From assembly GCF_000160695.1 (NCBI RefSeq), contig NZ_GG694006.1, positions 794,932 to 858,931 of the forward strand: DNA of 64,000 bases. Direction: 5' to 3'. The notes beneath the pieces were generated by a model. That model did not search any database, had not been told where the DNA came from, and saw nothing but the letters and a program-made list of their open reading frames with translations. Shown here piece by piece: positions 1 to 64,000 of the stretch (position 1 is its first letter; each line of letters opens with the position of its first letter). The translations under genes and the position numbers were made by a program. The stretch is from Centipeda flueggei ATCC 43531 (lineage in GTDB: Bacteria > Bacillota > Negativicutes > Selenomonadales > Selenomonadaceae).

Positions 1-1119
1 ATTGATCGCTCGGCTGATCTCGTTCTGCACTGCCATCAAGCGCTCCAGACGTGCGTGCTTCACCTCATCCGGCACCTGCGCCGCCATTGCTGCGGCAGGC
101 GTGCCCGAGCGCTTCGAGTAGAGGAACGTATACGCCGCGTCATAGCGCATCTCGCGCAGGAAATCCAGTGTCTCTGCGAAGTCCTCCTCCGTCTCCCCCG
201 GGAAGCCCACGATGAGATCCGTCGTGAGGCTCGCCCCCGGCAGGGCCTCGCGCACGCGCCGTGCGCGCTCACGGTACTGCTCCACTGTATAGACACGGTT
301 CATCGCCTTCAGGATGCGGTTGCTCCCGTACTGCACAGGCAGATGAATGTGCTCGCAGATATGCGTGCCGTTTTTGATCGTGTCAATCAGCTTGTCGCTG
401 ATGTCCTTCGGATGCGACGTCATAAAGCGCACGCGGCGAATCCCCTCCACCGCATCCACCATGCGCAGGAGATCGGCAAAATCCGCCTGCCCATGATCTT
501 TCCCGTAGGAGTTGACATTCTGCCCGAGGAGGGTCACCTCGCGATAGCCGTCCGCCGCTGCACGGCGCACCTCCGCCACGACCTCCTCGGGCATGCGGCT
601 GCGCTCACGTCCGCGCACGTAGGGGACGATGCAGTACGTACAGTAATTGTTGCACCCATACATGATCGGCACCCACGCTGAGAGCGTCCCGCTGCGTGCG
701 ATGGGCAGATGCTCCTCCACCGCGCGTGCATCGAGCGCGACATCCACTACGGGCGTGCGCTTCGCCGCGATCTCGGCGACAATGCGTCCCAATTCCTGCA
801 CCTTGCCCGTACCGAGCACAAAGTCGATGTGCGGTGCGCGGCGCATGAGGTTTTCCCCCTCCTTCTGCGCCATGCAGCCCGTGATGCCGAAGATCAGCTG
901 CGGATGACGCTCCTTGACCTTCTTGATCTCGCCGATCTTCCCGTAGACCTTGTCCTCTGCCGTCTCGCGCACACAGCACGTATTGATGAGGATGACATCG
1001 GCATCCGCCGTCTCCTCCGTCCGCACATAGCCCGCCGCCTGCAGCTGCCCCTCCATGCGCTCCGCATCGGCGATATTCATCTGACAGCCGTAAACCAGGA
1101 TTTTATATCGTCCCCGCAT
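1..1119 (-). CDS. miaB: tRNA-2-methylthio-N6-dimethylallyladenosine synthase MiaB (5' part)
   Basis: Radical-SAM methylthiotransferase that adds the 2-methylthio group to i6A37 of tRNAs reading UNN codons. The gene runs off the left edge, so only the first 373 residues are present; the family is usually about 440 residues and the C-terminal TRAM domain is missing here. The N-terminal MTTase domain shows YGCQMN and NTCCVRE, supplying ligands of the first Fe-S cluster. The radical-SAM Cx3Cx2C motif reads CNNYCTYCIVPYVRGRE. The start is ATG at 1119 with GGAAGGG upstream; another ATG four bases further upstream is out of frame and soon stops. It lies downstream of the terminator of the tRNA-Gly/Cys operon. 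Confidence 0.95.
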   Translation of the reverse strand, partial: MRGRYKILVYGCQMNIADAERMEGQLQAAGYVRTEETADADVILINTCCVRETAEDKVYGKIGEIKKVKERHPQLIFGITGCMAQKEGENLMRRAPHIDFVLGTGKVQELGRIVAEIAAKRTPVVDVALDARAVEEHLPIARSGTLSAWVPIMYGCNNYCTYCIVPYVRGRERSRMPEEVVAEVRRAAADGYREVTLLGQNVNSYGKDHGQADFADLLRMVDAVEGIRRVRFMTSHPKDISDKLIDTIKNGTHICEHIHLPVQYGSNRILKAMNRVYTVEQYRERARRVREALPGASLTTDLIVGFPGETEEDFAETLDFLREMRYDAAYTFLYSKRSGTPAAAMAAQVPDEVKHARLERLMAVQNEISRAIN

Positions 1120-1152
1120 TCATTTCCCTTCCATATAATATAACATAATAAC

Positions 1153-1182
1153 ATAAAAAGTCTGGAAGGAATCCTTCCAGAC
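1153..1182 (-). terminator. Terminator of the tRNA-Gly/Cys operon
   Basis: A perfect inverted repeat (GTCTGGAAGGA on each side, 1160-1182) is followed on the minus strand by a T run. It sits directly after tRNA-Cys and before miaB, so it ends the tRNA transcript. Confidence 0.85.
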
Positions 1183-1194
1183 CGTGTTTCATAT

Positions 1195-1268
1195 TGGAGG
1201 CGACACCCAGAATCGAACTGGGGATAAAGGTTTTGCAGACCTCGGCCTTACCACTTGGCTATGTCGCC
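1195..1268 (-). tRNA. tRNA-Cys (GCA)
   Basis: Cloverleaf with acceptor GGCGACA/TGTCGCC, U discriminator, encoded CCA and anticodon loop CTGCAAA giving GCA. It is the second gene of the tRNA-Gly/Cys operon, six bases after tRNA-Gly. Confidence 0.95.
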
Positions 1269-1274
1269 GAAAGA

Positions 1275-1349
1275 TGGAGCGGAAAACGAGGCTCGAACTC
1301 GCGACCCCCACCTTGGCAAGGTGGTGCTCTACCACTGAGCTACTTCCGC
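1275..1349 (-). tRNA. tRNA-Gly (GCC), copy 1
   Basis: Acceptor GCGGAAG/TTTCCGC, anticodon GCC in loop TTGCCAA, encoded CCA. The sequence is identical to two further copies at about 37.7 kb. It is the first gene of the operon, with a promoter at 1387-1415. Confidence 0.95.
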
Positions 1350-1386
1350 AGATACTCTCTGCACCGCTGTGATGCGATACTTAGAC

Positions 1387-1415
1387 AGTATAGCGATAAA
1401 TATATCCTCTGTCAA
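1387..1415 (-). promoter_or_regulatory. Promoter of the tRNA-Gly/Cys operon
   Basis: On the minus strand a perfect TTGACA (1410-1415), a 17-base spacer and TATACT (1387-1392) lie about 40 bases upstream of tRNA-Gly. Confidence 0.8.
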
Positions 1416-1452
1416 GTCCAAAAAATGAAAACATGTAGGATTACAATAGATA

Positions 1453-2473
1453 TGTTACACAAGTAAATAAAAAGAGAAAGCCAATTTGTGTTATGCTCTA
1501 TCTACCCAAACAAACCACACACAAAGGAGGCTTTCTCATGAAAAGCATAACACAGGACATCAAGTATTATCAAGCGATTCTTTCCTATGCCGATCAGCAC
1601 GGTGTCACAAAGGCGGCCATCAAATACCACACCTATCGCCAGTTCATCTACCGTCTACGCAATCGCTACGATGGTACGCCGGAATCCCTCGATCCAAGGT
1701 CACGGCGTCCCCATCATCACCCCAACGAACACTCAGACAGGGAGATCGCTCTCATTCGTCGCATGCGCAAACGTCGTCCCAATACAGGCCTCATCTGTTT
1801 CTGGGTGCATCTACGCAAAAAGGGTTATACACGTTCCATAACAGGTCTTTATCGCTGCATGAAACGTCTTGGACTCAAAGCAGGAAAAGCGAAGAAACCT
1901 GTATATAAACCTAAGCCCTACGAACAGGCAACCTTCCCCGGGCAAAAGGTACAAATCGATGTCAAAGTCGTTCCCTCTGTCTGTATTGTTGGACAAGCAA
2001 AGGAACAGGGAGAGAAGATGTACCAGTATACGGCAATCGATGAATATACGCGTTTTCGCTTTATTGCAGCATTTAAGGAGCAATCGACGTATTCGTCCAT
2101 GTGCTTTCTGCAGCAGCTCATCCGCCGTTTCCCGTTCAAGATACATAAAGTACAGACGGATAACGGAGCGGAGTTTACCAAGCGCTTCCAAGCGGCGGAT
2201 GAAGCAAATCTGACGCTGTTTGAAAAGGAGTTAAAGCGTCTTGGTATTGCACACCAGAAGATTCGTCCTTATACCCCAAGACATAACGGTAAGGTAGAGC
2301 GTTCTCACCGAAAGGACAACGAGGAGTTTTACGCCTCACATACCTTTTACTCGTTTGAGGATTTTAAGATGCAGCTTGCACGGCGAAACAGGGAGTATAA
2401 CAATTTTCCTATGCGCCCTCTCGGGTGGAAATCTCCTCGTGAGGCTCTCTCTCTTTTTCTCTCTTGTGTAACA
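1453..2473 (+). mobile_element. IS481-like insertion sequence, about 1.02 kb
   Basis: Imperfect terminal inverted repeats start TGTTACACAAG at both ends, followed on both sides by A/G-rich sequence ending in AGCC. They flank one DDE transposase gene. The match extends two bases further outward (AT), so the exact ends and the target duplication are uncertain; only a TA direct repeat is visible. The element sits between the tRNA-Gly promoter and the brnQ promoter and appears intact. Confidence 0.85.
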
Positions 2474-2482
2474 TATGATTGA
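1538..2482 (+). CDS. IS481-type DDE transposase
   Basis: Transposase of 314 residues. A degenerate N-terminal helix-turn-helix region is followed by an integrase (rve) core with the DDE residues in QIDVKVV, QTDNGAEF and NGKVERSHRKDNEEF. Start ATG 1538 is chosen because AAAGGAGG lies eight bases upstream; an in-frame upstream start at 1493 has no such site. The reading frame leaves the right inverted repeat after an ACA codon and uses a TGA in the flanking DNA, so the last three codons depend on the insertion site. Apparently intact and possibly active. Confidence 0.93.
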   Translation: MKSITQDIKYYQAILSYADQHGVTKAAIKYHTYRQFIYRLRNRYDGTPESLDPRSRRPHHHPNEHSDREIALIRRMRKRRPNTGLICFWVHLRKKGYTRSITGLYRCMKRLGLKAGKAKKPVYKPKPYEQATFPGQKVQIDVKVVPSVCIVGQAKEQGEKMYQYTAIDEYTRFRFIAAFKEQSTYSSMCFLQQLIRRFPFKIHKVQTDNGAEFTKRFQAADEANLTLFEKELKRLGIAHQKIRPYTPRHNGKVERSHRKDNEEFYASHTFYSFEDFKMQLARRNREYNNFPMRPLGWKSPREALSLFLSCVTYD

Positions 2483-2534
2483 CAAACCTACAAAAAAATG
2501 AAAACACAATTTGACCACGATTCCTTAAAATGAT

Positions 2535-2562
2535 TTGACAGGACGCTCCAATTCTGTAATAA
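2535..2562 (+). promoter_or_regulatory. Probable brnQ promoter
   Basis: TTGACA (2535-2540), 16-base spacer, TAATAA (2557-2562). The predicted transcription start near 2569 falls on the only standard in-frame start codon upstream of the BrnQ homology, which argues against that codon being used. Confidence 0.6.
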
Positions 2563-2568
2563 TGCAAA

Positions 2569-3966
2569 TTGAACTATTTTATAGAAACTTTTGGATATGA
2601 TCAGGAGGGATCAATCATCAACAAGTTAAATAAAAAGGATCTCCTGACGCTTGGCTTTATGATGTTCTCCATTTACTTCGGCGCGGGCAATCTGATCTTT
2701 GCGCCGGCACTTGGACAGGCAGCGGGCGAGCATACGCTGCTTGCAATCATCGGTTTTATGACGACGGGCGTCGGGCTGCCGCTCCTAGGCATCACGGCGA
2801 TCGCACTCGCGGGCGGAGAATACGTCCCCCTGCTGCGCACAAAGACATGGCCTCTGTTTGCGACGGTGCTGCTCGTCATCCTCTATCTCATCATCGGGCC
2901 ACTGTTTGCGATGCCGCGTACGGGTGCCGTCTCGTTCGAGATCGGCATACGCCCCTTCCTCACCGCAGACAATCTCGCCCTCGGGCAGCTGATCTACACG
3001 GCGATTTTCTTTGCCGCATCTTACTATCTCGCGCTGAATCCAAACAAGATCATTGACCGTGTGGGAAAGATGCTGACGCCCGCGCTTCTCCTCGTGCTCT
3101 TCATTCTCTTTGCGCAGGCATTCCATACGCCGCTTGGAGGGATTCTGCCGCCGACGGGAACATACGTTGATGCGCCGTACGCTCAGGGATTCCAAGATGG
3201 CTACCAGACGATGGATCTGCTTGCCTCCATCGCCATTGGTGCGCTCGTGACAAACGCCGTCCGTCTGCGCGGCATTACGGACAGCCGTGCGATTGGCTCG
3301 GCATGTCTGATCTCAGGGCTGATTACCGTGGTGCTCATGACGGTAGTCTACGGGTCGCTTGCCTACATCGGTGCAACAAGTGCCTCAGTACTCGGAGATA
3401 CAGAGAACGGCGGACAGATTCTCGCAGGCGCCGTCGGTATTTTCTTTGGTTCTTCCGGCAATCTCCTGCTTGCCGTCATTATTGCCCTTGCATGCCTGAC
3501 GACATGCTGCGGCATTACGTCGAGTGCAGCAATGTTCTTCAGCAAGCTGCTGAAGGGGCGCATCTCATACGAGCGCCTTCTGCTTCTCTCCATCCTGTTC
3601 AGCTTCGCTGCATCGAACATCGGGCTGACTCAGATCATCGCCCTGGCTGTTCCGTTCCTCGTCACGATTTACCCTCTCGTCATCGTCTTTGTCATTCTCT
3701 CACTCTTCGATCATTTCATTGGCTGGCGAAAGAGCATCTATCAGGGAGCGATCTTTCTCACACTCATATTCTCGCTGATCGACAGTCTTCATGCGGCAGG
3801 GTTGTGTCCCGCCGCTCTGCATGAGCTGCTCTCACGCACGATCCCGTTCTACGGCATCATGATGGGGTGGGTCTGCCCTGCCGTGATCGGTGCACTCGGC
3901 GGATTCTGCATTTCTCTCTTTCAGACGGCTCCCGCATCGGCAAAAGAAGCGCATACGCGGGCATAA
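2569..3966 (+). CDS. brnQ: Branched-chain amino acid:cation symporter BrnQ
   Basis: Inner-membrane carrier for leucine, isoleucine and valine, LIVCS family, with about 12 hydrophobic segments. The conserved N-terminus reads NKLNKKDLLTLGFMMFSIYF and continues with the FGAGNLIF stretch. Coordinates run from the only standard start in frame, TTG 2569, but that lies at the predicted transcription start. A strong AGGAGGG (2603-2609) instead points to ATC at 2617, where the family normally has ATG-AAC-AAG. Translation may therefore start at a non-standard AUC, or the sequence carries a point change. The protein from there would be 449 residues, normal for the family. CodY commonly controls such transporters in Firmicutes, but I did not identify a CodY site here. 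Confidence 0.9.
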   Translation: MNYFIETFGYDQEGSIINKLNKKDLLTLGFMMFSIYFGAGNLIFAPALGQAAGEHTLLAIIGFMTTGVGLPLLGITAIALAGGEYVPLLRTKTWPLFATVLLVILYLIIGPLFAMPRTGAVSFEIGIRPFLTADNLALGQLIYTAIFFAASYYLALNPNKIIDRVGKMLTPALLLVLFILFAQAFHTPLGGILPPTGTYVDAPYAQGFQDGYQTMDLLASIAIGALVTNAVRLRGITDSRAIGSACLISGLITVVLMTVVYGSLAYIGATSASVLGDTENGGQILAGAVGIFFGSSGNLLLAVIIALACLTTCCGITSSAAMFFSKLLKGRISYERLLLLSILFSFAASNIGLTQIIALAVPFLVTIYPLVIVFVILSLFDHFIGWRKSIYQGAIFLTLIFSLIDSLHAAGLCPAALHELLSRTIPFYGIMMGWVCPAVIGALGGFCISLFQTAPASAKEAHTRA

Positions 3967-4058
3967 AAAAGCTGCTGCACACCTTATGACCTGACCCCCA
4001 AACGTTAGACTTGAGGAATCTAACGTTTGGGGGTCACTGCATCATGCAGCAGTTTTTT
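3966..4058. terminator. Bidirectional terminator between brnQ and dedA with a nested palindrome
   Basis: Outer arms GCTGCTGCA (3971-3979) and TGCAGCAG (4045-4052) are flanked by A6 and T6, so the hairpin can end transcription from both sides. Its loop contains a second, separate 18-bp perfect inverted repeat (3992-4009 / 4019-4036). Confidence 0.8.
3992..4036. repeat. 45-bp palindromic insert in the terminator loop
   Basis: TGACCCCCAAACGTTAGA is followed by nine bases and then its perfect reverse complement. From memory the arm resembles terminal repeats of some IS3-family elements, so it may be a pair of fused IS ends (MITE-like); this is an inference. Confidence 0.6.
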
Positions 4059-4665
4059 AACCCCCGCTGTTTTTCTTTCGCCGCCAACGCAGGTAAAGGA
4101 CAGCGATCCCAACAGCAGCGACGACAATAACGATTATGCTTGCCTCGTGTCCGTACGCCATAAGATCCGTCCAGCTCTCGCCGAGCACCATGCCGGCACA
4201 GAGGATTGCTGCCGTCCATGGGAGGGAGCCCGCTATCGTGTAGAAAAAGAATCGCTTTGGGTTGACACGGGCAAACCCAGCAGGCAGGGAGATAAAGGTC
4301 CGCACGACGGGAAGCATGCGGCTGAAGAATACGGCCTTCAGTCCATACCGATCAAACCAATCCTGTGCGATGTTCACGTGTGACTTCTTGATAAGGAAAT
4401 ATTTTCCATACTTGTCCACGAAGGGACGTCCGCCGCGCGCACCGACCTCATAGGCAAAGAGCGAACCGAGGAGTCCGCCTGCCATCCCTGCGAGAAGTGC
4501 TCCCTCGAACGACATGTGCCCTGCAAAGATGAGATAGCCGGCAAAGCCAAGGATCAGCTCACTGGGAATGGGAATGCACGCGTTCTCCGCCGCCATAAGA
4601 ACAGCGACAGCAACATAGCCCCACGAGGCAATGAATGAAAGAAATATCTGCGTAAAATGCTCCAC
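4057..4665 (-). CDS. DedA-family membrane protein
   Basis: SNARE-associated/DedA-family inner-membrane protein of 202 residues; relatives are implicated in undecaprenyl-phosphate or phospholipid scrambling and envelope homeostasis. Visible family features are the E-x-PIPSELIL segment, an amphipathic re-entrant loop and FFSRMLPVVRTFISLPAGFA. Four or five hydrophobic segments end in a basic tail. I choose GTG 4665 because AAGGAG lies seven bases upstream; an upstream ATG at 4683 has no ribosome site. The stop lies in the bidirectional terminator shared with brnQ. Confidence 0.9.
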   Translation of the reverse strand: MEHFTQIFLSFIASWGYVAVAVLMAAENACIPIPSELILGFAGYLIFAGHMSFEGALLAGMAGGLLGSLFAYEVGARGGRPFVDKYGKYFLIKKSHVNIAQDWFDRYGLKAVFFSRMLPVVRTFISLPAGFARVNPKRFFFYTIAGSLPWTAAILCAGMVLGESWTDLMAYGHEASIIVIVVAAVGIAVLYLRWRRKKNSGG

Positions 4666-4699
4666 AGGGATGCTCCTTCGCATGATGATGAATGCCAAC

Positions 4700-4732
4700 A
4701 AAAAATCCCCAGTGCATCGACAACACCGGAGA
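4700..4732 (-). terminator. Terminator of the tRNA-Glu/Asp/Phe operon
   Basis: CTCCGGTG pairs with CACTGGGG (two G-U pairs) around a nine-base loop and is followed on the minus strand by TTTTTT. It lies 14 bases after tRNA-Phe and just before the dedA start. Confidence 0.7.
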
Positions 4733-4745
4733 CTCAGCTACAAGG

Positions 4746-4821
4746 TGGTGCCTCAGAGCGGAATCGAACCACTGACACGGGGATTTTCAGTCCCCTGCTC
4801 TACCAACTGAGCTACCGAGGC
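4746..4821 (-). tRNA. tRNA-Phe (GAA)
   Basis: Anticodon loop CTGAAAA within a GGGGA/TCCCC stem, acceptor GCCTCGG/CTGAGGC and encoded CCA. Third gene of a Glu-Asp-Phe operon. Confidence 0.95.
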
Positions 4822-4832
4822 AAAAGGAAAAA

Positions 4833-4909
4833 TGGCGACCCGAAGGGGACTTGAACCCCTGACCTCCGCCGTGACAGGGCGGCATTCTAACCAACTAAAC
4901 TACCGGGCC
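4833..4909 (-). tRNA. tRNA-Asp (GTC)
   Basis: Anticodon loop CTGTCAC, acceptor GGCCCGG/TCGGGTC, G discriminator as expected for tRNA-Asp, encoded CCA. Middle gene of the operon. Confidence 0.95.
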
Positions 4910-4914
4910 GTTTC

Positions 4915-4989
4915 TGGTGACGCGTACGGGATTCGAACCCGTGAAGCCGCCGTGAAAGGGCGGTGTCTTAACCACTTGACCAACGCGCC
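4915..4989 (-). tRNA. tRNA-Glu (TTC)
   Basis: Anticodon loop CTTTCAC, acceptor GGCGCGT/ACGCGTC, encoded CCA. First gene of the operon, followed after five bases by tRNA-Asp. Confidence 0.95.
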
Positions 4990-5049
4990 GTATTCGCGCT
5001 GTGCGGCGGATGATCCTTGCAGACCATCCGCCGCACATTCACGAACGCC

Positions 5050-5078
5050 ATTATATGGGATTTTACCCCACTTGTCAA
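5050..5078 (-). promoter_or_regulatory. Promoter of the tRNA-Glu/Asp/Phe operon
   Basis: Consensus TTGACA (5073-5078), 17-base spacer and TATAAT (5050-5055) on the minus strand, about 60 bases upstream of tRNA-Glu. Confidence 0.88.
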
Positions 5079-5105
5079 CAAATTTTATTTACAAATAATC
5101 CCATC

Positions 5106-5936
5106 TCAAAGGCTCATCCCGCCGCCGAGATTGGCCCACTGGACATCTGCGGCGTATTCCTCGAGCTCCGGCAGTTTCTCCATGAGGTACGAGTTCGTGA
5201 CACGCACGAAGGTTCCCTTCATGCCGAGTGATTTCGACTCGATGACACCGGCGGACTCAAACTTACGGAGTGCATTAACGATAACTGAGCGCGTGATCTT
5301 TGCCTCATCGGCAATACGCGACGCGATGAGTCTGCCCTCGAACTTCCCTTGGCTCGCAAGTTCCTGCAGAATCGCATGTGCTGCCTTGCGCTCAGAGTAC
5401 GAGAGTGTCTCCACCGCAATGCGTACTGCCTCACGCTGACGTGCCTCGATTTCACTCTTTTGCGCTGTGTCGCGCAGCATCTCCATGCCGACGACGGTCG
5501 CGCCGTACTCGCTGAGCAGGAGGTCGGGATCACCGAACTCCTTCCTGCCGCTAGCAACGACAAGCGTTCCGAGGCGACGGCGCGGCCCATAGATTGGCGT
5601 CACAACGATGTTCTGATCATGGAACAGCGTCGCCATCTCCTTCTCGAAGGACGCACCATCTGCGCCCACACGAATGTTGGAACGTGTCTCCTCGAGTCGG
5701 TTGAGCCAGTCCACGAACTTGCGCGGGAACTGTCCCAACTCAATCGCCTCATTCGTCATGAGGTCGTCATCATCGTCATAGAATGCATATCCGCAGATTC
5801 TGCCGCCCTCATCGGTGATATAAACGTTTGCCTCCAGGACATTACTCAACACGCGTGAGATCCCGTCATACTCCACGCTTTCCGAACGTTGGAGCAGACG
5901 ATTGATTTGCCGCGTCTTTCCCAGCAATGTAATCAT
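5106..5936 (-). CDS. codY: GTP-sensing global regulator CodY
   Basis: Transcription factor that senses branched-chain amino acids and GTP and represses nutrient-scavenging genes. It has 276 residues, slightly longer than the Bacillus protein (259). An N-terminal GAF-type ligand domain begins LLGKTRQINRLLQ; the C-terminal winged helix shows IADEAKITRSVIVNALRK, nearly identical to the Bacillus recognition helix. Start ATG 5936 has AGAGGGGG upstream; an in-frame ATG at 6008 has none and would add an atypical extension. The gene is monocistronic and divergent from rpmB. A TTTCTTGAAATTT sequence at its own -35 faintly resembles a CodY box. Confidence 0.96.
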   Translation of the reverse strand: MITLLGKTRQINRLLQRSESVEYDGISRVLSNVLEANVYITDEGGRICGYAFYDDDDDLMTNEAIELGQFPRKFVDWLNRLEETRSNIRVGADGASFEKEMATLFHDQNIVVTPIYGPRRRLGTLVVASGRKEFGDPDLLLSEYGATVVGMEMLRDTAQKSEIEARQREAVRIAVETLSYSERKAAHAILQELASQGKFEGRLIASRIADEAKITRSVIVNALRKFESAGVIESKSLGMKGTFVRVTNSYLMEKLPELEEYAADVQWANLGGGMSL

Positions 5937-6023
5937 CTGAATCCCCCTCTTTCCCGAGCTGCACCCATACAGCTCTGCGAAACGACAACCACACCCCGTA
6001 AGATACATTTTTCCTTTACCTAC

Positions 6024-6051
6024 ATCATACTACACTTTTCCCAAATTTCAA
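6024..6051 (-). promoter_or_regulatory. codY promoter
   Basis: TTGAAA (6046-6051), 16-base spacer and TATGAT (6024-6029) on the minus strand. The 339-base gap between codY and rpmB otherwise holds AT-rich sequence and the rpmB promoter, with no further gene visible. Confidence 0.65.
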
Positions 6052-6193
6052 GAAATACTTGAATGTTTTTCATCTTTCATTGATAAAATTATTCTATCGA
6101 TTTATAGTTCAATATGATAATTATGAAAAATCTGTCTTATTCGGATGGCACTGCATCTTGTCAGCAATTCCTTAGAATTTTTTTTGTGACACC

Positions 6194-6222
6194 TTGCTTA
6201 ACGGACAAAATCATAGTATAAT
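6194..6222 (+). promoter_or_regulatory. rpmB promoter
   Basis: TTGCTT (6194-6199), 17-base spacer and perfect TATAAT (6217-6222), 54 bases upstream of the rpmB start. Confidence 0.75.
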
Positions 6223-6275
6223 GACACGGTGTTTGCGTGCGGCTTGAGTGAAGCCCACGTTGAGGAGGTGTAACA

Positions 6276-6467
6276 ATGGCAAGTGTATGCGAGGTCTGCG
6301 GCAAAGGGATGATGAGCGGCAACAATGTGAGCCACTCCCATGTAAAGACGAAGCGTAAGTGGAAGCCGAACATTCAGCGCGTCCGTGCCCTGGTGGAAGG
6401 TGAGGTCAAGCGTGTCAATGTGTGCACACGCTGCCTGCGTTCCGGCAGTGTCGAGCGTGCCGTTTGA
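6276..6467 (+). CDS. rpmB: 50S ribosomal protein L28 (zinc-binding form)
   Basis: Large-subunit ribosomal protein of 63 residues. Cysteine pairs C5/C8 and C50/C53 mark the zinc-binding paralogue. The body contains [18 protein letters not shown], the family signature. GAGGAGGTG lies just upstream of the ATG. It is transcribed alone from its own promoter and ends at a terminator whose loop carries a dispersed palindromic repeat. Confidence 0.97.
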
Positions 6468-6484
6468 GCGAATACGCGCATAGA

Positions 6485-6578
6485 AAAAGCCGTCTGTTTA
6501 AGGAACCGCTGATAAAATGAGGTATGCCGGATTGGCGTACTGAATTTATCCGTGTTTTCTTAATTCGGGCGGTTTTTT
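6485..6578 (+). terminator. rpmB terminator with a repeat in its loop
   Basis: Arms AAAAAGCCGTCTG (6485-6497) and CGGGCGGTTTTTT (6566-6578) pair with G-U wobbles and end in T6. Most of the intervening loop is the palindromic repeat at 6499-6563. Confidence 0.6.
6499..6563. repeat. Dispersed palindromic repeat, copy 1
   Basis: An imperfect palindrome of about 65 bases. It starts AAGGAACCGCTGATAAAAT and ends AATTTATCCGTGTTTTCTTAA; the ends are roughly reverse complements. Closely related copies lie at 25059-25165, 18.5 kb away. Confidence 0.7.
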
Positions 6579-6621
6579 CATAAGAAATTGCAGCGATGTC
6601 AGAGAGAGAAGGGGTTCGCCA

Positions 6622-7170
6622 ATGGGAACAAATGTCACGGAGATCTGTGCGGCAAACGAGCGCTACGCCGCTGCATTCGGCGACAAGGGAGGGCTATCGC
6701 ACGATCCGGCGCGGCGTTTTGCCATCGTCACCTGCATGGACTGCCGCCTCGATCCGGCAAAGTTCGCAGGGTTCGCGGAGGGCGATGCGCACGTGATCCG
6801 CAACGCAGGCGGGCGCGTGTCGGACGATGTGATTCGCTCTCTGCTGATCTCCTACAGGATGCTCGGAACAAATGAATGGTTCGTGATCCAGCATACGCAC
6901 TGCGGGATGCAGGGCCCCACCAATGAGGCGATATGTGCGCGATTCGAGGAGGATGCTGCCGCGCATGGCGGGGATGCCGTCGAGGCACACTACATCGACT
7001 TTATGCCAATCGCAGGAGAGCTTGAGGAGAATCTCGTCCGCGATGTGCGCCGCCTGCGCACGCATCCGCTCGTCCCCGCATCCATCGTGATTCACGGCTG
7101 TATCTACGACGTGCACACGGGACGCCTGATCGTCTCGGAGGAAGCGGAGAAGATCGGCGCGGCAAAATAA
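6622..7170 (+). CDS. Beta-class carbonic anhydrase
   Basis: Zinc enzyme interconverting CO2 and bicarbonate, 182 residues. The metal site is visible as C38-x-D40-x-R42 (TCMDCRLD) and H91-x-x-C94 (HTHCG). RNAGGRVSDDVIRSL is typical of the shorter bacterial beta-CA type. GAAGGGG precedes the ATG. It is a single gene following rpmB and ends at a terminator shared with the convergent ygjP-like gene. A second, gamma-type homologue is encoded at 35.6 kb. Confidence 0.93.
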   Translation: MGTNVTEICAANERYAAAFGDKGGLSHDPARRFAIVTCMDCRLDPAKFAGFAEGDAHVIRNAGGRVSDDVIRSLLISYRMLGTNEWFVIQHTHCGMQGPTNEAICARFEEDAAAHGGDAVEAHYIDFMPIAGELEENLVRDVRRLRTHPLVPASIVIHGCIYDVHTGRLIVSEEAEKIGAAK

Positions 7171-7185
7171 GATAAATCAGCACAA

Positions 7186-7216
7186 TAAAAAATGCTCCGA
7201 ATGGAGCGTTTTTTAT
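7186..7216. terminator. Bidirectional terminator
   Basis: AAAAAATGCTCC-GAAT-GGAGCGTTTTTT forms a short GC hairpin flanked by A and T runs. It serves the carbonic anhydrase gene on one side and the long riboflavin transcript on the other. Confidence 0.85.
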
Positions 7217-7947
7217 TGCATCTCACTGTTTTCCCGAGCCCAAGTATTTAGTACCTTCTTTACTTCACGCCAGTCGGGGAAATAGCGATCCATGCGGGCG
7301 TAGAACTGCGCGTTGTGCCCGCGCACCCATAGGTGCGTGAGTTCGTGCATCATGACATAGCGCAGAGCACGCACGTCATACTGTACCAGCTGCAGATTGA
7401 GCGTGATGTAAGCCGTCCGCACATTGCAGCTGCCCCAGCGTGTCTTCATCGCGCGGATGCGCCAACGTTCGGCATGTTTTCCGACGACTGCCTCACAGTG
7501 CGGTGCTTCTCGTACGATTGCCGCTGCGAGTTCGCGGCGCCAGAGTGCATCGACTGCCGCGCGGCGCGTTTGTGCATCCGCGCCCGCAGGCGCGTGGAGC
7601 AAAATCATCCCGCCGACACATTCGGCATACGCCTTCCCCTGTACCAGCGGAGCATCGACAATAGGATATCCCCTGCCCCAAAGATGCACAATATCCCCCA
7701 CCGCACAGAGCGACGGGGGCTTTTTTGCACGCATGGAAAGCAGACGTGCATCAATCCACGCACGCCTGCGCCTGACGAAGTTCTCCATATCGCGCATCAG
7801 CATCCGGCGCGGCACGCTGAGTTCGATCCGGCTGCCATCTCCACTGATGCGGAGGTAGAGGTTCTTGATGTTCTTGTAGCGGATGACGGCAGGAATCCCC
7901 GCCAGTGTCCGCTCCACCTCACGCAGGATGCGCCCGTGCCCCTTCAT
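7213..7947 (-). CDS. YgjP/DUF45-family zinc metalloprotease-like protein
   Basis: M48-related (YgjP, WLM-like) protein of 244 residues with the metal site HELTHLWVRGHNAQF (HExxH plus a downstream His) near residues 200-215 and the family motif MKTRWGSC just before it. Function in the cell is not established. It is the last gene of the riboflavin-hslO operon; its ATG overlaps the hslO stop by four bases, so the two are translationally coupled. A tight ATGA-type junction and no intervening terminator indicate co-transcription. Confidence 0.88.
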   Translation of the reverse strand: MKGHGRILREVERTLAGIPAVIRYKNIKNLYLRISGDGSRIELSVPRRMLMRDMENFVRRRRAWIDARLLSMRAKKPPSLCAVGDIVHLWGRGYPIVDAPLVQGKAYAECVGGMILLHAPAGADAQTRRAAVDALWRRELAAAIVREAPHCEAVVGKHAERWRIRAMKTRWGSCNVRTAYITLNLQLVQYDVRALRYVMMHELTHLWVRGHNAQFYARMDRYFPDWREVKKVLNTWARENSEMQ

Positions 7948-8849
7948 TTTTCATGTCCTGTACGCATCGCACGCATCTTCTGCGCGACGTTATACATGGC
8001 GTCGAGTTCTTCCTGATCGAAGGTATAAACTGCACTGCAGAAGTGGCATTTCACCTCCGCTGTCCCGTCGTCGCGGAGCGCACGCAGATCCGCCTCACCA
8101 AGCGTCAGCAGTCGATCGGTGATGTAGTTCTTCGAGCAGTTACAGCGAAAAGCGAGATCGGTATGGGAAAGGATCTTTACATCGTCAAACCCGCCGAGGA
8201 CGCTGCGGACGATGCCCTCCGCATCCAGACCGCCTTCCACCATGTGGGAGACAGAGGAAATTCCCTTCAGGTTCCCCTCAAGACGGTCAATCACCGCATC
8301 CGATGCGCCCGGCAGAGGCTGGACAAAGAAACCGCCCGCGCCGAGGCACTGTACCTCGGGGCTGACGAGGACACCGAGCCCGATCGAGGACGGTGTCTGC
8401 TCCGAGGTGTAGAGGTAGTGGATGAGATCGTCGGCGATCTCTCCGCTGACGATATTGACGCTGCCCGTCACGGGCTCTTTCAGCCCCGTGAAGCGCGTGA
8501 CGGAGAGGATGCCCTGCCCAATGCCGCCGCCGACATCGATCTTGCCGTGCGCATTCAGCGGCAGATGCACATGCGGATGATCGACACAGCCGCGCACCGA
8601 GCCATCCGCCGTCGCATCCGCCGTCACCGTGCCGAGAGGTCCATCTCCCTTGAATTTGATCGTGACGGATTCCTTGTTCTTGAGATTTGCGGCAGAGAGG
8701 AGCGCGCCCGTCATCGTGCGCCCGAGTGCCGCCGCCGCAACGGGCCAACAGTCATGCCGCCGCATTGCCTCGGCGACCACATCCGTCGTCACCGCCGCAA
8801 ATACGCGCAGCTGTCCGTTTGCCGCCGTTGCTTTTACCAGTTGATCCAT
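7944..8849 (-). CDS. hslO: Redox-regulated chaperone Hsp33
   Basis: Cytosolic holdase activated by oxidation, 301 residues. The C-terminal zinc-thiol switch is complete: CNC, 29 residues, then CHFC. The N-terminal body has GRTMTGALLSA and the glycine-rich KIDVGGGIGQG segment. It sits six bases after a phosphoesterase gene and overlaps the next gene by four bases, downstream of ribH in one long transcript. A short AAGG lies before the ATG. Confidence 0.96.
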   Translation of the reverse strand: MDQLVKATAANGQLRVFAAVTTDVVAEAMRRHDCWPVAAAALGRTMTGALLSAANLKNKESVTIKFKGDGPLGTVTADATADGSVRGCVDHPHVHLPLNAHGKIDVGGGIGQGILSVTRFTGLKEPVTGSVNIVSGEIADDLIHYLYTSEQTPSSIGLGVLVSPEVQCLGAGGFFVQPLPGASDAVIDRLEGNLKGISSVSHMVEGGLDAEGIVRSVLGGFDDVKILSHTDLAFRCNCSKNYITDRLLTLGEADLRALRDDGTAEVKCHFCSAVYTFDQEELDAMYNVAQKMRAMRTGHEK

Positions 8850-8855
8850 ATTGCC

Positions 8856-9419
8856 TTACCAGTCGAGCGCGCGCTCATGCAGAACATCGCCCGTATCAAT
8901 ATCAAAAATCCGAATCGTGCCGTCCTCGAGGACAGCGACGGTATTGCGCCCGTCGGGGCGCTTCGAGAGCGCCGCCGAACCGGGGTTGAGAAACACCGTA
9001 TTGCCGCGCTTTTCGAGAACGGTGATGTGCACATGCCCGCTGATAAAGAGATCAGCGCGCAGATGCTGCGCCATTTCATCTTTCTCCGCATCCGTCATAA
9101 CGGCATCGCCGTGCGTGACGATGATGCGCCGCTCCTCCCACACAACGTAGGCGTAGGGAGACAGAACGGGAAGTGTGAGACAGCTCGCATCCACATCCGA
9201 GTCACAGTTTCCCTTGGCAATGATGACGGGGATCTCCGAGGCGTTGATGCGCTCGATCAGCCCCATCGGATTATAGTCCGCCTTCATTGGGTTGCGCGGC
9301 CCATGATAAGCGACGTCACCTGCATGGAGGATAAGGTCTGCCCCCGTGAAAAACTTCTCGCACGCGCGCGTCCATGCGTCCTCATGTCCGTGTGTATCAC
9401 TGATGATGCCAATCTTCAT
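8856..9419 (-). CDS. YfcE/MJ0936-family metallophosphoesterase
   Basis: Predicted cytosolic phosphodiesterase of 187 residues. All calcineurin-like motifs are visible: DTHGH, HAGDV, KGNCD, THGD and GHVHIT. The start ATG 9419 lies four bases after the ribH stop; an in-frame upstream start within ribH is unlikely. The spacing implies translation coupled to ribH. Substrate unknown; relatives hydrolyse model phosphodiesters. Confidence 0.9.
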   Translation of the reverse strand: MKIGIISDTHGHEDAWTRACEKFFTGADLILHAGDVAYHGPRNPMKADYNPMGLIERINASEIPVIIAKGNCDSDVDASCLTLPVLSPYAYVVWEERRIIVTHGDAVMTDAEKDEMAQHLRADLFISGHVHITVLEKRGNTVFLNPGSAALSKRPDGRNTVAVLEDGTIRIFDIDTGDVLHERALDW

Positions 9420-9423
9420 CGCA

Positions 9424-9888
9424 TCACAGCTTTCCGAGGAGACTTGCCATCTCCATCGCCGCCATCGCGGCATCGGCGCCCTTGTTGCCTGCCTTCGTGC
9501 CCGCGCGCTCAATCGCCTGCTCGATGTTCTCCGTCGTCACGACGCCGAAGATCGTCGGCACGCCCGTCTGGAGTCCAACCTGTGCTACGCCCTTCGATAC
9601 CTCGCTGCAGACGTAGTCGTAGTGCGTCGTCGAGCCGCGAATGACCGCCCCGAGGCAGAGCACTGCATCATATTTCCCGCTCGCCGCCATCTTCTTCGCC
9701 GCAAGAGGGATCTCGAACGCCCCCGGCACCCATGCCACGTCGATGTCACTGTCCGCCGTCTCATGGCGGTGCAGCGTATCGAGTGCGCCGCCAACCAGCT
9801 TGCTCACAATAAACTCGTTGAAACGCGCCGCGACGATGCCGAATTTCAGCCCCTTGCCGCTGATGTAGCCTTCGATGATGTTTGCCAT
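9424..9888 (-). CDS. ribH: 6,7-dimethyl-8-ribityllumazine synthase
   Basis: Penultimate step of riboflavin synthesis, condensing 5-amino-6-ribitylamino-uracil with dihydroxybutanone phosphate; normally a 60-mer or pentamer. Its 154 residues match the family length. Signatures are [24 protein letters not shown] and [15 protein letters not shown] with the catalytic His. GGAGAAAATAAT precedes ATG 9888. It is separated from ribBA by a DJ-1-like gene, unusual for this operon. Confidence 0.97.
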
Positions 9889-9900
9889 ATTATTTTCTCC

Positions 9901-10518
9901 TTACTCCTCCATCATCTTCACAAATTGATTGTGTGATGATGCATTATAATACCCCAATTTATGCAGGCTGTACCAATCCTCAATCAGAGTTTCCTCCGCA
10001 GCATGGAGCGCAGTCAGAACTTCTCTGGCAAATTCCAGAGGTGCAGCCCCGTTTGCCGTAATGATGTTCTTATCGCAGATGGCTTGTCGCGCTTGAAAGT
10101 TCTCCGCTCCCTTGTACTTCGTCCCCTGCCATTCCTCGAGTGCAGACAAACGATTGCCCGTATGTTTGACCGAATCGAGCACACCGATGGATGCTAAAAA
10201 CGCCGCCGCATCGCAAATCCCGCCAAGTATCTTGCCGCTTTTCACACAATACTCGACCAATGGGATCATCTTCTGTGCACGCTCTTCGCGCCACCTCATA
10301 CCGCCGATGAGGAGCAGAGCATCGTAATTCTTCGGTGCAGAATCCACCGTATAATCCGCCGCCGCATGAATGCCGCCAATGGAAGTAATAGGTTCTTTCG
10401 AGAGGGAGACTGTCTTGACCTCAAATTTTCCCTGACCAAGCATGTGAATTGCTGTCGACACGTACGCAGCTTCCCAGTCTGCATACTGTTCAAGAAGTGC
10501 CAGTAAAACCGTCTTCAT
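9901..10518 (-). CDS. DJ-1/PfpI-family protein
   Basis: Class I glutamine amidotransferase-like protein of 205 residues, closest in feel to the YoaZ-type group. The nucleophile elbow reads GGICDAAAFLA with a candidate catalytic Cys. DJ-1 relatives include chaperones, glyoxalases and deglycases; the role here is unknown. It is inserted between ribBA and ribH in the riboflavin operon. Its codon use looks more AT-rich than its neighbours, suggesting later insertion. GAGGGTG precedes ATG 10518. Confidence 0.88.
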   Translation of the reverse strand: MKTVLLALLEQYADWEAAYVSTAIHMLGQGKFEVKTVSLSKEPITSIGGIHAAADYTVDSAPKNYDALLLIGGMRWREERAQKMIPLVEYCVKSGKILGGICDAAAFLASIGVLDSVKHTGNRLSALEEWQGTKYKGAENFQARQAICDKNIITANGAAPLEFAREVLTALHAAEETLIEDWYSLHKLGYYNASSHNQFVKMMEE

Positions 10519-10535
10519 CTCTCACACCCTCGCAC

Positions 10536-11750
10536 TCATTTCCCCAATTCCTCATCGCTGAGGATATGTCCCATCTTTTCCTTCTTCGTCTCCATGTAAC
10601 GACGGTCATGCTCATTCGGATGGATGACCAGCGGTACGCGCTCGACGATCGTCAGCCCATAGCCCTCAAGCCCCGCACGCTTTGCGGGATTGTTCGTCAA
10701 GAGACGGATGGTCGAAAGCCCGAGATCGGCAAGGATCTGTGCGCCGATGCCGTAGTCGCGGAGATCCGGCGCAAAGCCGAGCTCGACGTTCGCCTCGACG
10801 GTATCACGCCCCTGATCCTGCAGTGCGTAAGCGCGCATCTTGTTCGCAAGCCCGATGCCGCGTCCCTCCTGCCGCACGTAGAGGACGACGCCCTCGCCCT
10901 CCGCCTCGATGCGGCGCAGTGCCGTTGCGAGCTGATCGCCGCAGTCACAGCGCATCGAGCCGAGCGCATCTCCCGTCAGGCACTCCGAGTGTACGCGCAC
11001 GAGAACATTTTCCTTGCCGCGCACATCCCCCTTGACGACGGCGAGATCACAGCGTTTGTTGAGCGTGTTCTCGTAGGCGATCAGTTTGAAATGCCCATAC
11101 TTGCTCGGGAAGTCCACCTCCGAAATCCGATGGACAAAGTTCTCCGTATGCTTGCGGTACTCGATGAGATCCTTGATGGTGATGATGTTCAGCCCATGCT
11201 GTTTCGCAAACGCCTTCAGCTCAGGCGTACGCATCATGTGGCCGTCATCCGCCATGATCTCACAGCAGAGCCCCGCGGGGAACAGTCCCGCCATCCGCGC
11301 AAGGTCGGTCGTCGCCTCGGTGTGTCCCGCACGGCGCAGGACGCCGCCCTCGACCGTACGCAGGGGGAAGACGTGCCCTGGGCGGCGGAAGTTCGCGGGC
11401 TTTGCCGCAGGATCGAGCAGCATCTTGACCGTGTGGCACCGCTCGTACGCCGAGATGCCCGTCGTCGTATCGTACGCATCGACACTGACGGTGAAGGCAG
11501 TCTCGTGGTTGTCCGTGTTGTTCTCCACCATCTGACCGATCTCAAGCTCGTCGAGACGGCTGCCGATGATCGGCGTACAGATCAGTCCGCGTGCATGCGT
11601 CGCCATGAAGTTCATGTGCTCCGGCGTCATCTTCTCTGCCGCGACGATGAGGTCACCCTCGTTCTCCCTATCCTCATCGTCCACGACGACGAGCATCTTT
11701 CCATTTTTGATATCCTCAATTGCCTGTTCAATCGTTGCAAAATCTGACAT
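10536..11750 (-). CDS. ribBA: Bifunctional DHBP synthase / GTP cyclohydrolase II
   Basis: 404 residues. The N-terminal RibB half makes 3,4-dihydroxy-2-butanone 4-phosphate from ribulose 5-phosphate (acidic loop [10 protein letters not shown]). The C-terminal RibA half opens GTP; its zinc cysteines are in [15 protein letters not shown], followed by [11 protein letters not shown]. Start ATG 11750 has AGGAGAAATAGC upstream; the longer ORF start lies in the intergenic hairpin. It is separated from ribE by 132 bases containing a strong RNA hairpin. Confidence 0.97.
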
Positions 11751-11799
11751 GCTATTTCTCCTAAAAACTTGATCCATTGTAAAACAAGCGCCTCTACCC

Positions 11800-11860
11800 C
11801 AATGTGGTGCAATGTCCCTAAGCGAAACGAGGTGTTCGCGTGGGACTTGCACCACAGGGA
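11800..11860 (-). promoter_or_regulatory. Long RNA hairpin between ribE and ribBA
   Basis: TGTGGTGCAAGTCCC and its complement GGGACATTGCACCACA pair with one bulged base around an inner GCGAA/TTCGC stem. No T tract follows, so it is not an ordinary terminator. It may be an RNA processing or stability element, an attenuator, or a remnant of an inserted repeat. Confidence 0.55.
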
Positions 11861-11882
11861 GGAACCTATCACACGGCATTGT

Positions 11883-12518
11883 CTAAAACCCATGCTGCAT
11901 CAGATATTCCCGCGTCAGCCCCGTCTTCCCCGCAGCAGAACTTTCACCCCCGAGCAGCTTCAGCGCATATTTTCCGAGGATATCCGTCTCTATATTGAGC
12001 AGACTGCCGATGCGCTTCGCACCGAGATTCGTCACCGTGCGCGTGTGCGGGATGAGGCTGACGGTAAAGTCCGCCGCGCCGACTGCCGCCACGGTGAGGC
12101 TGATGCCGTCGAGGGCAACCGAGCCCTTCTCGACAATCCCGCGCAGAATGTCTGCATCGGCGGCGACCGTCATGAGAATTGCATTTCCCTCCTCGCGCAT
12201 GGCTCGTATCTTCCCCACGCCGTCGATGTGCCCGCTGACGAAATGTCCGCCCATGCGCGTCGTCGGCAGCAGCGCCCGCTCCAGATTGAGCGGTGCGCCG
12301 CGTGTCAGCTCCGCGAGCGAGGTGCGCCGCACCGTCTCGGGCATCACGTCGGCAGAAAAGCCCTGTGCATCGAATGAGGTGACCGTGAGGCAGATGCCGT
12401 TCACGGCGATGCTGTCGCCAATGTGCGCATCCGACTGGACGAGATGTGCACCGATCGAGAGCACGCCGCCCGAGAGGCGGGCAAATGTACCGACCTCCTC
12501 GATGATTCCTGTAAACAT
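11883..12518 (-). CDS. ribE: Riboflavin synthase alpha subunit
   Basis: Final enzyme of riboflavin synthesis, dismutating two lumazine molecules; trimeric. 211 residues form two lumazine-binding barrels: MFTGIIEEVG at the start, NGICLTV and GGHFVSGHIDG at the end of the first, and DGISLTV in the second. It follows ribD by nine bases, with GTGAGGTGAGGAT before the ATG. Sometimes called ribC in Bacillus nomenclature. Confidence 0.96.
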   Translation of the reverse strand: MFTGIIEEVGTFARLSGGVLSIGAHLVQSDAHIGDSIAVNGICLTVTSFDAQGFSADVMPETVRRTSLAELTRGAPLNLERALLPTTRMGGHFVSGHIDGVGKIRAMREEGNAILMTVAADADILRGIVEKGSVALDGISLTVAAVGAADFTVSLIPHTRTVTNLGAKRIGSLLNIETDILGKYALKLLGGESSAAGKTGLTREYLMQHGF

Positions 12519-12527
12519 ATCCTCACC

Positions 12528-13631
12528 TCACTCCGCCGGTGTGTGCAGGCTGCCCGTCACGAGGAGATCCGCGCCGACCTGTTCAACGTGCATATCATAG
12601 AGGTGCAGTGCCTCCTGCGGTGCGTCAAAGCCCACACCGCCGACGGGTGTAGGTGCCTCCCCGCCGCCCATCAGCATAGGGGCGATAAAGGCGCAGATCC
12701 GATCCACATAGCCGCCCGCAAGAAATGACCAATTCACCGCAGCACCGCCCTCGACGAGGAGGGACGTGCAGTCACGCGCGCCGAGCCAGTCGAGCACGCG
12801 CGGGAGCTCCACGCGCTCCGCCCCGAGTGTCACCACCTCTGCGCCGCATGCGCGGAGGCGATCCACGCGTCGCTGATCGGCACGCTCACTCACGGCGATC
12901 ACCGTCGGAGCCGCTCCGTCCGTCACCAGTCTCGCATCATGCGGCGTGCGCGCCGCCGAATCCAGTACGACGCGCAGCGGATTCTTCCCTGCACGATGCG
13001 GCAGTCGCGTTGTCAGGCTCGGGTCATCCGCGAGCACAGTGCCGATGCCGACGAGAATCGCGTCGCTCGCATCGCGCATCTCATGCACGCGCAGACGTGC
13101 CTCCTCGCCCGTAATCCAGCGCGACGCCCCCGTATGACTTGCGATCTTCCCGTCGAGCGTCATCGCCGTCTTGAGCGTGACGAGGGGGCGCTTCGTTGTC
13201 ACCCACGTGAGAAACGCAGCGTTCTGCCGCCGCGCTTCCGCCGCGCAGACGCCCGTCACGACCTCGATGCCCGCCGCCTCAAGCATCGCGATTCCGCGCC
13301 CTGCGACAAGCGGATTCGGGTCACGGAGCGCCACCACGACGCGCGTGATCCCCGCGGCGATCACCGCCTTGGCACAGGGGCCCGTCCGCCCCTGATGCGC
13401 ACACGGCTCGAGCGTCACATAGAGCGTCGCACCGCGTGCCAACTCCCCCGCCATGCGGAGCGCGTGAATCTCCGCGTGCGGCTCGCCCGCCGCACGGTGC
13501 CAGCCGCTCGCAGCGACGATCCCGTCGCGTACGATGAGCGCCCCCACGAGCGGATTCGGCGACGTGCGCCCGCGCGCAAACTCCGCCAGATGCAGAGCCT
13601 CGCGCATATAGGATTCGTCCGTTTCGTTCAT
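12528..13631 (-). CDS. ribD: Bifunctional riboflavin deaminase/reductase RibD
   Basis: Performs the second and third steps of the pathway. The N-terminal deaminase zinc site shows PHAEIHAL and the PCAHQGRTGPC motif; the C-terminal reductase half shows KTAMTLDGKIA and LVEGGAAVNWSF. Start ATG 13631 gives 367 residues, usual for the family; the open frame continues upstream into the riboswitch terminator and was discarded. First gene of the operon, directly behind the FMN riboswitch. Confidence 0.96.
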   Translation of the reverse strand: MNETDESYMREALHLAEFARGRTSPNPLVGALIVRDGIVAASGWHRAAGEPHAEIHALRMAGELARGATLYVTLEPCAHQGRTGPCAKAVIAAGITRVVVALRDPNPLVAGRGIAMLEAAGIEVVTGVCAAEARRQNAAFLTWVTTKRPLVTLKTAMTLDGKIASHTGASRWITGEEARLRVHEMRDASDAILVGIGTVLADDPSLTTRLPHRAGKNPLRVVLDSAARTPHDARLVTDGAAPTVIAVSERADQRRVDRLRACGAEVVTLGAERVELPRVLDWLGARDCTSLLVEGGAAVNWSFLAGGYVDRICAFIAPMLMGGGEAPTPVGGVGFDAPQEALHLYDMHVEQVGADLLVTGSLHTPAE

Positions 13632-13645
13632 AACCGTCCATTCAT

Positions 13646-13686
13646 AAAAAAACAAAAAAGCCGCCGGAAGAATCTCCTCCGGCGGC
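13646..13686 (-). terminator. Expression-platform terminator of the FMN riboswitch
   Basis: A very stable hairpin (GCCGCCGGA ... TCCGGCGGC, 13660-13686) is followed on the minus strand by CTTTTTTGTTTTTTT. It lies between aptamer and ribD, so FMN binding should favour termination. Confidence 0.92.
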
Positions 13687-13745
13687 ACATAAATCGTCCC
13701 AAGAAGTCACAGATATTGCATATCCATGTTCCTATCATAAGACGC

Positions 13746-13880
13746 GCCTTTTCTCATCCAGACTGCGAAAGCATCTGCCTTCTTCACTGTCGGCTCCGGA
13801 ATTACACCGAATCATGCCGCTCTCACAAGCAGCTTGCGGGCTGTACCGCCGGTGGGGATTCTCACCCCGCCTCAAAGAGC
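13746..13880 (-). promoter_or_regulatory. FMN riboswitch (RFN element)
   Basis: The minus strand carries the conserved RFN blocks: GAGGCGGGGTGAGAATCCCC, ACCGGCGGTA, AGCCCGC, GGTGTAATTCCGGAGCCGACAG (split here as GGTGTAATTCC and GCCGACAG) and TCTGGATGAGA. Helix P1 is formed by GCTCTTT and AAAAGGC with one mismatch. It controls the riboflavin operon and probably the downstream phosphoesterase, hslO and ygjP-like genes. Confidence 0.95.
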
Positions 13881-13894
13881 ATCATTCGTATGCT

Positions 13895-13923
13895 ATTGTA
13901 TCATTCTGTATTTGGACTGTCAA
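13895..13923 (-). promoter_or_regulatory. Riboflavin operon promoter
   Basis: TTGACA (13918-13923), 17-base spacer and TACAAT (13895-13900). The -35 overlaps the last codon of the dhaM-like gene, and the start site falls just before the riboswitch. Confidence 0.85.
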
Positions 13924-14306
13924 TTGTAAATCTTGCACGTGCCGCGTGTCTCCTCAGCGCGGCGCACGACCTCATCGAGATCCGCCCCGCAGACCGCGGC
14001 AATCGCGGCGACCACACTGCCCTCAACGATGGGGCAGTCCGCCATGCGCACGCGGCTGCTGCGCATCTCCTCGATGATCGTCTCCGCCGTCAGCACAGAA
14101 CTGCCCGCATCCGCGAGCACAACGACGCCGTCAGCGCTGCAGACGCTGTCGATCGCTGCCGTAATGCGCGCATAACTCGTCCCAAAGCCGCCGTCCTCCA
14201 TGCCGCCCGCCGTTGCGATATGCGCATCCTTTGCCATCATGCGGCACGTCTCCGCGATGCCATGCGCGAGCACGGCACTGTGCGTTACAATCACAAGTCC
14301 GACCAT
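13920..14306 (-). CDS. DhaM-like PTS EIIA-man domain protein (orphan)
   Basis: 128 residues resembling the phosphocarrier subunit of PEP-dependent dihydroxyacetone kinase. The phospho-acceptor would be His9 in LVIVTHS; GGMEDGGFGTSYARI and VVLADAGSSVLTAE follow the EIIA-man pattern. No DhaK or DhaL gene is adjacent, so the partner is unknown. ATG 14306 lies one base after the terC stop with GGAGAGG upstream, so the two are co-translated. No terminator separates it from the riboflavin promoter. Confidence 0.82.
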   Translation of the reverse strand: MVGLVIVTHSAVLAHGIAETCRMMAKDAHIATAGGMEDGGFGTSYARITAAIDSVCSADGVVVLADAGSSVLTAETIIEEMRSSRVRMADCPIVEGSVVAAIAAVCGADLDEVVRRAEETRGTCKIYN

Positions 14307-14307
14307 A

Positions 14308-14979
14308 TCAGCCTCTCCGCCGTGTCCATGCCCCAATGCCGCACACCGCTCCCGCGAGTATCGCCGGCAGGAGATATGCCGCCTGCGGCAGTGCCGCCAG
14401 AATCATCACACCAACCGTACGGTCGTGCACAATCATCGAGCCGCCTGTCCAGCCCAGAATCGCCGCACCGAGCACAACGAGCACGGGATACTTTTCCATC
14501 AGCTTTCCGATGAGCTGACTGCCGCTGACGACAATTGGAACACTGATGAGCAGCCCGAGCACCACGAGCAGGAAGTCGCCGTGCGACGCGCCCGCAATGG
14601 CAATCACGTTGTCGATCCCCATCGCCGCATCGGCGATGATGATCGTCTTGACTGCCCCTGCGAACGTCTCCGCCGCCTCGATATGCTCCTCGCCGTGGGC
14701 AGGGCGCAGGAGCTTCACGGCGATCGGCAGCAGCACCAGCCCGCCGAGTGCCTGTAGGTACGGCACAGAAAGCAGCTGCACCGCAAAGAACGTCATGATG
14801 AGACGTACGACAATCGCGCCCGCCGTCCCGACATAGATGGCGCGCTTTCGAAGATGCGCAGGAAGGCGGTTGGACGCCATCGCAATCACGACGGCATTGT
14901 CCCCTGCGAGCACGAGATCAAGTACAATGATCGAGAAGAGTGCCACAAAGAACTGCGACGAGAAGAGTTCGACTTCCAC
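14308..14979 (-). CDS. TerC-family integral membrane protein (YjbE-like)
   Basis: 223 residues with about seven hydrophobic segments. The family motif LDLVLAGDNAVVIAMA supplies conserved acidic residues and is repeated as IADAAMGIDNVIAIAG. Members are implicated in manganese export or metalation of secreted enzymes, and in tellurium resistance in some contexts. I saw no yybP-ykoY manganese riboswitch upstream. It lies 10 bases after htpG and is coupled to the DhaM-like gene. Confidence 0.88.
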   Translation of the reverse strand: MEVELFSSQFFVALFSIIVLDLVLAGDNAVVIAMASNRLPAHLRKRAIYVGTAGAIVVRLIMTFFAVQLLSVPYLQALGGLVLLPIAVKLLRPAHGEEHIEAAETFAGAVKTIIIADAAMGIDNVIAIAGASHGDFLLVVLGLLISVPIVVSGSQLIGKLMEKYPVLVVLGAAILGWTGGSMIVHDRTVGVMILAALPQAAYLLPAILAGAVCGIGAWTRRRG

Positions 14980-14989
14980 AGCTTCTCCT

Positions 14990-16939
14990 TTACTTCGCCA
15001 TCATCTTGGCAAGCTTCTGTGCAAAGGCGACGGGGTTCTCCGGCAGAATGCCCTCGATGAGCAGCGCCTGCGTGTAAAGCAGATCACAGTAGTCCTTGAA
15101 CTCCTCGCTGTCCTTGCCTGCCGCGTGCACCTGCTGCAGTTTTGCAAAAAGCTCATGATGCGGATTGATCTCAAGAATGCGCCGCGCCTTGAACATCGGA
15201 TTATTCATCTCGGCAAAGGTCTGCTCCATTGAGAGCGACGGGCCTGCCTCATCCGCGACAAGACAGACGGCACTCGACCGCAGACGCTGTGATATCTTCA
15301 CCTCAGCGACCTTGTCACCGATGGCTTCTTTTACGTCCTTGATGAGATCGTCGTTCGCCTTGGCGATGTCTTCCGTTTCCTTCTTCGCCGCCTCGCTCTC
15401 CGCATCACCAAGATCGAGGTCGCCGCGGCTGATCGAGTGGAAGTTCTTTCCGTCATACTCGCGCACAGTCTCAATGGCGAACTCATCCACCGGGTCGAGC
15501 AGAAAGAGCACCTCAAAGCCGCGCTCACGCAGCTGTTCCATCTGCGGCAGCTGCTCAATCGTCGTCTGATCCTTTGCCGTTGCGTAGTAGATGCTCTTCT
15601 GGCCCTCGGGCATCCGCTCAGCGTATTCCTTCAGCGAAACAAGCTTACCCTCCTTCGAACTGTGGAAGAGCAGGAGATCCTTCAGCTTGTCCACCGTATC
15701 GCGGCCGGAGTACATACTGTTGTAAATGCCGATCTTCAGCGCGCGGCCGTACTGCTCCCAGAACTTTTCGTAGTCCTCGCGGTTCTTGTCGAGCTTTTTG
15801 CCCAGCGCCTTGAGAATGTTCTTCTCCAGTGCGCGTCCGATGGTCTTCAGCTCACGGCTCTGCTGCAGCAGCTCACGCGAGATGTTCAGCGAGAGATCGG
15901 GCGAGTCAACGAGACCCTTGACAAAGCGCAGGTAGTCCGGCAGCAGATCCTTGCATTTGTCCATGATGAAAACATGGCGCGAGTAGAGCTGAATGCCCGG
16001 CTCATAGTCCGCCTGATAGAGATTGAACGGAGCTCGCGCCGGGATCTCGAGGAGCGCCGTATACTCCACCGTTCCCTCCGCCTTCGTGTGGAACACCTCC
16101 ATCGGCGCTTCCCACTCGTGGAACTGGTCGCGGAAGAAATCGTTGTACTCCTCGGGTTTGATCTCGGACTTCGCGCGCGTCCAGAGCGGCTGCATCGAGT
16201 TCAGCGTGCGCAGCTCCGTCTTCTTGATCTTCTCCGCACCCTCGATGATCTTTCCCTCATCATCGCGCGGCATCTCCTCCGTCGTCACGTTCATGCGGAT
16301 CGGATAGCGCACGTAGTCGGAGTACTTCTTTACAAGGCTCTCGAGCACAAACGTATCCGTGTAGTCCGTCTCGCCCTCCGTGAACTCCTTCGCGAGGTGG
16401 ATCGTCACCGTCGTGCCGCGCGACTCCTTCTCTGCATCCTCAATCGTATAGCTGCCGTCGCCCGCCGACTCCCAGCGCGTTGCCTGCGTCTCACCGGCAC
16501 GGCGCGTCACGATCGTCACGCGCTCTGCAACCATGAACGCAGAGTAGAAACCCACGCCGAACTGTCCGATCAGATCCTTGTCCGGTGCGCCGCCGCTCTC
16601 CTCCTTCGCCTTTGCCAGCTGCTCCATGAATGCCTTCGTGCCCGACTTTGCAATCGTTCCGATGTTCTCCACGACCTCTGCACGCGACATGCCGATGCCG
16701 TTATCGGAGATCGTCAGCGTCTTGCTGTCCTTATCCGGGACGAGGAAAATCTCATAGTTTTCGTTGCCCTCAAGGATGTCGCGGTTCGTCAGACTCTCAA
16801 AGTGGAGCTTGTCGATCGCATCCGACGCATTCGAGATCAGCTCGCGCAGGAAAATCTCGCGGTTTGTATAGATCGAGTGGATCATCAGCTCGAGAAGCTG
16901 TTTTGTCTCTGCCTGAAACTCAAATGTCTCTTTTGCCAT
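14990..16939 (-). CDS. htpG: Molecular chaperone HtpG (Hsp90)
   Basis: 649-residue cytosolic ATP-dependent chaperone. The GHKL ATPase domain shows ELISNASDAIDKL, DNGIGM and IGQFGVGFYSAF; a middle domain with NLYQADYEPGI-type client region and a C-terminal dimer domain follow. GGGGGAACGATAT precedes the ATG. A TTGACT/TACGAT promoter lies upstream; no CIRCE element was seen. It heads an htpG-terC-dhaM-like transcript. Confidence 0.97.
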   Translation of the reverse strand: MAKETFEFQAETKQLLELMIHSIYTNREIFLRELISNASDAIDKLHFESLTNRDILEGNENYEIFLVPDKDSKTLTISDNGIGMSRAEVVENIGTIAKSGTKAFMEQLAKAKEESGGAPDKDLIGQFGVGFYSAFMVAERVTIVTRRAGETQATRWESAGDGSYTIEDAEKESRGTTVTIHLAKEFTEGETDYTDTFVLESLVKKYSDYVRYPIRMNVTTEEMPRDDEGKIIEGAEKIKKTELRTLNSMQPLWTRAKSEIKPEEYNDFFRDQFHEWEAPMEVFHTKAEGTVEYTALLEIPARAPFNLYQADYEPGIQLYSRHVFIMDKCKDLLPDYLRFVKGLVDSPDLSLNISRELLQQSRELKTIGRALEKNILKALGKKLDKNREDYEKFWEQYGRALKIGIYNSMYSGRDTVDKLKDLLLFHSSKEGKLVSLKEYAERMPEGQKSIYYATAKDQTTIEQLPQMEQLRERGFEVLFLLDPVDEFAIETVREYDGKNFHSISRGDLDLGDAESEAAKKETEDIAKANDDLIKDVKEAIGDKVAEVKISQRLRSSAVCLVADEAGPSLSMEQTFAEMNNPMFKARRILEINPHHELFAKLQQVHAAGKDSEEFKDYCDLLYTQALLIEGILPENPVAFAQKLAKMMAK

Positions 16940-16996
16940 ATATCGTTCCCCCTGTTTCTACGCACCACTAGATAAAGGTGATGCAAAACTATGCCT

Positions 16997-17025
16997 ATCG
17001 TACACGAAAAATGACAAAAAGTCAA
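16997..17025 (-). promoter_or_regulatory. htpG promoter
   Basis: TTGACT (17020-17025), 17-base spacer, TACGAT (16997-17002) on the minus strand. Confidence 0.65.
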
Positions 17026-17068
17026 ATTCTTTCTCATCATGCGCGCTTCGAGTCTCGAATTTTCCTGT

Positions 17069-17097
17069 TTGCAATCCATGGCTTTTTTCGGTATACT
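17069..17097 (+). promoter_or_regulatory. Promoter of the small membrane-protein gene
   Basis: TTGCAA (17069-17074), 17-base spacer and TATACT (17092-17097). A perfect 13-base palindrome TTCGAGTCTCGAA lies immediately upstream (17047-17059). Confidence 0.65.
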
Positions 17098-17144
17098 CTA
17101 AAGTGATTTTTATACGCAGTTCTTTATTGAAAAGGAGATGTACC

Positions 17145-17447
17145 ATGGATCAGGAGCAGAACACACAGCAGCCGCAGCAAGAACAAAACACGCCGCAGAG
17201 GCCGCAGACGATCATTGTAAAGTCGACGAAAAATGTCGGGCTTGCCGCGGGTCTCGGATTCTTCTTCGGTCCGCTTGGCATGTGCTACTCGACACTTAAG
17301 GGTGCACTCATCATGTTTCTCGTCAACATTGTCATCGGAATCTTCACACTTGGATTTGGTGTGTTCCTTACATGGCCGATCTGCGCGATCTGGGCATACG
17401 TGGCGGCAAAGAAATATAATGAGCAGCTATACGCCGAACTCGGTTAA
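17145..17447 (+). CDS. Small hydrophobic membrane protein, function unknown
   Basis: 100 residues. A Gln/Pro-rich hydrophilic head of about 25 residues precedes two hydrophobic segments (about 30-52 and 55-88) with GLGFFFGPLGMCYS between, ending in a polar tail. Start ATG 17145 has AAAGGAG upstream; an in-frame start at 17103 lies at the predicted transcription start. I do not recognise a family with certainty; the layout recalls small glycine-rich envelope proteins. Confidence 0.75.
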   Translation: MDQEQNTQQPQQEQNTPQRPQTIIVKSTKNVGLAAGLGFFFGPLGMCYSTLKGALIMFLVNIVIGIFTLGFGVFLTWPICAIWAYVAAKKYNEQLYAELG

Positions 17448-17458
17448 TGCTGATTTCA

Positions 17459-17486
17459 TTGAACCTCTGCGAGATTATGCTATAAT
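17459..17486 (+). promoter_or_regulatory. Promoter of the SIMPL-domain gene
   Basis: TTGAAC (17459-17464), 16-base spacer and perfect TATAAT (17481-17486), 45 bases before the start codon. Confidence 0.7.
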
Positions 17487-17530
17487 GAACACAGTTTTAG
17501 GCGTTTTGCTCTAAAGAACGGAGGATTTTC

Positions 17531-18265
17531 ATGAAGCAGATTTCGTTCACTTCGCTCGCGCACACCTCTGTGCTCGCACTCGCACTTGCCCTGCCAATGG
17601 GAGCGGCATCCGCTGCCGAGACCACGGCGCCCACGCCCGCGACGATCACGATCGGGGGAACGGGCACCGCCTACGTTGCCCCCGATACGGCGGAGATCAC
17701 TGTCGGCGTTGTCACGGAGGAGGCGGATGCCGCACGCACGCACGCAGAGAACGCCGCACAGACGGCACGTGTCCACAATGCCGTCCGCGCACTCGGTGTC
17801 GCCGACCGCGACATTCAGACCGTGCACTATGACTTTTCACAGCGTTACGATATGCGCGACGGCAGCCGCAGCGAAGTCATCGGCTATACCGCACAGAACT
17901 CCGTCGTCATCACCGTGCGGGATCTCAACAATGTCGGTAAGATCATCGACGCAGCACTTGCAAATGGGGCGAACCGCATCGACTCGCTGAACTTCACGGC
18001 GAGCGATACGAGCGCCGCGAAAAATGAGGCTCTCACAGATGCGGTACGTGGCGCAAAAGAGAAGGCACAGGCGGTCGCCAGTGCACTTGGCGTCCGCCTC
18101 GTCCGCATCGCAAACGTCTACGCCGATACACAGGCAGACATGCCGCGCAACGAAAACTATATGCCGATGATGATGGCGAAGGGCGCATCGGCCGCAGCGA
18201 CGCCGATCGCACCAGGCGAACTCTCGGTCGCTGCTACGGTCAACGTGACCTATGTCGTCGAGTAA
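17531..18265 (+). CDS. Secreted SIMPL-domain (DUF541) protein
   Basis: 244 residues. A signal peptide with hydrophobic core LALALALPMG and an Ala-rich cleavage region near residue 28 predicts periplasmic export. The mature part shows the SIMPL pattern: GTGTAYVAPDTAEITVGV, a long helical stretch, and TVRDLNNVGKIIDAALANGA. Family members are periplasmic or outer-membrane associated and of unclear function, some linked to oxidative stress. CGGAGG lies upstream. The next gene starts inside its last codons. Confidence 0.88.
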   Translation: MKQISFTSLAHTSVLALALALPMGAASAAETTAPTPATITIGGTGTAYVAPDTAEITVGVVTEEADAARTHAENAAQTARVHNAVRALGVADRDIQTVHYDFSQRYDMRDGSRSEVIGYTAQNSVVITVRDLNNVGKIIDAALANGANRIDSLNFTASDTSAAKNEALTDAVRGAKEKAQAVASALGVRLVRIANVYADTQADMPRNENYMPMMMAKGASAAATPIAPGELSVAATVNVTYVVE

Positions 18266-19388
18266 GCGCCCGCGCGTATCTGCTGTCGAGGCAATTCGCG
18301 GCATCTCTATGATGGGCGTGATCGGCATCCATATCGGCGCGGAGTATCTCGCCAACCCATCGCCAAACATTCATCTGGTAGCGCTTTTCGACATCGGCAC
18401 GCGCTTTAGCGTGCCGATTTTTTTCTTTATCTCAGCGTTCGGTCTGTTCTATGGAAAATCCCCATCCGCTCCGTTTTCCTATCGGGATTTCCTCACGCGC
18501 CGTACCCATGCTGTCGTCATTCCCTACCTCATCTGGTCGCTCTTTTATCTTCTTCATGACGCATGGCACTACGGTGTCGGCTTTCCGCCTCTTCTGTCCA
18601 TTCCGGGGATTCTCTTTTTCGGCAACGCAAAGTATCAGCTCTACTTCATGGTCATTCTGATCTGGTTCTACCTCTTGATGCCGCTCTGGCGCATCCTCCT
18701 GCGCCGCATGACGCTGCCGCTGCTCATGGGCATCCTCGCTCTCCAGATTGCCTTTGACTACTGGTCAAGCTTCGATACGGCGTTCAACCTCTACGTCTAC
18801 GGACTGCCCGAGGGATCGCTTCTGCGTGCATTGCTCTTTTATCGGCTGAACTATTGGGTCGTGCATTACGTCTTTATCTTCCTTCTCGGCGGCTATATTG
18901 CCCTCCACTGGGAGACATTTCGTACGTGGATGCTGCACCGAGCGGGTCAGCTCTATGCATTCGGTATTCTGAGCCTCATCGCCCTCCTCGCATGGTACTA
19001 CAAACTGCTCCTCGTGGACGGCTATACCCCGCTTGAGGGAATCTATACCGCACATCAGCTCTCACCGCTCGGCATCTTCTACACCATCGGCGCATCGCTC
19101 GCACTCTTTGCGTTCTTCACACGGCTGGGGACAGAGACTATGCCGGGGCGTGCGTTTCAGATCCTCGGAAAGCACTCCTACTTCATCTATCTCGCCCACC
19201 CGATGGCGATCACCTATCTGCTCGCTGTCCTCCATCGGACAGGACACATACTGACCGCCCCGCTCGCCCTCGCCATGTATGCGGCAGCGCTTCTGCTGTC
19301 GCTGTGCGGCGCGGTCATCATGCGGCGCATCGGGGAGCGTATCCCGCTGGTGAATGAACTGACCATCGGAATGAAGGAAAAGAAATAA
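18252..19388 (+). CDS. Acyltransferase-3 family membrane protein
   Basis: 378 residues with about ten transmembrane segments. The N-terminus has VEAIRGISMMGVIGIHIGAE, the acyltransferase-3 start with its His, and SVPIFFFISAFG follows. Such enzymes transfer acetyl or other acyl groups to sugars or glycolipids across the membrane; the substrate is unknown. It overlaps the SIMPL gene by 14 bases, so the two form an operon and may act together in the envelope. Confidence 0.88.
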   Translation: MSSSKRPRVSAVEAIRGISMMGVIGIHIGAEYLANPSPNIHLVALFDIGTRFSVPIFFFISAFGLFYGKSPSAPFSYRDFLTRRTHAVVIPYLIWSLFYLLHDAWHYGVGFPPLLSIPGILFFGNAKYQLYFMVILIWFYLLMPLWRILLRRMTLPLLMGILALQIAFDYWSSFDTAFNLYVYGLPEGSLLRALLFYRLNYWVVHYVFIFLLGGYIALHWETFRTWMLHRAGQLYAFGILSLIALLAWYYKLLLVDGYTPLEGIYTAHQLSPLGIFYTIGASLALFAFFTRLGTETMPGRAFQILGKHSYFIYLAHPMAITYLLAVLHRTGHILTAPLALAMYAAALLLSLCGAVIMRRIGERIPLVNELTIGMKEKK

Positions 19389-19401
19389 AAATGTCCAAAA
19401 A

Positions 19402-19441
19402 GGGCTGCTGTACGAATTTTTCTCTCTTCGTACAGCAGCCC
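19402..19441. terminator. Bidirectional terminator
   Basis: A perfect 15-bp stem (GGGCTGCTGTACGAA and its complement) with a ten-base loop. The minus side has TTTTT after the stem (metK); the plus side is less T-rich. Confidence 0.88.
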
Positions 19442-19475
19442 AATTTTATGTCTTAGACCGTATCAGTCCAACGCC

Positions 19476-20660
19476 TTACAGCCCGGCTTCCTTCTTCAGA
19501 AGCGCCGCCTTGTCCGTGTGCTCCCACGGCAGATCGACGTCCGTACGCCCGAAGTGTCCGTACGCTGCCGTCTGGCGGTAGATGGGACGGCGCAGGTCGA
19601 GCATCTTGATGATGCCCGCAGGGCGCAGATCGAATGTTTTCTTGACCAGTGCGACGATTTTCTCCTCATCGACCTTGCCCGTGCCGAATGTCTCGACCAT
19701 GACGGAAACGGGATGTGCCACACCGATGGCGTAGGCAAGCTGGATCTCTACACGGTCAGCGAGCCCCGCCGCGACGATGTTCTTCGCCACATAGCGCGCC
19801 GCATACGCTGCACTGCGGTCCACCTTCGTGGGATCCTTGCCCGAGAAGGCACCGCCGCCGTGACGCGCCCAGCCGCCATAAGTATCGACGATGATCTTGC
19901 GCCCCGTAAGGCCCGAGTCGCCGTGCGGGCCGCCGATGACGAACTTGCCCGTCGGATTGACGAAATACTTCGTCTCCGCACGCAGGAGTTCTGCCGGGAT
20001 GATCTCCTTAATGACCTTCTCGATCATGTCCTTGCGGATCGTTGCGAGATCAACAGCCTCGTCGTGCTGGGTCGAAATGACAACCGTATCAACATAGACG
20101 GGCTTGCCGTCCTCATAGGCGACGGTGACCTGCGTCTTTCCGTCGGGACGCAGGTATGGAAGCATCCCGTTCTTGCGCACTTCGGTCAGGCGGCGTGCCA
20201 GCTTGTGGGCGAGCACGGTCGTGAGCGGCATATACTCAGGCGTCTCGTTCGTCGCATAGCCGAACATCATGCCCTGGTCGCCGGCACCAATCGCCTCTGC
20301 TGCGTCCATATCACCCTCGCGCGACTCGATTGCGCGGTCAACGCCCTGTGCGATATCCGGCGACTGCTCGTCGAGCGAAACAAGGATGCCGCAGGTGTCG
20401 GCATCAAAGCCGTAGCTGGCATTCGTGTAGCCGATCTCGCGCACGGTCTGGCGAATGATCTTCGGGATATCGACATAGCACGAGGTCGAAATCTCGCCGA
20501 CGACATGCGCCTGTCCCGTCGTGACGAGCGTCTCACAGGCGACACGCCCCATCGGATCCTGTGCAAGGATCGCATCAAGGATGCTGTCCGAAATCTGGTC
20601 AGCGAGTTTGTCCGGATGTCCTTCGGTGACGGATTCGGACGTAAAGAGCATTTTCTTCAT
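19476..20660 (-). CDS. metK: S-adenosylmethionine synthetase
   Basis: 394 residues, making SAM from methionine and ATP. Signatures: [49 protein letters not shown]. Full length for the family. It is monocistronic behind a SAM-I riboswitch with its own strong promoter, giving end-product control. GGGGAGGTTCTAC lies just before ATG 20660. Confidence 0.98.
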
Positions 20661-20705
20661 GTAGAACCTCCCCTAGTTCATAGGTCGTCCCTCTCCATTT
20701 TCCAT

Positions 20706-20737
20706 AAGAAAAGCCTCCCGCCGAGATGTGGGAGGCT
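20706..20737 (-). terminator. SAM riboswitch terminator
   Basis: AGCCTCCC and GGGAGGCT (20712-20719 / 20730-20737) form a hairpin followed by TTTTCTT on the minus strand, between aptamer and metK. Confidence 0.88.
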
Positions 20738-20750
20738 GTGATTTCTGCCG

Positions 20751-20858
20751 CTCTCATCTCATAGGCGCTCCGCCTATAGGAATTGGCACCGTTGGCACAC
20801 ATTGCCATGGTTGCCGCAGCTTCATCGGGCCATTCCCTCCGCTGCTCTGGATGAGGTA
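20751..20858 (-). promoter_or_regulatory. SAM-I riboswitch aptamer (S box)
   Basis: P1 strands CTCATC and GATGAG enclose the conserved S-box sequence: AGCGGAGGGA, CTGGCCCGATGAAG-like GGCCCGATGAAGC, CGGCAACC and GGTGCCAATTCC. Position directly upstream of metK fits. SAM binding should favour the terminator at 20712-20737. Confidence 0.95.
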
Positions 20859-20878
20859 TATTCATTTCTATGTAATGT

Positions 20879-20907
20879 ATTATAGTGAATGCCATTCACT
20901 TTGTCAA
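20879..20907 (-). promoter_or_regulatory. metK promoter with palindromic spacer
   Basis: Consensus TTGACA (20902-20907), 17-base spacer and TATAAT (20879-20884). The spacer holds a perfect 15-base palindrome GTGAATGCCATTCAC (20885-20899), a candidate operator. Confidence 0.88.
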
Positions 20908-20930
20908 GGGCGAATTTTACCGTGTGCGGG

Positions 20931-22127
20931 TCAAGAAAATACATTCTCCAGCCGATCGAGGATCACGCCCGCGAGCGCGGTCTTCTCCATCATGGGGCAC
21001 TCCTCTATACGACCGTCCGCATAGAAAATCTGCACATGGTTCGTCGGAACAGCAAATCCCGCATGCTGCTCCGCGACGTTGTTCGCCACGATAAAGTCGA
21101 GATTCTTCTTCCGAAGTTTGTCGCGCGCATACTCCTCCACGTTCTGCGTCTCTGCCGCAAAGCCGACGAGCACCTGATGCGTCTTTTTCTGTCCCAGTTC
21201 ATAGAGAATATCGGGATTGCGCGTCAGGGTGAGGGTCAGCGTTCCCTCCGATTTCTTGATCTTCTGCTCCGCCGTCTCTGCAGGACGATAGTCAGCGACA
21301 GCCGCCGCCTTGATGACCGCATCCACGCCGTCATAGTCAGCAAGCACTGCCGCATACATCTCGCGTGCCGTACGCACGTCCACGCGCCGCACATCTGCGG
21401 GCGTTTCGAGCGGCGTGGGGCCGGAGACGAGGATGACCTCTGCGCCGCGCCGCGCCGCCTCTTCCGCAACGGCGTAGCCCATGCGTCCCGTCGAACGGTT
21501 GCCGAGGTAGCGCACCGGATCGAGCGGCTCCTCCGTCCCTGCCGCCGTCACGAGGATGCGCCGTCCCGCGAGGCTCTCGCTGCGGGTGAAATGCTCCTTT
21601 ACAACGCGCACGATTTCCTCCGGCTCAGGCAGGCGGCCCGCGCCTGTGGTGCCGCAGGCAAGCATCCCTACGGCGGGGGAGATGATCTGTACACCACGTG
21701 CGGAAAGACGCCGTACATTCTCCTGTGTGACGGGATTCTCCCACATGACCGTGTTCATTGCCGGGGCGAAGAGGAGCGGTGCGCGCGTCGCGAGCAATGT
21801 CGTCGTCAGCATGTCGTCGGCAATGCCCGCCGCCGCCTTCGCGAGGAAATTTGCCGTAGCGGGCGCGACGAGCACCATCTCGGCAAAGGACGCCAGAGAG
21901 ATATGCGCCGCGTGATGCTGCGGCGCCCCCCACATGGTCTCTGCCACGGGAGCATTGGCGACCTCACGGAAGGTGAGCGGCGTGACGAAGGAGGCTGCCG
22001 CCCGCGTCATGACGATGCGCAGCTCCGCTCCCTCCTTGCGCAGAAGGCTAGCGACCTCAACCGCCTTAAAGGCGGCGATCCCGCCCGTCACGCCGAGAAC
22101 GATGCGCCGTCCTGCGAGCGTTCCCAT
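20931..22127 (-). CDS. coaBC: Phosphopantothenoylcysteine decarboxylase / synthase CoaBC
   Basis: Bifunctional coenzyme A enzyme, 398 residues. The N-terminal flavin-binding CoaC half shows GVTGGIAAFKAVEV and the PAMNTVMWENPVTQ motif; the C-terminal CoaB half shows TAAGTEEPLDPVRYLGNRSTG and KAAAVADYRP. ATG 22127 lies one base after the rpoZ stop, with GAGAG upstream. Last gene of the dapF operon; the metK promoter follows immediately, with no clear terminator. Confidence 0.96.
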   Translation of the reverse strand: MGTLAGRRIVLGVTGGIAAFKAVEVASLLRKEGAELRIVMTRAAASFVTPLTFREVANAPVAETMWGAPQHHAAHISLASFAEMVLVAPATANFLAKAAAGIADDMLTTTLLATRAPLLFAPAMNTVMWENPVTQENVRRLSARGVQIISPAVGMLACGTTGAGRLPEPEEIVRVVKEHFTRSESLAGRRILVTAAGTEEPLDPVRYLGNRSTGRMGYAVAEEAARRGAEVILVSGPTPLETPADVRRVDVRTAREMYAAVLADYDGVDAVIKAAAVADYRPAETAEQKIKKSEGTLTLTLTRNPDILYELGQKKTHQVLVGFAAETQNVEEYARDKLRKKNLDFIVANNVAEQHAGFAVPTNHVQIFYADGRIEECPMMEKTALAGVILDRLENVFS

Positions 22128-22128
22128 G

Positions 22129-22359
22129 TCAGACACTCTCCATGCAGAGGTTGTAGCTGATCTTGCCCTCGGCAATCTCCTCAAATGCATTCGTGACATT
22201 TTTCGTCGAGCGTGCACGCTCAGACTTGATGGGATCTCCCTCAAGAATCTGGCGTGCACGCTTTGCCGCGAGCACCACCATCCCGTAGCGGCTGTCCACC
22301 TTCGTCATCAGTTCATCCGTCGAAGGGTTGACCATGCCGATTTCTACATTCGTCTTCAT
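22129..22359 (-). CDS. rpoZ: RNA polymerase omega subunit
   Basis: 76 residues. The conserved core [17 protein letters not shown] is followed by [20 protein letters not shown]. It supports beta-prime folding. It lies between gmk and coaBC, the standard Firmicute order gmk-rpoZ-coaBC. Confidence 0.95.
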
Positions 22360-22374
22360 TGTTATTTCTGCCTT

Positions 22375-22968
22375 TCATATATCAAACTGGCTTGGATTCA
22401 TATCTGCGCGCAGCCGCTCCGCCGCAAGGATCGTCTGAATCTGTGCCGCCGCATTCTCCACTGTATCATTGAGTACGGCGTAACGGTAGCGCCTGCCGAG
22501 TCGGATTTCGTCGCGTGCCGCCGCAAGGCGCCGCGCAAGACTCTCCTTGGATTCTGTGCCGCGCCCCGTAATGCGGCGGCGCAGCTCCTCAAGGGAGGGC
22601 GGCAGGAGGAAGATAAACGTGCCGTCGGGGCAGCGCTCCATCACATTCAGCGCGCCCTGCGTGTCGATCTCAAGCAGGATGTCCTCGCCCGCACTGCGGC
22701 GTGCCTCAATCGGAGCGAGCGGCGTGCCGTAGTAGTTGCCGTACACATCCGCGTACTCGAGAAACGCCCCTTCTGCGATCATCGTCTCGAACTCCGTGCG
22801 CGTGCGAAAATAATACTCGCGTCCGTCCTGCTCCCCCTCACGCGGGGTGCGCGACGTAGCAGAAACCGAAAAGGCGACACCGCGCTCACGGGCAAGGAGT
22901 TCCTTGCAGACCGTTCCCTTTCCTGTGCCCGATGCGCCCGAGACCACAATCAGCAGCCCTTTTTTCAT
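22375..22968 (-). CDS. gmk: Guanylate kinase
   Basis: 197 residues; phosphorylates GMP to GDP. P-loop SGASGTGKGT near residue 9, GMP-binding TSRTPREGEQDGREYYF and EIDTQGALNV are visible. The open frame continues far upstream, but ATG 22968 overlaps the remA stop by four bases and gives the normal family N-terminus MKKGLLIVVSG, so it is chosen. Confidence 0.97.
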   Translation of the reverse strand: MKKGLLIVVSGASGTGKGTVCKELLARERGVAFSVSATSRTPREGEQDGREYYFRTRTEFETMIAEGAFLEYADVYGNYYGTPLAPIEARRSAGEDILLEIDTQGALNVMERCPDGTFIFLLPPSLEELRRRITGRGTESKESLARRLAAARDEIRLGRRYRYAVLNDTVENAAAQIQTILAAERLRADMNPSQFDI

Positions 22969-23216
22969 GTCTCCTCCTCCTTCCGTGTTCCCATGCGCCC
23001 TGCAATCGTCTCCGGCAAAAGGGCCGAGAGGACGATATGCCCGCTGTCCATGACGACAACGGCGCGCGTCCGACGCTTGTACGTCGCATCGATCAGCCGC
23101 CCCGCATCGCGTGCATCCTGCACCATACGCTTGACGGACATGGAGGTCGGCGCGACAATGGCGACCATGCGTCCCGTCAGGACAATGTCGCCAAACCCAA
23201 CGTTGACTGTCTCCAT
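22965..23216 (-). CDS. remA: RemA/DUF370 DNA-binding regulator
   Basis: 83 residues. NVGFGDIVLTGRMVAIVAP and RAVVVMDSGHIVLSALLPET match the RemA family, ring-forming DNA-binding regulators of matrix and osmoprotection genes in Bacillus. It sits between yicC and gmk, as in many Firmicutes, and overlaps gmk by four bases. What it regulates here is unknown. Confidence 0.92.
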   Translation of the reverse strand: METVNVGFGDIVLTGRMVAIVAPTSMSVKRMVQDARDAGRLIDATYKRRTRAVVVMDSGHIVLSALLPETIAGRMGTRKEEET

Positions 23217-23219
23217 CGG

Positions 23220-24101
23220 TCACTCCAAATTCTGCACCTGCTCGCGCAGCTTCTCCACCTCGTTCTTCATCGCGACGACCACCTGCTGGATGGCTGCACT
23301 GTTCACTTTTGAGCCGATTGTATTCGTCTCACGGTTGATCTCCTGCAGCAGGAAATCGAGCCGCCGCCCGACAGGCTCCTCCTCTGCGAGGATCGTGCGG
23401 AACTGGGCAAAGTGACTCGCCAGACGAACGAGCTCCTCCGTCACATTCACGCGGTCGGCATAGAGTGCTGCCTCCTGCATGATGCGTGTCTCATCGGGCA
23501 TTACGGCGCGAAACTCTGCCAGCACCGCGGTGAGATGGGCACGATAGTCCGCTGCGATCTGCGGTGCATGCTGCTTTACCTCTTCGCGCTGCTCCTCAAG
23601 GCGCGCGAGACGCTTTTCAAAGTCGCGCACGATATGCGCGCCTTCAGCGAGGCGCATGACATCGAGCGCATCGAGGGCCTGCGCGGCAGCGTCCAAAAAG
23701 ACCGAGCGCGCCCCCGAGAGATCTGCATCCTCGCTGATCGTGATGACGCCCTCGTACGCCGCCGTCATGCGCACGCCGTCCGACAGCGGTGCGTCCACGG
23801 CATGCGCCACACGGCCGAGCGCCGCATAATAGGCGCGGGCAAGACCCTCGTTGACATGAACGGCATAGCGTTTCTCACTGCGATCCTCAAAGCTGACATA
23901 GACATCGAGCTTGCCGCGCGCCACGCGCGTACGGATGAGATCCCGCAGATCGCCTTCCCATGCGCCAAAGGCACGCGGCATGTGCGGTGCGATCTCAAGA
24001 AAACGCTGGTTGACCGCCTTCATCTCGACCACGACACGATAGTCCGCCGTCTCCGCCGTTCCCGCGCCGTAGCCCGTCATACTCCTGCGCTGCGTACTCA
24101 T
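23220..24101 (-). CDS. yicC: YicC-family endoribonuclease
   Basis: 293 residues with the family start MTGYG, AVNQRFLEIAPHMPR and C-terminal DFLLQEINRETNTIGSK. YicC proteins are RNA endonucleases linked to small-RNA turnover. ATG 24101 overlaps the dapF stop (ATGA) and has GGGGGTG upstream; a start five codons earlier is less likely. Three bases separate it from remA. Confidence 0.93.
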   Translation of the reverse strand: MSTQRRSMTGYGAGTAETADYRVVVEMKAVNQRFLEIAPHMPRAFGAWEGDLRDLIRTRVARGKLDVYVSFEDRSEKRYAVHVNEGLARAYYAALGRVAHAVDAPLSDGVRMTAAYEGVITISEDADLSGARSVFLDAAAQALDALDVMRLAEGAHIVRDFEKRLARLEEQREEVKQHAPQIAADYRAHLTAVLAEFRAVMPDETRIMQEAALYADRVNVTEELVRLASHFAQFRTILAEEEPVGRRLDFLLQEINRETNTIGSKVNSAAIQQVVVAMKNEVEKLREQVQNLE

Positions 24102-24937
24102 CGCACCCCCGGCCACTCACCCGTAAACACCTGCTCGGCAGGACCTGTCATCACGATATGACCGTCCTCGCGCCACGCCACATGGATCACGCCGCCGTCC
24201 ACCTCAATCGCCGCCTCACGGTCAAGCACATTGTTCAACACACCTGCCGTCAGCGTCGCGCACGTCCCTGTCCCGCAGGCGAGCGTAATGCCTGCGCCGC
24301 GTTCCCAGACGCGCATGCGCGCATGGCGGCGGTCACGCACCTCGACGAACTCCGTATTGATCTTATGCGGAAACGCCGTGTGATGCTCAAACTGGGCACC
24401 GAGCTTTTCCAGAGGAAAGCCGTCTGCATCATCCACAAAGACCACGCAGTGCGGGTTGCCCATCGAGACACAGGTCATCGCGTATTCCTTGCCCGCGACC
24501 ATGATGGGCTGTGCCACAACGTGCTCCGTACCGAAGCCCGCCACGGGGATACGCGCCCCCTCAAGCACGGGAATGCCCATATCCACAGCGACCGCCGACA
24601 CGGTGCCGTCCTGCACAATGACGTGCGGCACCATCGTCCCCGCCAATGTCTCGACGGTGAACTCGTCCTTCGTCACGTACCCCTGTTCATAGAGCCAGCG
24701 CGAAAAACAACGGATGCCGTTCCCGCACATCTCCGGCTCTGTCCCATCAGGATTGAACTCGCGCATCCGCACGTCCGCCGTTTCTGAGGGGCACGCCGCC
24801 ATCAGCCCGTCCGCACCGACGCCGAAATGACGGTCGCACATCTCGCGCGCAAGTACCGCGAAGTCCACCGGTTCATGATCGAGAAAATCCACGATCACAA
24901 AATCATTGCCGCAGCCCTGCCATTTGCTGAATTTCAT
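24098..24937 (-). CDS. dapF: Diaminopimelate epimerase
   Basis: 279 residues; converts LL- to meso-diaminopimelate for lysine and peptidoglycan. The two catalytic cysteines are in MCGNGIRC and ACGTGTCA; the substrate region is FNPDGTEPEM. First gene of the dapF-yicC-remA-gmk-rpoZ-coaBC operon and divergent from rqcH. Confidence 0.97.
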   Translation of the reverse strand: MKFSKWQGCGNDFVIVDFLDHEPVDFAVLAREMCDRHFGVGADGLMAACPSETADVRMREFNPDGTEPEMCGNGIRCFSRWLYEQGYVTKDEFTVETLAGTMVPHVIVQDGTVSAVAVDMGIPVLEGARIPVAGFGTEHVVAQPIMVAGKEYAMTCVSMGNPHCVVFVDDADGFPLEKLGAQFEHHTAFPHKINTEFVEVRDRRHARMRVWERGAGITLACGTGTCATLTAGVLNNVLDREAAIEVDGGVIHVAWREDGHIVMTGPAEQVFTGEWPGVR

Positions 24938-25058
24938 AAATTCCCTTTCCTCATTGTATTATCTCCCCTATTATAGTATGAATAACAGCTGTGCGCAAGG
25001 CACACACTCTTCCCATATGATGATAATTGGCACAACATGCAGGGACGGCAATACGCCT

Positions 25059-25165
25059 AGGAAATCGCTGATAAAATGAAATTCACCGGCTTGCGCATCA
25101 ATTTTTTGACGTGTACAGGAATCACTGATAAAATGAAGTATGCCAAATTTATCCGTGCTTCCTAA
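25059..25165. repeat. Dispersed palindromic repeat, two tandem related copies
   Basis: Copy 2 begins GGAAATCGCTGATAAAATGA at 25060 and runs to about 25115. Copy 3 begins AGGAATCACTGATAAAATGA at 25117 and ends ATTTATCCGTGCTTCCTAA. Both match the repeat at 6499-6563. They fill the dapF-rqcH intergenic region. Confidence 0.7.
25106..25134 (+). promoter_or_regulatory. Possible rqcH promoter formed at the repeat junction
   Basis: TTGACG (25106-25111), 17-base spacer and TAAAAT (25129-25134). The -35 comes from the end of one repeat and the -10 from the start of the next. Confidence 0.45.
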
Positions 25166-25204
25166 AATTTTCCTCATCCAATAAAGAAAAAGAAAGGTGA
25201 TACG

Positions 25205-26959
25205 ATGAGCCTTGACGGCTTCTCCATGTCCGCCCTCGTGCGCGAGCTCGCAGATGCTCTCACGGGCGGGCGCATCGACAAGATCAACCAGCCGAACAAG
25301 CAGTCCATCGTCCTCGGCATCCGCCAGCCGGGACAGAACCTGCTGCTCTATATCAATACAAATGCGGGCAATCCCTCGGCGCACCTCATCGAGACGGCTC
25401 CCGAGAATCCTGCCGAGCCCCCGACCTTCGTCATGCTCCTGCGCAAGCAGCTTGAGACCGGACGCATCGCCGCCGTGCAGCAGGAGGGGCGTGACCGCAT
25501 CATCCATCTCGACATCGACGTCATCGCAGCCGGCGGCCGCATCGTCACGCGCACGCTCACGCTCGAACTCATCGGCAAGTACAGCAACATCATCCTCCAC
25601 GAGAACGGCATCATCACCGAGGCACTGCGGCGCATCGGCGAGAACACGAGCCGCGTGCGCACCGTCTACAAAGGACTTCCCTACATCCTCCCGCCCGCAC
25701 AGGAAAAATGCGATCTCTTCACGGCGAACACAGCAGATATTATCGCACGCATACAGGCGGACCCCGAAGCGAAGCTCTTTCAGGCACTCATCAGCGCCGT
25801 CCTCGGCTTTGGTCCCGTCTCGGCAAAGGAAGCGGCATTCCTCGCGGGACTCACGCCGAACATCCCCGTCGCCCGTCTGGACGATACGGACTTCACCGCG
25901 CTCGCGGATGCACTGACCGAACTGCGCACATGGATGGAAAAGCCCGCCCCCTCCCTGCGCCTTGACGAAAACGGCAAGGTCACTGCGATGGCTGCGTTCC
26001 CGCTCAGCGCCCTGCCGAAAACGACATGCCTCTCCTATCCCACGGTCAGTGCTCTCATGATGGACGCAGATCGGCGGCTCGGCAGCTACGTCATTCCCGA
26101 CCGTGAGCGCTTCCGCCGCCTCGTGCGCACGGAGCTCACCCGCGCGCGGGAAAAATACGAGAAGCTCGGTGCGGAGATCGCCGCCGCCGAAAATGCCGAG
26201 GAGCAAAAGATCGCTGCTGACAACCTCATGACCTATCAATACAACTATGCGGATCATGCCGACGATGCAGTCACAGTCACGAACATCTACAGCGAGACAG
26301 GAGAGGCGCTCACCATCCCGCTCGACCGCCGTCTGAGCATCATCCAAAACATGCAGGCGTACTATAAGAAGTACGACAAACTGAAGCGCGCGCAGAAGCT
26401 CCTCGCCGTCCAGCAGGATGCGTGCCGTGCGAACATCCGCCATCTCGAGAGCATCGAAGCATCACTCGACTCTTCCACGCGGCTCGCCGAGATCGCAGAG
26501 ATTCAGGAGGAGCTGATCGCCTCGGGCTACCTGCACGAGAAGATGCCAAGGAAGAACAAGGATCGCCGTGCCCACCCCTTTTCCTTCACCGCGCCCGACG
26601 GCATGACGATCCTCGTCGGCAAGAACAATACGCAGAACGACGCGCTCACCTTTCGGACGGCCGCGCCGACGGATCTCTGGCTGCACGTGCGCGATATCCC
26701 CGGCTCACACGTCATCCTGCGCACGGACGGTGCTGCGCCGAGCGAGGAAACGCTCCACCTCGCTGCACAGATTGCGGCGCATTTCAGCAAGGCACGCGGC
26801 TCCTCGACCGTCCCCGTCGACTACACCGCCATCCGCTTCGTCAAAAAGCCCTCGGGATCCGTCCCCGGCTTCGTCCGCTTTACCCATGAGAAAACGCTCT
26901 TCGTCACCGAGGACGAGGAGGCTCTCGCGCCTATCCTCGCACAGGATCCAACTGTATAA
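25205..26959 (+). CDS. rqcH: NFACT-family ribosome quality-control factor RqcH
   Basis: 584 residues, Rqc2/NEMF homologue (also called FbpA or fibronectin-binding). In bacteria RqcH binds stalled 50S subunits and drives C-terminal alanine tailing. The NFACT-N domain starts SLDGFSMSALVRELADALTGGRI; a coiled coil spans about 320-470; the NFACT-R domain contains DLWLHVRDIPGSHVILRT and HFSKARGSSTVPVDYT. AAAGGTGAT precedes the ATG. Single gene. Confidence 0.94.
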   Translation: MSLDGFSMSALVRELADALTGGRIDKINQPNKQSIVLGIRQPGQNLLLYINTNAGNPSAHLIETAPENPAEPPTFVMLLRKQLETGRIAAVQQEGRDRIIHLDIDVIAAGGRIVTRTLTLELIGKYSNIILHENGIITEALRRIGENTSRVRTVYKGLPYILPPAQEKCDLFTANTADIIARIQADPEAKLFQALISAVLGFGPVSAKEAAFLAGLTPNIPVARLDDTDFTALADALTELRTWMEKPAPSLRLDENGKVTAMAAFPLSALPKTTCLSYPTVSALMMDADRRLGSYVIPDRERFRRLVRTELTRAREKYEKLGAEIAAAENAEEQKIAADNLMTYQYNYADHADDAVTVTNIYSETGEALTIPLDRRLSIIQNMQAYYKKYDKLKRAQKLLAVQQDACRANIRHLESIEASLDSSTRLAEIAEIQEELIASGYLHEKMPRKNKDRRAHPFSFTAPDGMTILVGKNNTQNDALTFRTAAPTDLWLHVRDIPGSHVILRTDGAAPSEETLHLAAQIAAHFSKARGSSTVPVDYTAIRFVKKPSGSVPGFVRFTHEKTLFVTEDEEALAPILAQDPTV

Positions 26960-26975
26960 CAAACGAAGTACTAAT

Positions 26976-27030
26976 AAAAAGAAGGCGTCTGTACGAAGTT
27001 TTTCGCTTCGCACAAGACCCCTTCTTTTTT
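26976..27030. terminator. Bidirectional terminator between rqcH and polC
   Basis: AAAAAGAAGG...CGAAG pairs with CTTCG...CCTTCTTTTTT over an imperfect stem, with A and T runs on either side. Confidence 0.8.
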
Positions 27031-27038
27031 CTATGTTT

Positions 27039-30000
27039 TTACGCAAACAGCTCAACCTGATTGCTCTCCATCATGCCGTCGAGGCAGCCGTGCGTACGCA
27101 GTACCTCAATGGCAGGCGCGGCCACATGAGCGCGCGTCGCGAGATCCTCGACGGAGATGAACCGTCCGTCCCGCCGCGCCTCGACAATCGCCTGCGCCGC
27201 CTTCTGTCCCATGCCCGGAATGGCAGTGAAGGGAGGCAAAAGGGAGGTTTCGTGCAGGATGAACTTCTCTGCGTCAGACGCATAAAGATCGACGGGCTCA
27301 CAGGAGAAACCGCGCAAATACATCTCCCAGGCAAGCTGCAGAACGATGAGCGTGTCCTGCTTCTTGTTGTCCAGCTTGCCGCGGTGCTCGCGCGCCTCGG
27401 CGAGGAGCGTGTCGATTGCCGCACGCACGGCATCCTTGCCCTTCGAGATGATATTCGCATCGAACTCTGCGGCGCGAATGGAAAAGTAAGCGGCGTAGTA
27501 GGCGAGCGGATAGTGCACCTTGCAGAACGCGATGCGGTAGCCCATCATGACGTACGCGGTCGCATGGGCGCGCGGGAAGAGGTATTTGATCTTCTGACAG
27601 GACTCGATGTACCACTCGGGAATCCCGCCCGCGCGCAGTTTCTCCACGACATCGGGCGCGATACCTCTGCCCTTTCGTACGTTTTCCATCGTCTTGAACG
27701 ACAGCAGCGGGTCGATACCGTTCTGCATGAGGTAGTTCATGATGTCGTCGCGCGCGGAGATCGCATCCTTCAGCGTACTTGTGCCCGCCTTGATGAGATC
27801 CTGCGCATTGCCGAGCCAGACGTTCGTCCCATGGGAAAAGCCAGAGATCCTCACGAGATCGGCGAAACAGTCGGGGTTCGAGTCGTCAATCATCTTCTGC
27901 GTAAACGACGTGCGGAACTCCGGGATGCCGTACGTCCCCATATTCGCCCCGAGATCCTCAGGCGTGATGCCGAGCGCGTCGGTCGAGGTGAAAATGGACA
28001 TGGTCGCGGGATCGTCAAACGGGATGGTCTCGGGGTCGCGGTGCGTCAGCTCCTCGAGCATCTTGATGACCGTCGGATCATCGTGTCCGAGAATATCGAG
28101 CTTGACGAGGCGCTCACTGATGGAATGGTAATCAAAATGGGTCGTGAGTGTATCCGACTCCATATTGTTCGCAGGGCGCTGGATGGGCGTGAAATAGTGC
28201 ACGTCCATGTCGCGCGGAACGACCATGATGCCGCCCGCATGCTGGCCCGTCGTTGCCTTGACCCCCATGCAGCCGCGCATCATGTGCTCGATGTAGGGAC
28301 GGCCCTTCGCCGCGCCCTGATCCTCGTAGTAGTGCATGGCGTAACCGTAGGCATTCTTGTCCTGCAGACCTGCGATCGTACCCGCACGGAATACATTCAT
28401 CTTGCCGAAAAGAACTTCCGTGTACTTGTGCGCGACGGGCTGATAGTCGCCCGAAAAGTTCAGATCGATATCGGGCACCTTGTCCCCGTCAAAGCCGAGG
28501 AACACGGCGAACGGGATGTTGTGTCCGTCCTTGATGAGCGGCGTGCCGCAGACGGGACAGTCCTCGGACGGCAGATCAAAGCCGCTCCCGACCGAGCCGT
28601 CGTCGATGAACCGATTGTACTGACAGTGCGGACAGCGGTAGTGCGGCGGCAGCGGGTTGACCTCGGTGACGCCGATCATCGTCGCGACAAAGGAGGAGCC
28701 GACTGATCCGCGCGAGCCGACGAGATAGCCGTCGTCGTTGGATTTTTTCACGAGGCGCTGAGCGATGATGTAGAGCGCGGCAAATCCATGCCGCAGGATC
28801 GGCTTCAGCTCGAGTTCGAGACGGTCGGAGACGATCTTCGGCAGATTCTCGCCGTAGAGTTTCCGCGCGCGTGCGTAGGACATCTCCTGAATCTCGCGGT
28901 CCGCACCCGGTACCATCGGCGCATAGAGCTCATCGGGGATCGGGAGAAAGCGCTCCGTCTCCTCCGCGATGCGGCGCGGATTCGTCACAACACACTCGTA
29001 GGCGCGCTCCGCACCGAGGTAGTCGAACTCCGCGAGCATCTCCTCCGTCGTGCGCAGATAGAGGGGCGGCTGACGCTCGGCGTCGCGGTAACCGTTCGCC
29101 TTTTGGATCATGGCGCGGTAGACGGCATCCTCGGGATTGAGGAAATGCACATCGCAGGTCGCAATCAGGGGTTTTCCAAGTTTGCGCGCCAGCTCGTCCA
29201 CCTTGCGGTTGATGTCCCTGAGATCCTCGTCCGTCTGCATGGGGAAACGATCGTCAAATTTCAAAAAGTCATTGTTGTGAATGGGCTGGATTTCGAGGAA
29301 GTCGTAGAACTGCGCCATCTCCTCCAGCTCCGCATTGGGACGCCCCGCGACAATGCCGCGGATCAGCTCGCCTGCCTCACATGCGGAGCCGACGATAATC
29401 CCCTCGCGGTGCTGCTGCAGGACGGCACGCGGCACACGCGGGCGGCCGCGCTTCTTCGTCCCGCGGAAATAGCGGATGTGCGAGAGCGAGACGAGCTTAT
29501 AGAGGTTATAGAGCCCCGTCTTGTTCTTCGCCAAAAAGATGATGTGAAAGGCACGGGCGTCGTCCTCGCCGTCGACGAGATAGCCCTCCATGCCGTAGAT
29601 GATCTTGATGTCGATGCCCTTTTTCGCGAGGGCACGCGCCGTATTCATCGCCTCGGGGAATGCCTGCACGACGCCGTGGTCAGTGATGGCGACCGCCGGC
29701 CAGCCCCAGCGCGCCGCCGTCTCGACAAGCACCTTGGGCGGGACGACGGCATCGAGCGCGCTCATCTTCGTATGCGCGTGCAGCTCGACACGTTTTTCCT
29801 TCGACGTATCCTCGCGCTGCGGGACACTGCGCTTCTCCATGCTGTCGATAAAGAGCACGTAGTCGCTGATAAATTTATCGTATTCGATTTTTCCTTGGAT
29901 ACGCACAGCCCCGCCCTTGCCGATCGCCTTGAGAATGCGCACGACCTCTGCATCGATCTCCTCCTGCGTCGTCTTTCCTCGTGCGGAGAAGAATTTTTTG

Positions 30001-30806
30001 CAGCTGATGCCGTTCGTCGCATCGGCAAATTTGAGAAGAAGGATGTAGGCGCCGGACTTCAGCTGATTCGCCTGCGGGTCAAAGACCTCACCCTCGAGGA
30101 CAACGTTCTTTACTTCATCCTCGATTACGCCCAGCTCACGCGCCTCGCCCGACACACCGCGCCCGATAATAACCTCGGGGGAAAGTCTCTTCGTCTTCGC
30201 ATTCTTTGCCGTATGCGCGGGTGCCGCAGACGGAGTGGCGGCCTTCGCCGGAACGGCAGGCACAGCGGGCGGTGTCCAGTCTGCCCCGGGGAGTGCCCCG
30301 CTGAGCGCGGACTCCTCGCAGACGACGCGGCAGGCACAGCCGACACGGGTGCGCACGGCACTCTCGATGCGCCCTGCCGCACCGCTCTGTGCGAACAGTT
30401 CCGCACCGAACGTTCCCGGTGCAGAAAGGCGTATCACATTTCCGTCCACGGCATAGTCCGCCTGCATCAGTGTGTGATAGAGAACGGCATCCCCGGCGGC
30501 GGCATCGCGAACGATACTCTCCCACAGAGGGGCAACAGCAGGTGCGAGTGCAACGATATTCTGCTGGATGAGCACCTGCGACAGCTGATAGTTTTCTGCT
30601 ACCTGTGCTGCGGCGCGGTCTATGAGTGCGTCATCCATGATCATCTGCGTGCCGACGACGATTTCCCACGTATCGCCGCGTACCTCGACATGACGCACCG
30701 CACAGGCACGCAAAAGAGCCCGCTCCTCATCGTCAAGAGCGAGCCCGTGCAGCAGGCGCAGCAGCAGATCCGCTGCACACGGAAGGATGCGGTATGTCTT
30801 CGTCAT
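27039..30806 (-). CDS. polC: PolC-type DNA polymerase III alpha subunit lacking the exonuclease insert
   Basis: Replicative polymerase of 1255 residues; Bacillus PolC is about 1437. Order seen: N-terminal domains (1-210, with an Ala/Pro linker near 175-200), OB fold (about 225-325), PHP domain start HAHTKMSALDAVVPP (343-357) and ITDHGVVQAFPEA, then the rest of PHP, the zinc finger CPHC...CPVC, palm PDIDLNFSGDYQP, and a C-terminal helix-hairpin-helix region. In ordinary PolC a DEDDh proofreading exonuclease of about 180 residues is inserted in PHP after YGVEAYLV. Here GMEGYLVDGEDDARAFHII passes straight into the second half of PHP. Last gene of its operon, overlapping the transglycosylase gene by four bases. 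Confidence 0.95.
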   Translation of the reverse strand: MTKTYRILPCAADLLLRLLHGLALDDEERALLRACAVRHVEVRGDTWEIVVGTQMIMDDALIDRAAAQVAENYQLSQVLIQQNIVALAPAVAPLWESIVRDAAAGDAVLYHTLMQADYAVDGNVIRLSAPGTFGAELFAQSGAAGRIESAVRTRVGCACRVVCEESALSGALPGADWTPPAVPAVPAKAATPSAAPAHTAKNAKTKRLSPEVIIGRGVSGEARELGVIEDEVKNVVLEGEVFDPQANQLKSGAYILLLKFADATNGISCKKFFSARGKTTQEEIDAEVVRILKAIGKGGAVRIQGKIEYDKFISDYVLFIDSMEKRSVPQREDTSKEKRVELHAHTKMSALDAVVPPKVLVETAARWGWPAVAITDHGVVQAFPEAMNTARALAKKGIDIKIIYGMEGYLVDGEDDARAFHIIFLAKNKTGLYNLYKLVSLSHIRYFRGTKKRGRPRVPRAVLQQHREGIIVGSACEAGELIRGIVAGRPNAELEEMAQFYDFLEIQPIHNNDFLKFDDRFPMQTDEDLRDINRKVDELARKLGKPLIATCDVHFLNPEDAVYRAMIQKANGYRDAERQPPLYLRTTEEMLAEFDYLGAERAYECVVTNPRRIAEETERFLPIPDELYAPMVPGADREIQEMSYARARKLYGENLPKIVSDRLELELKPILRHGFAALYIIAQRLVKKSNDDGYLVGSRGSVGSSFVATMIGVTEVNPLPPHYRCPHCQYNRFIDDGSVGSGFDLPSEDCPVCGTPLIKDGHNIPFAVFLGFDGDKVPDIDLNFSGDYQPVAHKYTEVLFGKMNVFRAGTIAGLQDKNAYGYAMHYYEDQGAAKGRPYIEHMMRGCMGVKATTGQHAGGIMVVPRDMDVHYFTPIQRPANNMESDTLTTHFDYHSISERLVKLDILGHDDPTVIKMLEELTHRDPETIPFDDPATMSIFTSTDALGITPEDLGANMGTYGIPEFRTSFTQKMIDDSNPDCFADLVRISGFSHGTNVWLGNAQDLIKAGTSTLKDAISARDDIMNYLMQNGIDPLLSFKTMENVRKGRGIAPDVVEKLRAGGIPEWYIESCQKIKYLFPRAHATAYVMMGYRIAFCKVHYPLAYYAAYFSIRAAEFDANIISKGKDAVRAAIDTLLAEAREHRGKLDNKKQDTLIVLQLAWEMYLRGFSCEPVDLYASDAEKFILHETSLLPPFTAIPGMGQKAAQAIVEARRDGRFISVEDLATRAHVAAPAIEVLRTHGCLDGMMESNQVELFA

Positions 30807-31432
30807 TTCTCATACAGCCTCTTATAGTGTTCCCTGTCCTCCAGAACGCGGCGCACGTAGAGCCGCGTCTCCGGATAGGGGATCGCATCGATTTCATCAA
30901 ACTGATCCGTCCAGTGACTGCGCTCCATCCAGTCGCGCACATTCCCGCGTCCTGCGTTGTACGCAGCAAGTGCGAGAATGTCGTTGCCGCCGAACTCACG
31001 CTCCAGCTCTGCAAGATACCACACGCCATAGCGGATGTTGAGCGCAGGGTCATAGAGATAGTCCTCCGTAAACGGTTCCCCGAGCTGCCCCGCAATCCAT
31101 GCCGCGGTCTGCGGCATGAGCTGCATCAGTCCGACCGCACCGCCGTCCGAGCACGCCGTTGTCTGGAACTTGCTCTCATGCTTGACGACAGCGGCAACGA
31201 GATACGGATCCGTGCGCTGCTGTGCAGCACTCGTCTCGATGTAGCTGCGGTAATCATAGGGGTAGAGCCACGTCCGCTCGACGAGCGTCCAGCCGCCGAT
31301 GAGGACAAAGGCGATCACTGCCGCGACAATCAGCCGCAGCAGCAGCCATAGCCGAAGCCGCAGATTACGTATGCGCGATGCACGTCTTCCATAGTTTCTC
31401 CACACACTTTTTTGTCTCATCCCTTGTCCCAC
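30803..31432 (-). CDS. Lytic transglycosylase (SLT domain)
   Basis: Membrane-anchored murein lytic transglycosylase, up to 209 residues. A basic N-terminus precedes one transmembrane segment (about 28-48). The SLT core has the catalytic Glu in VKHESKFQ, then GAVGLMQLMPQTA and AYNAGRGNV. The start overlaps the coaE 3' end by 68 bases; ATG 31420 or a GTG at 31405 are also possible. It overlaps polC by four bases. Confidence 0.9.
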   Translation of the reverse strand: MGQGMRQKSVWRNYGRRASRIRNLRLRLWLLLRLIVAAVIAFVLIGGWTLVERTWLYPYDYRSYIETSAAQQRTDPYLVAAVVKHESKFQTTACSDGGAVGLMQLMPQTAAWIAGQLGEPFTEDYLYDPALNIRYGVWYLAELEREFGGNDILALAAYNAGRGNVRDWMERSHWTDQFDEIDAIPYPETRLYVRRVLEDREHYKRLYEK

Positions 31433-31967
31433 TGTTATCGATCACCACATCCGCCCGCATGCATTTCTCTGCCAGCGGCATCTGCGCATCAATACGCGCA
31501 CGTGCCTCTGCCTCATCCATCGTATGGTCACGCGCGAGGAGGCGTGCCAGCTGCTCCGACGGCGGAAGGCTAACCACCCACGTATCAGTGGTGAGGGCAT
31601 CCCATCCCGCCTCAAAGAGAAGCGGAACGTCAAGCACCACTGCCGGAATCCCCGCCATGTGAGCTGCATCCAGGCAATCTTCCACCACCGCGCGGATGAT
31701 CGGGTGCACGCGGGCGTTCATCTTGTCACGCAGTGCTGTGTCAGAAAAGACGCGCCGTGCGATCTCCGCCCGATCGAGCGTCCCCTCCGGGGTCACGATC
31801 TCCGGCCCAAAGAGCTCTACATAGGCGTGAAAGATGGGCTGATTTGGCTGTGAAAGTTCATGGGCTATCGCATCCGCATCCACAATGCGTGCGCCGCAGT
31901 CCTTCAGCACCTTGCTGACCGTGGATTTTCCGCAGGCGATGCCGCCCGTCAGTCCAATGATCTTCAC
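31365..31967 (-). CDS. coaE: Dephospho-CoA kinase
   Basis: 200 residues; final step of coenzyme A synthesis. P-loop GLTGGIACGKSTVSK, DADAIAHEL and VLDVPLLFEAGWD are diagnostic. It follows polA by three bases, the common polA-coaE order. Its 3' end overlaps the next gene substantially. Confidence 0.95.
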   Translation of the reverse strand: MKIIGLTGGIACGKSTVSKVLKDCGARIVDADAIAHELSQPNQPIFHAYVELFGPEIVTPEGTLDRAEIARRVFSDTALRDKMNARVHPIIRAVVEDCLDAAHMAGIPAVVLDVPLLFEAGWDALTTDTWVVSLPPSEQLARLLARDHTMDEAEARARIDAQMPLAEKCMRADVVIDNSGTRDETKKCVEKLWKTCIAHT

Positions 31968-31970
31968 GCG

Positions 31971-34595
31971 TTACTTTGCCTCCGCCCAGTTCTTCCCAAC
32001 ATGTACATCGACGGCAAGCGGCACAGCCAGCTCTGCCGCCCCGCTCATCGCTGTGCGCAGAAGCTCCGTGACCGTCTCCGTCTCCTCTGCCGTGACCTCC
32101 ATGACAAGCTCGTCATGCACCTGCAGCAGGATGCGGCTCTTTACGTCCGCCGCCTGCAGTGCGTCGTAGGCGCGCACCATCGCGATCTTGATGAGGTCAG
32201 CTGCCGTCCCCTGAATCGGCGTATTCATCGCCATGCGCTCCGCGAAGGAGCGCTGCATATAGTTGCGGCTCGCGAGCGCAGGAAGAGCGCGCCGCCGCCC
32301 GTAGAGCGTCGTCACATAGCCGTTCGTATGCGCATCCGCCACAATTTTGTCGAGGAAGGTGCGTACGCCGTGATAGCGTTCAAAATAACGATCGATATAG
32401 CCGCCGGCCTCCCTGCGCCCGATGCCGAGATCGCGCGCCAGACCAAAGTCGCTGAGCCCGTAGACAATGCCGAAATTGACCGCCTTTGCACGGCGCCGCT
32501 GCTCCGGTGTCACCGCGTCCAGCGGCACACCGAACACCTCCGCTGCCGTGCGTGCATGGATATCCTGCCCGTGACGGAACGCGTCAATCAGCGTCGCATC
32601 GCCCGACATGTGCGCGAGGATGCGCAGCTCGATCTGCGAGTAGTCCGCCGAGAGGAGTGCGTCATAGCCCTCACCCGGCGTAAAGAGGGCACGCACGGCG
32701 CGCCCCTCCTCCGTCCGCACGGGGATGTTCTGGAGGTTCGGGTCGGAACTCGAGAGCCGCCCCGTCGCCGTCACGGTTTGGTTAAAGCTCGTATGGACGC
32801 GCCCCGTGGCGGGGCGGATGAGTGCGCCGATGCCGTCGAGATAGGTCGAGCGCAGCTTCGTCCACATACGGTAGGTCAGCACATTATCAATGATGGGATG
32901 CTGATCACGCAGCCCCTCCAAGGTTTCCGCATTGGTCGAGTAGCCCGTCTTGGTCTTTTTGACCTTCCCGCTGCCGAGCCCGAGGTGCTCAAAGAGGATC
33001 TCCCCGAGCTGCTTGGGAGAGCTGATGTTGAACTCCGCCCCCGCAAGTGTATGAATCTCACGGGCAAGCGCATTGATGCGCTCTGTCGCTGCCGCACGCT
33101 CGCGCTCAAGTGCCGCGCGGTCCACGTAAACGCCCGTCTGCTCCATCGCCGCAAGCACAGGGACAAGCGGCAGCTCCACCGTGCGGTAGAGCTGCATCAG
33201 CCCCTGCGCGGCGAGCTCCGTCTCCATGACGGGCTGCAGGCGTGCGCCAAGAAGTGCCTCGCGGACAGCGTACGCCTCGGAGGAGAGCCCCTCCGCCGAG
33301 GTCGCAGTACCAAGGAACGCAAACGCCGCGCGCGCAATGTCGCGTCGGCTCTCCTCGGGGTGCAGCAGATAGTCCGCCAGCTCCAGATCAAAGACCTGTG
33401 CCGTCCCCTGCAGCCCCGCCTGTACGTAGCGCTTCGCATTCCAGAGCGTGACGGAGCGCTCTGCCAAGCATGCCAGAATCGCGGCAAAATGCGGAGACGA
33501 CGCAGATGCGATGCGCCGCTCCCCATCCACAACGAGGGCGAGTGCCGTAATCTTCACGAAGGGCGGCGTACCCGCAAAGACGCCGCCGACAGCGGCCTTC
33601 TCCGCCGTGCGCAGCAGCGCCATATCGGCATCACAAAATTCCGCTGCCGTGAGGTCAGCCGCAGGTGCAGTCTCGCCAAAGAGCGACTGCTGCGCTGCGG
33701 CGGAAGCCGGTGTCTCAGCCGCTCCTAAGTACTCCGACAAGGCACGCCCGACCGTGCGCAGCTCATAGGCATGACAGAACGCCTCAAGCGCAGCACGGTC
33801 GGGCTGCATGCGGAATGCCTCCGCATCGTAGCGCAGCTCCGGCACATGACATTCGATCGTGGCGAGCTGCTTGGAGAGCAGTGCCTGCGCGCGATATTTC
33901 GCGAGCGACGTGCTGAGCTTTTTCCCGCTGACCTCTGTGGCATGGTCAAGAACGTTCTCGATGGTCTCATAGGCAAGCAGGAGCTTCGTCGCCGTCTTCG
34001 GGCCGACGCCGGGCACACCCGGAATATTGTCCGAGCTGTCCCCCATCAGCCCCTTCATATCGATCAGGCGGATCGGCGGAAAGCCATACTCCTCCTCGAA
34101 CGCCGCCGTATCATACGCCTTCGTCTCACTGATGCCCTTCTTCGTCAAAAGGACGGTGAGCTGCGGACGGATGAGCTGCAGGGCGTCGCGGTCGCCCGTA
34201 ATGACGCGTGTCTCCACGCCCTCTGCCGCCGCCTGCACCGCGAGCGTGCCGATGATGTCGTCCGCCTCGTAGTCATCAAGTTCGAGAAACGAAATGCCGA
34301 GTGCCTCCGCCAGCTCCTTCAGCAGCGGAATCTGGGCGATCAATTCCTCCGGCGTTTTGTCCCGCGTTCCCTTGTAGTCGGGATAAAGAGCCGTGCGAAA
34401 CGTCGTACGGCTCCTGTCGAATGCGATGACGATCTGTGTCGGCGACAGCTCCTTCAGGAGCTTTACGAGCATCATGGCAAAGCCATGTACTGCATTCGTA
34501 TGAATTCCGCGCGCATTCGGCGGGAGCTGCAGCGCATAGAACGCGCGAAAGAAGAGGCTGCTCCCGTCAATGACGGCAAATATTCCGCTGCTCAC
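31971..34595 (-). CDS. polA: DNA polymerase I (no active 3'-5' exonuclease)
   Basis: 874 residues. The N-terminal 5'-3' nuclease shows DGSSLFFRAFYAL, ITGDRDALQL and GVPGVGPKTATKLL. The polymerase shows GRLSSSDPNLQNIP, SADYSQIELRILAHMSGD and LLQVHDELVME. The middle domain lacks the DxE of an active proofreading site, as in many Firmicutes. The start codon is GTG 34595, overlapping the stop of the preceding gene (GTGA). Confidence 0.96.
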   Translation of the reverse strand: MSSGIFAVIDGSSLFFRAFYALQLPPNARGIHTNAVHGFAMMLVKLLKELSPTQIVIAFDRSRTTFRTALYPDYKGTRDKTPEELIAQIPLLKELAEALGISFLELDDYEADDIIGTLAVQAAAEGVETRVITGDRDALQLIRPQLTVLLTKKGISETKAYDTAAFEEEYGFPPIRLIDMKGLMGDSSDNIPGVPGVGPKTATKLLLAYETIENVLDHATEVSGKKLSTSLAKYRAQALLSKQLATIECHVPELRYDAEAFRMQPDRAALEAFCHAYELRTVGRALSEYLGAAETPASAAAQQSLFGETAPAADLTAAEFCDADMALLRTAEKAAVGGVFAGTPPFVKITALALVVDGERRIASASSPHFAAILACLAERSVTLWNAKRYVQAGLQGTAQVFDLELADYLLHPEESRRDIARAAFAFLGTATSAEGLSSEAYAVREALLGARLQPVMETELAAQGLMQLYRTVELPLVPVLAAMEQTGVYVDRAALERERAAATERINALAREIHTLAGAEFNISSPKQLGEILFEHLGLGSGKVKKTKTGYSTNAETLEGLRDQHPIIDNVLTYRMWTKLRSTYLDGIGALIRPATGRVHTSFNQTVTATGRLSSSDPNLQNIPVRTEEGRAVRALFTPGEGYDALLSADYSQIELRILAHMSGDATLIDAFRHGQDIHARTAAEVFGVPLDAVTPEQRRRAKAVNFGIVYGLSDFGLARDLGIGRREAGGYIDRYFERYHGVRTFLDKIVADAHTNGYVTTLYGRRRALPALASRNYMQRSFAERMAMNTPIQGTAADLIKIAMVRAYDALQAADVKSRILLQVHDELVMEVTAEETETVTELLRTAMSGAAELAVPLAVDVHVGKNWAEAK

Positions 34596-35101
34596 AGGTT
34601 CGGCTTGTCCTGATCCTCAAGGCGCATGAGGATGAAGATATAGTCCGAGAGACGGTTGAGATAACGCAGGTCGATCTCTGCCACAGAACCGCGCCGCGCC
34701 AAGGTCCACGCATGGCGCTCCGCCGCCCGTGCCGTCGTGCGCGCGAGATCGAGCATTGCACTCGACTTCTTGTCGCCCGGGATGATGAACTCCCGCAGCT
34801 CGGGCAGGCTCTCCTCAATGTCCGCGATCGACTTCTCGATGCCTGCGACCATTTCCTCTGTGATGCGCGGTGCCTTGTTGCGGCTCGCGAAGTCCGCCAT
34901 CAGCACACCGAGCTGCTTCTGCAGGTTGTAGATACGCTCCTTGACCTCGGGGCTCGTCACGAAAGCACGCGCCATTCCGAGGGTCGAGCCGAGGCTGTCC
35001 ACGGCTCCATAGACCTCCACGCGCATATCATCCTTCGCGATACGCTCCCCCGTAAAAAGGCTCGTCATCCCCTGATCGCCGGTTTTTGTCGTTACACTCA
35101 T
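34592..35101 (-). CDS. PduO-type cob(I)alamin adenosyltransferase
   Basis: 169 residues; adenosylates corrinoids to make coenzyme B12. Family marks: TKTGDQGMTSLFTGERI with the ATP-binding N-terminus, DSLGSTLGMAR, and the C-terminal ARRGSVAEIDLRYLNRLSDY. ATG 35101 lies nine bases after AGGAGG; an in-frame ATG at 35107 is too close to it. Coupled to polA. The pairing with polA is not explained by function. Confidence 0.93.
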   Translation of the reverse strand: MSVTTKTGDQGMTSLFTGERIAKDDMRVEVYGAVDSLGSTLGMARAFVTSPEVKERIYNLQKQLGVLMADFASRNKAPRITEEMVAGIEKSIADIEESLPELREFIIPGDKKSSAMLDLARTTARAAERHAWTLARRGSVAEIDLRYLNRLSDYIFILMRLEDQDKPNL

Positions 35102-35130
35102 CGTCATATTCCTCCTCTGCCGATAAATGC

Positions 35131-35157
35131 ACCCGATCATACCGTGTATGATCGGGT
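35131..35157. other. Hairpin between ndk and the adenosyltransferase gene
   Basis: ACCCGATCATA and its perfect complement flank a five-base loop. No clear T tract follows on either strand, so it may be an RNA processing or stability element rather than a terminator. Confidence 0.5.
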
Positions 35158-35181
35158 ACAGCAAACATCATTAATTAATTT

Positions 35182-35595
35182 CTAGAAGATCTCCGTCTCA
35201 CTGAAGAAGATATGCACCTCGCGCGCCGCACTCTCGGGACTGTCGGATGCGTGAACGGCGTTCTCACTCCCATTTTTCGCAAAGCGCTTGCGGATCGTTC
35301 CCTCGGCCGCGTTCGCAGGATTCGTCGCGCCGTGCAGCTCGCGCACGCGCGCAATCGCATTGTCCCCAGCGAGTACCATCGCCACGAGCGGTGCCGAGGT
35401 CATGAACGCGGCGAGCTCTCCGTAAAACGGCTTTTCAAGATGCTCTGCATAGTGGATGCGCGCAATGCGGTCCGTCATCTGCGTCATCTTCATCGCGCGG
35501 ATCTCAAGCCCCGCCTCCTCGTACGCCTTCGTAATGTCCCCGATGTGGTGGGCACCGACAGCATCCGGCTTAATGAGAACCAAGGTACGTTCCAT
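35182..35595 (-). CDS. ndk: Nucleoside diphosphate kinase
   Basis: 137 residues; transfers gamma-phosphate between nucleotides. Catalytic His115 lies in [13 protein letters not shown]; the start [13 protein letters not shown] is typical. Its ATG overlaps the stop of the gamma-carbonic anhydrase gene by one base (TAATG). Confidence 0.97.
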
Positions 35596-36128
35596 TACTT
35601 CATCTCCTCAATGATACGTTTATACTCTGCTCCAAGGTCGGCGTAGTTGAGTGCCGCCGCCTGAAGTGCCTCGATTTCGTCGTCGCGCAGGGCGCGTACG
35701 ATCTGTGCGGGATTGCCGAACACAAGAGAATTCGATGGAATCTTTTTATGCTGCGAGAGGAATGTCCCCGCGCCGATCACAACGTTTTCGCCGATCTCGG
35801 AGTAGCCCATGATGATCGAGCCCATGCCGATCAGCGTATTCGATCCGATATGGCAGGTATGCACCACGGCATTGTGCCCGATGATGACACCGTCGTCAAT
35901 CCGTACGGGCGCATCACGCATCACATGGATCGTCGCATTCTCTTGGATGTTGGTATTCTTCCCAATTGTAATGGGCTGAAAATCCCCGCGCACTACAGCG
36001 CCGAACCAGACGCTCGAACCGGCTCCGATGGTCACGTCGCCGATCACGGCCGCCGTGGGCGCAATAAACGCCGTTTCATCGATAACGGGAGTCTTCCCGC
36101 GATAGGGCAGAATGATTTTGTCCACCAA
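35595..36128 (-). CDS. Gamma-carbonic anhydrase-like hexapeptide protein (YrdA type)
   Basis: 177-residue left-handed beta-helix protein. Three zinc His are visible: in [20 protein letters not shown]. Many YrdA-type members show little measurable carbonic anhydrase activity, so the biochemical role is open. First gene before ndk, 55 bases after cca. Confidence 0.9.
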
Positions 36129-36183
36129 TACGCGCCTCCTTCGTACAGATTATCCAGCATCATACAAACGTATTATAACACGC

Positions 36184-37416
36184 TTATTCCTTCTCCAACA
36201 AGAGTTTTTTCAGGATGGCGATGTGCGCCGTACGCAGCCATGCACCAATTTCCGCACCGCGCAGCGCAGGCGGCGCGTCACGCCCCGTAACCGTGCGCAT
36301 CGCTGTAAGATATGCCTCTCCGCAGCGGAGATACCGCGGCAGACTGCCGTGATCGGCACGAATCACAACGTTAAAGTCCGCGACAGAGAGCCCTGATGAT
36401 TCAATTCCAAACAGGAGATCCACGATCTTTCCGGGATGCGTCAGGCGCGGCGCACGCATGTGCTGACGGATCACAAACGCCGCCGCCTTTTTCCAATCAT
36501 GGGGAAGTGTCATGCGTTGATTCCATGATGCGAGTGCCTCAAGCCCTGTTTCTTCATGTCTGTAGTGATGCGGCAGCATCTCCTGCGGCGTTCTCCCCTT
36601 GCCAAGATCATGCACGAGCGCACAGAAGCGAACGATGATATTGTCTGACCTCTCCGCGACAACATCGAGCATCGCCATCGTATGAGCATAGGCGTCGCCC
36701 TCGGGATGAAACTCCGTCGGCTGCGTCTGCCCGACAAGTGCCGCGATCTCCGGAAACGTCACCGTGAGGAGCTCTGCCGCATGCAGCACCCGGAAGAACA
36801 CCGAGGGGCGCGGCGTCATCAGTGCGCGCCGCAGTTCTCCCATCAGGCGCTCGGACGGCTCATGGCCCAGTTCCTCCGCACAGGCGTGCATCTGTCCCAA
36901 TGTTTCCTTCTCCACCCGATACCCGAACTCTGCCGCCTGCCGTGCCGCGCGCAGGGCACGTACAGGATCCTCCGAAAAGTGGGGAGATACGGCGCGGATG
37001 ATGCCTGCCGCAATGTCCGCACGTCCGCCGTAAGGATCAAGGAGCGTACCTGCAGGAAGCTCCACTGCCATTGCGTTCATCGTCGTATCACGGCGGTAAA
37101 GATCCTCCTCAATCGACACAGAAGGATCAAATTCGACATCAAAGCCGTGGTAGCCCATCCCTGTCTTGACTTCTCTGCGGGCAAAGGCAACCTCACAGCA
37201 CATGCCGTTGATGCGGACATGGTAGACGGGAAATGTGCGGCCGATCTTCTCCGCGCACGGAAAGAGCGCACAGAACTTCTCCTTCGTAATGCCCGTCAGC
37301 ACATAGTCAACATCCTTTGCCTCTGCCCCGCGGAAGCAATCACGCACACATCCGCCCACACGAAAAACGCGCGCCCCCGCCGCACGTACGACATGCACAA
37401 AGGCCGCCTCAATCAT
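36184..37416 (-). CDS. cca: CCA tRNA nucleotidyltransferase with HD domain
   Basis: 410 residues. Polymerase beta-like head: RVFRVGGCVRDCFRG and the DxD in KDVDYVLTG; RRDTTMNAMAVEL and EDPVRALRAARQAAEFG follow; a C-terminal HD phosphohydrolase shows HDLGKGRTP and LPHHYRHE. It adds or repairs tRNA 3' CCA; the tRNAs here already encode CCA, so repair is likely its main role. ATG 37416 has GGGAGG upstream; the longer frame starts inside the tRNA terminator. Confidence 0.94.
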   Translation of the reverse strand: MIEAAFVHVVRAAGARVFRVGGCVRDCFRGAEAKDVDYVLTGITKEKFCALFPCAEKIGRTFPVYHVRINGMCCEVAFARREVKTGMGYHGFDVEFDPSVSIEEDLYRRDTTMNAMAVELPAGTLLDPYGGRADIAAGIIRAVSPHFSEDPVRALRAARQAAEFGYRVEKETLGQMHACAEELGHEPSERLMGELRRALMTPRPSVFFRVLHAAELLTVTFPEIAALVGQTQPTEFHPEGDAYAHTMAMLDVVAERSDNIIVRFCALVHDLGKGRTPQEMLPHHYRHEETGLEALASWNQRMTLPHDWKKAAAFVIRQHMRAPRLTHPGKIVDLLFGIESSGLSVADFNVVIRADHGSLPRYLRCGEAYLTAMRTVTGRDAPPALRGAEIGAWLRTAHIAILKKLLLEKE

Positions 37417-37437
37417 CTCCTCGCCTCCCTCACAAAA

Positions 37438-37464
37438 ATAAAAAAGCATCACCTGCGCGATGCT
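37438..37464 (-). terminator. Terminator after tRNA-CAU
   Basis: AGCATC and GATGCT pair around an eight-base loop and are followed by TTTTTTATTTTT on the minus strand, between the tRNA and cca. Confidence 0.8.
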
Positions 37465-37475
37465 CTCATTTCGAT

Positions 37476-37552
37476 TGGTGGGCCCACTTGGACTTGAACC
37501 AAGGACCGACCGGTTATGAGCCGGTTGCTCTAACCAACTGAGCTATAGGCCC
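37476..37552 (-). tRNA. tRNA with CAT anticodon (Ile2 or elongator Met)
   Basis: Acceptor GGGCCTA/TGGGCCC, anticodon loop CTCATAA, encoded CCA. The acceptor resembles isoleucine tRNAs, which would make this the lysidine-modified AUA reader, but an elongator tRNA-Met cannot be excluded by eye. It is not an initiator tRNA because the C1-A72-type mismatch is absent. Confidence 0.9.
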
Positions 37553-37588
37553 CAAGCAAAGGGGAGAGCGTCAAAGAACGCCCTTCTT

Positions 37589-37614
37589 CAAAAAAACCTG
37601 CGCTGTGCGCAGGT
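37589..37614 (-). terminator. Terminator after the tandem tRNA-Gly genes
   Basis: ACCTGCGC-TGT-GCGCAGGT (37596-37614 on the plus strand) followed on the minus strand by TTTTTTT. Confidence 0.85.
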
Positions 37615-37625
37615 ATGAAAAACGA

Positions 37626-37700
37626 TGGAGCGGAAAACGAGGCTCGAACTCGCGACCCCCACCTTGGCAAGGTGGTGCTCTACCACTGAGCTACTTCCGC
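37626..37700 (-). tRNA. tRNA-Gly (GCC), copy 2
   Basis: Identical in sequence to the copies at 1275-1349 and 37705-37779; encoded CCA, loop TTGCCAA. Only four bases separate it from copy 3. Confidence 0.95.
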
Positions 37701-37704
37701 AGAA

Positions 37705-37779
37705 TGGAGCGGAAAACGAGGCTCGAACTCGCGACCCCCACCTTGGCAAGGTGGTGCTCTACCACTGAGCTACTTCCGC
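37705..37779 (-). tRNA. tRNA-Gly (GCC), copy 3
   Basis: First gene of the tandem pair, identical to the other two copies. Promoter at 37811-37839. Confidence 0.95.
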
Positions 37780-37810
37780 ATCCTAACAGTGCTGTCAATC
37801 AACGGATATT

Positions 37811-37839
37811 ATTCTAACAAGAGACAGGTTTTCTGTCAA
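37811..37839 (-). promoter_or_regulatory. Promoter of the tandem tRNA-Gly genes
   Basis: TTGACA (37834-37839), 17-base spacer, TAGAAT (37811-37816) on the minus strand. Confidence 0.8.
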
Positions 37840-38000
37840 GAAATAATTTTAATTGCCGTCACCGTATGGCAGCACATCCCTTCGCGCAGTTCTTCCCGCA
37901 AAACAATCTCAAAGCCGCCCCCCTCACAGCAAGTCCAGCCATGCCGTATGTGCTGCACAAAGAAAAATCCGCGCTGAAAGTCAGCGCGGATTCCCTTCAT
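37836..38000 (-). CDS. Possible small Cys-containing ORF, unknown
   Basis: 54 codons starting five bases after the chemoreceptor stop, with AAGGTG upstream. The C-terminal part (HGWTCCEGGGFEIVLREEL) looks protein-like, with three or four Cys, but I recognise no family. Its first codons lie inside the chemoreceptor terminator hairpin and its stop overlaps the tRNA-Gly -35 box, so it may be a remnant or chance. Confidence 0.25.
   Translation of the reverse strand: MKGIRADFQRGFFFVQHIRHGWTCCEGGGFEIVLREELREGMCCHTVTAIKIIS
37961..37992 (-). terminator. Terminator of the chemoreceptor gene
   Basis: AATCCGCGCTGA-AAG-TCAGCGCGGATT forms a near-perfect hairpin followed by TTTTTC on the minus strand. 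Confidence 0.88.
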
Positions 38001-38004
38001 CCAT

Positions 38005-39723
38005 TTACACCTTGAACTGATCCGTCTCTGTCTGCAGATCGTTTGCCATATCGGCCAGGCTGCGGCTCGAGGAAGCAATCTCCTCCATGCCGGCGGCCTG
38101 CTCTTCCGTTGCCGCAGATACATTCTGCGACTCGCTGCCGATCCCCTTTGCCGAGGCATCCACCTCAGTCATGCCATTGATGATCGTCCCCATATTCTCA
38201 CGCAGATGCAGCACGTGATCACTGACGACAAGCGATGCCTTCTTGACATCCTCCACCATCTTCAGGATCTCGGAGAAGCTTTCGCCCGTTGCCGTGACGT
38301 TCTCCTTGCCCTTTTCGGCCTCACGGCGTCCTTCCTCCATCGAGGCGACCGCCTGGTCCGTCTCATCCTGAATGCTGCGGATGAGCTCAGAGATCTGCTG
38401 TGAGGCGTTCTGTGACTCCTCAGCAAGCTTGCGTACCTCTTCGGCAACAACAGCAAATCCACGTCCATGCTCGCCGGCACGTGCCGCCTCAATCGCCGCA
38501 TTGAGCGCAAGCAAGTTTGTCTGACCCGAGATATTCGAGATGATTTCGACGATGTTGCCGATCTCCTTTGAACGCTCACCTAGCTTGCTGACGATCTCAC
38601 TCGTCTGCTGAACCGTCTGTGCAATGGAGTTCATCTGCTCGACCGTCGACTGGACAAAGGCATTACCCTCTGCCGCCTTTTCTGCCGTCGCCTGTGTCTG
38701 CTCACGTGCATGACGCTGATTGGTGATTGCCTCTTCGAGGCCCTTCTGGAACTCTTCAACCGTCTCATGGCTCTTGTGGACAATGTCCACCTGTTTCTCT
38801 GCCGCCTCTGCAACCTCTGTGATGGACTGCGCCACGCTCTGCGTCACCTGTGCCGACTGGTTTGCATTCGCCGTCAGTTCCTCGGACGAGCCGGCAACAT
38901 CCGTTGCCGTTGCCTTGATCTTGCGGATCATCTTCTGCATGCTCTCGACCATCGTATTAAACTGATGTGCAATATGTGCAAATTCATCATCGCCGTCCAG
39001 CTCGATCTTCGAACGAAGATCGCCGCCGGCAATATGACGTGCCCCATCCAGAATCGTATCGACCGACCTCTTGATGCTGCGAAGGAGCAGGACGAGGGTA
39101 ATAACCGACAGGATAACAACGATCACGAGCGCAATCAGTGTCGTCGTCTTAACCTCTGAGAAAACATCCTCACTGTATGCCATCTCCGCGCGCGCGAGAC
39201 GTACGCTGTCCGCCTTGTCCTCCTCTAAGAGTTCGGTCATACGTTTATAAACATCAGACTGATCATTGAGAGCCAAAGTGATTGCCGCATCATGATCGCC
39301 TGCATCCATAAGATCCGTCGCACGCTGACGCACATCGGCGTATTCTTTGCGCTCATCCTTTAGTTTGCTGATGCGTGCAAGCTTCTGTGAACGATCCGAC
39401 TCGTTCGGAAACGGTGCCTCCTGGATGGCCTGCTCATACTCTTCGTATGCCTTATTCAGCTTCGGTGTGAGTTGGGATATGAGCCCTTCCGCACGGGAAC
39501 GCTCTGCTTCGTTCGGCGCCATAATGCGCATCAGCTCATACTCACGCCCGTCGGCCGAGAGAGCCTGCACCTGGCTGCCCACATTGATAACATGCGCCCA
39601 CTTGAATACGCTGACCGTATTTTCATTCAGCGTACTGCTTGAATGATTCGCATAGAATCCGTAGGCAGCAAACATAACCACCAGGAATCCGACGCTCAGC
39701 ACAATTTTCTTTGCTACTGACAT
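38005..39723 (-). CDS. Methyl-accepting chemotaxis protein
   Basis: 572 residues. A transmembrane helix near 8-25, a periplasmic four-helix-bundle sensor of about 165 residues, a second membrane segment (about 195-215), a HAMP linker, and a long coiled-coil signalling domain with the hairpin tip [20 protein letters not shown]. Ligand unknown. Monocistronic; its promoter shares a palindrome with the divergent small membrane protein gene. No other chemotaxis genes are in the window. Confidence 0.95.
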
Positions 39724-39801
39724 TTCTCAAACCCCTCCACAAAACCCGCACAGGGCTCATCTCCCCGTGTCCAATGATACGGTCTTCCTCAGATGATTTT
39801 C

Positions 39802-39830
39802 ATTATAGCATCATCCCTGCCGAATTACCA
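39802..39830 (-). promoter_or_regulatory. Chemoreceptor promoter
   Basis: TGGTAA (39825-39830) as a weak -35, 17-base spacer, perfect TATAAT (39802-39807). Its -35 forms half of the palindrome TTACCATATGGCAA. Confidence 0.6.
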
Positions 39831-39832
39831 TA

Positions 39833-39861
39833 TGGCAATAAAGATTTTTCTATGATATACT
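39833..39861 (+). promoter_or_regulatory. Promoter of the divergent small membrane-protein gene
   Basis: TGGCAA (39833-39838), 17-base spacer, TATACT (39856-39861). It faces the chemoreceptor promoter across the shared palindrome. Confidence 0.55.
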
Positions 39862-39903
39862 AACATTATTACAGCAAATAAATAGACAAGAGGACGAATA
39901 CTT

Positions 39904-40233
39904 ATGGCAAAAATGTTAAAAAAGCTGCAAAGCAAGACAGCGCCGCAACAGGAAGAAAAACAACAGCGTCCGCCAGGCAAGGACTACGTTCTCCTCATTC
40001 TGATGGCGATGTCCGTGATCCTCGTCATCGCGGCATGGGACACTCTTGATACGCTGACGATCACCATGTACATCCTGCTGACGCTTTCACTCGGGTTGAC
40101 ATACACGCGCCGCCATGCGGCAGATCGTCTGACAGAGACGCAGATGATGCTCGTCACGCGCGGCAGCATGGTCACCATCGGCATCGCAGGCGCACTTTTC
40201 CTGCTCGACGCCTACTATCGCTACATCGCATAG
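39904..40233 (+). CDS. Small membrane protein, function unknown
   Basis: 109 residues. A basic, Gln-rich cytoplasmic head (1-27) precedes three hydrophobic segments (about 28-46, 50-66, 85-105) with a short charged loop RRHAADRLTETQM between the last two. I recognise no family. AAGAGGACG lies upstream. Divergent from the chemoreceptor and ends at a strong terminator. Confidence 0.75.
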   Translation: MAKMLKKLQSKTAPQQEEKQQRPPGKDYVLLILMAMSVILVIAAWDTLDTLTITMYILLTLSLGLTYTRRHAADRLTETQMMLVTRGSMVTIGIAGALFLLDAYYRYIA

Positions 40234-40244
40234 AACCGATGCGA

Positions 40245-40276
40245 AAGCCCCGACCTGCACTGGGTCGGGGCTTTTT
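40245..40276. terminator. Bidirectional terminator
   Basis: GCCCCGACC-TGCACT-GGGTCGGGGC with AAA before and TTTTT after. It also lies at the 3' end of the response-regulator gene. Confidence 0.92.
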
Positions 40277-41062
40277 CTATTCATCTGCCGCATCCCGTTC
40301 GCTTCGCGTGCGAAATTGTCCCGGTGTGCAGTTCATGTATTTCTTGAACACGAGCGTAAAGTACTTATAGTCCTGAAACCCGACGCGTGCACCGATCTCA
40401 TAGATTCGCCCGTCTCCCGCACGAAGATATTCCGCCGCCCGCAGAATGCGGTAGCGGTTGAGGAAATCGTTAAAGGTGTACTTCGTATCCTGTTTGAAAC
40501 ACTTCTGCAGATATGTCTCGGACACACCGTACTCGGCGGAAATATCCCGCAGCGACAGTCGTTCTGCATAGTCCGCGCGAATGCGGCGCAGAAGTTTTCC
40601 CGTATATTTGCCGACCGGTGCCCCCGCCGAGGGAAAAATCTCCACTGGTGCAGATGCGGCATGTTCCTGCGCCAGGCGCTGCGTCTCTGCCCTCCTCCGC
40701 AGGCGCTCCTTCGCACGTACAAGGCTCTCATGAAGCGCATCGAAGTCCACGGGCTTCAGCAGGTATTCCGCGACATCGAGAGAGATTGCGCGTTTGGCAT
40801 AGCTGAATTCATCGTACCCCGAAAGAATGATCGCCTCATAGCCGCGATCTCGGCTCTGCTCGAGCATCCCGAGCCCATCGAGGTACGGCATCTTCACATC
40901 AGTGATAACAATATCCGGACGGAGTGTATCGATTTTTTTCAGTCCGTCTATGCCGTCCATTGCCTCGCCGACAACCACACAGTCCTCCTTCAGCCAATCC
41001 ACCGCATAGAGGAGTCCGCGACGAATGATATCTTCATCCTCAACGAGCAAAACTTTATCCAT
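40277..41062 (-). CDS. YesN-type response regulator, receiver plus AraC DNA-binding domain
   Basis: 261 residues. The receiver has the acidic pocket EDED (near 8-11), phospho-acceptor Asp in DIVITDVKMP and Lys in YLLKPVD. The C-terminal AraC-type double helix-turn-helix contains YLQKCFKQD and IGARVGFQDYKYF. It overlaps the sensor kinase gene by eight bases and lies next to an ABC importer it probably regulates. Confidence 0.93.
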   Translation of the reverse strand: MDKVLLVEDEDIIRRGLLYAVDWLKEDCVVVGEAMDGIDGLKKIDTLRPDIVITDVKMPYLDGLGMLEQSRDRGYEAIILSGYDEFSYAKRAISLDVAEYLLKPVDFDALHESLVRAKERLRRRAETQRLAQEHAASAPVEIFPSAGAPVGKYTGKLLRRIRADYAERLSLRDISAEYGVSETYLQKCFKQDTKYTFNDFLNRYRILRAAEYLRAGDGRIYEIGARVGFQDYKYFTLVFKKYMNCTPGQFRTRSERDAADE

Positions 41063-42758
41063 GTTCTTCCCCCTGCTGCAGCGGCATCCGCAGGATGACC
41101 TTCAGCCCGTTTCTATACTCCGCAATCGTCACGCCATAGGCACCGCCGTAAAGCAGGCGGAGCACCCGATGCACGTTGTAGAGGCCGATGTGTTCCGGCT
41201 CTGCCGACGCCGACGCAAGCATAGCGCAGATCTCTGTATACTTTGCCGAGGTCATGCCTGGACCGTCGTCTATCACGCACAGCAGCAGATCTCCCTGTTC
41301 CGCGCGGCACTCGACGCGCAGGCGCAGTTCACGCGTCTGCTCCAGTCCATGGACAATGCTGTTTTCAACGATCGGCTGAAGGAGCAGCTTTGGCACACGG
41401 CAGCTGCGCAGTTGCGCAGGGAGCACGATATCGTAGGTCAGCCGATCGCCGTAGCGCATCTTCTGGAGGGTCAGATAATCCTCCACATAGCGGATGTCCA
41501 CGGCAAGCTCTGCCATGTCCCCGCTCGCACGAATGCCGTAGCGCATCAGGCGGGCAAAGGCGACAACCATCTCTGAGGCGCGCTTTGGATCGATGAGGAT
41601 CTCATAGCGCAGTGCCTCCATTACGTTAAAGACAAAATGTGGATTGAACTGTCCCTTAAGCTGACGTACCTCCATACGGCGCTTGCGCTCGGCGAGCTCT
41701 GCATTGCGTGCGAGCAGACGTCGGATGCGCGCAAGCATCGCATTATAGTCTGCATAGAGGACGTCAAACTCATAGAAGCTCTGCGGCAGATCCTGCGGTC
41801 CCATATCGCCGTCCCGACACGCACGTACTGCACGCAGAAGCCCGTCGACAGAGCGCAGGCTGCGCTCCGTCACCCTGCGCGTGAGCACCGGCATGGAGAG
41901 AAGGAGCAACACACTGAGCGTGAGCAGAAAGACTGCCCCCGTCGCGGCAAGCTGCTGCTGCCGCAAGAGCGAGGTCATCGTGACAACGCGCACACGCCCC
42001 TGCGCACAGGACTGCACAGCGGCATAGGCAGGCTGCCCATCTATTTCCGTTCTGCCGCTCTCCTCCACCGATGCCGTAAACTTTCCAAGCGTCTTTTCTG
42101 TCAGGCGATCCGTTGCGAAAATCACATGGTCAAAGGGGTCCATCAGTACAACCTGGTCGGCGCCGCCGCGTATGGCGAGTGCATGGAACGCCTCGGTCCG
42201 CAGGGCAAAGACGAGATAGCCTGCCGTTCCGCCGTCCTCGCCAGGCACAACAGCAGAAAAGGCATACACTGCCCCCTGATCGTAGGCAAGCGGCAAAAGT
42301 ACCGTGCTGCTCACTGCTGCATCCGGCGTCCGGTTCAAACGCAACAGTTCCCTGCGGATACCATCATGACGGGCAAAACTGTCACTGTTTACCGCGTAAA
42401 GATTCGACGCGCATACTGTCCCGTCCTCCCGCAGCAAGGCAAAATCGGCGCGCAAAGGGCCTGCGAACGAGAATGCATAGAGACGGCGGTATGCCTCCGT
42501 AACTGTCTGCCCATCCAATGCACCGCGTACATCCTCCATGCGGGCAAGGCTCTGTACCCCCGCATCATAACGCTGCCACTCGGCATCCGCCACCGCTGCG
42601 ATCGCCGCGCATTCCTGCTCAGTCTCACGAACAACGCAGACTTCATAGTATAAAACGACAAACACAGCATAGCTGACGAGCATCAGTGCAATAAAGACAA
42701 GGATGGAACGCATGAAAAGGCGGCGGATATACGTGCGAAAGCGAACCGACTGTGCCAC
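41055..42758 (-). CDS. YesM-type sensor histidine kinase
   Basis: 567 residues. Transmembrane helices near 16-38 and 285-305 enclose an extracytoplasmic sensor domain of about 245 residues (Cache-like by layout). HAMP-like linker, then the LytS/YesM kinase core: KGQFNPHFVFNVMEALRY with the phospho-His, LQPIVENSIVHGL N box and DDGPGM. GTG 42758 is chosen for GAGAGGATCC upstream. Partner of the adjacent AraC-type regulator. Confidence 0.92.
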   Translation of the reverse strand: MAQSVRFRTYIRRLFMRSILVFIALMLVSYAVFVVLYYEVCVVRETEQECAAIAAVADAEWQRYDAGVQSLARMEDVRGALDGQTVTEAYRRLYAFSFAGPLRADFALLREDGTVCASNLYAVNSDSFARHDGIRRELLRLNRTPDAAVSSTVLLPLAYDQGAVYAFSAVVPGEDGGTAGYLVFALRTEAFHALAIRGGADQVVLMDPFDHVIFATDRLTEKTLGKFTASVEESGRTEIDGQPAYAAVQSCAQGRVRVVTMTSLLRQQQLAATGAVFLLTLSVLLLLSMPVLTRRVTERSLRSVDGLLRAVRACRDGDMGPQDLPQSFYEFDVLYADYNAMLARIRRLLARNAELAERKRRMEVRQLKGQFNPHFVFNVMEALRYEILIDPKRASEMVVAFARLMRYGIRASGDMAELAVDIRYVEDYLTLQKMRYGDRLTYDIVLPAQLRSCRVPKLLLQPIVENSIVHGLEQTRELRLRVECRAEQGDLLLCVIDDGPGMTSAKYTEICAMLASASAEPEHIGLYNVHRVLRLLYGGAYGVTIAEYRNGLKVILRMPLQQGEEHG

Positions 42759-42803
42759 GGATCCTCTCACCTTCTCTTCCAATATAATCAGTCTTTCCGA
42801 AAT

Positions 42804-42832
42804 ATTATAAAACGAGAGCACTGCAAATGCAA
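42804..42832 (-). promoter_or_regulatory. Promoter of the two-component operon
   Basis: TTGCAT (42827-42832), 17-base spacer, TATAAT (42804-42809). It overlaps the terminator hairpin of the upstream ABC operon. Confidence 0.6.
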
Positions 42833-42844
42833 CGCTCTCGTTTT
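42809..42844 (-). terminator. Terminator of the ABC importer operon
   Basis: AACGAGAGC and GCTCTCGTT pair around a loop of about 14 bases and run into TTTTATAAT on the minus strand. Confidence 0.75.
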
Positions 42845-42889
42845 CAATCGTATCACCGGCGTCTGACCGGCACGATCAGAAAGAGTGGA

Positions 42890-44554
42890 TCAGATACTGA
42901 TATCGCGCCGCCCTGTCACTTTGTAAAAGAGCAGCAGGGAGAGGATGGACGTGACCGTGAGGATGGTCGCATAGGCGGAGGCATTCCCATAATTGCCGCG
43001 TATGACCTCCGTATAGATCGAGACAGTCAGTGTTTGATTGGCATTAGTATAGAGGATAATCGACGAGCTCAGCTCACTGATGATCGTCACCCAGCTCATG
43101 ATCGCACCCGCACAGACCCCCGGAAGCATCATCGGAACGGTCACGCGCGCGAACGTCGTCATCTCCGATGCGCCGAGCGACACCGCCGCCTCCTCGATGC
43201 TCGGGCTGATCTGTCCGAGGGCAGCAGCACTCGATCGCACCGTATACGGCATCCGTCGTACACTGAACGCGATGATCATGATGAGCATTGTCCCGCTAAT
43301 GACAATCGGCGGACTGTTGAACGCGAAGAGGAAGGCAATGCCGAGCACCGAGCCCGGGATGATAAAGGGAAACATCGTAATCGTATCGAGCGCATTGTTG
43401 ACCGCATTTCTCTTACGCATGCTCAGATAGGCGACGAGAACACCGATCACGACAACGACGGCAATGCTGAGTATCCCAAGCAGATAGGTGTTCAGCACCG
43501 CATCGTTATCCTTCGCAAAGAGCGTCGCCTCATAGCTCTGCAGCGCATAGCCGCCCGTAAACACCTGCCCGCCGTTGCTGCGGAGGAACGACGTATAGAT
43601 CACGACGACCTGCGGCAGGATCGCAAGCCCTGTCACAAGATAGGCAAAGCCATGGGCGGCGATAGTGCGCAGCCCCGCCGCACGCTCTGCACTCATCGGC
43701 TTGAGTGCCGTCATGGCATAGGTACTCCGCCGTGCCAGTATCCGCTGAGCGAAGAACATGGCAAGGGTCAGTCCGATCATGATGACGCAGATCGCCGCGG
43801 CGAATCCATCGTCGCCGCCGACCTCTCCCATGAACTGTGTATAGACGAGGACAGGCATCGTCTTGTAGCCCTCGCCGATCAGCATAGGCGTACCAAAGTC
43901 GGCAAAAACACGCATAAAGACGAGCAGTGAGCTTGCGAGAAGTGTCGGCATCACGAGTGGCACGATAATGCGGCGAATCCGCCCGATGCGCCCGCAGCCG
44001 AGGCTCTCCGCCGCCTCGTTCAACGAGTTGTCCATATTCTTCAGCGCGCCCGAGACATAGATATAGACGAGAGGGAAGGACTGCAGCGTAAAGACGAGCA
44101 GGATCCCCGCAAAGCCGTACACACCGTCAAAGGAAAGACCGAAGGCACTGTTCACCAGCTGCGTTATGACACCATTACGCCCGAGCAGCTGAATCCATGC
44201 GTATGCGCCGATGAACGGCGGCGAAAGATAGGAGATGACGATGAGAATGTTGAGAAAACTGCTCCCACGTATCTTCACGCTGCGCATCAGATACGCCATA
44301 GGCAGACCGAGTGCTGCCGAGAGCAGCGTCGCACAGACCGTGACGCAGAGGCTGTTCACCATCGTCTCCCAATAGAATCGCTTGGTGAAGAACCGTGCAA
44401 AGTAGTCCCATGTCACCCCGCCGGAGACTGGATCGACGAAACTCTTATAGAGGACAAGCACAAGCGGATAGAGGACGAAGATGCCAAATGCTGCGAGGAT
44501 GAGAATACTGAGGATCGACCATAACGATAGATTTTTTCCCGCGCCGCCCTTCAT
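42890..44554 (-). CDS. ABC importer permease, fused double domain (Fe3+/2-aminoethylphosphonate type)
   Basis: 554 residues with about 12 membrane segments in two homologous halves, each with an EAA loop (NEAAESLGCGRIGRIRRI and EEAAVSLGASEMTTFARV). This arrangement is typical of FbpB/AfuB-like ferric-iron and related importers. It overlaps the ATPase gene by four bases. Substrate not decidable from the sequence alone. Confidence 0.92.
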   Translation of the reverse strand: MKGGAGKNLSLWSILSILILAAFGIFVLYPLVLVLYKSFVDPVSGGVTWDYFARFFTKRFYWETMVNSLCVTVCATLLSAALGLPMAYLMRSVKIRGSSFLNILIVISYLSPPFIGAYAWIQLLGRNGVITQLVNSAFGLSFDGVYGFAGILLVFTLQSFPLVYIYVSGALKNMDNSLNEAAESLGCGRIGRIRRIIVPLVMPTLLASSLLVFMRVFADFGTPMLIGEGYKTMPVLVYTQFMGEVGGDDGFAAAICVIMIGLTLAMFFAQRILARRSTYAMTALKPMSAERAAGLRTIAAHGFAYLVTGLAILPQVVVIYTSFLRSNGGQVFTGGYALQSYEATLFAKDNDAVLNTYLLGILSIAVVVVIGVLVAYLSMRKRNAVNNALDTITMFPFIIPGSVLGIAFLFAFNSPPIVISGTMLIMIIAFSVRRMPYTVRSSAAALGQISPSIEEAAVSLGASEMTTFARVTVPMMLPGVCAGAIMSWVTIISELSSSIILYTNANQTLTVSIYTEVIRGNYGNASAYATILTVTSILSLLLFYKVTGRRDISI

Positions 44555-45651
44555 GACAGATCACCTTCGATCAACGTCGTCTCCGCATCAGCGCGGAAAA
44601 CATTGATGCGCTCCGCCTTGACGCGCAGGGTAACGCGTGTGCCGTCGGCGAGCAAGGCACCGTCTTCCTGACCGCGGATCGCTTCGACTGCCCGCCCCTG
44701 CGCCGTTTCGAGAAAATAGTGCGTCGTCAGGCCAAGGAATACACTGCTCTTTACAACGGCGGGGATGCCATCCCCCTCGCCCTCCGTTATGATAAATTCC
44801 TCCGGGCGAACGGAGACGACCACCGCTTGTCCGTCAAACGCCTCAGCGGCAAGATTCTGCATTGGCACGCGGTAGTCCGGCAGAAGCTCAACTGACTTGC
44901 GGTCGGCCTCTGACCGCACGACCCCGTCAAAGAGATTCGAGAGGCCGATGAAGGTCGAGACAAAGACATCGGCAGGACGGCGGTAGATCTGCTGCGGGCT
45001 GCCGATCTGGCGGACAACGCCGCCCTCCATGACCGCGATACGGTCGGAGACGGCAAGCGCTTCCTCCTGATCGTGTGTAACATAAACGGTCGTTATGTCG
45101 ATCTGCCGCTGGATCTGCTTAATCGCGTTGCGCATCTCCACACGCAGCTTCGCATCGAGATTGGAGAGCGGCTCATCCATGAGCAGAACCTCTGGTGCGA
45201 TGACAATGGCACGTGCGAGCGCGACACGCTGCTGCTGCCCCCCTGAGAGCGCCGTCGGCATACGATCGCGGAGCGCATCGATCTTCACCACACGAAGGAT
45301 CTCGTCGACGCGGCGGTCGATCTCCTCTGCGCTGACACCGCGCATCTTCAGACCAAATGCGACATTATCGCGCACTGACATGTGCGGGAAGATGGCGTAG
45401 TTCTGAAACACCATTCCCATGTTGCGCTGATTCGGCGGGACATCGTTGATGCGACGGTCGCCGATCCGTATTTCACCGCCCTCAATCGAATTGAAGCCAA
45501 TAATCATGCGGAGCAGCGTCGTCTTTCCGCAGCCCGACGGTCCGAGCAGTGTAAAGAATTCACCCGGCCGAACATCGAGAGACAGCCCGTCGATGACTGT
45601 GTGATCACTATATTTTTTTACGACATTGTCAATATGAATGGATACACTCAC
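44551..45651 (-). CDS. ABC importer ATPase (FbpC/PotA type)
   Basis: 366 residues. Walker A GPSGCGKTTLL, signature LSGGQQQRVALARA, Walker B VLLMDEPLSNLD and switch His in YVTHDQEEAL are intact; a C-terminal TOBE-type regulatory domain follows. It pairs with the fused permease and the lipoprotein receptor upstream. A terminator-like hairpin separates it from the receptor gene. Confidence 0.94.
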   Translation of the reverse strand: MSVSIHIDNVVKKYSDHTVIDGLSLDVRPGEFFTLLGPSGCGKTTLLRMIIGFNSIEGGEIRIGDRRINDVPPNQRNMGMVFQNYAIFPHMSVRDNVAFGLKMRGVSAEEIDRRVDEILRVVKIDALRDRMPTALSGGQQQRVALARAIVIAPEVLLMDEPLSNLDAKLRVEMRNAIKQIQRQIDITTVYVTHDQEEALAVSDRIAVMEGGVVRQIGSPQQIYRRPADVFVSTFIGLSNLFDGVVRSEADRKSVELLPDYRVPMQNLAAEAFDGQAVVVSVRPEEFIITEGEGDGIPAVVKSSVFLGLTTHYFLETAQGRAVEAIRGQEDGALLADGTRVTLRVKAERINVFRADAETTLIEGDLS

Positions 45652-45672
45652 CGTGTTTCCCCCCCTTTCCCG

Positions 45673-45714
45673 AAAAAAGCGAATTGCACACGCCTTGCGG
45701 CGGCAGCAATTCGC
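45673..45714 (-). terminator. Intra-operon attenuating hairpin
   Basis: AGCGAATTGC ... GCAATTCGCT with TTTTTT directly after on the minus strand, between the receptor and ATPase genes. Partial read-through would make receptor more abundant than transporter. Confidence 0.75.
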
Positions 45715-45731
45715 TCCTGTCAGGCTGTCTG

Positions 45732-46787
45732 CTACTGTTTGAAATTCTCGAGATGCTTATTCCACATTGCAACGATCTCATTCTTATGCTGTGCTACCCA
45801 TCCCTCGTCATAGTTCGAGAAGAGTGCAATGTCCTTCATCGGCGTCATATAGGATGCGAGCGGCACATCTTTGCGCAGGGGGCGCACCGTCAGTTCCTTG
45901 CCAGCTGCTTCCTGAATTTTCTGCGAGAGCATATAGTCAACGAACTTCTTCGCATTCTCCGGATGCTTGCAGTCCTTGATGATCTGTACCGACTCACCGG
46001 GGAAGATCGCACCTTCCTTGGGGAAGACCACCCGCACAGGCGCACCATTTTTCACATAGGTTGCCGCAGGATCCTCCCACGTGAGACCAACCGTATACTC
46101 ACCGTCCGCCACGCCCTTGTGGACGCCGCCCGAACTGTTCAGGATCTTACCGTCAAGATTTGCGATGAACTGATCGACGTATGCCCACGCTGTATCCGAC
46201 ATGGGGTCGCCGTTCGTCCCCTTGGCATAGAGCATGGCGATCAGTGACTGCAGTGCCGAGTTCGATGCCGCCGGATCACCGAAGGCGATCTTCCCCTTCA
46301 AGGCAGGATTGAGAAGATCCTCAAAGCTGTCGATCTTCATATCCCCCGCCAGATTCTTATTGACGATCATGACGGTCGGATCAGCAAAGGCGGGAGAGAA
46401 GTATCCCGTCTTATTGCGAAACGCCTCCATCATATTCGCATCCTCAGGGGAGACATACTCCATAAAGAGATCCTTCTGCGACTCGAGCGTCATCTGATCC
46501 GACGCCCAGAGAATATCGCCCTGCGGATTCCCCTTCTCCGATGCCACGCGCTTGAGGAGCGGCCCTGTCCCTGCAACAATGACATTGACCTTGATGCCCG
46601 TGTCCTTTTCAAAATTTGGGATGACAAGGTTATTCAGGCTCTCACTGCGTGCCGTATAGACCGTGAGCACCTTCTCCTCCTCGCCGCCTGCCGCCTTCTT
46701 GTCCGTGCCGCCGCCACAGCCTGCGAGCATCGTTCCCGCGACCGCAGCCGCCGCGAGAACGGACAGCCACTTCTTCATCCGTTTCAT
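45732..46787 (-). CDS. ABC importer substrate-binding lipoprotein
   Basis: 351 residues. Signal peptide with lipobox LAGC (Cys24), so anchored outside the cytoplasmic membrane. The mature domain starts VLTVYTARSESLNNLVIPNF and has GDILWASDQ, matching FutA/PhnS-like type 2 binding proteins for ferric iron or 2-aminoethylphosphonate. First gene of the importer operon, with GTAAGGAGGAAG before the ATG. Confidence 0.92.
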   Translation of the reverse strand: MKRMKKWLSVLAAAAVAGTMLAGCGGGTDKKAAGGEEEKVLTVYTARSESLNNLVIPNFEKDTGIKVNVIVAGTGPLLKRVASEKGNPQGDILWASDQMTLESQKDLFMEYVSPEDANMMEAFRNKTGYFSPAFADPTVMIVNKNLAGDMKIDSFEDLLNPALKGKIAFGDPAASNSALQSLIAMLYAKGTNGDPMSDTAWAYVDQFIANLDGKILNSSGGVHKGVADGEYTVGLTWEDPAATYVKNGAPVRVVFPKEGAIFPGESVQIIKDCKHPENAKKFVDYMLSQKIQEAAGKELTVRPLRKDVPLASYMTPMKDIALFSNYDEGWVAQHKNEIVAMWNKHLENFKQ

Positions 46788-46832
46788 TCTTCTTCCTCCT
46801 TACAGCAGTAAAATTCTGTTAATTTTGATTTT

Positions 46833-46862
46833 ATCATATTCTACGAATTTGTATATCCACAA
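46833..46862 (-). promoter_or_regulatory. Promoter of the importer operon
   Basis: TTGTGG (46857-46862), 18-base spacer, TATGAT (46833-46838) on the minus strand. Confidence 0.5.
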
Positions 46863-46890
46863 AACAAAAGGACTATCCAAAATACGAAAC

Positions 46891-46922
46891 AAAAAAACCA
46901 ACCTGCATGCACAGATTGGTTA
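46891..46922 (-). terminator. Terminator of the LPS cluster
   Basis: AACCAA and TTGGTT pair around a 14-base loop followed by TTTTTTT, five bases after the lptB stop. Confidence 0.8.
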
Positions 46923-46926
46923 TTTT

Positions 46927-47646
46927 TTACAGGCTGAAATTCTCGCCGAGATAGAATTTACGTGCGACAGGGCTCTCGGCGATGGTCTTGCTGTCGCCTT
47001 CGAGCAGGAGCTTGCCCTCGCTGAGGAGGTAGACGCGGTCGACGATGTGGAGCGTCTCACGGACGTTGTGGTCGGTGATGAGAATCCCCATGCCGCGCTG
47101 GCGCAGATACTCAATAATCTCCTGAATATCGGCGACGGCAAGCGGATCGACGCCCGCAAACGGCTCATCGAGCAGGATGAACTGCGGTTCGAGCGCAAGA
47201 CAGCGCGCGATCTCGACGCGCCGCCGCTCGCCGCCCGACAGCTCCGTCCCGCGGCGGTCGCGGACGTGCCCAATGTGGAACTCTTCGAGGAGGGCATCCA
47301 GCTTGTGCCTCTGCTCTGCCGCCGAAAGCTTTGTCGTCTCCAAAATCGCGGCGATGTTTTCCGTGACGGTGAGCTTGCGAAAGATGGACGGCTCCTGCGT
47401 GAGGTAGCTGATGCCGAGTTCGGCGCGGCGATACATGGGATAGTCCGTAATGCAGATGTCGGAGAGATAGACATCACCGTGCGTTGGCTTCTCCAGGCCG
47501 ACGATCATGTAGAACGTCGTCGTCTTGCCGGCGCCGTTCGGTCCAAGGAGTCCGACGATCTCGCCCTTGTCGATGCGCACAGAGATGCGGTCGACCACGG
47601 TACGGCTTCCGAACTTCTTGATGAGGCTGCGGGATTCAAGATGCAT
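46927..47646 (-). CDS. lptB: LPS export ATPase LptB
   Basis: 239 residues; ATPase of the LptB2FG complex that extracts LPS from the inner membrane. Walker [17 protein letters not shown], signature [16 protein letters not shown], Walker [14 protein letters not shown]. Last gene of the LPS cluster, after lptC and lptA; lptF and lptG are not in this window. Confidence 0.96.
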
Positions 47647-47656
47647 AGATCGCTCC

Positions 47657-48352
47657 TCACTCTGTCATGGCAGTACCGTCCTCAGCCAGATAGACGGTCA
47701 TGTGATTGCTGCGTGCCATATTGTTGCCCTGGAACACCCATGCATTCCCATCCAATACGACATACGGTTTCGGATCATTCCCGTAGTAGTCCATGCGGTC
47801 TCCGCCGCCTTCAAGGTCACGTGCAGGACACATAAGATGTGCGTTGCCAAGTCCAGTAAAGCGGCTCTGTTTCAGCCAGCCTTCAAGATGATCCGCCGAG
47901 AGTATCCCATCCGTACTGGTAATTGTCCCCCCTGACGATGCAAGAATATGATCATCCTGCGTGGGATAGTAGTCCACTAAGGAACCGGTAAAGGTACGGT
48001 CTGCCTTCACCATGCGGACACTGCCGCTTGCCTGCCAATGCTCCTGTCCGGCAGCGAGAAGCCGGTCGCAGGAGAGCTGCATATCATCGCGCTGTGCGCG
48101 TACAGCGCCCTCAATCGTTCCCTCCTGTGTCTTCGTATTATAAGAAGCATGGGCTCCTTCAATATGTCCTGTCCCCTGTTCCATGCGGACGCCGCCCTCC
48201 GCAGTAATTACTCCAGTGCGCGTATCATAGGTCAGGCGATCCGCTGAGAGGGTTGTCTGTTCCGTATTCTGCGGTGCTGCCGCCACAGCCGTACAGACGG
48301 CTCCTGCCGTGAGCAGAAGCAGGATACTGCGATACAGTCTCTTCGTCGTCAT
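47657..48352 (-). CDS. lptA: LPS transport periplasmic protein LptA (OstA-like)
   Basis: 231 residues. Signal peptide about 1-25 ([16 protein letters not shown]). The beta-jellyroll repeats follow: [20 protein letters not shown] and similar. It bridges LPS across the periplasm between LptC and LptD. It overlaps lptC by four bases. Confidence 0.88.
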
Positions 48353-48897
48353 TTTGATTCTCCGCCCTTTTCTATGTGTGCATTGCCCTCAATGGTAAAC
48401 TGTCGGAACTCATCTGTACTTGCGATGCGGTCGCCTCTCGCATACAGATTATCACGGGTGAGGACGGCATCGCCGTCTGCGGAGAGCACGCGATCTGCCG
48501 CTGTCCATTGAATTGCGTTGGAGCGCAGGATGATTCCGTCACTTGTCTCCGCGCTGATCCCCCCCGTAAGAATCACATCGTGGGTGCTGCTGTCCATATG
48601 TCCCTCGTCCGCCTTCAGAGAAAGGGTTCTTCCATCCTCGCCGTAAAAGATTCCCTCAATCCCCTGCATCGTCGTATTCTGTGTGTCAATATCTACGCTC
48701 ATTTTTTGTGCAGTGAGCGTCCAAACCAAACGGCCGTCCCGTTCCTCACGGAGTGTATTGTCCTCGTAGGACATCACACGCCCACCGGACTGTGCATCAT
48801 CAGATGCAGGGGGTTCCGGTACCGTTGCCGCAGCCCAGATGATGAGCGCGAGCAGAATCGCTGCCGCAATACCGCCCGCGATTTTCTTTCGTATCAT
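48349..48897 (-). CDS. lptC: LPS export protein LptC
   Basis: 182 residues. One N-terminal membrane helix (about 8-26, GGIAAAILLALIIWAA), then a periplasmic OstA-like domain with LSLKADEGHMDSSTHDVIL and NAIQWTAADRVL. ATG 48897 overlaps the lpxL stop (ATGA), with GGGGGAGAGG upstream. It hands LPS to LptA. Confidence 0.88.
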   Translation of the reverse strand: MIRKKIAGGIAAAILLALIIWAAATVPEPPASDDAQSGGRVMSYEDNTLREERDGRLVWTLTAQKMSVDIDTQNTTMQGIEGIFYGEDGRTLSLKADEGHMDSSTHDVILTGGISAETSDGIILRSNAIQWTAADRVLSADGDAVLTRDNLYARGDRIASTDEFRQFTIEGNAHIEKGGESK

Positions 48898-49811
48898 CCG
48901 TTCCTCTCCCCCTGCCCTGCTGACACATGGTGTTTCCCTGTCTTTTTCTCTTCGGGCGCAGTGTTCCAGCGTTTTTGGAACCAAATCCACTGCGTCGGAT
49001 TCTCGCGGATGATCCGTTCGACAATTGCCGTCATCTGCACGGTAAACTCATGGAGATCACGGTCACTGTCCCCCGTATTCGGACAGCGCATGATCGCCCC
49101 CACGACGACCTTATGTTTTCCATTCGGCTGACGCAGAATAAAAGCAGGTACAACGGGTGACTTGAACTTGCGCGAAAAGACGGCGGGACCGAGCGGTGTC
49201 GATGCCGTACGTCCTAAAAACTTGATGAACGCGCCGCCGGGACCACCATCCTGATCGGCAAGAAAGCCAAGCAGATTGCCGTGCTTCAATGCACGCGCCG
49301 CAGCGATCAGCTCGCTCGTTCCGCGCGAGAAGATCTCGACGTGAATCGTCGCACGCAGATCATCGAGCACACGCGTATATTGGATGTTCGGCTGCGGCTT
49401 GGCAATCGCACTGACGGGCATCCCATTCAGCGTGAACGCCGCCGATAGCCACTCCCAGCAGCCAATATGCCCGGTGAGGACAACGACTCCATGCCCCTCG
49501 GCAAGAGCCTCCTGCATCCGCTCGAGATGGTCGATCTCGATGTAGTCTCTGAAATTGCTCTCGTTCAGCATGGGCATCGCGAGAATGTCGAGAAAGTTTC
49601 GCGCCATATTGATAAAGGAGGCTCGCACGAGCTTCTTCGCTGCTTCCTCATCAATGCCGAGTGCGGGCATCATGTGTGCAACAGCACGCCGCCGCATCTT
49701 TGCGATGATGAGATAATAGAGATTCCCTAGCAGCCAGCCAAGGGCAAGCAGGATGGGACGCGGCGTGCGGCAGGCAATACGGCTCAGAAGCATCAGCGTA
49801 CGATAGAGCAT
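48894..49811 (-). CDS. lpxL: Lipid A late acyltransferase (LpxL/HtrB family)
   Basis: 305 residues; adds a secondary acyl chain to Kdo-lipid A. N-terminal membrane helix, then the catalytic H-x4-D/E motif in VLTGHIGCWEWL and FLADQDGGPGGAFIKFLGR. Only one such enzyme is encoded in the cluster. Located between kdsC and lptC. Confidence 0.93.
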   Translation of the reverse strand: MLYRTLMLLSRIACRTPRPILLALGWLLGNLYYLIIAKMRRRAVAHMMPALGIDEEAAKKLVRASFINMARNFLDILAMPMLNESNFRDYIEIDHLERMQEALAEGHGVVVLTGHIGCWEWLSAAFTLNGMPVSAIAKPQPNIQYTRVLDDLRATIHVEIFSRGTSELIAAARALKHGNLLGFLADQDGGPGGAFIKFLGRTASTPLGPAVFSRKFKSPVVPAFILRQPNGKHKVVVGAIMRCPNTGDSDRDLHEFTVQMTAIVERIIRENPTQWIWFQKRWNTAPEEKKTGKHHVSAGQGERNG

Positions 49812-49828
49812 GTCCGCACCTCCTTTTC

Positions 49829-50386
49829 CTATTGTACAGCGTCGCCGGCATCATTCTGAAATGCCGTAAGGACACGATCCCACAGTCCCTGTGTCTTTAA
49901 AATGATCTCGTATATCTCACGCACCGCACCGCGCCCGCCGGGCTGCGCGGCGATGATCTGCGCGATCTCCTTGACCTCGGGAACGGCATCCCCGACCGCG
50001 CACGGCAGACCGACCTGCCGCATAATGGGCAAATCGACAATATCATCCCCAACGTAAGCGATCTCTTCATCTGTGAGACCCGTCTTTTTTCTGATGTCCG
50101 CATATGATGCCCTTTTATCAAGACAGCCCTGATAGACGAGGTCGATATGCAGTTCTTTCGCACGGTTTGCAACAATCGATGATGCACGCCCCGTGATGAT
50201 CGCCGTCGTCAGGCCAACCTTGCGGGCAAGGGAAACGGCAAGCCCGTCACGGGCAAAGAACGGTTTAAAGAGCTCGCTGCCGTCAGGCGCAGCGTAGATG
50301 CCCCCGTCCGTCAGCACGCCGTCCACATCGAGAATCACACATTTTATCTTTTTTGCACGTACAACTGCGCCCTCGCGTATCGGCAT
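49829..50386 (-). CDS. kdsC: Kdo-8-phosphate phosphatase KdsC
   Basis: 185-residue HAD phosphatase. Motif I VILDVDGVLTDGGIY, motif II ITGRAS, motif III AYVGDDIVDLPIM. It releases Kdo from Kdo-8-P after KdsA. ATG overlaps the kdsD stop by one base. Confidence 0.95.
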   Translation of the reverse strand: MPIREGAVVRAKKIKCVILDVDGVLTDGGIYAAPDGSELFKPFFARDGLAVSLARKVGLTTAIITGRASSIVANRAKELHIDLVYQGCLDKRASYADIRKKTGLTDEEIAYVGDDIVDLPIMRQVGLPCAVGDAVPEVKEIAQIIAAQPGGRGAVREIYEIILKTQGLWDRVLTAFQNDAGDAVQ

Positions 50387-51366
50387 CAGACCACCCCCTG
50401 ACGCAGAAGATCGGTCAGATGCACGATGCCAACGGGAACGCCTGCTTCATCAATGACAGGAAGCACTGTGACAGGGCGCGGCTGATGCTTCTCCATGACG
50501 GAAAGTGCCGCCGCCGCCATCTTATCCGGCGCAATCGTGAGCGGCGCGGCGAACATGATACTCTCCACGTCCTTGTCGAGGAACGTGTAGTCCTTCGCGA
50601 GAGCACGGCGGATGATGCCGTCCGTCACGAGCCCAATGAACTTTCCGTCCGCATCCACGACGGAAACAGCGCCAAGGCCCTTGTCCGTCATGACAAAGAG
50701 AGCGTCCTTTGCCGTCGTATGATACGGCACGACGGGGTTCTCATCACCCGTGTGCATGACGTTCGCTACAGTGAGCAGGAGCTTGCGTCCGAGTGCCCCG
50801 CCCGGATGAAAGAGCGCATAGTCCTCCTTCTTGAAGTCGCGCACCGCCATGAGTGCCATTGCCAGAGCATCGCCCATCGCGAGCGTTGCCGTCGTCGATG
50901 CGGTCGGCGCAAGCCCCAGCGGGCATGCCTCGCGTTCGACGCCGATGTCGATGTAGAAGTCCGCACTGCGGCCGAGCTGGGACTTCCTCCGTCCGCTCAT
51001 CGCAATGATGCGGGCACCAATGCGATGGATGATCGACAGGATATTGACAACCTCGTTCGACTCACCGCTGTTCGAGATGGCGATCACGATGTCATCTGCC
51101 GTCACCATGCCGAGATCCCCGTGGAACGCCTCCGCCGGATGCATGAAGAAGGCGGGGGTTCCCGTACTCGCAAGAGTTGCCGCAATCTTGCGTCCAACAT
51201 GACCGGACTTTCCCATCCCCGTCACGACGACGCGTCCCTTGCACGCGAGGATAGCGTTTGCTGCCGCCTCAAAGTCCTTGTCCACACGCTCCGTGAGACG
51301 GGCAACGGCATCTGCCTCCAGTTTCAGCGTCTCGACGGCTTTCTGTCGGATGGTACTCTCTTGCAT
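50386..51366 (-). CDS. kdsD: Arabinose-5-phosphate isomerase KdsD
   Basis: 326 residues; makes arabinose 5-phosphate from ribulose 5-phosphate, the first step to Kdo. SIS domain with VVTGMGKSGHVGRKIAATLA and AISNSGESNEV, then two CBS repeats from about residue 205. Directly precedes kdsC. Confidence 0.95.
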   Translation of the reverse strand: MQESTIRQKAVETLKLEADAVARLTERVDKDFEAAANAILACKGRVVVTGMGKSGHVGRKIAATLASTGTPAFFMHPAEAFHGDLGMVTADDIVIAISNSGESNEVVNILSIIHRIGARIIAMSGRRKSQLGRSADFYIDIGVEREACPLGLAPTASTTATLAMGDALAMALMAVRDFKKEDYALFHPGGALGRKLLLTVANVMHTGDENPVVPYHTTAKDALFVMTDKGLGAVSVVDADGKFIGLVTDGIIRRALAKDYTFLDKDVESIMFAAPLTIAPDKMAAAALSVMEKHQPRPVTVLPVIDEAGVPVGIVHLTDLLRQGVV

Positions 51367-51375
51367 AGCGTTCTC

Positions 51376-52203
51376 CTAGTTCAGCTTCTTACGCACAATC
51401 TCATAGATGGAAAGGGCTTCCTTCAGCAGCTCCTCCAGCTTGTCCAGATAAACCATATTTGCCCCGTCCGAAAGTGCCTCGGCAGGATTGTCATGTACCT
51501 CGAGGAAGAGGCCGTCAACGCCTGCCCCCACGGCGGCACGCACGAGATACTCTACATACTCGCGCTGTCCCGAAGAGCTCGTTCCTGCGCCGCCCGGCAG
51601 CTGAACACTGTGCGTCCCGTCAAAGATCACAGGATAACCGAAGCTTCGCATGATGGGCAAAGCACGCATATCGACGACGAGGTTGTTGTAGCCAAAGCTC
51701 GCCCCGCGCTCCGTCAGAAGGATGCGCTCACTGCCGCTCTCATGAATCTTGTCGACGACATTGCGCATGTCGTTCGGCGAGAGGAACTGCCCCTTCTTCA
51801 CATTGACGACCGCCCCCGTCTGTGCCGCCGCATGGAGGAGATCCGTCTGACGCGAGAGAAATGCAGGGATCTGCAGGATATCCACGACCTTTGCTGCCGG
51901 CTCCGCCTGACAGGTCTCATGAATGTCAGTCACAACGGGAACGCCAAGTTCCTTCTTAATCCGCCCCAGCATCTTCAATCCATCCGTGAGCCCCGGCCCG
52001 CGAAAACTATGGTACGCAGAGCGGTTTGCCTTATCAAAAGATGCCTTGAAGACATAAGGAATACCAAGCCGCTCGGTGATCTCTTTGATGCCGCGGCCGA
52101 TCATGAGCGAACGTTCCAATCCCTCCAAGACGCATGGTCCTGCAAGAAGGACGAGCGGCTCACCGCCGCCGATCTCAAAATTCGCCAGCTTCACTTTGTT
52201 CAT
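51376..52203 (-). CDS. kdsA: Kdo-8-phosphate synthase KdsA
   Basis: 275 residues; condenses PEP with arabinose 5-phosphate. Signatures: [37 protein letters not shown] and [11 protein letters not shown]. Nine bases from kdsD. The [10 protein letters not shown] motif matches the family's substrate site. Confidence 0.97.
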
Positions 52204-52259
52204 CTTCAGGGCTCCTTTCGGCTGCTTCGTATTGCACTATAGTTCCTATTATAAATACT

Positions 52260-53006
52260 TCATATCCCGAGGTCAATCAATCCCTGTCGCCGATACTCCG
52301 CATTGACCGCCGCCAGATCCTCCTCCGTGTCAACACCGATAAAGACCGCATCCGTCTCAACAACATGGATGCGGTATCCGTTTTCGAGCGCACGCAGCTG
52401 CTCGAGGGACTCCGAGCACTCCAATTCCGTCTGCTGCATCTTGGCATAGGTGAGCAGGAAGTCCCTGCGGTAGGCATAGATGCCAATGTGCTTATAGACC
52501 TTTGCCCCCACATTGCGCGCATAGGGGATGCGCGCACGAGAGAAGTAGAGTGCGTTTCCTGTGCGGTCCGTGACAACCTTGACGTTGTTTGGGTTCTCCA
52601 TCTCCGCCGCATCCGTGATCTCCGTCTTTGCCGTCGCCATCATGAGCGCATCGTCGTGCTCAAACGGAGCGACAAGAGCATCGATCACGGCGGGGTCGAT
52701 CAGCGGCTCATCGCCCTGTACGTTGATGATGAGATCGCAGTCCGGCCGCTGTGCGGCAACCTCGGCGAGACGATCTGTCCCCGTTGCATGATCGGCGCGC
52801 GTCATGACGGCGTGACCGCCATGTTCCTCGACCGCCGCACGGATGCGTTCGTCATCTGTCGCCACGACAACCTCATGGACACGCTGTGCCTGCACCGCCC
52901 GCTCATAGACACGGACGATCATCGGCTTCCCCGCGATATCGCGCAGGGGTTTCCCGGGCAGACGCGTCGATGCATACCGCGCAGGGATAATGCAGAGAAC
53001 CTTCAT
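52260..53006 (-). CDS. kdsB: CMP-Kdo synthetase KdsB
   Basis: 248 residues; activates Kdo as CMP-Kdo. N-terminal IIPARYASTRLPGKPL nucleotide-binding loop, VQGDEPLIDPAVIDAL, and EDLAAVNA near the end. Its ATG overlaps the stop of a small upstream ORF (ATGA). 56 bases separate it from kdsA. Confidence 0.97.
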   Translation of the reverse strand: MKVLCIIPARYASTRLPGKPLRDIAGKPMIVRVYERAVQAQRVHEVVVATDDERIRAAVEEHGGHAVMTRADHATGTDRLAEVAAQRPDCDLIINVQGDEPLIDPAVIDALVAPFEHDDALMMATAKTEITDAAEMENPNNVKVVTDRTGNALYFSRARIPYARNVGAKVYKHIGIYAYRRDFLLTYAKMQQTELECSESLEQLRALENGYRIHVVETDAVFIGVDTEEDLAAVNAEYRRQGLIDLGI

Positions 53007-53134
53007 GCGATCACCTCTATATTATGGATAACTGAATTTTCGCAGTGACACACCGCGCGAATCCCTCGCTGCTCAGGCAGCCGAGCACTGATCCCGCCCA
53101 CTAGGATGCGCTGCGGAAAACGCAGCTTCATCAT
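53003..53134 (-). CDS. Candidate 43-residue protein between lpxK and kdsB
   Basis: An open frame of 43 codons. Its ATGATG start overlaps the lpxK stop (ATGA) and its TGA overlaps the kdsB start codon, giving four-base overlaps at both ends. The product is basic in its first half (MMKLRFPQRILVGG) and has a CHCE motif near residue 30. I recognise no family; it is not an obvious YcaR/Trm112-type protein, although that small gene occupies the lpxK-kdsB position in enterics. The double overlap argues for real translation. Confidence 0.5.
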   Translation of the reverse strand: MMKLRFPQRILVGGISARLPEQRGIRAVCHCENSVIHNIEVIA

Positions 53135-54720
53135 ATCGTGCACTGCTTCCCAAGCTTTGCTGCCAGCTGCTCCTTAAGGGTCTCGAAGAATACCTCCTGC
53201 CCCTTCTGCAGGGTGACCTCGACAGAGAGCACATACATCGGGATACGCCATTTCGCGCGTACGACATCGCCCGGCACCTTCACTGCATCCTTTTCTGTAA
53301 TGACAATTGCCTCAACGCCGAGCGTCTCCGCACGGTAGAGTACCTCTGCCATATCGCGTTCGCCGTAGTCGTGATGATCGGGGTAGCGCATGCTCTCCAC
53401 CATCTCAACACCGAGATCGGCAAGCGTCTGCTCGAAGGAGGCGGGGTTCCCGATGGCCGAGACAGCGAGCACCTTTCTGCCCTCCATCTCTGTCACGGGC
53501 ACACCGCCCGCTGCAATGTCCTCAAACCAATCCGAAAGACGGACAAACTGACGGGGCTGATGGATGCTCTCCATGATGAGCCCGTCCTGATTGTAGCTGC
53601 GGAACGTCTCCCAGATGTACTCAATCGCCCCCGGTGCCGCCTGATCGACTTTCGTCATAAGGCATACATCCGCGCGGTTGATATGCGAGAGCGGTTCGCG
53701 CAGAGTTCCGCGCGGCAGAAGGTAGCCATTGCCAAATACATTTACCGCATCAACCAGCAGGATATCCATATCGCGCTCAAGCTGCCAGTGCTGATAGCCG
53801 TCATCGAGAATCGCCACCTGTGCGCCGAAGTGCTCGATGGCATAGCGTCCCGTCACCGCGCGGTGCGGACCGATAAGAACGGGGACATCCGGCAAATGCT
53901 TGGCGAGCATAAAGGCTTCATCGCCTGCTGTCTCCGCATCCATCTTCAGCGCATGTCCATCGGAGACGATGCCAACGGCACCACGCCACTTTGCACGATA
54001 CCCGCGGTTGAGAATCGCAGCGCGATACCCCATCGCATGAATGGCACGCGCGAGATGCTGCGCTGTTGGAGTCTTTCCCGTTCCGCCGACCGTCACATTG
54101 CCGAGGCTGATAACGAAGCAGGGCAGCTGTTCTTTCTTAAACCAGCCCCACCGATACATGGCAAGCTTCAGATTGACCAGCTGCTCATAGATGAGAGAGA
54201 ATGCATAGAACACACCCATAATGAGGCGGCGCGCAACGCCGTGCACCTCTTTGTCGTGAACGAGATCGATGAAATAGGTCTGGAAATTCGCGACCTTCTG
54301 GGTCGCACGCACGCGGTGGGCACTGATCCGTTCCTGTGCGCGCTGAGCGCGGCGTGTTTCGTAGGCAGCAAGCATATCAACGAGGATTGTGGCCGACTTC
54401 TTCGATGCCCCCTTGTTCTCGTTGATGATCGCGAGCGTCTCGCGCTCAAGGCGCGCACGCTCCGCGTCGTCAGCGAAGAGACGCAGCGTCTCCTTCGTCA
54501 GTTCCGCTCCATTCGCGACCGTCACGACAGCGCTGCGATTGCGGAAAAGCGCGTGGATGTCCTTGAAGTTGAACATCTGATTCCCGACGATGATCGCCTT
54601 GCCGTGCGCCGCCGGCTCAAGGATATTGTGTCCGCCGTGCGGAATGAGGCTGCCGCCGATATAGATGACATCGCCGAGCCCGTAGACGCGGCCAAGCTCA
54701 CCGACCGTATCGAGGATCAC
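53131..54720 (-). CDS. lpxK: KdtA C-terminal part fused to lipid A 4'-kinase LpxK
   Basis: 529 residues. Residues 1-125 are the C-terminal end of Kdo transferase (DTVGELGRVYGLGDVIYIGG, GGHNILEPAA). From about 135 the LpxK kinase follows, with Walker A GNVTVGGTGKTP (207-218), NRGYRAKWRG and LDDGYQHWQLERD. It phosphorylates tetraacyldisaccharide at 4'. The frame starts at GTG 54720, four bases inside the end of the KdtA N-terminal ORF; this is a frameshift junction rather than a natural gene start. Without the shift the gene would be one KdtA-LpxK fusion of about 840 residues. Confidence 0.9.
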   Translation of the reverse strand: MILDTVGELGRVYGLGDVIYIGGSLIPHGGHNILEPAAHGKAIIVGNQMFNFKDIHALFRNRSAVVTVANGAELTKETLRLFADDAERARLERETLAIINENKGASKKSATILVDMLAAYETRRAQRAQERISAHRVRATQKVANFQTYFIDLVHDKEVHGVARRLIMGVFYAFSLIYEQLVNLKLAMYRWGWFKKEQLPCFVISLGNVTVGGTGKTPTAQHLARAIHAMGYRAAILNRGYRAKWRGAVGIVSDGHALKMDAETAGDEAFMLAKHLPDVPVLIGPHRAVTGRYAIEHFGAQVAILDDGYQHWQLERDMDILLVDAVNVFGNGYLLPRGTLREPLSHINRADVCLMTKVDQAAPGAIEYIWETFRSYNQDGLIMESIHQPRQFVRLSDWFEDIAAGGVPVTEMEGRKVLAVSAIGNPASFEQTLADLGVEMVESMRYPDHHDYGERDMAEVLYRAETLGVEAIVITEKDAVKVPGDVVRAKWRIPMYVLSVEVTLQKGQEVFFETLKEQLAAKLGKQCTI

Positions 54721-55652
54721 AATGTCCTCGCCAGCCCGCCTGCCCCCTTCTGCAGGTTCTTGCGCGTATTGACCGTAAACCCCGCCTTGCGGCAGAGATG
54801 TTCCACCTCCATCGTGCGCAGCACCTCGCGCGGCGCGATAATGAGGCGTACGTTCGGATCCTTTGCACGCACGGCGGCAAAGGCGTTGAGCACCAGCTCT
54901 TCCTCCCCGCGGTGGGTCGAGCCCGCGATCATGATGCGGCTCGCACCCGAGAGGCCAAGCTCCGCGATCAATGCTGCGCGCTCTTCGGGGCTGACGCTCG
55001 TATACGCCTGATCGAACTTCGTATTGCCCGTCACTGTAACGAGCTCACGCGGCGCGCCGAGCCGCATGATGTAGTCCGCATCGATCCCTGACTGCATCGC
55101 GAAGCATTTCACCGTTCCGATCATCTCGCGCAGCATGCCGAACAGATACTTATACTGCTTGACGCTGCGGTCGCTGATGCGGCCGTTGACCATCATGACG
55201 GGCACATCGAGCTGCTTCGCCTTCTTGAGAAAGTTCGGCCACAGCTCCGTCTCCACGGGCAGGAAGACGCGCGGGCGGATGCGTCCCACGACGCGCGAGG
55301 CGAGGAACGGCAGGTCGAGCGGGAAATAAATGATCGCGTCAGCATCCTTGATGATGCGGTGCGCCATCTCATAGCCGCCCGTCGTCACGACCGAGACGAG
55401 GATGGGTGTGTCGGGGAACACCTTGCGAAACTCACGCACGAGCGGGCTCGTCGCCACGATCTCTCCGACGGATGCCGCATGCACCCAGATGGCGTTCTTC
55501 CCCGCCACCTTGTCAATCGTATCCTGCGGGTAGAAGCCAAAGCTCTGCTTGATGCGCTCGACAAAGCCGCGCTCCCGTGTGGCGCGCAGCATGAAGATCG
55601 GTATGATGATGGTGACGATGAGAATTGCCGCTAAATTGTAGAGAAATCGCAT
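54717..55652 (-). CDS. waaA: Kdo transferase KdtA (WaaA), N-terminal part, frameshifted
   Basis: 311 residues of an enzyme usually about 425 long, which adds Kdo to lipid IVA. N-terminal membrane anchor MRFLYNLAAILIVTIIIPIF; catalytic region IWVHAASVGEI; ETELWPNFL; second-domain start GSTHRGEEELVL. The last 14 or so residues diverge from the family after KNLQKG, where a run of five G occurs (54755-54765 region). Reading one base back from there gives GEDIVILDTVGELG, the expected continuation in the next frame. Confidence 0.92.
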   Translation of the reverse strand: MRFLYNLAAILIVTIIIPIFMLRATRERGFVERIKQSFGFYPQDTIDKVAGKNAIWVHAASVGEIVATSPLVREFRKVFPDTPILVSVVTTGGYEMAHRIIKDADAIIYFPLDLPFLASRVVGRIRPRVFLPVETELWPNFLKKAKQLDVPVMMVNGRISDRSVKQYKYLFGMLREMIGTVKCFAMQSGIDADYIMRLGAPRELVTVTGNTKFDQAYTSVSPEERAALIAELGLSGASRIMIAGSTHRGEEELVLNAFAAVRAKDPNVRLIIAPREVLRTMEVEHLCRKAGFTVNTRKNLQKGAGGLARTL

Positions 55653-55655
55653 GCG

Positions 55656-57380
55656 TCACTCTCCCCGAAACTGAATGTCATAGAGATGCTGATAGAGTCC
55701 GCCCTTTGCCAGCAGCTCCTCATGGGTTCCCTGCTCCACGATGCGGCCGGCATCGATCACATAGATGCGGTCGGCATGGAATATTGTGGAGAGGCGATGG
55801 GCGATGACGAAGCTCGTGCGTCCGACCATCAGGTTGTCAAGCGCCGCCTGCACGATCTTTTCGCTCTCCGTATCGAGTGCAGAGGTTGCCTCGTCGAGGA
55901 TGAGGATGCGCGGATCCTTCAGAATCGCGCGCGCGATGGCAATGCGCTGGCGCTGTCCGCCCGAGATGCTGACGCCGCGCTCCCCAATCTGCGTATCGTA
56001 GCCGTGTTCCAGCTGCATGATGAAATCATGCGCGTTTGCCGCACGTGCCGCCTCCTCGATCTCTGCATCCGATGCATCGAGACGTCCATAGCGGATGTTC
56101 TCGCGGATCGTCGTGGAGAAGAGCATCGTCTCCTGCGGTACCAGCCCGATCTGCCCGCGCAGGGACGCAAGCGTTACGTCGCGGACGTCATGTCCGTCCA
56201 CCGTGATCGCTCCGCTGTCTACCTCATAAAAGCGCGGGATGAGGTTTGCAATGGTCGACTTGCCCGCACCCGATGGTCCGACGAACGCAATCATCTCCCC
56301 CGGCGCTGCCTCAAGCGTCACGCCGTCAAGTGCCTTGCGGTCCTCCTTGTAGGAGAACGTAACATCCTCAAAGCACACGCGCCCCGTCACAGGGGGAAGC
56401 GGCTTGGCGTCGGGGCGATCTGTGATGCTCTCCGTGAGATCGACAACAGAGAACACACGATCCACCGCCGCCATTGCCTTCTGCAGATTCCCATAGATGC
56501 GTGAGAGCCGCTTGACGGGGTTTGCAAGGTTCACGGCATAGGTGAGGAACGCGACGAACGCGCCCGCCGTAATGTCACCGTTGACGACCTCGTAGCCGCC
56601 GAACCAGACAATGAATGTGACGGCGAGTGCGGCGAGAAACTCCACCGTCGGGGTGAGCATGCTCGTCTGCTGGACGTTCTTCATCACCGCCTCGAAATTG
56701 CGCTGATTGCTCGCGACAAAGCGAGCGATCTCGTAGTCCTCACGGACGAACGACTTCACGACGCGCGTGGCGGAAAAGCTTTCCTGCAGGAGTGCTGTGA
56801 TCTCGGCAAGCCGCTCCTGAATCACGGTGCTCGATTTCTTGATTTTGCGCCCAAAGATCTTCATCGCCTGCCCGACCATCGGAATGACGACGAGCGTCAG
56901 CAGGGAGAGCTTCCAGTCCAGATAAAACATAAGGGCAAGTGAGCCGATAAGAATGCATCCCTCCGTCACGAGTTCGATGAGGTTATCAACGAGTGCCGAC
57001 TGGATTGCTGCGACATCGTTCGTCACAAAGCTCATAATTTCGCCCGTCTGGTGTTGGTCATAGTACGCGAGCGGCATCCGCTGGAACTTGCGGAACATCA
57101 CCTCACGCACGTCGATGATGACCTTCTGCCCGATGTAGGAGACGAGGTAGGACTGCCCAAAGTAAAATATCCCGCGCAGGAAAAAAATGACGACAATGCC
57201 GATGCAGATGGCGTTCAGCAGTGCCATGTTCTTGTCGGCGAGAACGTCGTCGATCATGTCCTTGATGATCCACGGGACATAAAGATTCGCCGCCGCAGCG
57301 AAGATGATGCACACGACCGCCAGCACGAATTTCTTTATGTACGGCCGCATGTAGGTCAGCAGTCTCTTATAGTTCTTCAT
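55656..57380 (-). CDS. msbA: Lipid A flippase MsbA-type ABC exporter
   Basis: 574-residue half-transporter: six membrane segments (about 15-290), then an ATPase with Walker A GPSGAGKSTIANLIPRF, signature ISGGQRQRIAIARAI and Walker B ILILDEATSALD. Position between lpxB and kdtA supports lipid A-core export across the inner membrane. Three bases from kdtA; GGGAGACTT precedes the ATG. Confidence 0.93.
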   Translation of the reverse strand: MKNYKRLLTYMRPYIKKFVLAVVCIIFAAAANLYVPWIIKDMIDDVLADKNMALLNAICIGIVVIFFLRGIFYFGQSYLVSYIGQKVIIDVREVMFRKFQRMPLAYYDQHQTGEIMSFVTNDVAAIQSALVDNLIELVTEGCILIGSLALMFYLDWKLSLLTLVVIPMVGQAMKIFGRKIKKSSTVIQERLAEITALLQESFSATRVVKSFVREDYEIARFVASNQRNFEAVMKNVQQTSMLTPTVEFLAALAVTFIVWFGGYEVVNGDITAGAFVAFLTYAVNLANPVKRLSRIYGNLQKAMAAVDRVFSVVDLTESITDRPDAKPLPPVTGRVCFEDVTFSYKEDRKALDGVTLEAAPGEMIAFVGPSGAGKSTIANLIPRFYEVDSGAITVDGHDVRDVTLASLRGQIGLVPQETMLFSTTIRENIRYGRLDASDAEIEEAARAANAHDFIMQLEHGYDTQIGERGVSISGGQRQRIAIARAILKDPRILILDEATSALDTESEKIVQAALDNLMVGRTSFVIAHRLSTIFHADRIYVIDAGRIVEQGTHEELLAKGGLYQHLYDIQFRGE

Positions 57381-57501
57381 AAGTCTCCCAGACTGTATAC
57401 GGATACTCTATTCTTGACATTGAGGAGGCGCGTTGAGGAATCCGCCGATATTCGGCAAATAAGCACATGATCACTTGCCCAGCGAGGCGTTCACAGGCGT
57501 T

Positions 57502-58635
57502 TCACGCGCTCCGTCCGAGAGCGAGAATCTTCTCCGCCGCGCGGCGTGCTGCATGGGGTGCACCGAGCATCGCTGCTGCACGCGAGAGACGCTCCGTCAC
57601 ATAGAGACGGTCCGCGCCGTCCGCAATGATCTTCTCCATCTCCTCCGCGATGCGCACGGGCTGCACAGCCCCCTGCAGCAGCTCCGTCTCAAACGTCTCC
57701 CCGAGCAGGATATTCGGCAGGGAGAAGCGCGGCACATCGACGAGCAGGCGCCCGATAAGATAGGAGAGGGCCGACAGCCGATAGAGAACGACGGCAGGCA
57801 GTCCCATGAGTGCCGCCTCCATCACCACCGTCCCCGAGGTTGCCATCGCGGCACGGGAGAGTCCCATGAGGGCATAGCGTGCGTCATGCGTCAGCGTCAC
57901 CTCTGCGGGGGATGCCGCGAGATGCGCTCTGATGCTCTCCTCATCCACCCCGCCCGCCACAGGCAAAAAGAAGCGGCGTGCAGGGTCTGCTACGCCGAGC
58001 CGCTCTGCCGCGCCCAGCATGGGCGGGAGCAGCCGCTCGATCTCCTCGCGGCGGCTGCCTGGCAGAAGGAGGATCGGCACATCGCCTGCACCGATGCCGA
58101 AGTGCCGGCGCGCCTCCTCGGGCGGCATCTCTGCATGCACCGTATCGACAAGCGGGTTGCCGACGAAGGAGATGTTCGCCCCTGCCGCTTCATAGGGGGG
58201 CAGCTCATGCGGAAAGATCGCAACGATCTCATCGGCGAGTGCCGCGCAGGACTTCGCACGTCCCTTGCGCCAGGCCCACGCAGACGGCGGAATATAAGAA
58301 AAGACGGGAATCTCCCGCTTTTTCGCCCGTGCTGCGAGCCTCCAGTTAAAATCTGGATAGTCGATGATGACGAGCACATCCGGACGCTCCTCGTCCATCA
58401 GCTGTGTCAATTCATCAAGGAGAGCGAAAATTCGGCGGAGATTCAAAATCACCGCCGAAATCCCCATCACATTGTAGTCCGCATAGTTCTGGCAGAGCCT
58501 TACCCCCGCCGCCGCCATCTCCACTCCACCGAAACCGATAAGTTCCACCGTCGGATCAAGCGCACGCAGTTCGCGCGCGAGCGCCGCCCCGTGGAGATCA
58601 CCCGAGGTCTCCCCCGCCGAGAGCATGATTTTCAA
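57502..58635 (-). CDS. lpxB: Lipid A disaccharide synthase LpxB
   Basis: 377 residues; joins UDP-diacylglucosamine and lipid X. Start MLSAGETSGDLHGAALAREL is diagnostic; SYIPPSAWAWRKGRAK and FVGNPLVD follow. It follows lpxI by 24 bases and precedes msbA by 121 bases. Confidence 0.97.
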   Translation of the reverse strand: MKIMLSAGETSGDLHGAALARELRALDPTVELIGFGGVEMAAAGVRLCQNYADYNVMGISAVILNLRRIFALLDELTQLMDEERPDVLVIIDYPDFNWRLAARAKKREIPVFSYIPPSAWAWRKGRAKSCAALADEIVAIFPHELPPYEAAGANISFVGNPLVDTVHAEMPPEEARRHFGIGAGDVPILLLPGSRREEIERLLPPMLGAAERLGVADPARRFFLPVAGGVDEESIRAHLAASPAEVTLTHDARYALMGLSRAAMATSGTVVMEAALMGLPAVVLYRLSALSYLIGRLLVDVPRFSLPNILLGETFETELLQGAVQPVRIAEEMEKIIADGADRLYVTERLSRAAAMLGAPHAARRAAEKILALGRSA

Positions 58636-58659
58636 AAGGGCAAGACCTCCCTGCCGTCA

Positions 58660-59463
58660 TTACATCGCCGCAATCGTTATGCCGTTCGCCTCAGCGAGCG
58701 CAATGGCACGCTCCTTGTCAATGAAAAGCGTCTTATCCGCCTCTATGGCGAGCGCAGATGCCTTTGCCGCCACCAGTGACTCGATCGTATCGAGCCCGAC
58801 GGCAGGTACATCAAAACGACTGTCCTGCTGCGGCTTTGCCGCCTTTGCGACGACCGCGCCGCCCCCGGCAAGCTGACCGCCGCGGCGGATGCAGGCATCC
58901 GTCCCCTCAATCGCCTCGAGTGCCATGACAGCACGATCCTTCACGACCACCGTCTGTCCGACATCAAGGCGTCCGATCTCACGTGCCATCTGAAGCCCAT
59001 ACTCCATATCAGCGCGCTCTGCCGCCGAAGGCTGACGGCTCGTCAGAACTCCCGCGGACGGCATCAGGGGACGGATGAGTGCCGTCTGGTCAAGCGGCGT
59101 CACACCGATCTTCATCAATGCCCCGATGAACATCATCATAATTGTATCGTCATTCTGATTCGGCAGCTGCATCAGCATCGCGCGCAGCATCTCATCCGGC
59201 TGAACCGCGCCCGTAAAGAGCAATTCCTTTGTCACCTTGCCGATCATGGTGACCTTTTGGATCTTTTCCTGCTGCAGATACGCCAAAATCGACGCAATCG
59301 AGCCGATGCTGATCTCACGGTAGGCACTCGCCGCATCCTTCAGCTCAGGATCGCAGTCCGGCAAGAGCGCAATCGCATGTACCTCAAAGCCCTGCGCACG
59401 TGCCGCGCGTGCACACGCGGCAGGCAGATGTCCGACACCCGCGAGCAGCCCCAGTTTTTCCAT
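58660..59463 (-). CDS. lpxI: UDP-2,3-diacylglucosamine pyrophosphatase LpxI
   Basis: 267 residues; the LpxH-independent enzyme making lipid X. Family marks: GLLAGVGHLPAACARAAR, MIGKVTKELLF and PSAGVLTSRQPSAAERAD. ATG 59463 has GGGAGAACGCC upstream; a GTG just after the lpxA stop is an alternative. Use of LpxI, not LpxH, fits the lpxA-lpxI-lpxB order of many non-enteric bacteria. Confidence 0.95.
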   Translation of the reverse strand: MEKLGLLAGVGHLPAACARAARAQGFEVHAIALLPDCDPELKDAASAYREISIGSIASILAYLQQEKIQKVTMIGKVTKELLFTGAVQPDEMLRAMLMQLPNQNDDTIMMMFIGALMKIGVTPLDQTALIRPLMPSAGVLTSRQPSAAERADMEYGLQMAREIGRLDVGQTVVVKDRAVMALEAIEGTDACIRRGGQLAGGGAVVAKAAKPQQDSRFDVPAVGLDTIESLVAAKASALAIEADKTLFIDKERAIALAEANGITIAAM

Positions 59464-59477
59464 GGCGTTCTCCCTCA

Positions 59478-60287
59478 CTAGTCCTCGTGGCGTTCCCGAC
59501 AGATCCCGCGCTCCGCATTGCGCAGGAAGCGCAGCAGGTGATCGATTTCCTCGCAGGAGTCCACTTCCTGCTCGATCACGGCAATTGCCTGCGTGAGATT
59601 CAGTCCCGAACGATAGAGGATCTTATATGCCTGCTTGATGCGGCGGCGCACCTCAATCGGAATGCCTGCACGTGAGATGCCGACGCTGTTCAGTCCCACG
59701 GCGCGCGCGGGGTGTCCGTCCACCATCGTAAACGGCACGACATCCTGCACGAGCTTCGACGTGCCGCCGATCATCGCGTTGCGCCCGATCTTGACAAACT
59801 GATGCACGCCCGCCATGCCGCCGATCACAACGCCGTCCTCAACGATTGCATGCCCCGCCAGCATCGCGGCATTGCTCATGATGATGCGGTTGCCGAGCAC
59901 ACAGTTATGAGCCACATGAGTATACGCCATCAGCAGGCAGTCATCACCGATGCGTGTCTCCTCGCCCTCACCCGTCGCGCGGTGCACCGTCGCACACTCG
60001 CGGATCGTCGTGCGGTCGCCGATGAACGTATAGCTCTTTTCCCCTTTGAACTTCAGATCCTGCGGCACCTCTCCGATGGATGCGCCTTGAAAAATCTGGC
60101 AGTCGCGCCCGATCTGCGTCCATTCCCTAATGACGACGTGCGGGGCGATCTTCGTCCCCTCGCCGATCTGGACATGATCCGAGATGACCGCGTAAGGGCC
60201 GATCTCCACATTCCGTGCAATGCGCGCCGTCGGCGCGACCACAGCAGTCTCGTGGATATAGGCAAGGACCTTGCTCGTGCCTGTCAT
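59478..60287 (-). CDS. lpxA: UDP-GlcNAc acyltransferase LpxA
   Basis: 269 residues; first acylation of lipid A. Left-handed beta-helix hexapeptides (TARIARNVEIGPYAVIS and onward); catalytic His in LLMAYTHVAHNCVLGN. ATG 60287 is preferred because AAGGAG lies nine bases upstream; an in-frame ATG at 60329 lacks a site. A 166-base gap separates it from fabZ and may hold an internal promoter. Confidence 0.96.
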   Translation of the reverse strand: MTGTSKVLAYIHETAVVAPTARIARNVEIGPYAVISDHVQIGEGTKIAPHVVIREWTQIGRDCQIFQGASIGEVPQDLKFKGEKSYTFIGDRTTIRECATVHRATGEGEETRIGDDCLLMAYTHVAHNCVLGNRIIMSNAAMLAGHAIVEDGVVIGGMAGVHQFVKIGRNAMIGGTSKLVQDVVPFTMVDGHPARAVGLNSVGISRAGIPIEVRRRIKQAYKILYRSGLNLTQAIAVIEQEVDSCEEIDHLLRFLRNAERGICRERHED

Positions 60288-60428
60288 CTGTTTCAACTCC
60301 TTCAGCCCCGCAGGAATCGGGGCAGACATATTCCACTATCCATTACAATCCGACAAAAGGGCAAGACTTTCACATGGCAAAATCAGCCACTATCGCCGGA
60401 TTTCGCGTTTTATCGTGAATTATGTCCG

Positions 60429-60457
60429 TTTATCCTGTTATTATGACGTTCGGTCAA
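60429..60457 (-). promoter_or_regulatory. Possible internal promoter before lpxA
   Basis: TTGACC (60452-60457), 17-base spacer, GATAAA (60429-60434). Weak -10; the -35 overlaps the end of fabZ. Confidence 0.3.
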
Positions 60458-60894
60458 ATATCTTCGCCGTTTTTCAAGGCAAACTTGAAGTCTGCCGATG
60501 CGACAAGATCCTCCCCGACATACGCATCTGCGTGAAGCACGCCGAACACACCGCGCACGCGCACCAGCTCCGCCTTTGTCACGACCACATCGCCCGGAAC
60601 GACAGGGCGCTTAAACTTCACATTCTCCATCCCGCCGAAGAGCGCAATCTTGCCGCGATGTTCCTCAGGATAGAGCATCGTCACCCCGCCGACCTGTGCC
60701 ATTCCTTCGAGCAGGAGTACCCCCGGCATGATCGGATGCCCCGGGAAATGTCCGAGGAAAAACGGCTCGTTCATCGTTACACACTTGATGCCCGTTGCCG
60801 ACTTGAACGGCTCCAGCTCGATGATACGATCTACAAGGAGCATCGGCGGACGATGCGGCAAAATTTTTTGAATCTCATTGATATCCAACGTCAT
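60454..60894 (-). CDS. fabZ: 3-hydroxyacyl-ACP dehydratase FabZ
   Basis: 146 residues; dehydrates hydroxyacyl-ACP and so competes with LpxA/LpxC for the same precursor pool. Active-site FFLGHFPGHPIMPGVLLLEG with catalytic His and Glu. Its ATG overlaps the lpxC stop by four bases, keeping the two in step. Confidence 0.97.
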   Translation of the reverse strand: MTLDINEIQKILPHRPPMLLVDRIIELEPFKSATGIKCVTMNEPFFLGHFPGHPIMPGVLLLEGMAQVGGVTMLYPEEHRGKIALFGGMENVKFKRPVVPGDVVVTKAELVRVRGVFGVLHADAYVGEDLVASADFKFALKNGEDI

Positions 60895-61721
60895 GCTTGA
60901 TCCCTCTCCCCTGCAATCTCTTTTGCCAGCGCGGTATTGAGTGCGTGTCCCGAGGCAACAGCGATGATATGCCCGCGAACCATACCTGCCAGACGAATAT
61001 CCCCGATTACATCGAGAATCTTATGGCGCACCAGCTCGTTGGGAAAGTTCAGCGGGTTCATCCATCCCTCGTCGTTGTAGACGATCACCGTCTCCAGCGA
61101 GCCGCCCAGTCCCAGCCCATGCGCACGCAGCGCCGCAATCTCCTTTTCATAGGCAATCGTCCGTGCCGGCGCAATCTCGCGCTCGTACGCGGAGGGCGAA
61201 ACCTTGATGTCGTAGTACTGTACCCCGATGAGCGGATGCTCATTCAGCGAGGTAAACGAAACGCGCAGCCCATCGTACGGCAGTGCCATGATGAAGTGTC
61301 CGCCATTGTCTACACGGTAGATGCGGTCAATGACCGTCTCCTGCCGCACGGCATCCTGTTCGATGCTCCCGGCGCGTGTAATCAGTTCAAAGAACGCCCG
61401 TGCACTGCCGTCAGCGACGGGCGGCTCCTCTGCATCGAGCATCACGCGGCAGTTGTCAATCCCGTGCACATGCAGTGCACTCATCAGATGCTCAATCGTA
61501 AAGAACTTCAGTGCCCCCGCACCAATTGTCGTTGCGCGCACCGTCGCCGTCACATGTGCTGCCGTCGCCGCCACAGGCGGCACATCCGGCAAATCGGCGC
61601 GCGCAAACAGGATCCCCGACCCCGGCGGTGCCGGTGCGAGTTCCATATGTACCGGCCGTCCCGAATGCAGTCCAATCCCATCGTAGGACACCCGCGACGC
61701 CAGTGTTTTCTGTTTTTGCAA
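60891..61721 (-). CDS. lpxC: UDP-3-O-acyl-GlcNAc deacetylase LpxC
   Basis: 276 residues; committed step of lipid A synthesis. Zinc ligands: His in TIEHLMSALHVHG and His/Asp in HKILDVIGDIRL. A TTG start at 61721 is chosen: GGAGG lies eight bases upstream, and the product then begins QKQKTLASRVSYDGIGLHSG as in the family. The upstream ATG adds an atypical 33 residues. First gene of the LPS cluster. Confidence 0.95.
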   Translation of the reverse strand: MQKQKTLASRVSYDGIGLHSGRPVHMELAPAPPGSGILFARADLPDVPPVAATAAHVTATVRATTIGAGALKFFTIEHLMSALHVHGIDNCRVMLDAEEPPVADGSARAFFELITRAGSIEQDAVRQETVIDRIYRVDNGGHFIMALPYDGLRVSFTSLNEHPLIGVQYYDIKVSPSAYEREIAPARTIAYEKEIAALRAHGLGLGGSLETVIVYNDEGWMNPLNFPNELVRHKILDVIGDIRLAGMVRGHIIAVASGHALNTALAKEIAGERDQA

Positions 61722-61791
61722 GCGTAAACCTCCATGAACGGACGAGCAAAATATCGTACCGTCCAACAATTCCGATTGCTTCTTCCCGTAC

Positions 61792-61820
61792 ATGATACTA
61801 AAAATTTTGCGAACATGCAA
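61792..61820 (-). promoter_or_regulatory. lpxC (LPS cluster) promoter
   Basis: TTGCAT (61815-61820), 17-base spacer, TATCAT (61792-61797) on the minus strand, back-to-back with the tmRNA promoter. Confidence 0.65.
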
Positions 61821-61833
61821 GAAAAAACAGGAT

Positions 61834-61862
61834 TTGACAACATATCCGCCTTTTGTTATAGT
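61834..61862 (+). promoter_or_regulatory. tmRNA promoter
   Basis: Consensus TTGACA (61834-61839), 17-base spacer, TATAGT (61857-61862), 28 bases before the mature 5' end. Confidence 0.88.
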
Positions 61863-61889
61863 ATGGATAAGCGCACAGCTTCCATTATC

Positions 61890-62241
61890 GGGGATGTAAT
61901 GGTCTCGACGGGGATGGATGGTATGTGGACAGCGAGCCGGGGGGTCATCATCCCGTCAGTAAGGTGAAACTTTTATTTAAACATAAAAGCAAACGAAGAC
62001 TACGCTCTGGCGGCTTAAGCCAGCCCCTTTCCGTCTGCCTCCCGCACGGATGGAGACAGGGGTCAAACGCGGGATACCTGAGAGCCACCGCACGATAACT
62101 CTCACGGGAACCTCATCGTGATCGGAACAGCGCACCCTGTCTGCGGGGGCCGCCGAACCTAAAGCAAAGCACAGACTGCGCTCGGAGAAATCCATGTGAC
62201 GTTATCTTCGGACAGGAGTTCGATTCTCCTCATCTCCACCA
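61890..62241 (+). ncRNA. ssrA: Transfer-messenger RNA
   Basis: 352 bases. The 5' end GGGGATGTAATGGTCTCGAC and the 3' end GTTCGATTCTCCTCATCTCC-ACCA form the tRNA-like domain; acceptor arms pair GGGGATG/CATCTCC. The tag reading frame starts at GCA 61989 and ends at TAA 62018, coding A-N-E-D-Y-A-L-A-A. It rescues stalled ribosomes with SmpB. Pseudoknot-rich sequence follows the tag. Confidence 0.97.
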
Positions 62242-62256
62242 AACGACACGACAAAA

Positions 62257-62281
62257 GCCGCCCAATCGGGCGGCTTTTTTT
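62257..62281 (+). terminator. tmRNA terminator
   Basis: GCCGCCC-AATC-GGGCGGC followed by TTTTTTT. Confidence 0.93.
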
Positions 62282-62331
62282 GTATAAAAAGACCGCCGCA
62301 CGGCCCTCCGTGCAGCGGTTCAATACATCCA

Positions 62332-62991
62332 TCATAGATTTCGTTTCAATTTTTCCAGATCGGGGAACAGCTCGCCGATCGAGTTTGAAAGGCCGTCGCT
62401 CGGCTCTAGGATCTCGAGGACGGGGCGCATGGTCTCACGAAACTTTGCGTCATCCTGCATGAGTGCGAGAACCGCACTCGTATTGACGGCATCGGCAAGT
62501 GCCGAGTGCTGACTTCCCTCGAATCGACGCCCCATCGCGCCGAGTGCATGCTTCAGGGCAAGGCTGTTATGGAGCCCGAGGCGGTCGTCGAACTCCTGCT
62601 GGAGGTCAACCCAGCGTGTATCGAGCCACGTGACGTCAAAGTCCGGCAGCTTCAGACGGCACTCCTTGCGCAGCTGTTTAATATCGGACATGCTCCACGA
62701 GTAGATCTTCGTCTCTGCCTCGCCGATCCACGCAACGAATGCGTGAAAGCTGTCGGCGAACGCGGGATGCCCTGCGACCTTCTCCTGGGTGATGCCCGTC
62801 AGCTCGGTGATGTGCTTCTTTACCATCCCATACTCAGGACAGACATAGCACTGAAATTCGTCCTCCTGCACAAAATCCTCATTCAGGCGCACCGCGCCGA
62901 TCTCGATGATTTCTCCGTTCAATTTCCTGCGGACATCCCGGTATTCCTTCCCCACGGGATTCATTTCCAAATCTACGACGATGTGTTTCAT
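62332..62991 (-). CDS. DEDDh-type 3'-5' exonuclease (DnaQ/KapD-like)
   Basis: 219 residues. Exonuclease motifs: IVVDLEMNP (D7, E9), a middle Asp in SWSMSDIKQL, and H-x4-D in HSALADAV. The layout is closest to KapD or Eri1-like exonucleases, which act on RNA ends in some organisms; DNA activity is not excluded. Single gene, convergent with tmRNA. Of interest because PolC in this window lacks its own exonuclease. Confidence 0.85.
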   Translation of the reverse strand: MKHIVVDLEMNPVGKEYRDVRRKLNGEIIEIGAVRLNEDFVQEDEFQCYVCPEYGMVKKHITELTGITQEKVAGHPAFADSFHAFVAWIGEAETKIYSWSMSDIKQLRKECRLKLPDFDVTWLDTRWVDLQQEFDDRLGLHNSLALKHALGAMGRRFEGSQHSALADAVNTSAVLALMQDDAKFRETMRPVLEILEPSDGLSNSIGELFPDLEKLKRNL

Positions 62992-63149
62992 GACAGCCCT
63001 TACTTTCGAAAATTATCTGCCGTAAGTGACGCGCGGCAGATGGTGTTGCAGTAGTTTAGATTTTTTGATATCGTCACGTCGTTGTTCAATCATAGCACAA
63101 TGGCGCGTGGAAATCAATGTTTAAGGGTATTTAGTCCTATATTCATCGC

Positions 63150-63177
63150 TTACTTTTTCAATGAAACATGGTAGAAT
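63150..63177 (+). promoter_or_regulatory. Possible MFS transporter promoter
   Basis: TTACTT (63150-63155), 16-base spacer, TAGAAT (63172-63177). Confidence 0.4.
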
Positions 63178-63212
63178 GATAAGAGAAACACGATAAAGAG
63201 AAAGGGTCTGTC

Positions 63213-64000
63213 ATGAACTGGAAAGTGGTACTCGCGCTGCTCACATGCAACGTGCTCTTCATGTCCGCAAGCTATACGATGATCATTCCGTTCCTGCCGA
63301 TGTATCTGACGAACGAACTTGGTGTGGACGATGCCTCCGTGAATCTCTGGTCAGGACTTGCGTTCTCGGTGACTTTTTTCGTCTCCGCGGTCATGGCTCC
63401 AATCTGGGGTCGTATCGCCGACCGCAAGGGAAAGCGTCTCATGGCCATGCGCGCGAGCCTTCTCATCGCGATCAGCTATCTGCTCGGCGGACTCGTCACG
63501 TCCCCCGAGCAGCTCATCATCGTGCGCCTTTTTCAGGGATTTGCCTCAGGACTCTGGCCGATGGATCTTGCGATCATGACGCTCTACGCGCCGCAGGAGC
63601 GGCTCGGTTTCTCTCTCGGCATCATGCAGGGCACGCTCACGGCGGGCGGCGTCGTCGGGCCTCTGCTCGGCGGTGTCCTCGCGGAGCTGTTCGGGATGCG
63701 CACGAGCTTCTATATCGGCGGTCTGGCACTCTTCATCAACTTTCTTGCCTTTACGTTTATCATCAAAGAACCGCCGATGCCGAAAGAGACCGCACCGCTT
63801 ACAGCAGAGGAAAAGAATCCGATGCACCTCTGGCACATCCCCATCCTGCGTACGATGATGATCGTGAGTACGCTCGCGCAGGTGGTGCTCTACATTCTCA
63901 TGCCCGTCCTGACAACCTACATCAAGGTGCTCGCGGGCGCGATGGACAACATCGTCTTTGTCGCGGGCGCAGTATTCTCTCTCGGCGGCATTGCAGGAGC
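63213..64000 (+). CDS. MFS efflux transporter (5' part)
   Basis: The first 262 codons of a 12-segment major facilitator; the gene runs off the right edge. Motif A loop GRIADRKGKRLMAMR between helices 2 and 3 and GVVGPLLGGVLAELFG (motif C-like, antiporter) in helix 5 point to a drug/H+ antiporter of the MdtG type. AAAGGGTCTGTC precedes the ATG. Substrate unknown. Confidence 0.88.
   Translation, partial: MNWKVVLALLTCNVLFMSASYTMIIPFLPMYLTNELGVDDASVNLWSGLAFSVTFFVSAVMAPIWGRIADRKGKRLMAMRASLLIAISYLLGGLVTSPEQLIIVRLFQGFASGLWPMDLAIMTLYAPQERLGFSLGIMQGTLTAGGVVGPLLGGVLAELFGMRTSFYIGGLALFINFLAFTFIIKEPPMPKETAPLTAEEKNPMHLWHIPILRTMMIVSTLAQVVLYILMPVLTTYIKVLAGAMDNIVFVAGAVFSLGGIAG

Follow-up and report, generated by a model that had tools for sequence, protein, structure and literature searches.

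By its sequence, the polC gene in the 64,000-nucleotide stretch of Centipeda flueggei ATCC 43531 DNA analysed here (the window) is a full-length, working-looking PolC gene whose product lacks the DEDDh exonuclease (Exo), like the PolCs of the other sampled Negativicutes. All nine metal ligands of the PHP domain are present in this protein, and we estimate a probability of roughly 0.6 that PolC editing in this bacterium would rest on PHP. The main interest lies in the wider pattern, in which one editor has been lost repeatedly beside the other, with a natural D-to-N substitution in the reverse case.

An exonuclease-less PolC and its PHP site

The features of the gene that bear on this reading are as follows.
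27039..30806, minus strand: polC, encoding an Exo-less PolC-type DNA polymerase III alpha subunit of 1255 aa (Pfam, NCBIfam and structure matches)
27045..27059, minus strand: beta-clamp binding motif QVELF, residues 1250-1254, near-consensus (consensus taken from the available part of PMC3919608)
28464..28472, minus strand: catalytic aspartates of the palm, D779 and D781, in PDIDLNFS (sequence reading)
28974..29792, minus strand: PHP domain, residues 339-611, with nine metal ligands (alignment and structure model)
29523..29603, minus strand: the seam, residues 402-428, IIYGMEGYLVDG-EDDA-RAFHIIFLAKN (sequence reading)

The 1255-aa open reading frame scores 1397 bits against the NCBIfam model NF001688 (cut-off 873) and 1293 against TIGR01405 (cut-off 1043). 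Pfam places PHP at residues 341-501, the Pol3 core (DNA_pol3_alpha) from residue 638, the fingers at 910-1046 and an HhH region at 1169-1248, and an OB domain N-terminal to PHP is marked by residues 223-340, which align with the pre-PHP region of Geobacillus kaustophilus PolC (PDB 3f2b). The Pfam search returned no match to the RNase_T exonuclease family PF00929 anywhere in the 1255-aa protein. Across the seam, 13 residues lie between E407 and H421, where the DEDDh exonuclease of other PolCs puts 204-219 residues between the flanking ligands. The preliminary description had the two halves of PHP joined directly at 29530-29600, an interval that falls inside the seam, and this is borne out, as are its length comparison (1255 against about 1437 aa) and its view that the rest of the gene is intact. 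Exo-bearing PolCs measure 1377-1490 aa as stop-to-stop frames (n = 32; 31 of them 1407-1490 aa and one 1377 aa), and the palm residues D779/D781, PHP and the clamp motif QVELF are all kept.

Structural alignments agree with this layout. Enterococcus faecium PolC (PDB 9qpc, the full protein) aligns with the window PolC in two pieces that flank Exo, and 3f2b aligns end to end without a break because Exo had been deleted from that construct, according to the available text of PMC12592400. The window protein thus lacks the hallmark of a typical PolC, a DEDDh exonuclease inserted in PHP, and has the attributes of the Exo-less variant described by Timinskas et al. (2013): a PolC without Exo that belongs to Clostridia or Negativicutes and shares its genome with DnaE1. 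As Timinskas et al. keep such proteins within PolC, we file it as the Exo-less variant and not as a typical PolC.

The nine ligands of the PHP site (HHDHEHCDH) are H343, H345, D352, H377, E407, H421, C476, D552 and H554. In the alignment with Mycobacterium tuberculosis DnaE1 (7pu7), D352 corresponds to D23 and D552 to D226. The PHP exonuclease of that enzyme binds three zinc ions through nine residues and is inactivated by D23N or by D226N, as reported in the available part of PMC5636811; the same text records no PHP exonuclease for G. kaustophilus PolC, in which one of the nine ligands is changed. In our alignment, the Bacilli PolCs with solved structures, 3f2b and 9qpc, both have N at the position of D552. 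A predicted model of the window PHP domain, made with 48 Exo-less sequences as input, has a mean pLDDT of 95.3 and matches PHP of E. faecium PolC 9qpc (Z 38.9, rmsd 1.2, 260 aligned), T. aquaticus (Z 30.1) and M. tuberculosis DnaE1 5lew (Z 29.0, rmsd 2.0, 243 aligned). As modelled, the window PHP closely resembles active-type PHP domains.

We propose the following mechanism. Exo normally sits in a loop of PHP that lines the groove leading to the PHP site (insertion point as given in the available text of PMC5636811); this loop is short in the window PolC, as in DnaE polymerases. A mispaired primer end would then be edited by the zinc-type PHP exonuclease of PolC itself, as in M. tuberculosis DnaE1, with mismatch repair (MutS) as a putative backup. 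PHP and Exo would in this way be two interchangeable built-in proofreaders of PolC, either of which can be lost. We infer that PHP may be catalytically active in Exo-less PolCs generally and proofread in the cell. Our search of the open-access literature found no paper on the activity of an Exo-less PolC.

Exonuclease absence and PHP ligands across Bacillota

PolC was found in 60/60 relatives (the own genome, 13 others of its genus and 46 more; one best match per genome, one of them partial), and in each the best match spans the seam with no Exo-sized insert, that is, with at most 24 residues more than the query over the whole match. A sequencing deletion confined to this assembly, named by the preliminary description as a result that would count against it, is at odds with this sharing among sister genomes; the absence of Exo is no assembly artefact. 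Exo is missing as well from 8/8 named Negativicutes loci and from the PolCs of Moorella thermoacetica (L176), which shares the layout and has intact PHP ligands, and Desulfosporosinus fructosivorans. On the tree the PolCs of Selenomonas ruminantium and Anaerovibrio fall inside the window's family code f1 and have near-identical partners there, a placement that most likely makes the family Selenomonadaceae, class Negativicutes. Two of the relatives carry additional PolC sequences: G032 has an extra 900-residue frame covering query residues 327-1198 plus broken pieces with stops, and G033 has two full-size copies plus pieces.

Of 119 genomes drawn from the phylum with families balanced, 91 gave a PolC match and the other 28 gave none at E 1e-100. 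Exo is missing from 55 of the 87 PolCs whose state could be decided (53 matches crossing the seam, plus G122 and G154 from sequence; four fragments set aside) and present in 32. An alternative frequency, 66/98 among the aligned loci, was dropped because Exo-bearing loci of usable length had all been fetched and Exo-less ones only in part. One Exo-less PolC, that of G461 (L284), has an open frame 1853 codons long, far above the usual length, which may be a fusion or a frame extending beyond the real start. The available part of Timinskas et al. (2013; PMC3919608) gives the Exo insertion as missing in 6% of PolCs, which apart from one come from Clostridia and Negativicutes, and in 16% of the PolCs of PolC+DnaE1 systems; that 6% and our 55/87 come from samples of different kinds. 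What the preliminary description took to be an unusual trait is class-wide in our sample and was already in print in 2013, and the window PolC is an ordinary further member of the published Exo-less variant.

PHP ligands were counted in 241 of 250 aligned PolCs, nine loci being dropped as their PHP positions were not all readable; part of the aligned loci had been picked mostly for low scores, in search of exceptions. All nine ligands occur in 115/115 PolCs without Exo, of which the window's genus contributes 14, and in 3/3 PolCs with an Exo bereft of its catalytic residues. Where Exo is intact, the ligand set is whole in 108/123 and changed in 15/123, so that changed ligands are seen solely beside an intact Exo (15/123 versus 0/118). 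In 13 of these 15 the change is D to N at the position of D552, equivalent to the inactivating D226N of M. tuberculosis DnaE1; two Exo-bearing PolCs are distinct from this Bacilli-type change, L273 with T at the position of C476 (HHDHEHTDH) and L271 with two apparent ligand changes (HHDHEPFDH). None of the 241 sequences is a PolC with both editors lost, which is an observation and not a proven rule.

This count has to be read with kinship in mind. The PHP state changes only 4 times on the tree, and the kinship-corrected comparison, which had no power to reveal one, gave no association between PHP and Exo (9 supported independent pairs, same direction 0.8 on average, median p 1). As an intact PHP is the usual state, found in 108/123 PolCs with Exo too, it says little taken alone. 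The conserved ligands could serve folding instead; a structural role is claimed for PHP of Escherichia coli in the available text of PMC3666897.

Other candidate sources of fidelity

Three other proteins of the genome bear on the alternatives, with P0003 encoded in the window and P0002 outside it.
G000:C8:294800-298183: DnaE-type protein, taken to be DnaE1 (sequence match)
L002:1444-1983, contig C4, minus strand: P0002, DnaQ-like protein of 179 aa (PF00929, E 2.6e-11)
62332..62991, minus strand: P0003, stand-alone DEDDh-superfamily protein of 219 aa (PF00929; nearest models KapD and ERI1)

PolC was called the main replicase in the preliminary description, an assignment that we do not retain: the genome also has DnaE1, with all nine PHP ligands present, and PMC3919608, in the part available, regards it as unknown how the two polymerases share the work in PolC+DnaE1 bacteria. 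It is possible, though doubtful, that DnaE1 copies the genome and that the role of PolC is specialised or minor, so that its proofreading would carry little weight. The idea has been raised for PolC+DnaE1 bacteria (PMC3919608, available part), and it fits the intact PHP site of DnaE1 and the 28/119 genomes of the phylum sample that yielded no PolC match at E 1e-100. On the other hand, PolC with its catalytic palm residues is kept in 60/60 relatives, and the window PolC ends in a near-consensus clamp motif. Across 30 Exo-less genomes, 29 of which gave a DnaE match, the nine ligands are present in 27 of 30 DnaE loci, one locus is partial and two carry N. One of these two is the second DnaE of G096 and the other, L338, is the sole strong DnaE match of G095; this single genome among 30, with N in its only strong DnaE, counts against the reading that PHP edits.

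A separate DEDDh exonuclease acting in trans, in the manner of epsilon, is an unlikely substitute. The genome search proposed in the preliminary description found two PF00929 proteins, P0002 and P0003, neither of them a supported replicative proofreader. P0003 was rejected as a likely one, its nearest models being KapD and ERI1, which leaves P0002 as the candidate in the window's genus. In its favour, P0002 keeps residues resembling DEDDh, occurs in 14/14 genomes of the genus and has a C-terminus, YEEQSLF, that is identical in all 14 and resembles a clamp motif. Yet the first motif position of this tail is E instead of Q, and P0002 falls below the NCBIfam cut-off of every epsilon model that it matches and so does not qualify as a replicative epsilon subunit. 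It is also restricted mainly to the genus, with 6/46 of the other relatives carrying it (20/60 in total) although the PolC is Exo-less in 60/60, and was rejected as a proofreader of the whole class. Nor does it appear to be the excised Exo of PolC, since it groups with stand-alone proteins, at low support, in an Exo-domain tree that is itself weak (185 columns, at least one misread row, L124, with a branch length of 10).

The broader distribution of such proteins likewise speaks against action in trans. PF00929 matches occur in 52/60 relatives, with none in G038, G050 and G058, three relatives of 96-100% completeness. Stand-alone PF00929 proteins are not enriched where Exo is missing (29/40 Exo-less versus 28/40 Exo-bearing genomes), and the same holds for the small ones (20/40 versus 23/40, p 0.65). 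In 11/40 Exo-less genomes none was detected by the PF00929 search, which may miss weak relatives, and the PHP site of PolC is intact in all 11. The preliminary description had allowed for either a separate proofreader or PHP-based editing. The second is favoured, with its nine ligands in place; the first loses ground, as the distribution of stand-alone DnaQ-like proteins does not follow the absence of Exo.

Mismatch repair offers no discrimination as a specific compensation, since MutS domain I is found in 80/80 genomes, Exo-less and Exo-bearing alike (78 of the 80 shared with the stand-alone PF00929 set). The same ubiquity would suit the idea, which we regard as quite improbable, that PolC does no proofreading and that accuracy is owed to base selection, mismatch repair and the PHP site of DnaE1. 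A changed mutation bias could also be reflected in the base composition around these genes: in 9/13 sister comparisons the DNA around the Exo-inactive PolC is richer in GC than that around its Exo-active counterpart, a weak trend (p 0.04 by Wilcoxon test, 0.27 by sign test). Against this idea, the nine ligands are fully retained over many separate Exo-inactive lineages, which is unexpected for a useless site.

Near polC lies a gene for DNA polymerase I (31971-34595, minus strand), which matches the Pfam 5'-3' exonuclease and polymerase families. It has no match to a Pfam 3'-5' exonuclease family and DEDDy residues are not apparent by eye; judged on these grounds, this enzyme is probably also without editing.

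Repeated exonuclease loss and comparison with known polymerases

The presence of an active Exo has changed many times. A tree of 230 PolCs, computed on columns of PHP and the polymerase with the ligands and the Exo region excluded and 11 same-genus rows left out, requires at least 13 changes of the Exo-active state, and at least 11 changes are required among 60 chosen rows. For these 60 rows a single clade of Exo-active PolCs is rejected (lnL 961 worse, AU p 5e-68; quick tree, simple model). The AU test does not reject one common origin for the Exo domains of PolC (p 0.82), and the scattered absences are therefore best read as losses. Going by their placement, clear late losses are those of the Lachnospiraceae L178, L197 and L211, which are Exo-less and nested in an Exo-bearing clade, and of L082, Exo-less beside Exo-bearing L070 and L076. 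Some Exo-less loci have long seams, of 39 residues in L082 and 84 in L069, which look like Exo remnants. Three further PolCs, from records titled uncultured bacteria or metagenome bins, keep an Exo domain of 203-214 residues with the catalytic positions replaced (the sisters L200 and L228, and L242, which aligns poorly).

For the window lineage, we infer a loss at the stem of Negativicutes. Of the clean domain loss in the preliminary description, what is borne out is that the domain is cleanly missing while the gene is intact; its attribution to a loss by this lineage is the conditional part. That the Exo-less form is ancestral and Exo was gained, possibly by whole-gene transfer, is very unlikely: several Exo-less groups do lie near the midpoint root and the change counts are blind to gain versus loss, but the unrejected single origin of Exo (AU p 0.82), the nesting of Exo-less PolCs within or beside Exo-bearing ones and the remnant-like linkers and dead Exo domains all speak for loss.

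Taken over the phylum, it is about an even chance that PolC has two interchangeable proofreaders, that Exo has repeatedly been lost or killed on an intact PHP and that Negativicutes and many Clostridia edit via PHP alone. If so, the PHP domain of PolC would be a real proofreader, and some PHP-only editors would have no DEDDh protein in the genome at all. Losses and decay of both editors across Bacillota could then be read as a history of exchange between proofreaders. The means by which PolC+DnaE1 bacteria secure accurate replication are described as an open question in the available part of PMC3919608, and natural Exo-less PolCs, together with the few whose Exo is dead, take the confounding proofreader away with no need for engineering.

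Compared with the Exo-less PolCs of Timinskas et al. (2013), and as far as the available part of that paper describes them, the window PolC has the same N-domain, OB, uninterrupted PHP, Pol3 and (HhH)2, the same taxa and the same pairing with DnaE1, and differs in nothing of kind. Our analysis goes beyond that work in the class-wide presence in a larger sample, the repeated change of state, the PHP-site count and the dead-Exo examples. Two engineered proteins, 3f2b and the Staphylococcus aureus PolC without N-domain and Exo (available parts of PMC3656037 and PMC12592400), share the layout of the window PolC except that they have no N-domain. Polymerisation by the S. aureus construct is fast (PMC3656037, available part), and 3f2b has a Bacilli PHP site, with N where the window PolC has D552.

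M. tuberculosis DnaE1, as described in the available text of PMC5636811, resembles the window PolC in its nine-ligand PHP and in an adjoining loop without an Exo insert, which has 29 residues there against 13 between the two ligands in the window PolC. It belongs to the DnaE family and its PHP activity has been demonstrated, whereas the window PolC is known from sequence and a model. A 2026 study (PMC12926913) maps three proofreaders onto the C-family polymerases, with PHP and DnaQ-type domains as alternatives and HHDHEH[C/H]DH as the PHP motif, and the available part of its text states that in Pol III alpha subunits it is PHP, not DnaQ, that is inactivated. L200, L228 and L242 show the reverse, with the catalytic residues of Exo replaced and PHP intact. 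Should the PHP of PolC indeed edit, the statement that PHP is always the inactivated domain would need a footnote.
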